Below are positions 1-34,715 of a stretch of DNA of 34,715 nt, piece by piece; within the stretch, counting starts at the first letter, position 1, and every line of letters starts with the position of its first letter. The position numbers and the translations under genes are program-made. Below the pieces are notes generated by a model, which worked only from the letters and a program-made list of their open reading frames with translations, had not been told where the DNA came from and did no database searches. This DNA is from Actinomycetes bacterium (GTDB taxonomy: Bacteria > Actinomycetota > Acidimicrobiia > Acidimicrobiales > UBA8190): positions 1 through 34,715 of the forward strand of contig JAJZNB010000294.1 of the NCBI GenBank assembly GCA_021848085.1, given 5' to 3'.

Positions 1-21
1 CTGTTCCTGGGAGGTGCATGA
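1..21 (+). CDS. 3' end of an upstream membrane-protein gene (…LFLGGA*), possibly the NuoH/HyfC-like subunit of the same complex
   Basis: Frame 1 reads CTG TTC CTG GGA GGT GCA TGA. Position directly before hyfE suggests the missing NuoH/HyfC-like subunit; identity is inference. Confidence 0.3.
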   Translation: MFLGGA

Positions 22-154
22 GCATGGTGCGTGTCGCGGGCACGGTCCCGGTCAGCGGTTCTCCTGGCGGCCTCCCCGGCCGTCACGCCGGCCGCAGCTC
101 CCCGGGCGATCGCCCGCCGAGCGTCTCGGGGCCGCCGCCGGCCCGGAGGCAGCC

Positions 155-841
155 GTGACCCCCGCCACGGTGCCCGGGGCCGCCTTGCCCGGCACCTACG
201 CCGCGGTGGCCGAAGCGCTGGCCGTGCTGGTGCTGCTGGTCGAGTTCGCCATGCTGCGCGCCCCGCTGTCGCGCTCGCAGGTCCGGCTCTACGCCTTCCA
301 GTCGCTGGCGGTGACCGCCCTGGCCGCCTTCGTCGCCGCCGATCGCCACATCCCCGGGCTGTACGCCATCGCCGGCATCTCGCTGGTGCTGAAGGTGGTG
401 GTCATCCCGGCCATCGTGCTGCGGCTGCTGCGCCAGGCCCGGGTGGAGCTGGTCCCCAGCCACCGGCTCGGCGTGGCCACCATGGTCCTGCTGGCCCTCG
501 TCGCCGCCGGCTTCGGCATCTTCGTCATCGGCTCCATGCCCATCCACTCCCGGTCGCTGCCCGCCCCGGCGCTGGGGCTGGCCACCGCCGCCGTGCTGGT
601 GTCGTTCCTGCTGGTCATCTTGCGGTCGGACGTGGTGTCGCAGGCCATCGGGTTCTTCTCCCTGGAGAACGGGGTGTCGGTGGCCAGCCTGGTGGTGGCG
701 GCCGGGCTGCCGCTCATCGTGGAGGTCGCCTTCTTCTTCGACCTGCTGGTGGCCGTGGTGGTGTTCGGCGTGTTGATGCGGGTCCACCACCAGCGCAGCC
801 GGACCCTGTCCACCACCGCCCTCGACCGGCTGCGGGGCTGA
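155..841 (+). CDS. Hydrogenase-4 component E (HyfE)-like membrane subunit
   Basis: Multi-TM protein; 'LRAPLSRSQVRLYAFQSLAVTALA…GLYAIAGISLVLKVVVIPAIVLRLL' is HyfE-like. The GTG at 155 is preferred over the ORF-track start at 14. Confidence 0.8.
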   Translation: MTPATVPGAALPGTYAAVAEALAVLVLLVEFAMLRAPLSRSQVRLYAFQSLAVTALAAFVAADRHIPGLYAIAGISLVLKVVVIPAIVLRLLRQARVELVPSHRLGVATMVLLALVAAGFGIFVIGSMPIHSRSLPAPALGLATAAVLVSFLLVILRSDVVSQAIGFFSLENGVSVASLVVAAGLPLIVEVAFFFDLLVAVVVFGVLMRVHHQRSRTLSTTALDRLRG

Positions 842-842
842 C

Positions 843-2303
843 GTGGGGTGGGATCTGCTGACCGTGCTGGTGGCGCCGTTCGCCGTGGCCGTCGCCTGCT
901 GGTGGGCGCCGGTGCCGGTGGGGCGGGCGCTGAGCCTCGGCGGCGGGTTGCTCACCTTCGCCCTGGGCGTGGTGCTGGTGCCCTCGGGGCACGCGGTCGC
1001 TCTCGACGGCTGGCTGCGGGTGGACGACCTGTCGGTGGTGTTCCTGGTGGCGGTGGGCTTCCTGTACCTGGTCACCATGGTGTTCACCGTCGGCTACGTC
1101 CACCCGGCAGGGGAGCCCGACGTCGCCGCCCGCTACCAGCGGCGGCTGCTGGCCGGGCTCAACCTGTTCTGCTGGGCCATGGCCGTCGCCCCGCTCATGA
1201 GCAGCCTGGCCCTGCTGTGGGTGGCCATCGAGGTGACCACCGTCGTCTCAGCCTTGCTGGTGGCCATCGACGACACCGCCGGGGCGACCGAGGCAGCCTG
1301 GAAGTACGTCCTGATCGCCTCGATGGGGCTGGGCATCGCCCTGTTCGCCACCATCACCGTCTACGACGCCGGCAGCACCGTCTTGGGCAACGACTACGAG
1401 CTGTTCATCCCCCAGCTGCTGGCCCACGCCTCGCACTTCCCGGCCCAGATGGTGCGCCTGTCGTTCGTGCTGGCCGTGCTGGGCTTCGGCACCAAGGTCG
1501 GGCTGTTCCCGGTGCACACCTGGCTGCCCGACGCCCACTCCGAGGCGCCCACCCCGGTGTCAGCCCTGCTGTCGGGAGCGCTGCTGGCCCTGAGCTTCTA
1601 CGCCGTGCTGCGCTACTTCCAGATCGCCGTGCGTGCCGTCGGCGGCACCTTCCCCCGCGACGTGCTGCTGGCCTTCGGGCTCGCCTCGTTGGCGCTGGCC
1701 GCCCTCGCCGTGTCGGCCCAGCGCGACCTGAAGCGTCTGCTGGCCTACTCGAGCGTGGAGCACATGGGCATCTTGGCCATCGGGATGAGCTTCGCCGCCC
1801 CCATCGCCGTCGTCGGCGTGCTGCTGCAGGTCCTCGCCCACGCCGCGGCCAAGGGCACCGCCTTCTTCGGTGCCGGCAGCGTCGCCCGCAAGTTCGGCAC
1901 CAAGGACATGGCCCGGATCCGAGGCGGCATCCGGGCCCTGCCCTGGAGCGGGCCGATGCTGGTGCTGGCTGTCCTCGCCCTGTCCGCCCTGCCGCCGTTC
2001 GGGATCTTCCGCAGCGAGTTCCTCATCGTCGAAGGCGGCCTGTCCGACCCGCACCAGGCGACGGTGGCCGTGCTGGTGGTGCTGGTGCTGCTGGCCTTCG
2101 CCGGCCTGTCGTGGTTCTCGACCCGCACCATGCTGAGCCCCGCCGCCGGCTCTGCCTCCCTGCCCGCCGGCGAGCCGAGCCTGTGGATCGTGGCGGCCAT
2201 GGTCGTCGGCCTGGTGGCGCTGGCCGTGCTGGGGGTGCACCCCCCGGGCCAGCTCTCCGACCTGCTGCGCCGGGCCGCCGCCGAGCTGGGGGTGCCGCGA
2301 TGA
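843..2303 (+). CDS. Hydrogenase-4 component F (HyfF)-like proton-translocating (Mrp/NuoL-type) subunit
   Basis: Proton_antipo_M family motifs 'GFGTKVGLFPVHTWLPDAHSEAPTPVSALLSG' and 'HAAAKGTAFFGAG'. Confidence 0.88.
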   Translation: MGWDLLTVLVAPFAVAVACWWAPVPVGRALSLGGGLLTFALGVVLVPSGHAVALDGWLRVDDLSVVFLVAVGFLYLVTMVFTVGYVHPAGEPDVAARYQRRLLAGLNLFCWAMAVAPLMSSLALLWVAIEVTTVVSALLVAIDDTAGATEAAWKYVLIASMGLGIALFATITVYDAGSTVLGNDYELFIPQLLAHASHFPAQMVRLSFVLAVLGFGTKVGLFPVHTWLPDAHSEAPTPVSALLSGALLALSFYAVLRYFQIAVRAVGGTFPRDVLLAFGLASLALAALAVSAQRDLKRLLAYSSVEHMGILAIGMSFAAPIAVVGVLLQVLAHAAAKGTAFFGAGSVARKFGTKDMARIRGGIRALPWSGPMLVLAVLALSALPPFGIFRSEFLIVEGGLSDPHQATVAVLVVLVLLAFAGLSWFSTRTMLSPAAGSASLPAGEPSLWIVAAMVVGLVALAVLGVHPPGQLSDLLRRAAAELGVPR

Positions 2304-3823
2304 CCGGCCCTCCCGACCGCCGAGCCGGCGGACCCGTCACCGTGATCCCAGCCGAGGTGGACACCCTGCCCGAGGCGGTGGGGCGTCAGCTGGCCGACGG
2401 CGCCCGCTTCTTGGCCCTGGTGGCCAGGGCGGACCCGGGAGGCTCCACCACGTTGCAGGTGCTGGTCGGCCGGTCCAAGCAGGTCGTCATCGTGCAGAGC
2501 CGCCTGAGGCCCCAGCAGCGCCGCTTCCCGACGCTGACGACGCTGACGCCCGCCGCCGCCTGGTACGAGCGCGAGGTCCACGACCTGTTCGGCCTGGTGC
2601 CCGAGGGCCATCACCGGCTCCAACCGCTGGTGCTGCCCCGCGCCGCTGCGGTGGCCGCCCCCAGGCCCGGGGCCGGTGGCGGCCCGAACCGGCTGGTGCC
2701 CGACACCACCCCCCCGTCACCCGATGTGGTGGGGGAGGGGCTGTTCACCATCCCCTACGGCCCGGTGCGCTCGGGGATCTTCGAGACGGTGGAGTACCTG
2801 GTGGAGACCTACGGCGAGGACATCCCGGCGGTGCGCCCCCGGGTCCACTACAAGCACCGCGGCCTCGACTGGCGCTTCACCGATCTCGACGCCGACGACG
2901 CCGTGCTGCTGGCCGAGCGGGTGGAGGGGGTTGCCTCGGTGGCTCACGCCAGCGCCTTCTGCCAGGCGCTCGAAGCACTGGCCGACGTCGAGGTGCCGCG
3001 CCCGGCGCAGCTGCTGCGGGTGGTGCACGCCGAGCTCGAGCGGATCGCCAACCACCTCGACTCGATGCTCCGCCACTGCGAAGGGGCGGGCCAGGCCGTC
3101 GCCTACGCCCGTCTCGGCACCCACAAGGAGCAGGTGCAGCGGCTGCGGGCGGCGTTGTGTGGGCACCGCTTCGGCCGTGGCGTGGTCGTCCCCGGCGGGG
3201 TGAGCGGCCCGCCGGGCTGCCCGCTCGACGACGCCATGGCGGCGGTGTCGGCCCTGGAGCGGGCGCTGCGGGCCGACGTGGAGCTGCTGATGGCCACCCC
3301 CTCGTTCCTCGACCGGCTGCGCGGCACCGGACGCCTCGATGCCGAGCTGGCCACCAGCTACGGGGCGCTGGGGCCGGTGGGTCGCGGCTCGGAGGCGGGT
3401 CCCGACGTCCGCCTGGAGCGGCCCTACGGTGGCTACCGGGCGCTGGGCTTCGAGACCGTCCGCGTCGACGCCGGCGACGCCCTGGGGCGCCAGCAGGTCC
3501 GGGTGGAGGAGATCCGCCAGGGCTTCCACCTGGTCCACCAGGCCCTCGACGAGCTCGACGAGGACGACCCGGTCGCCGATGGCCGCTGGCGGGTGCCGGT
3601 CGCCAGCGCCGACGGGCTGACGGTGGGTTCGGTGGAGGCGCCCCAGGGGGAGCTGCTCTACCTGGTCGAGGTGGCTGGCGGCCGCCTGGTCCGGGTGAAG
3701 CCCCGATGCCCCTCCTTTCACAACCTGGCCCTGTTCCCGGCGGCGTTCCGCGGTGACATCCTCACCGACTTCGTGTTCATCGAGGCCAGCTTCGGCCTGT
3801 CGTTCGCCGGGGTGGCCGGCTGA
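2300..3823 (+). CDS. Fused NuoC/NuoD-like hydrogenase large subunit (HyfG-like, Ehr type), NiFe-site cysteines absent
   Basis: N-terminal NuoC-like 'WYEREVHDLFGLVPEGH'; C-terminal NuoD/HycE-like 'GPVRSGIFETVEYLVETYGEDIPAVRPRVHYKHRGLDW', 'HAELERIANHLDSM', 'EAPQGELLYLVEV'. Start overlaps the hyfF stop (ATGA). Confidence 0.88.
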   Translation: MTGPPDRRAGGPVTVIPAEVDTLPEAVGRQLADGARFLALVARADPGGSTTLQVLVGRSKQVVIVQSRLRPQQRRFPTLTTLTPAAAWYEREVHDLFGLVPEGHHRLQPLVLPRAAAVAAPRPGAGGGPNRLVPDTTPPSPDVVGEGLFTIPYGPVRSGIFETVEYLVETYGEDIPAVRPRVHYKHRGLDWRFTDLDADDAVLLAERVEGVASVAHASAFCQALEALADVEVPRPAQLLRVVHAELERIANHLDSMLRHCEGAGQAVAYARLGTHKEQVQRLRAALCGHRFGRGVVVPGGVSGPPGCPLDDAMAAVSALERALRADVELLMATPSFLDRLRGTGRLDAELATSYGALGPVGRGSEAGPDVRLERPYGGYRALGFETVRVDAGDALGRQQVRVEEIRQGFHLVHQALDELDEDDPVADGRWRVPVASADGLTVGSVEAPQGELLYLVEVAGGRLVRVKPRCPSFHNLALFPAAFRGDILTDFVFIEASFGLSFAGVAG

Positions 3824-4620
3824 TGCCGTGGGTCACCCGGGGGCTGCGCAACGGCATCGTCACCACCGGCTACCCGTTGCGCCCCGACGGCTACGGAGAC
3901 CGGTACCACGCCGCGGTGCGGGTGCTGCCCGGCCCTCCACCCGACGCCGGCCAGGCGGCTGCCATGGCGGCCAGCTGCCCCACCGGAGCCGTCACCGCCG
4001 ACGGCGGCACCATCCGCCTCGACCGGGGCCGGTGCATCCTCTGCGGGCGATGCGTGGAGCGCCACCCCCAGCGCTTCGCCTTCGACCCGGCGCCCGAGGT
4101 GTCGGCCCTCACCCGCCGGGCGCTCGTGGTGGACGCCGCCGGCCCCGACGACGACCAGGCCGTCGCCGACGCCCGGGCTGCCCTGCGGCGACGGGTCCGC
4201 GCCCTGCGCCGCTCGCTCCACATCCGCCACGTCGATGCCGGCTCCGACGGCAGCGAGGAGTGGGAGGTGGCGGCCTTGCTGAACCCGGTCTACGACGTGC
4301 AGCGGCTCGGGGTGTTCTTCACCGCCAGCCCCCGCCATGCCGATCTGCTGCTGGTCACCGGCGTCGCCACCACCGCCATGGCCGGCGCGCTGCGGCGCAC
4401 CTGGGAGGCCATGCCCGACCCGAAGCTGGTGCTGGCCGCCGGCACCGACGCGGCCAGCGGCGGGCTGGTGCACCCCACCTACGCCACCGAAGGCGGGGTC
4501 GCCGCCGTGCTGCCGGTTGACGTGTGGGTGCCGGGCTCCCCGCCCAGCCCCTTCGCCCTGCTGCACGGCATCTTGAGCGTCCTCGACCGGCTGGCGCCGG
4601 GCGGAGGCCAGACCCGGTGA
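3823..4620 (+). CDS. Ferredoxin-like + NuoB/HyfI-like small subunit fusion, proximal-cluster cysteines absent
   Basis: N-terminal 'ASCPTGAV…RCILCGRCVERHP' (one 4Fe-4S set); C-terminal NuoB-like 'FTASPRHADLLLVTG…MPDPKLVLAAGTDAASGG…VLPVDVWVPGSPPSPFALLHGIL'. Confidence 0.85.
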   Translation: MPWVTRGLRNGIVTTGYPLRPDGYGDRYHAAVRVLPGPPPDAGQAAAMAASCPTGAVTADGGTIRLDRGRCILCGRCVERHPQRFAFDPAPEVSALTRRALVVDAAGPDDDQAVADARAALRRRVRALRRSLHIRHVDAGSDGSEEWEVAALLNPVYDVQRLGVFFTASPRHADLLLVTGVATTAMAGALRRTWEAMPDPKLVLAAGTDAASGGLVHPTYATEGGVAAVLPVDVWVPGSPPSPFALLHGILSVLDRLAPGGGQTR

Positions 4621-6704
4621 CCGGCCTGCTGGTGGTGCTCGGGCTGGCCGTGTGGGCTGCCGGCGCCGCCGTCGACCTCACCGCCGGAGCCGGCCGAAGC
4701 TGGTCGCGCCTGGCGCCCTACGCCGCCGGTGTGGTCGGCTCGGCGCTGGTCACCGTCGCCGGGGTCCGCACCGTGTTCGCCGCTCCTCGCACCGTCGACC
4801 TCGGAGCCACCTTGGCCGTCGGCTCCACCCTGGTGCGCCTCGACCCGCTGGCCGGGCTGTTTCTCACCCTCACCGCCGGGCTCGGTGTCCTCATCTCCGC
4901 CTGCATGGTGAGCTGGGCCCGGCCCGCCGGGCGGATCGAGGGGCACGGCACCGCGGCGGGCTTCCTGCTGCTGCTGGGGTCGGTGGTGGTGGTGGTGATC
5001 GCCGGGGACGCCTTCACCTTCCTGTTCGGCTGGGAGTCGCTGACGGTGGCGTTCATCGTGCTCAGCGGTGTCGGCCGGCACCGGCAGGCGGCCCAGGCCA
5101 GCTGGGTCACCGGTCTGTTCGGCAAGGCCGGCGGCGCCGCCTTGCTGCTCGGCTTCCTGCTGCTGGCCGGCCACAGCCACAGCCTTCGGTTGGCCGCCTG
5201 GGCGCAGGTGACGCCCGGCGCCCTCCACGACGCCGCCTACGCCCTGGTCGTCGCCGGGTTCGGCGCCAAGGTCGGCCTGGTGCCGTTCGAGGTGTGGCTG
5301 CCGGCCGGCTATCCCGCCGCCCCGGGTCCCACCCGGGCGGCCATGGCCGGCCTGGCCGCCAACGTCGGCTTCTACGGGCTGTGGCGGTTCCTGGCCATCT
5401 TGGGGCGGCCGCCGCAGTGGCTGGTCATCACCGTGCTGGTGCTGGGCGGCGTCACCGCCCTGCTCGGCATCGTCTTCGCCTCCGTGCAGTCACACCTCGA
5501 CCGGGTGGTGGCGTTCTCGTCGGTGGAGAACGCCGGGGTGATCCTGGTCGGCTACGGTGTGGCGCTCACCGGGGCCGCCACCGGCCAGCCGCAGCTGCTC
5601 GCCGTGGGGTTGCTGGCCGCCAGCCTGCAGGTGCTGGCCCATGCCGTGGCCAAGTCGGGGCTGTTCGCCTCAGCCGCCTTCTTCGAGGCCGATCTCGGCA
5701 CCGGCGACCTGGAGGCGTTGCGCGGCGTGGGTCGCCACCATCGGGTCAGCGCCGCGGCCTTCGGCGTCGGGTCGCTGAGCCTGGCCGGGTTGCCGCCCAC
5801 CATCGGGTTCGTGGCGGAGTGGATGATCCTCGAGGCGCTGATGCAGGAGTTCCGCGTCCACCAGCTCGCCCTGCGCCTGGCCTTGGCGTCCGCCGGAGCG
5901 CTGGTGGCGCTGACCGCCGGTGTCGCCGCCTTCACCTTCGCCCGCCTCATCGGGCTGATGCTGCGCGGCCGCGGCCGGGCCGACCCGCCGGCCACCGTGG
6001 TCGACGGCGGTGTCGCCGGCCGCGGCGGGCTGGTGCTGCTGGCCGTGTCGTGCCTGGGTCTGGCCGCGGTGGCGCCCTGGGTGGTGCGCTTCGTGGCCGA
6101 CGGGTTGGCGCCGGCCGTCGCGCCGGCGGCCGTCACCGGCGCCCTCCGCTCGCCGTGGGTGCTGCAGCCGGTGTACCGGGGGTTCTCGATCCTGTCCCCG
6201 TCGTGGCTGTGGGTCACCTTCCCGGTAGGGCTGCTGGCCGTCTTCGCCATGGCCACGGCCCTGTCGGGCGGCCGCCTGCTGCGGGTCAGGCGGGTGCCGG
6301 CCTGGCGGTCGGCCGCCGACCCCGTGGCCGGAGCGGCCAGCTACAGCCCCTTCGGCTACGCCAACGCCATGCGCCACGTGCTGGGCAACGTGCTGGGCAC
6401 CCGCCGGGAGCACGCTCCGCTGGCACCGACGCCGGTGGGTGCCAGGTCCGCCCCCGGGCCGGGGGATGCCGGGTCCGCCCCCGGGCCGGGGGGTGCCGGG
6501 ACGCGGCCGACGTCGGCGCGCCTGGCCGCCCGCACCACCGTGGTGGAACCGGTCACCACCTACCTCTACCGGCCGCTTCGCCGCGCCACGCTTCGGCTGG
6601 TGGCCCTGGTCCGCCGGCTGCAGTCCGGTCGCCTCGATGCCTACATCGGGTACATGCTGGTGGCGCTGGTGGTCGTGCTGGCCATCGTGGCGGGGCTGCG
6701 ATGA
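4617..6704 (+). CDS. HyfB/NuoN-like proton-translocating subunit
   Basis: 'DAFTFLFGWESLTVAFIVLSG', 'GFGAKVGLVPFEVWLPAGYPAAPGP', 'VQSHLDRVVAFSSVENAGVI', 'HAVAKSGLFASAAFF'. GTG start overlaps the upstream stop. Confidence 0.87.
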   Translation: MTGLLVVLGLAVWAAGAAVDLTAGAGRSWSRLAPYAAGVVGSALVTVAGVRTVFAAPRTVDLGATLAVGSTLVRLDPLAGLFLTLTAGLGVLISACMVSWARPAGRIEGHGTAAGFLLLLGSVVVVVIAGDAFTFLFGWESLTVAFIVLSGVGRHRQAAQASWVTGLFGKAGGAALLLGFLLLAGHSHSLRLAAWAQVTPGALHDAAYALVVAGFGAKVGLVPFEVWLPAGYPAAPGPTRAAMAGLAANVGFYGLWRFLAILGRPPQWLVITVLVLGGVTALLGIVFASVQSHLDRVVAFSSVENAGVILVGYGVALTGAATGQPQLLAVGLLAASLQVLAHAVAKSGLFASAAFFEADLGTGDLEALRGVGRHHRVSAAAFGVGSLSLAGLPPTIGFVAEWMILEALMQEFRVHQLALRLALASAGALVALTAGVAAFTFARLIGLMLRGRGRADPPATVVDGGVAGRGGLVLLAVSCLGLAAVAPWVVRFVADGLAPAVAPAAVTGALRSPWVLQPVYRGFSILSPSWLWVTFPVGLLAVFAMATALSGGRLLRVRRVPAWRSAADPVAGAASYSPFGYANAMRHVLGNVLGTRREHAPLAPTPVGARSAPGPGDAGSAPGPGGAGTRPTSARLAARTTVVEPVTTYLYRPLRRATLRLVALVRRLQSGRLDAYIGYMLVALVVVLAIVAGLR
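6440..6500 (+). repeat. 27-bp tandem repeat (about 2.3 copies) inside the HyfB-like gene
   Basis: TGCC(A/G)GGTCCGCCCCCGGGCCGGGGG(A/G), repeated at 6440-6466, 6467-6493 and partly at 6494-6500; encodes SAPGPGDAG-SAPGPGGAG. Confidence 0.85.
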
Positions 6705-7153
6705 GGGGGTCGGGCATGCTCCGACGGGTGCTGGTGGGCTTCGACGGCACCAACGACGCCCGGGCGGCGCTGCGCCTGGCGCTGGCCCTGGCTGCCGACG
6801 CTGGCGGTGGTGAGGTGGTGGCGCTGTCGGTGGTGCCCGACAGCCGGGGTGAGACCGTCGAGGATCGCCGCGGCGCCTTCGACGCCGACGCCGGCCCGCT
6901 GCGCCAGCGGGCCCAGGCCGACATGGCCGCCTGGGGCGATCCGCAGGTGCGGGCCTGGGTCGAGGTGGCCCCCGGGGACCATCCGGCGCGGACCCTGCTG
7001 GCCCAGGCCGAGCGCGGCGGCTTCGACCTGCTGGTCGTCGGCCGTCACGGTGGGGACCGGCTGCTGCACGGCGGGTTGGGCCGGGTCGCCCGGGAGCTGG
7101 TGGAGCATGCCCGCTGCCCGGTGCTGGTGGTGGGGGACCAGGGGTCCTCGTGA
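6701..7153 (+). CDS. Universal stress protein (UspA family)
   Basis: 'RRVLVGFDGTNDARAALRLALALAADAG…FDLLVVGRHGGDRLLHGGLGRVARELVEHARCPVLVV'. ATG overlaps the HyfB stop. Confidence 0.92.
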   Translation: MRGSGMLRRVLVGFDGTNDARAALRLALALAADAGGGEVVALSVVPDSRGETVEDRRGAFDADAGPLRQRAQADMAAWGDPQVRAWVEVAPGDHPARTLLAQAERGGFDLLVVGRHGGDRLLHGGLGRVARELVEHARCPVLVVGDQGSS

Positions 7154-7947
7154 TCGTCGTCGACGGCGCCGTCGACCTGCCCCCGGAGGCGGCCGGCGCC
7201 GCCGACGCCGAGGTACGCTCGGTCTCCGGCGACGTCTACGTCGATGGCCTCCCGTTCCACGGCACACCGCAGCAGTTCTGGAGCAAGGTGCGCCACGGCT
7301 GTCCGGTGGCGACCACCGCCCCCACCGTCAGCCGCCTGCTGCAGGCGTTCGAGGCGAGCCTGCCCGTCGTCGCCGTGCACGTGTCGGGTGCGCTGAGCCA
7401 GACCGTGAGCCGGGCCCGGGAGGCGGCCCAGCGTCTGGCCGGACCGGCCGTCGTCGTCGACAGCGGCTCGCTCAGCGTCGGGGCCGGGCTGGTGGCGACC
7501 GAGGCCCGCCGGCTGCTGGCCGGCCCGGCCACCTTCGCCGCGGCGGCGGCCGCCGTTCCCGGTGTGACCGAACGACTCCACACCTTCGCCGTGGTGGCCG
7601 ACTCCGCCTGGCTGGTGCGCAGCGGACGGGCCGGCATCGTGCCGCGGCACGCCTCCATGCGCCGGCCGATGGTGCTGGCCGTGCGGGGCCGGGCCCTGCT
7701 CCTCGACCAGCCCCGCGACCGGCACCGCGCCGTGGCGCAGCTGGCCGAGCGAGCCCGCCACCATGCGGCTGGGGTCGGGGCGCGCTGGGCGCTGGGGCAC
7801 GGTGACCTGGCCGACGTCGAGGCGCAGGCGGCCGCCCTGGCTGCCTCGTTGGGCGGGCCGCCGGAGTTCCTGGTGGCCATGAACCCCGCCGTCGGCGCCC
7901 ACCTCGGCCCCGACGCGCTGGTGCTGGCCGTGTTGGACGGCGCGTGA
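7150..7947 (+). CDS. DegV family (fatty-acid-binding) protein
   Basis: 'MIVVDGAVDLPPEA', 'PVATTAPTVSRLLQAFE', 'VSGALSQTVSRAREAAQ', 'VVDSGSLSVGAGLVATEA', 'RSGRAG'. GTG overlaps the Usp stop. Confidence 0.88.
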   Translation: MIVVDGAVDLPPEAAGAADAEVRSVSGDVYVDGLPFHGTPQQFWSKVRHGCPVATTAPTVSRLLQAFEASLPVVAVHVSGALSQTVSRAREAAQRLAGPAVVVDSGSLSVGAGLVATEARRLLAGPATFAAAAAAVPGVTERLHTFAVVADSAWLVRSGRAGIVPRHASMRRPMVLAVRGRALLLDQPRDRHRAVAQLAERARHHAAGVGARWALGHGDLADVEAQAAALAASLGGPPEFLVAMNPAVGAHLGPDALVLAVLDGA

Positions 7948-7981
7948 CCCGACAGAGGCAGCCCGACGGGCCGTCCGGCGC

Positions 7982-8376
7982 TCAGGCCCGCGGCGCTACG
8001 TCGTCGAGGGGCGGGTTGCCGGCGTGGTGGCGCGCCAGCTGCACCGCCTCGATGGTGGTCAGCGCCCCGGGGGCCAGGTCGGCCACCACGCTCAAGAAGG
8101 CCGACACCTTCTCGGCCGCGTCGACGATCTCCACCACCAGCGGCAGGCCGCGGGCCGCGTCGGGGAACCGGCTGGTGTGCAGCACCCCCGACCGGCCATA
8201 GCCCTCGCTGGCCCGCCAGACCGTGGCACCGGCCAGCCCGTCCTCGCGGGCCGCCTCCAGCAGCGCGTCGGCCGCCGAGCGATGGCCGACGCGGTCGTCC
8301 TCGGTCGAGTAGACCTGCAGCCTCCACCTCCGGTCCCAGCGCACCGTCATCGCAAACGGCCTCCTCGCCGGCATCG
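7982..8376 (-). CDS. DUF190 (PII-like) protein
   Basis: 'WRLQVYSTEDDRVGHRSAADALLEAAREDGLAGATVWRASEGYGRSGVLHTSRF…LPLVVEIVDAAEKVSAFL'. Start approximate; the ORF-track extension into the tandem repeat is probably not coding. Confidence 0.75.
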
Positions 8377-8382
8377 CGTCCG

Positions 8383-8472
8383 ACCGGCAGGTCACCGTGG
8401 ACCGGCAGGTCACCGTGGACCGGCAGGTCACCGTGGACCGGCAGGTCACCGTGGACCGGCAGGTCACCGTGG
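8383..8472. repeat. Five perfect tandem copies of an 18-bp unit
   Basis: ACCGGCAGGTCACCGTGG at 8383, 8401, 8419, 8437 and 8455. Confidence 0.97.
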
Positions 8473-8539
8473 CGCCGGCTGCCGACCGCCCATGGTAACC
8501 GTGGGTGACGCCGCCTTCCCGCCGCCTTCACACGCCGCT

Positions 8540-9967
8540 CTAGGGCTGGCGGTAGCCGGCGGTGGCATGCGGCGCCAGCGAGGCCAGCAGGCCCGACACG
8601 ATGGGGGTGCCGAGCCCGGTCGGCAGGTCGTAACCAGAGCGGGCCGGGAAGCCGGGAGCGCTGGGATAGGGATCGCGGTTGTTGCCGACGGTCACGTCGT
8701 GGAAGTCGGCGTGGTAGCTCGTCGAGTTGGCGGCCAGGGCGTAGAGGGTGGTGTTGAGCAGTCCGAAGCCGTGCCTGGCGCCCTGGGCCAGATCGGCGGT
8801 GATGGCCGCCCAGCTGGGGGCGGACTCGCTGGTGCCGCCGAAGAAGTAGAAGCCGTTGCTCGACCCGCCCAGGAACCCGAGGTAGACGAGGGTCGAGGTG
8901 TACACCGAGGCGTTGAAGGCCACGTCGGACGTGGTGCGCATGGCCTGGCCCGACACCGCCGTCTGGTACGCCGGCGCCGGGAACACGGCGCTGGGGGCGC
9001 CGCCGGTGGCCCCGAACACGCCCAGGGTGCAGCCGAAGGGGCAGGTGGCCGGGTCGCTGTCGTTCCACGCCGTCTCGCCGGCGTAGCTGCCGTTGGTCGA
9101 GGTGGTGTTGTGGGAGGTGTCGGCCCGCACGAACAGGTCGGTGCCGCCGGCCGCCGTCACCTCGGGATCCGACGCCGGGAACAGAGCGTTGGCAGCGGCG
9201 AGCCCGTTGGTGGCTCCGCGATCGCCGGAGGAGGCGAACAGGCTCATGCCCTGCGTCACCGCCTGGTGGAAGATGGCGTCGGCCTGTTGCAGCTGCAGAT
9301 TGTTGCCGCCGCCGGCGATGGCGGCCTCGGGGGCGCCGAAGCTCATCGACAGGACCGTGCCCAGGTGGTGGGTGACGGCATAGTCCTCGGCGACGTTGAT
9401 GGCGTTCCCGTCGGGGGAGGAGGCGACGACCAGGTTGATGCGTGCACCGGGGGCCAGGTCGTGCACGGTCTGCACGTCGAGGCTGGTCTCTTCGGCCCAC
9501 CCGGTCTCCCCGGCGACCTGGCGTGGGTTGTAGGTGGGCTGACCGTCGGGATGGTAGACGTGGAGATCGGCGGGCGGCAGGCCGAAGGCGGCGTCGAAGG
9601 TGGCCAGGTCCGAGGCGACGGTGGGGCTGCCGTAGGCGTCGACGATGGCCACCTGCTCGCCGGTGCCTGCCGCCGCGCCGTCGATGGTCCACGGTACCTG
9701 GTAGGCCTGGTGCAGGATCTGAGGGTCGTAGCAGGCCAGCCCGACCGAGGCGATGCAGGCCCCCGGGGTCAGGCCCGCGGCCGACGTCGACGCCGAGGCT
9801 TGGATGGCGATGGGGCGCACCTGGTAGACGATCGACCCTGTCCCGGCCGAGGCGGCCGCCGCGGCGGAGCTCGAGGCGACGGTGCTGCCCACCAGCGCCG
9901 CCCCGCCAACCAGCGCGGCGGCCGCCGCCGCTGCGCACGTACGCCTCGGACCCCTCCATACCGCCAC
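8540..9967 (-). CDS. Secreted S53 (sedolisin/kumamolisin-like) serine-carboxyl peptidase, short form
   Basis: 'EETSLDVQTVHDLAPGA' (Glu/Asp), 'SSGDRGA' (oxyanion Asp), 'GGTSESAPSWAAI' (catalytic Ser); N-terminal hydrophobic signal; GTG start with GGGAGG upstream. Confidence 0.85.
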   Translation of the reverse strand: MAVWRGPRRTCAAAAAAALVGGAALVGSTVASSSAAAAASAGTGSIVYQVRPIAIQASASTSAAGLTPGACIASVGLACYDPQILHQAYQVPWTIDGAAAGTGEQVAIVDAYGSPTVASDLATFDAAFGLPPADLHVYHPDGQPTYNPRQVAGETGWAEETSLDVQTVHDLAPGARINLVVASSPDGNAINVAEDYAVTHHLGTVLSMSFGAPEAAIAGGGNNLQLQQADAIFHQAVTQGMSLFASSGDRGATNGLAAANALFPASDPEVTAAGGTDLFVRADTSHNTTSTNGSYAGETAWNDSDPATCPFGCTLGVFGATGGAPSAVFPAPAYQTAVSGQAMRTTSDVAFNASVYTSTLVYLGFLGGSSNGFYFFGGTSESAPSWAAITADLAQGARHGFGLLNTTLYALAANSTSYHADFHDVTVGNNRDPYPSAPGFPARSGYDLPTGLGTPIVSGLLASLAPHATAGYRQP

Positions 9968-10465
9968 GGTTCCCTCCCCGGCCCCGAGCCGTGCACTGGT
10001 AGCACTGGTACAAGGTGTGGCCCAGCAACGGCTGATCGAGCCGAGGATAGGGGCCGGAACCGCCGACGAGCATCGACGGGCGGACAACCGCGGCCCGCCG
10101 ACGCCGGCCCGGGGTCGGCGCAGATGCCTGGTCGCCGCACTCCGCCATGGTGGGCACGGCGGGCCATCTGGCCCCTGTCGGGCCGCGGCCTGCTGCGCGC
10201 CTCGGCCGGCGAAGCGGCACGGTCCCGCCGACGTCCACCCGCCGGTGCCGGTTGCCGAGGTACAGCGGGTCGTCGAGGAGGCGCCGCGGAAGCGCTGGAT
10301 GGCCTCTCCGACCGTGGGCGTCTCGACGATCGACAGCACCTCGGCGAGATGGGTCTTGCAGCAGCCGGTCATGGAGCGTCTCGACCTGTTCGTGGAGCAG
10401 GGCTGCCAACCGTTCAGGGTTTGGCGTGGCTCTGCCCCCTTGGACTGCGGTCACGGGGTCTTGAG

Positions 10466-10735
10466 ATGACCGTGGCCGTGAAGCTGTCTGGGTGGGCCGA
10501 GGCGAACGGCGTGAGCGGCCAGGGTGTGTGCTGGTGGCCTCACGCTGGGGGGTTGCCGGTGCTTGGCCGCCATCAGGCGCCGGGGACGATCCTGGTCGAG
10601 AACGACCTGGTGGAGGTGCTCGCCGGCTTCTGCGCCCACCTCGACGGCCGGCGTTCGGCCAAGCGCCGTGCCAGCGTGGCGGTCGAGGCGGCGGAGAGGT
10701 CGGCGCTGGCCGGTGCCGCGCACGTCACCTCGGCG
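10466..10735 (+). pseudogene. Internally deleted IS607-family resolvase (TnpA) remnant
   Basis: 'VKLSGWAEANGVS…WWPHAGGLPVLGRHQAPGTILVE' resembles the MerR-like HTH N-terminus of IS607 resolvases; joined directly to 'NDLVEVLAGFCAHLDGRRSAKRRA', which resembles their C-terminus. The catalytic serine-recombinase domain is missing. Confidence 0.7.
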
Positions 10736-10830
10736 GGATCACCGACGCCGGAGGTTCCGGTGGACCTGGCCGGTGAAGCACCCAGGGCCAGGTCTCGCCG
10801 ACGCCAGCAGTCGCGTCGGCAGCCCTCGGC

Positions 10831-11523
10831 TCACGGGTCGAGGCGCTCGTGGAGGAACGACAGCGCCTGCGGCCACACCCGGGCGGCGAGATCGGGATCG
10901 CTGGTTCCCAGCGCGTTCTCCGGGTTCATGAAGGCATGTCCGGCCGGATGGATCTCGAAGATGACGTCCTTGCCCATCTTCTGCAGCTTCTGCTCCAGGG
11001 CCCGGGCGGCATCGGGGCCGAAGAAGTCGTCGTGCTGGGCCATGTGGCCCCGCACGGCGGCCACCATCTTGGACCAGTCGGGCTCCTCATCACCTTGGGG
11101 GAAGCCGTAGAAGGGGACGGCGGCCAGCACCTTGTCGGGCCGCAGGGCGGCCAGGTGCAGGCTGAGCACGCCCCCCATGCAGAAGCCCACGACGCCGATG
11201 CCCCTTCCGGCCGTCGCCTCGTGGCGGTCGAGGAAGTCCACGGCTCCGCTCATGTCACGCGCCGCGCGGTCGGGGGGCAAGCTCTGCATCAACTGGGCCG
11301 CCTTGTCCATCTCCTGGTGGCCGGCCAGCTCGCCGTGGTACAGGTCGGGCGCCAGGGCGACGAAGCCGCCGTCGGCCAGGCGGTCGACCATGACCTTGAG
11401 GCTGTGGTCGAGACCCCACCACTCCTGGACCACCACCACACCCGGTCCCCGCCCGGCGGCAGGGCGGGCCAGGTAGCCCCCCACCGTGGTGCCGTTGCTG
11501 GCCAGCTCCACCGTCTCCCCCAC
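10831..11523 (-). CDS. Dienelactone hydrolase family protein
   Basis: 'GGYLARPAAGRGPGVVVVQEWWGL', 'GVVGFCMGGVLSLHLAA', 'HPAGHAFMN'. Confidence 0.93.
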   Translation of the reverse strand: MGETVELASNGTTVGGYLARPAAGRGPGVVVVQEWWGLDHSLKVMVDRLADGGFVALAPDLYHGELAGHQEMDKAAQLMQSLPPDRAARDMSGAVDFLDRHEATAGRGIGVVGFCMGGVLSLHLAALRPDKVLAAVPFYGFPQGDEEPDWSKMVAAVRGHMAQHDDFFGPDAARALEQKLQKMGKDVIFEIHPAGHAFMNPENALGTSDPDLAARVWPQALSFLHERLDP

Positions 11524-11686
11524 GTCGCCTCCTCGTTCCGTGTCGATCTTGCCGCTGGCGACTGTAGTGAGGGGAACCGCCTGTCATCGAGGCGCCGCCT
11601 GTGGTCAGCGCGGACCAGGCCAGCGGCGGTGACGTGGGCCGGCCCGGACGGCGGGGGGCGGAACCAGGCAAGATGGGAAAGACCCG

Positions 11687-13030
11687 ATGGACGACGACCC
11701 GCAGCTGCCGTCATCGGCCGGGCCGCCGTCGAGCACCGTGCCGGCAGGCGGACCGGCCGCGGAGCCCGGACCGACCGGCTTCCCAACCGGCCGGCAGGCG
11801 CCTCGCGTCGCTGGGGAGCCGACCCCGGCGGCGGCACCTGCCGCGCCCCACGGACCCGGGCGCGACGTCGGCGGCGCGGTCGCCGCCACCGTCGCCGGTT
11901 CGCTCGCCGTCTTCCTGGTCGGCGCTCTCGGCGTGCAGCTGCAGCAGTCGCTGCACTTCGGCCCGGCTGCGCTGGGTGCCGCCGTGTCGATCTGCTACGT
12001 CGGTGCCGCCCTCGGATCAGTGCCCTTCGGCCGGCTGGCCGAAGCGGTCGGCGGCGCCCGGGTGCTGCGGTTGGCCGCCCTGGCCGCCGCCGGGTTGCTG
12101 GGCGCCTTGGCTCTGGCGGCCCGATCGTGGGCGCTGCTGGCCGGCCTGCTGTTCCTGGCCGGTCTGGTCAGCTCGGCCATCCAGCCGGCCGCCAACCTGT
12201 TCCTGGCCCGCAGGACGCCACCGGGCCAGCAGGGGCTGGCCTTCGGGGTCAAGCAGGCAGCGGTCCCCTTGGCGGCGGTCATCGGTGGCTTCGCCGTGCC
12301 GGTCGTCGCGCTCACCGTGGGCTGGCGCTGGGCCTTCGTTCTGGCCGCGGCGGGCTCGTTGGTTGCCGCGGTGGCGGTGCCGCACCCCCGGATCTCGCTG
12401 GCCGAGCACCGGGCCCGACCGGCCGCGCTGCTGCCCACCGGGTCGCGGCGTGCGCTGGTGACCCTTGCCATCGGGTTGGGGCTCGGCGTGTTCGCCGCCA
12501 CCGGGTTGACCGCCTTCATCGTCAGCGCCGCCGTCCACGCCGGCATCTCCCAGGCTGCCGCCGGATGGCTGGCCGCCCTGGGCGGGCTGGTGGCCGGCGC
12601 CGCCCGGGTGGTCAGCGGGTGGCGCGCCGACCGGCGGGGCCGGTCCCACCTGCCGGTGGCGGCGGCCATGCTCGCCACCGGAGGCGTCGGCTACGCCGTG
12701 TTGGTCGTCGGCTCGGCACGAGGCGAGGCCGTCCTGCTGGTGGTGGGGGTTGTGGTTGCCTACGGCGCCGGCTGGGGCTGGAACGGTCTGTTCAACTTCG
12801 CCATCGTCCGGACCCATCCCGAGGCTCCCGCCCGGGCCACCTCCGTCACCCAGGTCGGGGGTCGGCTGGCCGGAGCGCTGGGGCCCTTCACCTTCGGGCT
12901 GGTCGCCGCGCACGGCTCCTACGCCGATGCCTGGGCGGTGGCGGGATCGGCGGCCCTGGTCGGTGCCGGGCTGATGCTGGTCGGCCGCCGGCTGCTGGTG
13001 CGGCGCCGGCGGACGCTGGCGACGACCTGA
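11687..13030 (+). CDS. Major facilitator superfamily transporter
   Basis: About 12 hydrophobic segments; 'FGRLAEAVGGARVL', 'FGVKQAAVPLAAVIGGFAVP', 'SGWRADRRGRSHL'. Confidence 0.88.
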   Translation: MDDDPQLPSSAGPPSSTVPAGGPAAEPGPTGFPTGRQAPRVAGEPTPAAAPAAPHGPGRDVGGAVAATVAGSLAVFLVGALGVQLQQSLHFGPAALGAAVSICYVGAALGSVPFGRLAEAVGGARVLRLAALAAAGLLGALALAARSWALLAGLLFLAGLVSSAIQPAANLFLARRTPPGQQGLAFGVKQAAVPLAAVIGGFAVPVVALTVGWRWAFVLAAAGSLVAAVAVPHPRISLAEHRARPAALLPTGSRRALVTLAIGLGLGVFAATGLTAFIVSAAVHAGISQAAAGWLAALGGLVAGAARVVSGWRADRRGRSHLPVAAAMLATGGVGYAVLVVGSARGEAVLLVVGVVVAYGAGWGWNGLFNFAIVRTHPEAPARATSVTQVGGRLAGALGPFTFGLVAAHGSYADAWAVAGSAALVGAGLMLVGRRLLVRRRRTLATT

Positions 13031-13079
13031 GCCCGGACGCGCTGGCCAGGGTTGGAGCGGACCCCGGGCCGCCTCGTGA

Positions 13080-13713
13080 GGTGCCCTCGACGACCATCCC
13101 GCCGCCGTCATCGGTTCGGCCTGCAGCTACGGCTGCGGTACCACCGACCCGATCGAGCAGCTGTCGGAGCTGGCTGCGCGCCGCGGTGTCGGGCTGCACG
13201 TCGACGGCTGCCTCGGCCGCCTCATCGTGGCCTTCGGCCAGCGCCTCGGCTACGACATCCCGGTGTTCGACTTCCGCCTGCCTGGGGTCACCAGCATCTC
13301 GGCCGACATCCACACGTACGGCTACGGCTTCAAGGGCAGCTCCGTGGCCTGCTTCCGGGGCCAGGAGCGGCGGGACGCCCAGTACTCCTTCCTCACCGAC
13401 TGGAGCGGCGGCACGTGCTGCTCCCCGGGTATCGAAGGCACAGTTTCGGGGGGTCTGCTGGCTGCCACCTGGGCGGCGATGGTCGGAATGGGCTTGAGGG
13501 GCTACCTCTCCCACGCCCCGCCGGATCTTCGAGACCGCCTTCGCCACGCAGCAGGCGGTGCGTGCCCACCTCGAGCTGCGACTGCTGGGCTGGCCCACCT
13601 TGTCGTTCGGCTTCACCTGCGACCAGTTCGACGTGTACCACGTGAACGAGCTCATCCGGGCCGTCATGGCCGACATGATGGACGACCAGCGGTCGCTGCC
13701 GGCCGAGGGATGA
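13080..13713 (+). pseudogene. PLP-dependent group II decarboxylase / sphingosine-1-phosphate lyase-like pseudogene
   Basis: 'GLHVDGCLGRLIVAFGQRLGYDIPVFDFRLPGVTSISADIHTYGYGFKGSS…FLTDWSGGTCCSPGIEGTVSGGLLAATWAAMV', then a frame change near 13510-13525 to 'RRIFETAFATQQAVRAHLELRLLGWPTLSFGFTCDQFDVYHVNEL'. N-terminal half missing; Schiff-base Lys replaced by Thr. Confidence 0.85.
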
Positions 13714-13993
13714 CCGCCAGCGGCCGGTCGCCGCCGGCCAGGCCAGGCTGGGCAGCGGGACCGTCCCCGTCGAGGACGTGGCGGCGACGAGCGTGACCGG
13801 CCCGTGGGCCAGCACCTCGTCGCGCTCAGCGGTGTCGATGCCACCAAGCTGGCGCCCTTGGACCCACCGCCTCGGCGGTCGGCACCACGCGCGGCAAGGT
13901 CGCCGCCGGGCTCGGGCTGGGTCCGCAGGTGGCGGTGGTGGCCGTGGAGCACCTGACCCACCGCCGGCAGGGGGTTGGGGTGGGCTGATCGGT

Positions 13994-14434
13994 TCAGGCC
14001 ACCGGCGTCCGCACCCGCACCGCCGTGTCCACCGGCAGCGCCAGCGACACCGACACCAGGCAGCTCGCCTCGGCCTTGGCCACCACGGCGCGCAGCGCCG
14101 CCTCGTGCTCGGGTTCGGTCTCGAGCTCGACGGTCTGCTCGATGCGGGTGAAGCCGAAGCGCCCGTCGGGCCGGCGCCCGACGACCCCTTCGGCGTGGAT
14201 GTCGAGGTCGTAGAGGGGAAGCTGCTGGCGCTGGGCCAGGGCGGCGATGGTGACGGCTAGGCACGATGCGGCGGCGGCGACGAGGAGGTCCTCGGGGCTG
14301 AAGCGCTCGGGATCGGAGCCGTGGAGCTCCAGCGGCGTGGCCAGCGGCAGCAGCGGCTTGCCCTGCACCCATCCGGTGACTCGCATCCCCCCGTTCCACG
14401 AGACGTCGACCGGGAAGCGGTGCTCACGCACCAC
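13994..14434 (-). CDS. OsmC family protein
   Basis: '[40 protein letters not shown]…[12 protein letters not shown]': the two OsmC cysteines are in place. Confidence 0.87.
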
Positions 14435-15503
14435 GGGGGCCTCCGGGCTCGGCCGGCTCCTGGAGGCCGGCGGTCGCGGCGGTTGGCTCCAGATCGGCGT
14501 CGGCGGCGTCGTCGAGCCAGCGCTCCACGTCCAAGGCGGCGGCGCAACCGCTGCCGGCGGCGGTGATCGCCTGGCGATAGGTGCGGTCCACCAGGTCGCC
14601 GCAGGCGAACACCCCGGGCAGGTTGGTGGCGGTGCCGGGGGCGGTGACGACCACGTAGCCGTCGTCGTCGAGCTGCACCTGACCACGCAGCAACGCGCTG
14701 CGCGGATCGTGCCCGATGGCGATGAACAGACCGGTCACCGTCAACGTCGAGGTCTTCTTGGTCGCGACGTTGCGCAGGGCCAGCCCTTCGACCGTGTCGG
14801 TGCCGAGCACGTCTTCGACCACGGTGTCGAACAGGATCCGGATCTTGGGATTGGCCAGGGCCCGCTGCTGCATGATCTTGCTGGCCCGCAGGGTGTCGCG
14901 GCGGTGGACGACGGTCACCGACTCGGCGAAGCGCGTCAGGAAGGTGGCCTCCTCGAGGGCCGAGTCGCCGCCGCCGACGACGGCGACGGGCTGGCCCCGG
15001 AAGAAGAAGCCGTCGCAGGTGGCGCACCACGACACGCCTCGTCCCGACAGGCGCTTCTCGTTGGGCAGCCCCAGCTCCCGGTAGCCGGAACCGGTGGCCA
15101 GGATCACGGTGCGGGAGCGGTAGGTGGTTCCCCCCACCGTCACCGCCTTGACGGCACCGGTGAGGTCGAGGGCGGTGGCGTCGTCGCTGATGAGCTCGGC
15201 GCCAAAGCGCTCGGCCTGCTTGCGCATGGAGGCCATCAGGTCGGGTCCCACGACCCCCTCGGGGAACCCGGGGAAGTTCTCCACCTCGCTGGTGTTCATC
15301 AGCGCACCGCCGTGCTGGGCGCCTTCGACGACCAGCGGTCGCAGGTCGGCTCGGGCGGTGTAGACGGCGGCGGTGTAGCCGGCGGGCCCCGATCCGACGA
15401 CGATGACGTCATGCACGGTGTCGTCGCCGTTGGAGGCCGAGGCCGGGGCCACGTGCAGGCCGGAGGGGCCGATCACGCCGGTCGGAGCGCTCGGATCGTC
15501 CAT
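14424..15503 (-). CDS. trxB: Thioredoxin-disulfide reductase
   Basis: '[23 protein letters not shown]', 'CATCDG', '[18 protein letters not shown]', '[27 protein letters not shown]'. Confidence 0.95.
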
Positions 15504-15513
15504 GGGATCCCCA

Positions 15514-15876
15514 TCAAGCCGAGTGGGCGGCCACTTGGCGCCGGACGTCGTCCATGTCGAGGTCGCGCACCGCCTGGATGACCTGCTCGAGCGCCTGGGC
15601 GGGCAGCGCCCCGGGCTGCGAGAAGACCAGGATGCCGTCGCGGAAGGCCATCAGGGTCGGGATCGACATGATCCCCGCGGCAGCCGACAGCTCGGGCTGA
15701 TCCTCGGTGTCGACCTTGCCGAAGGTGATGTCGGCGTGCTGGTCGCTGGCCGCGTCGTAGACCGGCGCGAACATGCGGCACGGGCCGCACCACGAGGCCC
15801 ACCAGTCGACGAGGGTGATTCCTTGGTCGGCGACGGTGGACTCGAACGTGTCTTTCGTCAGGTTGACGGTTGCCAT
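15514..15876 (-). CDS. trxA: Thioredoxin
   Basis: '[21 protein letters not shown]…[14 protein letters not shown]'. Confidence 0.95.
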
Positions 15877-15899
15877 GGTGGTTCCAACCCTTCCACTAG

Positions 15900-15915
15900 A
15901 TACCCCCACCGGTAT
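15900..15915. promoter_or_regulatory. Candidate CsoR/CstR-type operator upstream of trx
   Basis: ATACCCCCACCGGTAT (minus strand ATACCGGTGGGGGTAT), ATACC/GGTAT arms; sits between minus-strand TTGAGA and TATCTA (about N18), just upstream of trx. Confidence 0.45.
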
Positions 15916-16020
15916 AGAGTTCTCAACGCCGGGTGGCGCCGGTTCATTCCAGAAGGCTTCCCCGCCGGCAGCAGGTGGCCGGCATCGCCGGATGGCGCTC
16001 GGGCTACGGACCTGGGGTGC

Positions 16021-16320
16021 CCGCCACCCCTCTCGCCGCACGCCCAGCCCGCCACTGCGAGTGCCGCCGCGACGTCCGAGGCGGCGGAGCCCGGGCGGCC
16101 ATCCTCGGCTCCAACGACGGGCTGGTGTCCAACGTGGCGCTGATCGGCGGCGAGCAGTCTCGCCCGACGTCGCCCGTACCGTCGCCCCCAGCGGAGCGCT
16201 CCCCGTGGCGAAGCGGGGGCCGTCAGTGCTGCTGATGGTGGGTGCCGCTGCTGTCTCCTTCGGCATCGGCCGGGCCCTCGGCGTCAGCGGGCACGGTAGG
16301 CGCTCAGGCCGCGGCGGACC
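16021..16320 (+). pseudogene. VIT1/CCC1 family (Fe/Mn transporter) remnant, internally deleted
   Basis: '[24 protein letters not shown]' (VIT N-terminal signature), and in another frame shortly after '[22 protein letters not shown]' (VIT C-terminal-like helix). Confidence 0.65.
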
Positions 16321-16447
16321 CAGACCGCTGGCCACAGAAGCTGAGCGACGGCGCCCGCGCGCCGGTGCCGAAGCTCAGGTTGGTGACCGAAGCGGCCGAT
16401 GGTGTTCTCTGTACCGTGCCCAGCCACCCGACCGCGGAGGCAGTCTC

Positions 16448-18412
16448 GTGTCCATCTTCCGTCGGATCCGCCTGGCGCTGGCTGCCGTGGCCGTCGTCGT
16501 CCCTGCCTTGGCGGTGGGCAGCGGTCCGGTGTCGACGCCGACGGCCGGGGCCGACACCCCGGCCTTGACCGTCACCTTGAAGTGGGCACGTCTGCTCGGA
16601 GCTGGCTCGGCCATCACCGCCTCCTCGCCCAACATCGCCCAGCTCGACGGCGCACCGGGCGGCTCCATCGTGGTCGGGTCTCACGGCAACGGGTGCGTCT
16701 ACGCCCTCGACCTCGGCACCGGCGCCACCACGCCTGGCTGGCCGGTGTGCACCGGGCTCGGCATCCACGCCACCCCCGCCGTCGACCCGGGAGCGGGGGG
16801 AGCCAACCGCGACGACGTGGTGGTGGCGGCCGGCAGCCTGTCGGGGTTGAACCCCGGATCGGGTCGCCTCGAGGAGCTCGGGCCGACCGGATCGGTGGTG
16901 TGGTCGCGGACCTTGCCCGACGTGTTCGGTCCCTACGGGAGCTCACCGGTCCTCAGCGCCTCCCCGGCCGTCGGTGACACGGGTGCCGGGCAGCGGCGCA
17001 TCGTCATCGGCACCGTGGGGGGCAGCGCCTACTCCCTCGACGCCGCCACCGGCGCCACCACGCCGGGTTGGCCCATCCAGACCGGGGACACCACCTTCGC
17101 GACGGCGGCCATCGCCAACGTCAACGGCTCGCAGGCCATCGTGGCCGGCAGCGACTCGTATTCGACCGGCGCCGGCTCCTACGACAGCTGGACCGGCGGT
17201 TCGACCCGCCTGGTCACCGCCGACGGCACGGTGGGATGGACCGATCCCAGCAACGAGGTCGTCACCTCGTCGCCGGCGGTGGGGAACCTCGACGGGTCCG
17301 GCCCGGTGGCCGTCTACGGTCACGGCCGCTACTGGTCGGACTTCCATCCCGCCTCCGACGCCGATGGTCTCACCGCCGTCGACGCCGCCACCGGCAGGGT
17401 CCTGTGGGAACGCCACCTCGGGGGCTACACCGAGCCCTCCCCGGCGCTGGCCGACCTCACCGGCAACGGCCAGCTCGACGTGGTGGAGCCGACCCTGACC
17501 GCGCTGGGACAGCGCACCGGCGGGGTGGTCTACGCCTTCGGGCCGACGGGAGACACCTTGTGGGGCCCGGTCACGCTGCCCGAACCGCCCGGCTCGACCG
17601 GCAACCCGAACGTCATCACCGGCGGTGTCGCCACCGCCGACTTCGGCACCGGCTACCAGGACGTGGTGGTGGCCAGCGGCTTCGGCTTCGACATCCTCGA
17701 CGGGCGCAGCGGTGCCGTGGTGGCCACCGAGGGGATCGGCCTCAACGACGCCGGGGGCACGTGGGCCGGCGACCCGAACCCGGCCAACCTGGCCATGGAC
17801 AACACGCCGCTGATCGTGCCCGACCCCAGCGGAGTCGGGGACGACATCGTGGTGGCAGGCACCTACGGGGCGGCCAGCCCCGACAACACCCAGGGATTCA
17901 TCGCCGTCTATCACGTGGCGTCGAGCCCCAACGGCGTCGGCACCGGCGCCTGGCCCCAGTTCCACCACGATCCGCAGCTGACCGGGTCAGCCATCCCGCC
18001 GGCTCCGGCACCGGGCGCCTGCCTCCCCGACACGCCGCCCTGCTCCACCGAGGGGTACCGCCTGGCGGCCTCCGACGGGGGCATCTTCACCTACGGCGAC
18101 GCCGCCTTCCACGGGTCGATGGGCGGCCAGCGGCTCAGCGCGCCGATGGTGGGCATGGCCAGCGATCCGGCCACCGGCGGGTACTGGGAGGTGGCGTCTG
18201 ACGGGGGGATCTTCTCCTTCGACGCGCCGTTCCACGGGTCGATGGGCGGCCAGCGGCTCAACGCGCCGATGGTGGGCATGGCGGCCGGGCCCGGAGGCGG
18301 CTATTGGGAGGTGGCGTCCGACGGCGGCATCTTCTCCTTCGGCGTGTACTTCCGGGGTTCGGCCGGGGACGTGAAGCTCAACCGTCCCATCGTCGGCATG
18401 GCGGCCACCTGA
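16448..18412 (+). CDS. Secreted FG-GAP/PQQ-like beta-propeller protein with C-terminal 'SDGGIFxFG…[16 protein letters not shown]' repeats
   Basis: N-terminal '[26 protein letters not shown]' signal; propeller-like '[19 protein letters not shown]' blocks; three C-terminal repeats of about 38-41 aa. Confidence 0.78.
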
Positions 18413-18415
18413 GGG

Positions 18416-18437
18416 CGCCCCGAACCGACGCGGGGCG
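18416..18437 (+). terminator. Possible GC hairpin after the beta-propeller gene
   Basis: CGCCCC-N10-GGGGCG starting 4 nt after the stop; no U-tract. Confidence 0.4.
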
Positions 18438-18625
18438 GTGCTGAGAGCGGCACCGGGTAGGCTTGGTCATGCCGCAGCGACCTTCGCTCGGCTCGTCCGC
18501 GTCGGTGGCGCTTCGTCAGGCGCGGGCCTCGTCTGGTTCGGCATCCCGCCGGTCTCGGCGACGCGTGCCGTTCGGGTGCGTCCGTCGGTGCCGGCCACGA
18601 CGACATGCCGGCAGAAGGGAGGACC

Positions 18626-18886
18626 ATGGCTACACAGCGCACCAGCTTCGCCAAGCTCCAACGGGATCGCGACAAGCAGGCGAAGGCGGCCGCCAAGCGC
18701 GAGCGTCGCCAAAGCCGCGAAGCCCAGTCCGCCCCCGGCGCCGACGATGCCGCGGCGTCCGTGGACCCGCACGTCCTGTTGGAGCAGGTGGAACAGGCCC
18801 ACCGGGACTTCGACGCCGGCATCATCGACTTCGACACCTACGAGGAGCGCAAGAGCGCCCTGCTGGCCCAGCTGCCGGTCGACTGA
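18626..18886 (+). CDS. Small charged protein with SHOCT-like C-terminus
   Basis: 86 aa; GGGAGG RBS before ATG; C-terminal 'HRDFDAGIIDFDTYEERKSALLAQL'. Confidence 0.7.
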   Translation: MATQRTSFAKLQRDRDKQAKAAAKRERRQSREAQSAPGADDAAASVDPHVLLEQVEQAHRDFDAGIIDFDTYEERKSALLAQLPVD

Positions 18887-19065
18887 GGGCACCGCTCCCA
18901 GATCTGTCTCATCTGCCACCCTGGCTGAGATCAGGCATCGGAGCCGCCCGTTGCCGGGCGACGGTGACGGGGGTCTGTCTCTGGCTGGGGGAGCCCGCGC
19001 CGGCGGAGCCGCCTCCAGGCGAGGCCTGCCGGGGGAGCGACATCCGGATCACTACCATCGTCGTC

Positions 19066-20013
19066 ATGGCAGACGGTCGGTTGCGCTCCTCGCTGTGCAC
19101 CGAAGCCTCGCTGACGTCGGACCGCTTCGTCAGCTGGGCCGAGCGGATCCGGCCGGCGTGGGACCACGGCGGTTCGGGCCTGCCGGTCCTCGTCCACCGC
19201 AAGCTGTGGGAGTGGCTGTTCATCATTGAGGCGCTGTCGGAGCGTGGCATGCTGCAGCCGGGTCGCCGGGGCCTGGGCTTCGGGGTCGGCAACGACCCGC
19301 TCCCGTCGCTGTTCGCCAGCCTGGGATGTGAGATCGTCGCCACCGATCTCGACGTGGCGCAGGCCACCGAGGCCGGTTGGGTGGCCGGCGGGCAGCACGC
19401 CGCGGCCCTGGCCGACCTCAACCGGGCCGGGCTGTGCGACCCTGACCAGTTCGCCCAGCGGGTGTCGTTCCAGCCGGTGGACATGAACCGGATCCCCGAC
19501 GACCTGCGCGGCTTCGACTTCACCTGGTCGGCCTGCGCCTTCGAGCACCTGGGCACCATCGAGCGGGGCCAGGAGTTCCTCCTCCGCCAGATGGGCTGCC
19601 TACGACCCGGCGGGGTTGCCGTGCACACCACCGAGTTCAACGTCTCTTCGAACCGGTCCACCGTCACGTGGGGCCCCACCGTGGTGTTCCGCCGGCGCGA
19701 CATCGACTGGATCGTCCGGCAGCTGCGCCACTGGGGCGACCGCATCGACGTCGACTTCGACACCGGCAGCTCGGTGTCCGATCGCCACGTCGACGTGCCG
19801 CCGTTCACCAACGTCCATCTCAAGACCATGGTGTCGAGCTACGTCACCACCTCGTTGGCTCTGGTGGTCGAGAAGAGCCCCGACAGCCCTCCCGAGCGGC
19901 CCATCGACCCGTGGCGCCAGGCGCGCCTGCGCGGCTCCGACGCCTGGCACGGACGGGTTGGCCCGCGATGGCGCAAGGTGGTGTCCAGGTGGCGCACCGA
20001 AACCGGGCGATGA
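19066..20013 (+). CDS. Class I SAM-dependent methyltransferase-like protein
   Basis: 'GRRGLGFGVGNDPLPSLFASLGCEIVATDLD', 'FDFTWSACAFEHLGTIERGQEFLLRQMGCLRPGGVAVHTTEF'. Confidence 0.75.
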   Translation: MADGRLRSSLCTEASLTSDRFVSWAERIRPAWDHGGSGLPVLVHRKLWEWLFIIEALSERGMLQPGRRGLGFGVGNDPLPSLFASLGCEIVATDLDVAQATEAGWVAGGQHAAALADLNRAGLCDPDQFAQRVSFQPVDMNRIPDDLRGFDFTWSACAFEHLGTIERGQEFLLRQMGCLRPGGVAVHTTEFNVSSNRSTVTWGPTVVFRRRDIDWIVRQLRHWGDRIDVDFDTGSSVSDRHVDVPPFTNVHLKTMVSSYVTTSLALVVEKSPDSPPERPIDPWRQARLRGSDAWHGRVGPRWRKVVSRWRTETGR

Positions 20014-20825
20014 CGTGGGCATCGGTGGGATCGGCGGCTTTCCCCGGCAGCGTGCTCCAGGGTCACCTCGTCCCCCTCGACGCGGCGGGTGACCCGATGA
20101 GCGGTGGCGAAGCGATGATCGGCGGCCGCGCTCGGCGCGACGCGGCAGGCGTTGGGGGCCGAGCCGGCCGTGGCCGAACTGGGGGGCGGCGGGCATCGTC
20201 GGGATGGTGATCGCCACCGGAGGGTGGTGGCTCGAGCGCAGGGCACTGACACGGCCGCAGCTGGCTGCGGCCGTGACCGAGCTGAGCTGCGACGGGGCTG
20301 CCGGTGCCGACGCCGCCAACCGGACCCCGGCGGTGCGGCTGGGTGGGCTCTCTGCCGCCAGCTGATCCTCCCCGCGGCAGCCCGGATGGGGATGACTTGG
20401 GGACATGGCGAGCCAGGCTGGGGACAACCCGCGGCGCTCTGGGGATCACGCCGAAGATTCTCCGGACAACGTCGGGATATCGTGTCGAGCCCTTGATTCG
20501 CGGCGTCAGCAAGCGCACAGTGTCTCCAGTCAGTGAGCAACGCCCCGTGGCGCAGCGACGCCCGGCCCTCGGGCCGCCGGCCGCACGTGCCGCAGGGCAG
20601 GAGCTCACCGGCGAGGTGGCTGGTGGCGCCTCGGTGGTTCCCTGGGACCGCCCGAGGCGTGGCCCGGCCGGGGGTCGTCCGACCCCGGGGCTGCGGGCAG
20701 CCGGCCACCGTCGGTGTGGGCCCCGAGGAGCCCGGGCGGCGTCAGCCGGTCGGCTACTCGGGGCCTCGCCGCGTCGGGCCGAGGAGCCGGGTGGGGCCGG
20801 CGCATCCGGGCCTGCCACTCGCCGG

Positions 20826-21134
20826 TCAGCGGACGTGGAAGCCGTCGGCGCCGGCCAGCGGGGCCAGCTCGACGATGTCGACCCGTTCCACCCGGGCCAG
20901 GACCGGTCCCTGCCGGCACCAGCCGGCCACGGCCGCCACCGCGTCGGGCTCGCCTTGCAGCTCGGCCTCGACCCGGCCGTCGGGAAGGTTGCGCACCCAT
21001 CCTGACAGACCCCGCTGGTGCGCCCGGTGGGCGCACGAGGCCCGGAAGCCCACCCCCTGGACCCGCCCCGACACCAGCACCCGCCAGCGCACGCTGCCCG
21101 CCGAAGAGGTGCCGCTCAGCGCACACCCTCCCAA
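20826..21134 (-). CDS. Acylphosphatase
   Basis: 'WRVLVSGRVQGVGFRASCAHRAHQRGLSGWVRNLPDGRVEAELQGE'. Confidence 0.9.
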   Translation of the reverse strand: MGGCALSGTSSAGSVRWRVLVSGRVQGVGFRASCAHRAHQRGLSGWVRNLPDGRVEAELQGEPDAVAAVAGWCRQGPVLARVERVDIVELAPLAGADGFHVR

Positions 21135-22033
21135 GGGTCAGCCGGTCGCAGGCCCCGGGCCACCATGGTGGCCAGCTCGGCCCGGACGACCGGCAGGTCT
21201 TCGGCGTGGGTGATGCCGACGCAGCGCCCATCGTCGCGCAGCACCCGCACGGGCTGGACACCGCCGGTGGTGCGACCCTCTACCATGGCGCCGATCACCT
21301 CGGGGAGCAGCACCTCGTGATCGGCCTGCACCGGAGCCGCCAGCGTCCCGTCGGCGGCGACCTCGGGATGGCTGCCACGCACCGCCTCCTCGAGCACCGG
21401 CCACACCGTGGGGCGCAGCCCCCAGCAGTTCATCGACACCGGCGTGTCACCCGGCAGCTGCTCGGGCTGGCGGCCGTCGCCGGCCCGGAACGTCCCGTCG
21501 GGCTGGCGTTGCACCAGCTTGCGTTCGGCGATGGCGAGCAGCAGCCCGTCGTCACCGACCTGGCAGGTGCCACGGGTGACCGGCTCGTCGGTGGCCACGC
21601 TGGCGTCGAGACGGAAGCCGATCAGGGCGTGCTCGGACGGTTCGGTGTCGAGATGGCGGGCCAGCACGCCGAGGGCGTCGGCCCCGTAGACGTCGTCGCC
21701 GTTGACCACGGCGAAGTGTCGTTCACCGATGTGGCGCCGGGCGCACAGCACGGCGTGCGCCGTGCCCAGCGGCACCTCCTGCACCGGGAACGACACCGGC
21801 ACCGACGCCGGCCAGGTCCGCCGCACGTGGTACTCGATGGCCGGGCCGGTCTGGGGGCCGAGGACCAGCACCACGTCACCAAACCCGGCCCGTCGGGCGT
21901 CGCCGACGGTCAGGTCGATGACCGCCTCGCCCTGCAATCCCAACGGGGCCAGCGGCTTGCAGGCGCCGCCGAAGCGCTTGGCCAGGCCGGCGGCTAGGAG
22001 CACCAGCACAGGACGATGGCCGCCTGGCGTCAC
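21116..22033 (-). CDS. Sugar-phosphate/NTP nucleotidyltransferase family protein
   Basis: 'VLVLLAAGLAKRFGGACKPLAPLGLQGEAVIDLTVGDARRAGFGDVVLVLG…FAVVNGDDVYGADAL'. Confidence 0.8.
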   Translation of the reverse strand: MTPGGHRPVLVLLAAGLAKRFGGACKPLAPLGLQGEAVIDLTVGDARRAGFGDVVLVLGPQTGPAIEYHVRRTWPASVPVSFPVQEVPLGTAHAVLCARRHIGERHFAVVNGDDVYGADALGVLARHLDTEPSEHALIGFRLDASVATDEPVTRGTCQVGDDGLLLAIAERKLVQRQPDGTFRAGDGRQPEQLPGDTPVSMNCWGLRPTVWPVLEEAVRGSHPEVAADGTLAAPVQADHEVLLPEVIGAMVEGRTTGGVQPVRVLRDDGRCVGITHAEDLPVVRAELATMVARGLRPADPWEGVR

Positions 22034-22959
22034 CCGCCCCACCGCAGCACGGCGCTCGCCCACGTCATCCCGCCGCCGAACCCCGACAGGAGCACCGTGT
22101 GCCCCGGCTCCAGTCGGCCTTCGTTGAGGGCGTGCACCAGCGCCAGCGGGATCGACGCCGACGACGTGTTGCCGTAGCGGTCGATGGTCACCACGTAGCG
22201 TTCCGGGTTGATCCCCAGCCGTTGCGCCGCCGCGGTGATGATGCGGGCGTTGGCCTGGTGGGGGACGAACAGATCGACGTCGGCGGGCGTCAGCCCTGCC
22301 CGTTGCAGGGCGATGGTGGACGAGTCGATGACTGCCCGCACGGCATGGCGGAAGATCTCCTTGCCGTTCATGTACAGGTAGCCGCCGTGGTCGCACTTGA
22401 GCAGGTGCCGCAGCGAGCCGTCGGCACCCAGGTGCCAGCCGAGCAGCTCGGTGGGGCCGTCGGTGGCCTCGAGGACCACCGCCCCGGCGCCGTCGCCGAC
22501 CAGGACCGCCAGCGACCGGTCGTCCCAGTCGGTGATGCGCGACAGCGTCTCGGAGCCGATGAGCAGCACCCGGCGGGCCCCGGCCAGGATCAGCCCGTGG
22601 GCTGCCACCAGGCCGTAGACGAAGCCCGAACATGCCGCGTTGAGGTCGAAGGCGCCGCCGGCGATGCCGAGGCCCTCCTCGACGGTGGCCGAGGTGCCCG
22701 GCACGATGGCGTCGGGGGTGGTGGTGGCCAGCACCAGCACGTCGATGTCGTCGCCGGTCAGCCCGGCGTGCTTCAAGGCGAGCCTGCCCGCTTCGATGCC
22801 GAGCCCGGAGGTGGTGCCGCCGATGCGGCGTTCGCGGATGCCGGTGCGCTCGGTGATCCAGGCGTCGCTGGTGTCGAGGGTGGCCGAAAGGTCGTCGTTG
22901 GTCACGACCTTGTCAGGCACGGCCATGCCCCAGCCGGTGATGCGCGCCCCGGGCATCAC
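22030..22959 (-). CDS. 3-oxoacyl-[ACP] synthase III (FabH family)
   Basis: 'WITERTGIRERRI', 'LNAACSGFVYGL' (Cys), 'FVPHQANARI' (His), 'YGNTSSASIPLAL' (Asn). Confidence 0.93.
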   Translation of the reverse strand: MMPGARITGWGMAVPDKVVTNDDLSATLDTSDAWITERTGIRERRIGGTTSGLGIEAGRLALKHAGLTGDDIDVLVLATTTPDAIVPGTSATVEEGLGIAGGAFDLNAACSGFVYGLVAAHGLILAGARRVLLIGSETLSRITDWDDRSLAVLVGDGAGAVVLEATDGPTELLGWHLGADGSLRHLLKCDHGGYLYMNGKEIFRHAVRAVIDSSTIALQRAGLTPADVDLFVPHQANARIITAAAQRLGINPERYVVTIDRYGNTSSASIPLALVHALNEGRLEPGHTVLLSGFGGGMTWASAVLRWGG

Positions 22960-24125
22960 GACGCCTCGAGGACGTGCATGCCGACGAAGCCGGCGTCACC
23001 GCCGATGATCCCGCCGGTGTTGACGGAGAGGGCCAGTCGGGCTCCCTCCACCTGGCGGTGACCGGCCTGTCCCCGCAGGTGAAGGGTCAGCTCGGCCAGC
23101 TGGCACAGGCCGGTGGCTCCCAAGGGATGGCCGCGGCCCACCAGGCCGCCGCTGGGGTTGACGCACACCGCAGACCCTCCGGCGTCGGTTTGGCCGGCGG
23201 CGGTCGCCCGACCCGCCTGCCCGGGGGCGAAGAAGCCGAGGGACTCGAGGGCGTAGAGCTCTTCAGCGCTGGTGGCGTCGTGGAGCTCCACCACGTCGAT
23301 GTCGTCGGGCCCGACACCGGCCGCCTTCCAGGTGGCCTCGGCCGTCTCCGCCAGCCGGTCGTGGTAGTCGAGGTCGCCGTTGCCGGAGCGGGCCACGCTG
23401 GCCAGCACCCGAGGCGCCCCGGGCAGCGCCCCGGCCTGGAGCACCGCCGCCGCCGCCCCGTCGGTGAACGAGGAGCACATCAGGCGGGTCAGCTGCCCGG
23501 CGACCGGAGCGGAAGCCAGCACCTCCTCCACGCTCACCTCGCTCTGCCACTGGGCCAACGGGTTGCGGGCCGCGCAGCGCCGGGCCTTGGCCGCGGTGGC
23601 CGCCACCTCGACCAAGGTGGTGCCGCGCTCGATGATCTGGCGCTCGAGCCAGGAGGCGTTGAGTCCCATCAGGACGCTGCCGGCCGGGTTGTCGAGCTCG
23701 GCGTGCATGGCGACCCGCTCGGCGGCGGGGAGCCCGTCTTCGACCCCGGCGAGGGTCTGCGCCCGGCTGCCGGTCCACATCTTCTCGACCCCGATCACCA
23801 GGACCGGTGACTCCCCGCCGAGGGCGGCGAGGTGGCCCAGGCGCAGAGCGCTCGAGCCTCCGGCACAGGAGTTGTCGACGTTGACGATCGGCGCGCCCTG
23901 CAGCCCGACATCGCGGAGCCAGGTTTGCCCCCGGATGCAGCCCTGGTCGCACAGGCGGCCGCCGGCGGCGTTGCCGAGCACGACCAGCCCAACCTCCGAG
24001 GGGAGCAGGTCGGCGTCGGCCAGGGCAGCCAGCGCGGCCTGGCGGGCCAGCTCCTCGACCGGCAGGTCGCGGCGGGCCAGTGTGGTCATGCCGACGCCGG
24101 AGACGCTCACGACGGGTCTGTTCAT
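22956..24125 (-). CDS. Thiolase family protein (SCP2/lipid-transfer type)
   Basis: 'NVDNSCAGGSSALRLG', 'CSSFTDGAAAAVL', 'VVELHDATSAEELYALESLGF', 'NPSGGLVGRGHPLGATGL'. Confidence 0.9.
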   Translation of the reverse strand: MNRPVVSVSGVGMTTLARRDLPVEELARQAALAALADADLLPSEVGLVVLGNAAGGRLCDQGCIRGQTWLRDVGLQGAPIVNVDNSCAGGSSALRLGHLAALGGESPVLVIGVEKMWTGSRAQTLAGVEDGLPAAERVAMHAELDNPAGSVLMGLNASWLERQIIERGTTLVEVAATAAKARRCAARNPLAQWQSEVSVEEVLASAPVAGQLTRLMCSSFTDGAAAAVLQAGALPGAPRVLASVARSGNGDLDYHDRLAETAEATWKAAGVGPDDIDVVELHDATSAEELYALESLGFFAPGQAGRATAAGQTDAGGSAVCVNPSGGLVGRGHPLGATGLCQLAELTLHLRGQAGHRQVEGARLALSVNTGGIIGGDAGFVGMHVLEAS

Positions 24126-24141
24126 CGGGCCACCACTGCGA

Positions 24142-25095
24142 TCATTGGGCCACCATTCCGGGCGCACGGCCGGACGCGACGATGCCGGCAAACTGTTGGG
24201 AGAGCTCTGCGAAGGTTACCAGCGGCTCGTCGGTCGCCATGTAGACGGCGACGTGCTCGGCACCGGCCTCGACCCATCGGGCCAGCTGCCCGGCGCAGCT
24301 GCGGGCGTCGCCGGCCACCAGGTGGCGGGCGAAGGCCTTGGGGGGCAGGCGGTAGAGCGAACCGAGCCACTCGCAGCCTCGCTGGTGGGCGTCGTCGCCG
24401 CCCACCGATACGAAGGTGGTGATGGCCCGGGCGATGCCGCGGGGGTCGCGCCCGACCCGCTCGGCTTCCTTGTCGAGCCGGTCCATCGCCAGGCGGTAGT
24501 CGTCGGGGGCGACGAAGAGGGGGATCCACCCGTCGCCACGCTGCACGGCCCGGCGCAGCGCCGCCTCGCTCGAGCCGCCGACCCAGACAGGCGGCGGGGC
24601 CCCCGCCGGCAGCTGCCGGTAGCGGTCGGCGGGGGCGCTGGAGGCCGGTCGCTCGGCTGGGTTCTCGCCGCAGGGGTGCCCGGCCCACAGCCGGCGCAGC
24701 TCGTCGATGCCGGCGTCGAGGCGTCGCCCCCGGCCGCTGTATGCCACACCGGCTGCTTCGTACTCGCCTCGGTGCACGCCGACGCCGACGCCGAGCACCA
24801 CGCGGTCGCCGCCGAGCTGACGGATGGCGGTCACCTGCTTGGCCACCGCCGCCGTCCGCCGCAACGGCAGCTGCAGCACGCACGATCCGATCACGGCCCG
24901 CTCGCTGCAGGTGGCGGCGACGGTCAACGCAGCCAGGCACTCGAGCACCGGCCCGTGCCAGAAGAGGTGGTCCACCGCCCACAAGGCGCTGGCGCCTGCC
25001 GCCTCGGCCGACCGGCAGATCCTGCCGAGCTGGGCGGCGTCGGGCACCGCGGAGTCCTGGGGGATGGTGGGCAGGACCAAACCCAGCCCGCCCAT
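24142..25095 (-). CDS. LLM class F420-dependent oxidoreductase-like protein
   Basis: 'DHLFWHGPVLECLAALTVAATCSERAVIGSCVLQLPLR…VAKQVTAIRQLGGDRVVLGVGVG'. Start approximate. Confidence 0.83.
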   Translation of the reverse strand: MGGLGLVLPTIPQDSAVPDAAQLGRICRSAEAAGASALWAVDHLFWHGPVLECLAALTVAATCSERAVIGSCVLQLPLRRTAAVAKQVTAIRQLGGDRVVLGVGVGVHRGEYEAAGVAYSGRGRRLDAGIDELRRLWAGHPCGENPAERPASSAPADRYRQLPAGAPPPVWVGGSSEAALRRAVQRGDGWIPLFVAPDDYRLAMDRLDKEAERVGRDPRGIARAITTFVSVGGDDAHQRGCEWLGSLYRLPPKAFARHLVAGDARSCAGQLARWVEAGAEHVAVYMATDEPLVTFAELSQQFAGIVASGRAPGMVAQ

Positions 25096-25305
25096 CGGAG
25101 CGGCCCGCGGTCTGACGGCGTCGGTGGAGAGCGCGGTGGCCACACCCCATGGTATGCCATGAGGCCACCCAGGCTCGGTGTTCGCGGGAGGCCGTGTCAC
25201 GTGATGGGTTGCCGATCCATGTCATCTCATCGCCGGCGGCTCCCACCGGGCGGCTCTGGGCCAGCCGCGGGCATGAGGTGCGGCCGGGCACGGCAGAATG
25301 GAGCG

Positions 25306-25797
25306 GTGGATCACGATCCGACCGCCCACCGCACCGTCGATCCCGGCGACGTCGACCGCACCGTCGATCCCGGCGACGTCGACCGCACCGTCGATCCCGG
25401 CGACGTCGCTGCTGCTGGGGCCGTGGCCGGGCAGGTCGGAGGTGTGGCCGGCGGCGACGATCATCCGGGCCCGGCCGCTGTGCTCGGCGACGAGGAGCGG
25501 GCGCAGCGGACGGCGGAGCTGCGGGAGCTCATCGACCTGATGCGCCCAGCCGTGCAGGCCGACGGCGGCGACCTGCAGCTGCTCGACTTCGACGTGGAGG
25601 CGGGCACCGTCGAGGTGCAGCTGGTCGGGGCGTGCAGCTCGTGCGCCATCTCCTCGGCCACCTTGCAGGGCGGCGTGGAGCGGATCTTGAAGGGCCGCCT
25701 GCCCTGGGTGGTCGAGGTGACCGGCGGGGTCGACGAGAGCGTCGACCCGTTCGAGTCGGCCGCCTTGGGCCAAGGCGGCTACGTACCTCGTTTCTAG
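25306..25797 (+). CDS. NifU C-terminal domain (Fe-S scaffold) protein
   Basis: 'LMRPAVQADGGDLQLLDFDVEAGTVEVQLVGACSSCAISSATLQGGVERILKGRLPWV' with the NifU CxxC. Confidence 0.9.
   Translation: MDHDPTAHRTVDPGDVDRTVDPGDVDRTVDPGDVAAAGAVAGQVGGVAGGDDHPGPAAVLGDEERAQRTAELRELIDLMRPAVQADGGDLQLLDFDVEAGTVEVQLVGACSSCAISSATLQGGVERILKGRLPWVVEVTGGVDESVDPFESAALGQGGYVPRF
25330..25410 (+). repeat. 27-bp tandem repeat x3 at the 5' end of the NifU-domain gene
   Basis: CGCACCGTCGATCCCGGCGACGTCGAC repeated three times (last copy slightly divergent), encoding RTVDPGDVD. Confidence 0.93.
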
Positions 25798-25849
25798 CCC
25801 GCTTCTCGGGCAGGCTCGCCGCCGCTGCGCAGGGCGCCGCCCCTGGCTC

Positions 25850-27091
25850 CTAGTGGCCCGCCGCCTTGGGTTCCTTGGGCAGGCCCAGCACGCGCTCACC
25901 GACGATGTTGCGCTGGATCTCCGCCGTGCCGCCCCAGATCGTCTCCGACCGTGAGAAGAAGAAGGCGGCCTGCAGCTCGTCGACCGGATAGCTGGGCTTG
26001 CCCCGTCGCCCCAGTGCTCCCTCCTCGGGGTCGCTGGCGATGTCACCCCCGCCGCGCAGGATCTGGCTCTCGGGCCCAAGGATGTCCATGGCCAGGTTCA
26101 TCGTCTCGCGGTGGTACTCGGACCAGAACATCTTGTTGGTGGCACCCAAGGCGGCGGTGGTGTGGGTGCCGTTGAGGGCGTCGGTCAGGCTGCGGTAGCC
26201 GTTGATCTCCATGATCTTGACCTTCGACCAGGCCTTGGCCAGCGCCTGGCGCACCAGCGGGTCCGACACCTTGCCCACACGGCGGGCCGCCTCGATGATC
26301 TGGTCGAGCTCACGCGCGAAGCGGCGGTGCCCGGTGGTGGCCGAGGCGCCTCGCTCGAAGCCCAGGGTGGTCATGGCCACCGCCCACCCGTTGTTGACCC
26401 CACCGACCACGTTGTCTTTGGGACAGCGAGCGTTCTGGAAGAACACCTCGTTGAACTCCGAGGACCCGTCGATCTGCTGGATGGGCCGCACCTCGACGCC
26501 GGGCTGCTTCATGGGCACCAGCAGGTAGGAGATGCCCTTGTGCTTGGGGGCGTCGGGGTCGGTGCGGGCCAGCAAGAAGATGTAGTCGGCGTACTGGGCC
26601 TGGGTGGTCCACACCTTCTGCCCGTTGATCACCCACTCGTCGCCGTCGAGCTCCGCCCGCGTCTTGAGCGAGGCCAGGTCGCTGCCGGCGTCGGGCTCCG
26701 AGAAGCCCTGGCACCAGGCGATGGAGCCGTTGAGGATCTTGGGGATGAGCTCGCGCTTCTGCTCCTCGGTGCCCCACTGCAGGATGGTCGGCCCCACCAG
26801 CGTGTCGCCGAAGAAGTCGGCCCGCAGGGGCGCCTTGGCTCGGGCGAACTCCTCGTTCAGCACGACCTGCTCGATCAGCGACAGACCCTTGCCGCCGTAC
26901 TCGGTGGGCCACGAGGCGCAGATCCAGCCTCCCTCGAACAGCTTCTTCACCCACTCGGCATTGAACGCCTTGCGCTCCTCGGGCGACATGGCGAACCCGG
27001 GCTCGCCCCACCCCTCGGGCAGGTGCGCCTGCAGCCACGAGCGGATCTCGCCTCGGAACGCCTCGGCTTCGGGCGGATAGGTCAGGTCCAT
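25850..27091 (-). CDS. Acyl-CoA dehydrogenase
   Basis: 'YPPEAEAFRGEIRSWLQAHLPEGW', 'QGFSEPDAGSDLASLKTRAELDGDEWVINGQKVWTT', 'SRSETIWGGTAEIQRNIVGERVLGLP'. Confidence 0.95.
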   Translation of the reverse strand: MDLTYPPEAEAFRGEIRSWLQAHLPEGWGEPGFAMSPEERKAFNAEWVKKLFEGGWICASWPTEYGGKGLSLIEQVVLNEEFARAKAPLRADFFGDTLVGPTILQWGTEEQKRELIPKILNGSIAWCQGFSEPDAGSDLASLKTRAELDGDEWVINGQKVWTTQAQYADYIFLLARTDPDAPKHKGISYLLVPMKQPGVEVRPIQQIDGSSEFNEVFFQNARCPKDNVVGGVNNGWAVAMTTLGFERGASATTGHRRFARELDQIIEAARRVGKVSDPLVRQALAKAWSKVKIMEINGYRSLTDALNGTHTTAALGATNKMFWSEYHRETMNLAMDILGPESQILRGGGDIASDPEEGALGRRGKPSYPVDELQAAFFFSRSETIWGGTAEIQRNIVGERVLGLPKEPKAAGH

Positions 27092-27221
27092 GGCTCGACG
27101 GTACCGCCGCCGCAGGGCGCCAGCCAACGCTGCGGGGTCCGTGAAGGCGGTCCGGAGGGTGCATCGGGCCGCGGCTGGGTACGCTCCGCCTGACCCTGCC
27201 GTCGAGCCCGGGAGAGCGCCT

Positions 27222-27962
27222 GTGTCACGACCGCCACGTATCATCGCGGCTGTGGCGGCCGGCGCCGTGCTGCTCCACGGGCTGCCGTCGCTGACGGTGC
27301 TGGGGGCGCTGGCACCGTGGCAACCGCCGGCGCTGCCGTGGGGCCTGTGTCGCTGGCGGGGCCCCGTCGGCGCCGGCCGTGTGGCTCTCACCTTCGACGA
27401 CGGCCCGTCGCCGCTGGCCACCGTCCGCACCTTGGAGCTGCTGGCCGACCTGGACGTGCGGGCGACGTTCTTCGTGACCGGCACCAACGCCGAGGCCCAT
27501 CCCGAGCTGGTGCGACGCATGCGCGGCGAGGGGCACGCGGTGGGGCTGCACGGCCAGCGTCACCGCCACCATCTGCTGCACGGCCCGCGGTGGGTGTGGC
27601 GGGACCTGCAGCAGGCTGTAGCGGTCTACCGCCAGGTGCTGGGCCACCAGCCCGCCTGGTTCCGTCCGCCGTACGGCCAGCTGGCGGCCGGTTCGGTGCT
27701 GGCCGCCCGACGTCTGGGCCTGTCGACCGTGCTGTGGAGCGGCTGGGGCAGGGAATTCGCCGACCCGTCGCCGCCACAGGTGCTGCGGCGGCTGCAGCGG
27801 CGCCTCGCCGACGGCGCCGTCCTGTTGCAGCACGACAACGACGAGTCATGCCCGGTGGGGACCGCCGCCGTCACCCACGAGGTGCTGCGCCCGCTGGTGG
27901 ACGAGGTACGGGCCCGGGGGCTGGCCCCGGTGACCCTCGACGAGCTGGTCGGTGGCCGGTGA
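27222..27962 (+). CDS. Polysaccharide deacetylase (NodB-type)
   Basis: 'VALTFDDGPSPLATVRTLELLADLDVRATFFVTGTNAE', 'WFRPPYGQLAAGS'. Confidence 0.92.
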   Translation: MSRPPRIIAAVAAGAVLLHGLPSLTVLGALAPWQPPALPWGLCRWRGPVGAGRVALTFDDGPSPLATVRTLELLADLDVRATFFVTGTNAEAHPELVRRMRGEGHAVGLHGQRHRHHLLHGPRWVWRDLQQAVAVYRQVLGHQPAWFRPPYGQLAAGSVLAARRLGLSTVLWSGWGREFADPSPPQVLRRLQRRLADGAVLLQHDNDESCPVGTAAVTHEVLRPLVDEVRARGLAPVTLDELVGGR

Positions 27963-29140
27963 GCCCCCCCTCCGACGCCGGCGCCGCGCCCCGGCGGTCG
28001 CTCATCGTGTCGGGTTCTATCGGCCAGGGTCATGCCTCGGTGGCCGAGGTGTGCGCCGACGCCCTGGCCGGCGCTGGCGGCACCTGCTCGGTGGTCGACG
28101 CCATGGCCCTGCTGGGATCCTCGGCGTCGCTGGCCGGGGAGCGGGTGTTCCGCCGGATGCTGCGCATCGCCCCGTTGTACGATGCCCTGCACTTCTCGCA
28201 GCTGCGGGCCGGCACGGCTCTGGCTGACGCCATGGACCGGGCCGCCACCCGGCGCCTGGTGCCGCGCCTGCGCAGGCAGGTCGAGGCCTTCGCCCCGGAT
28301 CTGCTGGTGGCGGTGTTCGCCACCGGGGCCGGGGCGCTGGCCCGCTTGCGCCCCGAGCTGCCCGGCGTCCCCACGGTGGTGGTCTGCACCGACGCGTCAG
28401 CCCACCGGCTGTGGGTGCACCCGGGCATCGACCGCTACCTGGTCTTCTCCGACGTGGCCGCCGGCACCGTCCGCCAGTACCAGCCGGGGGCGGATGTGGT
28501 CCGCATCGCTCCGGCGGTGCGCGGCGCGTTCTACGCCGCGCCGTCGCGCCACCAGGCCCGCCAGGCTCTCGGCGCCGCGGCGAACGACGACGCGGCGCCA
28601 TGGGTGCTGCTGTCGGCCGGCGGGTGGGGGGGCGCCCCCCTGGAACGTCTGGCCCGCGCCGTGGCTGCCGCCGGCTGCAAGGTGCTGGCCGTCGCCGGCC
28701 GCAGCCAGGAGCTGGAGCAGCGGCTGCAGCGGGCGGCTGGCACCTTCCCCGCCGGCCCCGCCGGCCCCGGGAGGTCCGCCGGCGCCGGCCGGTCCGGTCT
28801 CGCCGCCGGCCCCGGCATCGTCCCCTTCGGCTACAGCGACCGGATGCCGGAGCTGATGGCGGCCGCTGACGTGGTGGTGACCACCGCGGGGCAGACCTGC
28901 CACGAGGCCCGGGTGGTGGGGCGGCCACTGGTGCTGCTCGACGCCGTGCCCGGCCACGGCCGCGAGAACCTGCTGTTGGAGCTGGCCCATGGCGGAGCGC
29001 TGGCCTGCCGGGCCGAACCGGGGGCCGTGCGCGCCGCGGTGGAGTCGGTGCTGGCCGGCGAGGTGCCACCGGGCCGCCCGTGGCCGATCGCCTCACCCGA
29101 CCAGTGGCACCGACAGCTCCTCGCCGCCCTGCCCCGATGA
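27959..29140 (+). CDS. Glycosyltransferase, MGDG synthase/GT28-like
   Basis: 'SLIVSGSIGQGHASVAEVCADAL', 'PTVVVCTDASAHRLWVHPGIDRYLVFSD', 'PFGYSDRMPELMAAADVVVTTAGQTCHEARVVGRPLVLLDAVPGHGREN'. GTG overlaps the deacetylase stop. Confidence 0.82.
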   Translation: MSPPSDAGAAPRRSLIVSGSIGQGHASVAEVCADALAGAGGTCSVVDAMALLGSSASLAGERVFRRMLRIAPLYDALHFSQLRAGTALADAMDRAATRRLVPRLRRQVEAFAPDLLVAVFATGAGALARLRPELPGVPTVVVCTDASAHRLWVHPGIDRYLVFSDVAAGTVRQYQPGADVVRIAPAVRGAFYAAPSRHQARQALGAAANDDAAPWVLLSAGGWGGAPLERLARAVAAAGCKVLAVAGRSQELEQRLQRAAGTFPAGPAGPGRSAGAGRSGLAAGPGIVPFGYSDRMPELMAAADVVVTTAGQTCHEARVVGRPLVLLDAVPGHGRENLLLELAHGGALACRAEPGAVRAAVESVLAGEVPPGRPWPIASPDQWHRQLLAALPR

Positions 29141-29199
29141 CCGGCTCGTGGCGAAGGCCAGGGACCGGCTCGGGTGCAGCATCGGGTAGCCTTGGAAGT

Positions 29200-29426
29200 A
29201 CCTGGACACCAGGTGCGACGTCGGCGCAGGTCGGCGCCGGGGAGGCGCAGAGGAGGTGATGCCGGTGCAGAACAAGGGCGAACCCCCCAGTTGCGGCCGT
29301 CCGGACCATGCCCGGCCTCCCGCGCCCGACGGTCACCGCTGAGCTGGCCGCTGCGCCCTGAACGGGCGCTGTCGGCGCCGCCGACGGCCGATGCGTGTGC
29401 ACGGGGAGCTACCTGACCTGTCCCCG
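29200..29426 (+). promoter_or_regulatory. Structured 5' leader of the MgtE-N/NRAMP genes
   Basis: ACCTGG-aca-CCAGGT (29200-29214); GCGCCC-tgaac-GGGCGC (29353-29369); GTCGGC-gcc-GCCGAC (29371-29385); CGGGGA-N13-TCCCCG (29402-29426). Confidence 0.45.
29265..29342 (+). CDS. Candidate 25-aa Pro-rich leader peptide (V/M)QNKGEPPSCGRPDHARPPAPDGHR
   Basis: GAGGAGGTGAT Shine-Dalgarno (29250-29260) shortly upstream of GTG 29265 (alternative in-frame ATG 29259); stop TGA 29340-29342. Confidence 0.45.
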   Translation: MQNKGEPPSCGRPDHARPPAPDGHR

Positions 29427-29464
29427 CCCGCCGTGCCGGTGGGCCGAGCTCCGAAGGACGCCCG

Positions 29465-30847
29465 ATGGCCCATGCCGCCACCTTCCCCTCGGCGCCGGCG
29501 CCGGCGACAGCCCACGCGCCGCACCACCGCGGATCCCACCGCGAGCGGCGCATCCTCCGCAGCGAACGGATCCTCGCCACGCGCGCCGTCGCCGAGTCGC
29601 TGGTGTCGGCGGCAGGGCTGCAGCGCCGCCCGGTGCTCAACCAGGCCGGCGCCGAGATCGGCCACCTGGTCGACGTGGTGGCCCGCTGGTCCGACGGTCA
29701 GACCTATCCTCCGGTGACCGGGCTGGTGGTCCGGGTCGGGCGCCGCCTGGCCTTCGTCGACGCTGCCTCCGTCGACCGCCTCGAGTGGGGCGAGGTCCGC
29801 CTGGCGTCGAGCCGCCTCGACCTGCGCGACTTCGAGCGTCGGCCCGGCGAGGTGATGCTGTGTCGCGACGTGCTCGACCACCAGCTGGTCGACACCGACG
29901 GGGTGCAGGTGATCCGGGCGGCCGACCTGTACCTGGCCCAGGTGCTGGGGCGGATCCGGCTGGTCGGTGTCGACGTCAGCCTCCACTCGCTGTGGCGCCG
30001 GCTCGGCCCGGCCCGCTGGCGGCGGCGGCCGACCCCCGAGCGGGTGATCGACTGGTCGGCCATCCAGCCCTTCGGCGAGTCGGGGCGCCAGCCGTCGGAG
30101 GTGCGGCTGCGGACCTCCAACGACGGGCTGCACCGGTTGCGGCCCGGCGAGCTGGCCGACCTCCTCGAGGACCTCGAGCGGCCCGCCCGCGCCGAGCTGC
30201 TCGACGTCCTCGACCCGGCCGAGGCCGCCGACGCCCTCGAGGAGATGGACCCCGAGGAGGTCCGCACCCTGCTGCGCGAGGTCGATCCCGGCCGGGCGGC
30301 CGCCCTGGTGGAGCAGATGGAGCCCGACGAAGCTGTCGACGCGCTGCGCGACCTGGACCGCGACGACCGCGACGACCTGCTCACCCGGATGACGTCGGCG
30401 GCCGCCGAGCGCCTCAGCGTCCTGCTCGACTACCCCGAGGACCGGGCCGGCGGCATCATGACCACGCTGCTGGTGGTGGCCACGACCGACGACACCGTCG
30501 ACGACGTGCGCCGCCGCCTGGGGGAGCTGGCGGAGCACCGCCACGACGTCGACGCCGTGGCCGTGGTGGACGCCAACGGACGCCTCGTGTGGGACCTGCC
30601 GCTGTTCGACGTGGCCCTGGCCGCAGGGTCGGCGCGCCTGGGCCAGCTCGTCGAGCACGAGGAGACCGTGACCGTTCCCCCCGGCGCCGGCCTGGCCGAC
30701 GTGGCCGCCCGCTTCGTCGAGGCCCGCCGGCTGTCGCTGCTCGTCGTCGACGACGGCCGACCGGTCGGCAGGATCCTCGCCGACGACGTCGTCGACGCCC
30801 TGCTGCCGGTGCGCGGCCGGGCCCGCTTCCCGCGGCTGCTGCAGTGA
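29465..30847 (+). CDS. MgtE N-terminal domain + CBS protein (PRC-barrel-like N-terminus), no MgtE TM domain
   Basis: 'LADLLEDLERPARAELLDVLDPAEAADALEEMDPEEVRTLLREVDPGRAAALVEQMEPDEAVDALRDL…LLDYPEDRAGGIMTT' followed by CBS-like segments; no hydrophobic C-terminal domain. Confidence 0.85.
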   Translation: MAHAATFPSAPAPATAHAPHHRGSHRERRILRSERILATRAVAESLVSAAGLQRRPVLNQAGAEIGHLVDVVARWSDGQTYPPVTGLVVRVGRRLAFVDAASVDRLEWGEVRLASSRLDLRDFERRPGEVMLCRDVLDHQLVDTDGVQVIRAADLYLAQVLGRIRLVGVDVSLHSLWRRLGPARWRRRPTPERVIDWSAIQPFGESGRQPSEVRLRTSNDGLHRLRPGELADLLEDLERPARAELLDVLDPAEAADALEEMDPEEVRTLLREVDPGRAAALVEQMEPDEAVDALRDLDRDDRDDLLTRMTSAAAERLSVLLDYPEDRAGGIMTTLLVVATTDDTVDDVRRRLGELAEHRHDVDAVAVVDANGRLVWDLPLFDVALAAGSARLGQLVEHEETVTVPPGAGLADVAARFVEARRLSLLVVDDGRPVGRILADDVVDALLPVRGRARFPRLLQ

Positions 30848-30860
30848 CGCGGCTGGTGCC

Positions 30861-32252
30861 ATGAGCCCCCCCACCACCGAGTCCGAGGGCACCGACCCGG
30901 TCCCGGCCGGCGGGCGACGGGGCTCCGGCCCGTCCCCCGCCGTTCCCGGAGCGTCGCCCGCCGCTCCCAGTGCAGCGCCGGCAGGCCTCGCCGCCGGCGC
31001 CTCCCCTTCTGGCGGCCGGTCCCGGCGGCGTCGGCTGTTCGTCTACCTGGCTGCCATCGGACCGGGGCTGATCGCCGCCAGCGCCGGCAACGACGCTGGC
31101 GGGGTCCTCACCTACGCCTCGGCCGGGGCACAGTTCGCCTACCGCACCTTGTTCTTCATGGCCGTCGTCACCGTCTTCTACGTGGCGGTGCAGGAGATGG
31201 TGGCCCGACTCGCCGCCCACACCGGCAAGGGGCTGGCGGCCCTCATCCGCGAGGAGTTCTCCCTGCGGTGGACGGCGTTCGCCATGGTGTGCTTCGCCAT
31301 CGCCAACGTCGGTCTGGTGGTGACCGAGTTCGCCGGCATCGCCTCCGCCTTCGGGCTGTGGGGCGTGTCGCGGTACGTGTCGGTGCCGATCGCCGCCGCC
31401 GCCATCTGGGTGCTGGTGCTGTTCGGCTCGTACCGCTACGCCGAGCGGGTGTTCCTGCTGCTGTCGTTGGGGTTCCTCGCCTACCCGCTGGCGATGCTCT
31501 TCGGCCATCCGGCCTGGCGGACGGCCGGCGCCGACCTGGTGTTCCCCCACTTCCTCGGCACCAGGGGGTTCGTGCTGTTGGGGGTGGCTCTGGTCGGCAC
31601 CACCATCACCCCCTACATCCAGCTGTACGAAGCCGGGGCGGTGGTCGACCGGGGGGTCGGCCCCGAGGAGTACCGCCTCACCCGCTTCGACGCCATCAGC
31701 GGCGCCGTCGTCTCCGACGTCATCTCGGTCTGCATCATCATCGCCACCGCCGCGGCCATCGGCGGCACCGGGCCGCTGCAGTCGGCGGCTCAGGCGGCCC
31801 GCTCTCTGCGGCCGGTGGCCGGGGCCGGCGCCGAGACGCTGTTCGGCCTCGGGCTGCTCGGGGCCTCGGCGCTGGCGGCGGCGGTGGTGCCGCTGTCGAC
31901 GTCGTACGCCCTGGCGGAAGCCATCGGGGTGGAGCGGTCGGTGTCGCGCAGCTTCCGCCAGGCGCCGCTGTTCCTCGGTCTGTTCAGCCTGCAGATCGCC
32001 ATCGGCGCCTTCGTGGTGCTGGTCCCGGGCAACCTGATCCACCTCATCGTCAACGTGCAGGTCCTCGAAGGTCTGATCACCCCGTTCACCTTGGGCTTCG
32101 TGCTGATCCTGGCCAACCGCCGCAGCCTGCTGGGCCCGGCGGCCAACGGCGTGCTGGGGCGGGTCGTCGGCACCGTCTCGCTGGTCGCCGTCGGCGGCTT
32201 CTCGCTGGTGCTGGTGGTGCTGAGCGTCAGATCGTGGTTCGGTCTGGGCTGA
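30861..32252 (+). CDS. NRAMP-family divalent metal transporter with non-canonical metal-site motifs
   Basis: 'IGPGLIAASAGNDAGGVLTYASAGAQF' (TM1), 'LVGTTITPYIQLYEAGAVVDRG' (TM6), multiple TM segments. Confidence 0.83.
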   Translation: MSPPTTESEGTDPVPAGGRRGSGPSPAVPGASPAAPSAAPAGLAAGASPSGGRSRRRRLFVYLAAIGPGLIAASAGNDAGGVLTYASAGAQFAYRTLFFMAVVTVFYVAVQEMVARLAAHTGKGLAALIREEFSLRWTAFAMVCFAIANVGLVVTEFAGIASAFGLWGVSRYVSVPIAAAAIWVLVLFGSYRYAERVFLLLSLGFLAYPLAMLFGHPAWRTAGADLVFPHFLGTRGFVLLGVALVGTTITPYIQLYEAGAVVDRGVGPEEYRLTRFDAISGAVVSDVISVCIIIATAAAIGGTGPLQSAAQAARSLRPVAGAGAETLFGLGLLGASALAAAVVPLSTSYALAEAIGVERSVSRSFRQAPLFLGLFSLQIAIGAFVVLVPGNLIHLIVNVQVLEGLITPFTLGFVLILANRRSLLGPAANGVLGRVVGTVSLVAVGGFSLVLVVLSVRSWFGLG

Positions 32253-32335
32253 CGGCGGGTCGATCGGCCCGTTTGCACTCGGCGGCTCCGGCGGGGGAGG
32301 CTAAGCGGCCATGGTCGTAGAGGACGGAGGCGGAC

Positions 32336-33802
32336 GTGCCTGACTCCATCCGGCATCGCGTGGCGGACGTGCGCCGGTCGTGGGAGCGCAGCCGGCACAT
32401 CGAGATCCCCCCTCGGGTGGCTCCGCTGCCGCCTCGGCCCGGCGGTTTGCGCATCGCCTATCTCGTCTACCGAGGCAACCCACGTTGTGGCGGTCAGGGT
32501 GTCTACACCCGGCACCTGGCCCGTGAGCTGGTCCGGCTCGGGCACTCGGTGGAGGTGTTCGCCGGCCAGCCCTGGCCGGTGCTCGACGACGGCGTCGGGT
32601 TCACCCCGGTGCCCAGCCTCGACCTGTACCGTGACCCCGACCCCTTCCGGGTGCCGCACCCGCGCGAGCTCCACGATCTCGTGGACCTCCTCGAGCTCGC
32701 CGTCATGTGCAGCGCCGGGTTCCCCGAGCCGCGGACCTTCTCGCTGCGGGCTCGCCGGCTGCTGGGGGCCCGGCGCGCCGACTTCGACCTCGTCCACGAC
32801 AACCAGTGCCTGGGCTCGGGGCTGCTCGGCATGCTCAGCGACGGTTGGCCGCTGCTCACCACCTTGCACCACCCCATCACCGTCGACCGCCAGCTGGCGC
32901 TGTCGCACGCCGAAGGGCTGCGCGCCCGCCTGGCCCAACGGCGCTGGTTCGGGTTCCTCAAGATGCAGATCCGGGTGGCCCGGCAGCTGCCGCGCATCGT
33001 CACCGTGTCGCAGTCCTCCAAGCACGACATCGCCGAGCAGATGGGGGTCGACCCGGGCCGCATGACGGTCGTCCCCGTCGGCGTCGACCACACGGTCTTC
33101 CGGCCCCGCCCCGAGCGGGCCACGGTGCCGGGACGGATCATGGTGACCTCGTCGAGCGACGTTCCCATGAAGGGGTTGGTGCCGCTGCTCGAGGCGGTGG
33201 CCAAGCTCCGCACCGAGCGCCAGCTGCAGCTGGTGGTCATCGGCCGGCCCACCGAGGGCGGCCGGGTGGCGCGCACCATCGACCGCCTGGGGCTGGGTCC
33301 GGTGGTGCGCTGCGTCAGCGGCATCTCCGACGAGGAGCTGGCCGGCCTGTACGCCGAATCGCAGGTGGCGGTGGTGCCGTCGCTCTACGAGGGATTCTCC
33401 CTGCCGGCCATCGAAGCGATGGCCTGCGGGGTGCCGCTGGTGGCCACCACCGGCGGCGCGCTGCCCGAGGTGGTCGGCACCAGTGGCGACACCGGCCTGC
33501 TGGTGCCTCCTGACGACCCCGAGGCGCTGGCCGGCGCCCTGCGGACGGTGCTCGACGACCCGGACCTGGCCCGGCGCCTCGGCGAGGGCGGACGGCGGCG
33601 GGTGCTGGGCCGCTTCACCTGGGAGGCGACCGCCCGGGGCACCGCCGAGCAGTACCGGGAGCTGCTGGGGTCGACGCCGGCCCGGCACGCCGCCGCGCCG
33701 GGTGTGGCCGATGTGGCTGGCGGCGATCTGGTGGACCCGGTCGCCGCCGACCTGGTCGACGGCACCGCCGGGGCGGGGCGGGCCCGGGAGGCCCAGTGCT
33801 GA
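32336..33802 (+). CDS. Glycosyltransferase family 4
   Basis: 'GGQGVYTRHLARELVRLGHSVEVFAG', 'VTVSQSSKHDIAEQMGVDPGRMTVVPVGVDHTVFRP', 'VVPSLYEGFSLPAIEAMACGVPLVATTGGALPEVVG'. GTG start. Confidence 0.93.
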   Translation: MPDSIRHRVADVRRSWERSRHIEIPPRVAPLPPRPGGLRIAYLVYRGNPRCGGQGVYTRHLARELVRLGHSVEVFAGQPWPVLDDGVGFTPVPSLDLYRDPDPFRVPHPRELHDLVDLLELAVMCSAGFPEPRTFSLRARRLLGARRADFDLVHDNQCLGSGLLGMLSDGWPLLTTLHHPITVDRQLALSHAEGLRARLAQRRWFGFLKMQIRVARQLPRIVTVSQSSKHDIAEQMGVDPGRMTVVPVGVDHTVFRPRPERATVPGRIMVTSSSDVPMKGLVPLLEAVAKLRTERQLQLVVIGRPTEGGRVARTIDRLGLGPVVRCVSGISDEELAGLYAESQVAVVPSLYEGFSLPAIEAMACGVPLVATTGGALPEVVGTSGDTGLLVPPDDPEALAGALRTVLDDPDLARRLGEGGRRRVLGRFTWEATARGTAEQYRELLGSTPARHAAAPGVADVAGGDLVDPVAADLVDGTAGAGRAREAQC

Positions 33803-34509
33803 CCGTCGACTACACCAAGCTGGGGGTGCGGCCCGGTGAGCGGCTCCTCGACCTGGGCTGCGGCGGGGGACGCCACGCCTACCAGGCGCTGCGGCTGGGG
33901 GCGCGGGTGGTGGCGCTCGACGCCGGCGGCGGCGAGGTGACCCAGGTGCGCAACACCCTGGCGGCCATGGCCGACACCGGGGAGATCGACGACGGCGACG
34001 AGGCGGGGGCGGTCCAGGGCGACGCCCTGCGCCTGCCGTTCGCCGACGGGGCCTTCGACCGGGTCATCGCCGCCGAGGTGCTCGAGCACATCCCGGCTGA
34101 CACCGAGGCCATGGCCGAGCTGGCCCGGGTGCTGCGCCCGGGGGGGACGATGGCGGTGACCGTGCCGCGCTTCGGCCCGGAGCTGGTCAACTGGGCCTTG
34201 TCGCACCAGTATCACGACGTTCCCGGCGGCCACGTCCGCATCTACCGCCGGTCGCTGCTGGTGGACCGGCTGCGGCGCGTCGGCCTGCGCCTGGAGGCGA
34301 GCCACCACGCCCACGCCCTGCACTCCCCCTACTGGTGGCTCAAGTGCCTGGTGGGGGTGCAGCGCGACCGCCATCCGCTGGTGCGGGCCTACCACCGCCT
34401 GCTGGTGTGGGACATCACCAGTGCTCCGCGCCTGACCCGCACGGCGGAGCACCTCCTCAACCCGGTGCTGGGCAAGAGCCTGGTCGTCTACCTGCGGAAG
34501 CCGGCGTGA
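33796..34509 (+). CDS. Class I SAM-dependent methyltransferase
   Basis: 'GERLLDLGCGGGRHAYQALRLGARVVALD', 'FDRVIAAEVLEHIPADTEAMAELARVLRPGGTMAVTVP'. GTG overlaps the upstream stop. Confidence 0.92.
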   Translation: MLTVDYTKLGVRPGERLLDLGCGGGRHAYQALRLGARVVALDAGGGEVTQVRNTLAAMADTGEIDDGDEAGAVQGDALRLPFADGAFDRVIAAEVLEHIPADTEAMAELARVLRPGGTMAVTVPRFGPELVNWALSHQYHDVPGGHVRIYRRSLLVDRLRRVGLRLEASHHAHALHSPYWWLKCLVGVQRDRHPLVRAYHRLLVWDITSAPRLTRTAEHLLNPVLGKSLVVYLRKPA

Positions 34510-34715
34510 CGACCACCGACACGGCGCGGGCCCAGGCCGTGCGCCGCGCCGCCGCCACGCCGCTGAGCGCCCGGATCCCCGAGGTGCCCGGCATCCTCGA
34601 CGCCACCGAGGTGGCGGCCACCGCTGCCTCCATCGCCGAGGTGCAACGACCCGACGGGATGATCCCGTGGTTCCCCGGCGGCCACTGCGACCCATGGAAC
34701 CACGTCGAGGCGGCC
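34506..34715 (+). CDS. Partial CDS: possible prenyltransferase/terpenoid-cyclase-fold protein (5' end only)
   Basis: 'IPGILDATEVAATAASIAEVQRPDGMIPWFPGGHCDPWNHVEAA', starting at a GTG that overlaps the methyltransferase stop; truncated by the window edge. Confidence 0.5.
   Translation, partial: MTTTDTARAQAVRRAAATPLSARIPEVPGILDATEVAATAASIAEVQRPDGMIPWFPGGHCDPWNHVEAA

Follow-up and report, generated by a model that had tools for sequence, protein, structure and literature searches.

What does a membrane complex do when it has the architecture of a group 4 [NiFe] hydrogenase and lacks the NiFe site? The question is raised by an operon in a 34,715-nucleotide stretch of DNA from an actinomycete of lineage UBA8190 (contig JAJZNB010000294.1; hereafter the window). 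A missing NiFe site in a group-4-derived complex is a hallmark of energy-converting hydrogenase-related (Ehr) complexes, and a preliminary description had placed the genes in that class, with a generally unresolved substrate.

Subunit composition and the large subunit

The window holds a cassette of five genes at positions 155-6704, all on the plus strand and all confirmed as real and in place. These encode a HyfE-like membrane subunit (155-841; NCBIfam hydrogenase 4 membrane subunit E, 3.9e-21), a HyfF-like antiporter-like subunit (843-2303; PF00361, E 6.6e-48), a NuoC/NuoD-HycE-like large subunit (2300-3823), a small subunit in which a ferredoxin domain is fused to a NuoB/HycG-like part (3823-4620; PF01058, E 2.1e-19, and Fer4_15), and a HyfB-like antiporter-like subunit (4617-6704; PF00361, NCBIfam hydrogenase 4 subunit B). 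The NuoH/HyfC homologue expected upstream is present in the same genome: its final codons (LFLGGA-stop) occupy positions 1-21 of the plus strand, and the remainder, with a PF00146 match, lies on contig C195 (L009 21-1001, minus strand), the end of which overlaps the window start by 41 bases with one mismatch. The complete set, hyfC through hyfB, makes up a six-part membrane complex, and the C-E-F-G-I-B order is intact in most relatives. C195 also carries a non-adjacent fragment of a CO-dehydrogenase-like medium subunit. An apparent second copy of the cassette in this genome, on contig C96, was treated as a binning contaminant and rejected, because a contig from another species' genome matches it at 99.77% identity across its full 6630 bases.

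The large subunit retains the NuoC/D-HycE scaffold, as judged by its PF00329, PF00346 and weak PF00374 matches and by a predicted model that superposes on E. coli formate hydrogenlyase HycE (7z0s_E) with a TM score of 0.80; the AlphaFold models, built from only 8-9 sequences and of modest quality (pLDDT 67 and 71), were used for fold only. The preliminary description had reported that both cysteines of each NiFe-binding motif are lost, and alignment to HycE bears this out, with the motifs exactly as quoted. In the former L1 motif (AERVEGVASVAHASAFCQA; 2912-2968, plus strand), RVEGVA stands in place of RVCGIC, the first cysteine being replaced by Glu209 and the second by Ala212. In the former L2 motif (FIEASFGLSFAGVAG; 3776-3820, plus strand), FGLSFAG takes the place of DPCYSC, with Ser501 and Gly504 at the cysteine positions. 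The protein stops three residues past the L2 site and therefore has no cleavable C-terminal extension left. No CxxC pair occurs elsewhere in the large subunit, and a sequencing error at both motifs is ruled out, since the double loss recurs in 80 homologues. The L1/L2 CxxC ligands that define a group 4 [NiFe] hydrogenase are hence missing here as in these 80 relatives, all of which (80/80) carry glutamate at the first L1 cysteine position; E209 is among 56 invariant large-subunit columns, many of them charged.

Loss of the electron path in the small subunit

Complexes in the complex I/group 4 hydrogenase superfamily that carry out redox chemistry have N2, or a cluster equivalent to it, as their final cluster ahead of the active site. 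The small subunit, whose best solved-structure match is HycG (7z0s_G), has lost all four ligands of this proximal [4Fe-4S] cluster. Alignment to DCGGCNGCEIE of HycG places Asp142 and Glu145 at ligands 1 and 2 (4246-4257), Asp209 at ligand 3 (4447-4449) and Ser239 at ligand 4 (4537-4539), all on the plus strand. Among 82 related small subunits the four positions hold Asp (82/82), Glu or Asp (78/82), Asp or Glu (82/82) and Ser (75/82). The loss of the cofactor sites is not decay, these replacements and the L1 glutamate being tightly constrained. In the ferredoxin domain only C52, C71, C74 and C77 remain (3976-4053, plus strand), that is, a single [4Fe-4S] site corresponding to the second-motif cluster, and one of the two ferredoxin clusters is gone. 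All four cysteines persist in 81/82 homologues, and the exception is without the domain; in the relative L052 the whole ferredoxin domain has disappeared and the rest is kept.

With the N2 ligands and one ferredoxin cluster lost, the complex is without the electron path on which an Ehr complex would depend for redox activity. The cassette also differs from respiratory complex I, with which it shares NuoH/K/L/M/N/CD/B homologues and proton-path residues: N2 is absent, as is the NADH module (NuoE/F/G), and the same genome encodes a separate, normal complex I on contig C164. The Ehr placement consequently stands in part. The group 4 ancestry, the absent NiFe site and the membrane-arm subunit set are as described, and the loss of both NiFe CxxC motifs is shared with the Mycobacterium-type and comammox Nitrospira-type Ehr complexes, but the cassette has acids for N2 ligands, a fused single-cluster ferredoxin domain and fluoride control. 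In the tree it falls, as a NiFe-less group 4 relative, not on the Mycobacterium-type Ehr branch but in a separate fluoride clade, in which the NiFe site is absent from every member read and the earlier-branching types B and beta keep N2. An ordinary Ehr complex acting on a redox substrate is quite improbable: the subunit set and NiFe loss are the same and N2-bearing relatives exist, but N2 itself is lost, and the Mycobacterium-type Ehr loci examined have neither fluoride control nor a comparable neighbourhood.

Alternatively, electrons might still pass from the remaining [4Fe-4S] cluster to another centre, e.g. a metal at the D/E/D/S positions of the old N2 place, and then reach an acceptor, quinone or otherwise, within the former NiFe cavity, thereby driving the pump as in complex I. 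The near-universal ferredoxin cysteines, the N2 of types B and beta and the preserved fold are compatible with this route, which we nevertheless regard as unlikely, given the strict acidic replacement of all N2 ligands, the retention of everything except the ferredoxin domain in L052, and a cassette that contains no electron-donor subunit.

Fluoride riboswitch and gene neighbourhood

The chief new finding is membership of the operon, as read from sequence, in the fluoride regulon, with an aptamer in its 5' leader and linkage to fluoride-resistance genes. A fluoride riboswitch (RF01734) was found directly upstream of hyfC, the first gene, in 60 of 68 relatives with our own model (44 at E<=0.01), and at the Rfam gathering score in six of the seven cultured actinobacteria scanned. 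It also precedes the NUDIX-hyfC gene pair of M. branderi and hyfC on three beta-proteobacterial plasmids. Neither the window nor C195 has an Rfam riboswitch hit at the gathering score; a permissive search and our own model detect one upstream of this genome's hyfC, scoring 21.9 bits against a cut-off of 34, second best in the genome and correctly placed. All core aptamer segments are present by pattern, and manual reading revealed an inserted hairpin around which the automatic alignment had put the 5' half in the wrong place. Only two credible riboswitch sites exist in the genome, one before crcB-DUF190-crcB and the other before this hyfC.

The neighbouring genes are in agreement with this assignment, as those for CrcB, DUF190, UspA and enolase recur beside the operon. 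In the window, the hyfB end overlaps a universal stress protein (USP) gene (6701-7153, plus strand; PF00582), which in turn overlaps a DegV-family gene (7150-7947, plus strand; PF02645), followed by a DUF190 gene on the minus strand (7982-8467; PF02641, E 3.9e-26). DUF190 is a companion of CrcB fluoride channels. It occurs in 27/80 loci, at least one of CrcB, DUF190, enolase or PPase in 32/80, and USP in 36/80; a USP gene lies directly 3' of hyfB in 19 loci. DegV is found in only 13/80, and the lipid-binding link that it might suggest was discarded. None of CrcB, DUF190, enolase and USP accompanies the complex I and Mycobacterium-type Ehr loci examined, except for USP at one Variovorax and one Paraburkholderia locus. 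Riboswitch and neighbours thus point to fluoride stress rather than to the unresolved redox substrate of the preliminary description, which had noted neither these nor the small-subunit losses; our literature searches returned no paper connecting Ehr complexes with fluoride.

A hydrogenase-4-like operon right after the crcB-motif RNA has been known under another name, since 'formate hydrogenlyase' is listed as a common fluoride-riboswitch gene (Weinberg 2010, PMC2864571; review PMC11139923), an association explained in reviews as a shift to fermentation. Those genes are very probably the same as the family described here. The likeness to E. coli formate hydrogenlyase-1 and hydrogenase-4 (HycBCDEFG, HyfABCDEFGHI) lies in subunits and fold, with HycE and HycG as best solved matches. 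In contrast to these systems, the cassette has no NiFe site, N2 ligands, HycB/FdhF, HypD or C-terminal processing peptide, and has one ferredoxin cluster and a fluoride riboswitch. The window's genome (G000, 89% complete) contains neither HypD nor another NiFe hydrogenase, and the cassette includes no HycB or formate dehydrogenase. A working formate hydrogenlyase is therefore contradicted by the sequences read here and has a vanishingly small probability despite its place in the literature; the fermentation-shift explanation fails for the members read because all lack the NiFe site. The puzzle of why such genes sit behind fluoride riboswitches, standing since 2010, is thereby recast: these members cannot be formate hydrogenlyases.

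Proposed role in fluoride homeostasis

The ion path of the membrane arm is intact. HyfF E130, K218, K337 and E392 (70-74 homologues) and HyfB E139, K217, K345 and E400 are invariant, HyfE E171 and D196 invariant or nearly so (about 69 homologues), and overall the Glu/Lys ion-path residues of the PF00361 subunits, characteristic of a cation/proton antiporter-like arm, are unchanged in 70-75 homologues. E. coli HyfB/C/E/F and the cassette have ion-path residues in common. The actinobacterial family has thus exchanged the superfamily's N2 for acids and yet kept the ion path.

We propose, with a probability of roughly 60%, that the operon encodes an ion-translocating complex of group 4 hydrogenase/complex I ancestry, induced by fluoride and largely or wholly devoid of redox function, which would serve H+/F- homeostasis; its probable function is ion transport by which bacteria withstand fluoride. 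Fluoride would enter as HF and, acting on the riboswitch, switch on the operon, whose six-subunit product would then move ions via the preserved HyfB/HyfF/HyfC/HyfE path, H+ being the most likely ion, perhaps in exchange for a cation or with coupling to F-. That ions are moved at all, like their identity and direction, is our inference; such movement would counter the burden of acid and fluoride and sustain the membrane potential needed by the CrcB channels. The conserved carboxylates at the former NiFe cavity (large-subunit E209) and N2 position (small-subunit D142, E145 and D209) may form a proton relay or, alternatively, a divalent-metal/fluoride site by which the membrane arm is gated. The ligand loss with constrained acidic replacement, the invariant ion path, the riboswitch, the neighbours and L052 all favour this reading, as does the finding that Na+/H+ antiporters are the commonest riboswitch-associated class after the fluoride exporters (PMC11139923). 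Against it, the near-complete retention of the ferredoxin [4Fe-4S] site suggests a part in redox chemistry or sensing, N2 is still present in the earlier-branching types B and beta, the genome's own riboswitch scores below the Rfam cut-off, and net H+ export without a redox driver needs another gradient.

HyfB and HyfF share their antiporter family (PF00361) with the Mrp antiporters, and, like these, the complex probably operates with no redox input, although, unlike them, it retains NuoCD and NuoB as peripheral proteins. These proteins could be a structural relic that holds together a membrane arm whose function is that of an Mrp-like antiporter or of an acid relief valve. The invariant membrane-arm residues and a ferredoxin domain dispensable in L052 would fit, but we give this little credence in view of the 56 invariant large-subunit columns, including E209, and of an orphan large subunit in Alicyclobacillus that has its own riboswitch and adjoins CrcB. 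More speculatively, and with a low likelihood, the complex could be a third class of fluoride exporter, in which a complex I-derived machine drives fluoride out of the cell with the proton gradient and the former N2/NiFe electron path has been rebuilt as a carboxylate, or carboxylate-metal, site for fluoride and protons.

In this family, ion movement and redox chemistry, as joined in complex I, may have come apart naturally. The N2 of types B and beta indicates that the ancestral function of the fluoride clade may have been redox, and the tree suggests the order in which the cofactor sites were lost. The family is large and actinobacterial, with cultured Streptomyces, Amycolatopsis and Gordonia and a Mycobacterium plasmid among its members, and the role of an Ehr complex is now open to simple genetic and fluoride testing.

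The cassette and its cofactor ligands

The first bases of the window close a hyfC/NuoH gene; the stretch then encodes hyfE, hyfF, a NuoC/D-HycE-like large subunit, a small subunit formed as a ferredoxin and NuoB-like fusion, hyfB, a universal stress protein (USP) and DegV, all on the plus strand, and the ends of several of these genes overlap. HyfC/NuoH, which the preliminary description suggested looking for just upstream, is present on C195, a contig sharing a 41-base overlap (one mismatch) with the start of the window. The genome also encodes a normal complex I; on the suggested check for absent hyp maturation genes, HypD was not found there, and neither was another NiFe hydrogenase. A second cassette copy in the same assembly (contig C96, 6630 bases) is probably a binning contaminant, as its sequence matches a contig from another species' genome (G003:C34) at 99.77% identity. 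A gene start near hyfC on C195 (L009, 3047-3592) resembles, by eye, the CO dehydrogenase medium subunit. In the window, the DegV-family gene (7150-7947) overlaps the USP gene, DegV being found at 13 of the best 80 of 350 related loci; an ORF on the minus strand (8540-10372) resembles by eye a secreted S53-type acid protease, with no Pfam match, and genes for an MgtE_N/CBS protein and an Nramp-type divalent metal transporter adjoin at 29465-32252.

Both NiFe-ligand motifs were quoted exactly in the preliminary description, and the losses it claimed are confirmed: RVCGIC of E. coli HycE (formate hydrogenlyase) corresponds to RVEGVA in L1, and DPCYSC to FGLSFAG in L2. Neither another CxxC nor a C-terminal extension was found in the large subunit. 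What had been missed is the loss of N2 and ferredoxin-cluster ligands. Aligned with HycG (7z0s_G) and MbhJ (6cfw_J), the small subunit retains none of the four proximal-cluster (N2-type) ligands (DCGGCNGCEIE is replaced by DAGSDGSEEWE, GAC by GTD and PGCPP by PGSPP), and the only cysteines left in its ferredoxin domain are C52, C71, C74 and C77, which we take to form one cluster from the usual 2[4Fe-4S] pattern. Compared to HycE/F/G, the complex is thus without the NiFe site, the proximal cluster and one ferredoxin cluster. In AlphaFold models, whose confidence is modest, the HycE and HycG/MbhJ folds are retained.

Relatives were collected using one genome per species and the patterns RS..RHVD and RLG..FFTAS, with the N2 positions outside both, yielding 350 contig stretches. 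The best 80 are all from Actinomycetota, including Streptomyces, Streptantibioticus, Amycolatopsis, Gordonia, Actinacidiphila and Actinocatenispora, and the gene order C-E-F-G-I-B recurs among them. The first L1 cysteine is a glutamate in 80/80 large subunits. At the positions of the N2 cysteines, 82 small subunits have Asp (82/82), Glu/Asp (78/82), Asp/Glu (82/82) and Ser (75/82), the ranking by similarity to N2-less queries favouring such members among the best 80. The four ferredoxin cysteines are kept in 81 of the 82; the exception (locus L052, 9954-10550) has lost the whole ferredoxin domain, and hence every cysteine. This conservation pattern indicates that the loss of cofactor ligands is not decay.

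Fluoride genes and riboswitch

Clustering of the genes neighbouring the 80 loci brought out USP, DUF190, CrcB and enolase, which a direct search located at 36, 27, 17 and 10 of the best 80 of 350 loci, respectively; DUF190 lies at 7982-8467 in the window. Four complex I loci and several Ehr loci, Mycobacterium-type or on plasmids, served for comparison: neither CrcB nor DUF190, enolase or PPase turned up nearby, while a USP gene is present near one Variovorax and one Paraburkholderia locus.

Prompted by these neighbours, we searched for the fluoride riboswitch, RF01734, which reaches the Rfam gathering score directly upstream of hyfC in 6/7 cultured actinobacteria. Using a covariance model built from 13 such matches, we detected a hit on the same strand and no more than 400 bases upstream of hyfC at 60 of the 68 loci in which the start of hyfC is present, with E<=0.01 at 44 of them and E<=0.001 at 35 (E for 1.57 Mb); the best E that this model gave at 18 control loci was only 0.17. 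The window's genome holds only two credible sites, one before crcB-DUF190-crcB on contig C61 (49.2 bits) and one directly upstream of the cassette hyfC (C195:1013-1086), which at 21.9 bits falls short of the cut-off (34) and has a genome-wide E of 0.0013. By pattern reading, every core aptamer segment is present at C195 1022-1110, along with an inserted hairpin. As reported by Weinberg 2010 (PMC2864571), the crcB motif occurs in front of genes 'encoding formate hydrogen lyase'; we infer that the 'formate hydrogenlyase' genes of the riboswitch papers are those of this fluoride clade.

A possible non-redox role

Along the membrane path, the charged residues vary little or not at all (HyfF E130/K218/K337/E392; HyfB E139/K217/K345/E400; HyfC D108/E150/E216/E222/E227; HyfE E171/D196), and the same residues are found in E. 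coli hydrogenase 4; the ion path is preserved. Without N2, no path is known by which an electron on the remaining cluster would reach the former active site. The complex probably moves ions, not electrons, as a defence against an acid and fluoride load, and the conserved carboxylates at the former NiFe and N2 positions could relay protons or form a site for metal or fluoride. The main fact left unexplained by such ion movement is the kept [4Fe-4S] site, which possibly has a sensing or structural role. Among genes under these riboswitches, Na+/H+ antiporters are the next commonest class after exporters, attributed to acidification of the cell by HF entry (PMC11139923); the function of Ehr complexes is given as unknown (PMC10284858; PMC6728331).

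The fluoride clade

Besides the N2-less type A of the window, two N2-keeping types were identified. Type B (actinobacteria) has lost NiFe and one ferredoxin cluster, and a riboswitch-like match precedes three members with intact start (L045, L077, L082). Type beta (Burkholderia and Caballeronia plasmids) has lost NiFe but still has N2, along with a ferredoxin domain of eight cysteines; the riboswitch is directly upstream of hyfC, with PPase, DUF190 and CrcB nearby on the two annotated Burkholderia plasmids. On an M. branderi plasmid, an N2-less member has its riboswitch ahead of a NUDIX gene, which hyfC follows; USP, enolase and DUF190 genes are in the vicinity. In a quick-search tree of 55 large subunits (SH-aLRT support), A, B and beta each form one group (100) and together one clade (98), separate from Mycobacterium-type Ehr, E. 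coli HycE/HyfG and complex I. The simplest reading would be that NiFe was lost first, ferredoxin cluster I next and N2 last, an order that is unproven because A and B are joined by a less well supported branch (80).

The cassette represents a variant of the Ehr kind that is N2-less and fluoride-regulated. The earlier Ehr interpretation holds in part, and the finding is larger than first described.

At L077, L078 and L082, N2-less and N2-keeping cassettes lie side by side on one contig. Two Ehr-like cassette copies on an Allomeiothermus silvanus plasmid (L153, 8854-9726, and L161), at which no fluoride riboswitch was found, fall on another tree branch, and the small subunit also lacks N2 ligands (NTGLDD, GNE, PGS), possibly through independent loss. 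An Alicyclobacillus plasmid from acid mine drainage carries an orphan NiFe-less large subunit (L160, 7732-9434), with no other cassette subunits annotated nearby, directly behind a strong fluoride riboswitch and adjoined by CrcB and DUF190. A conjugative Burkholderia cenocepacia plasmid harbours a fluoride-resistance island (L151, 2021-17679) with seven RF01734 sites around PPase, DUF190, an N2-keeping cassette, CrcB and a CLC gene.
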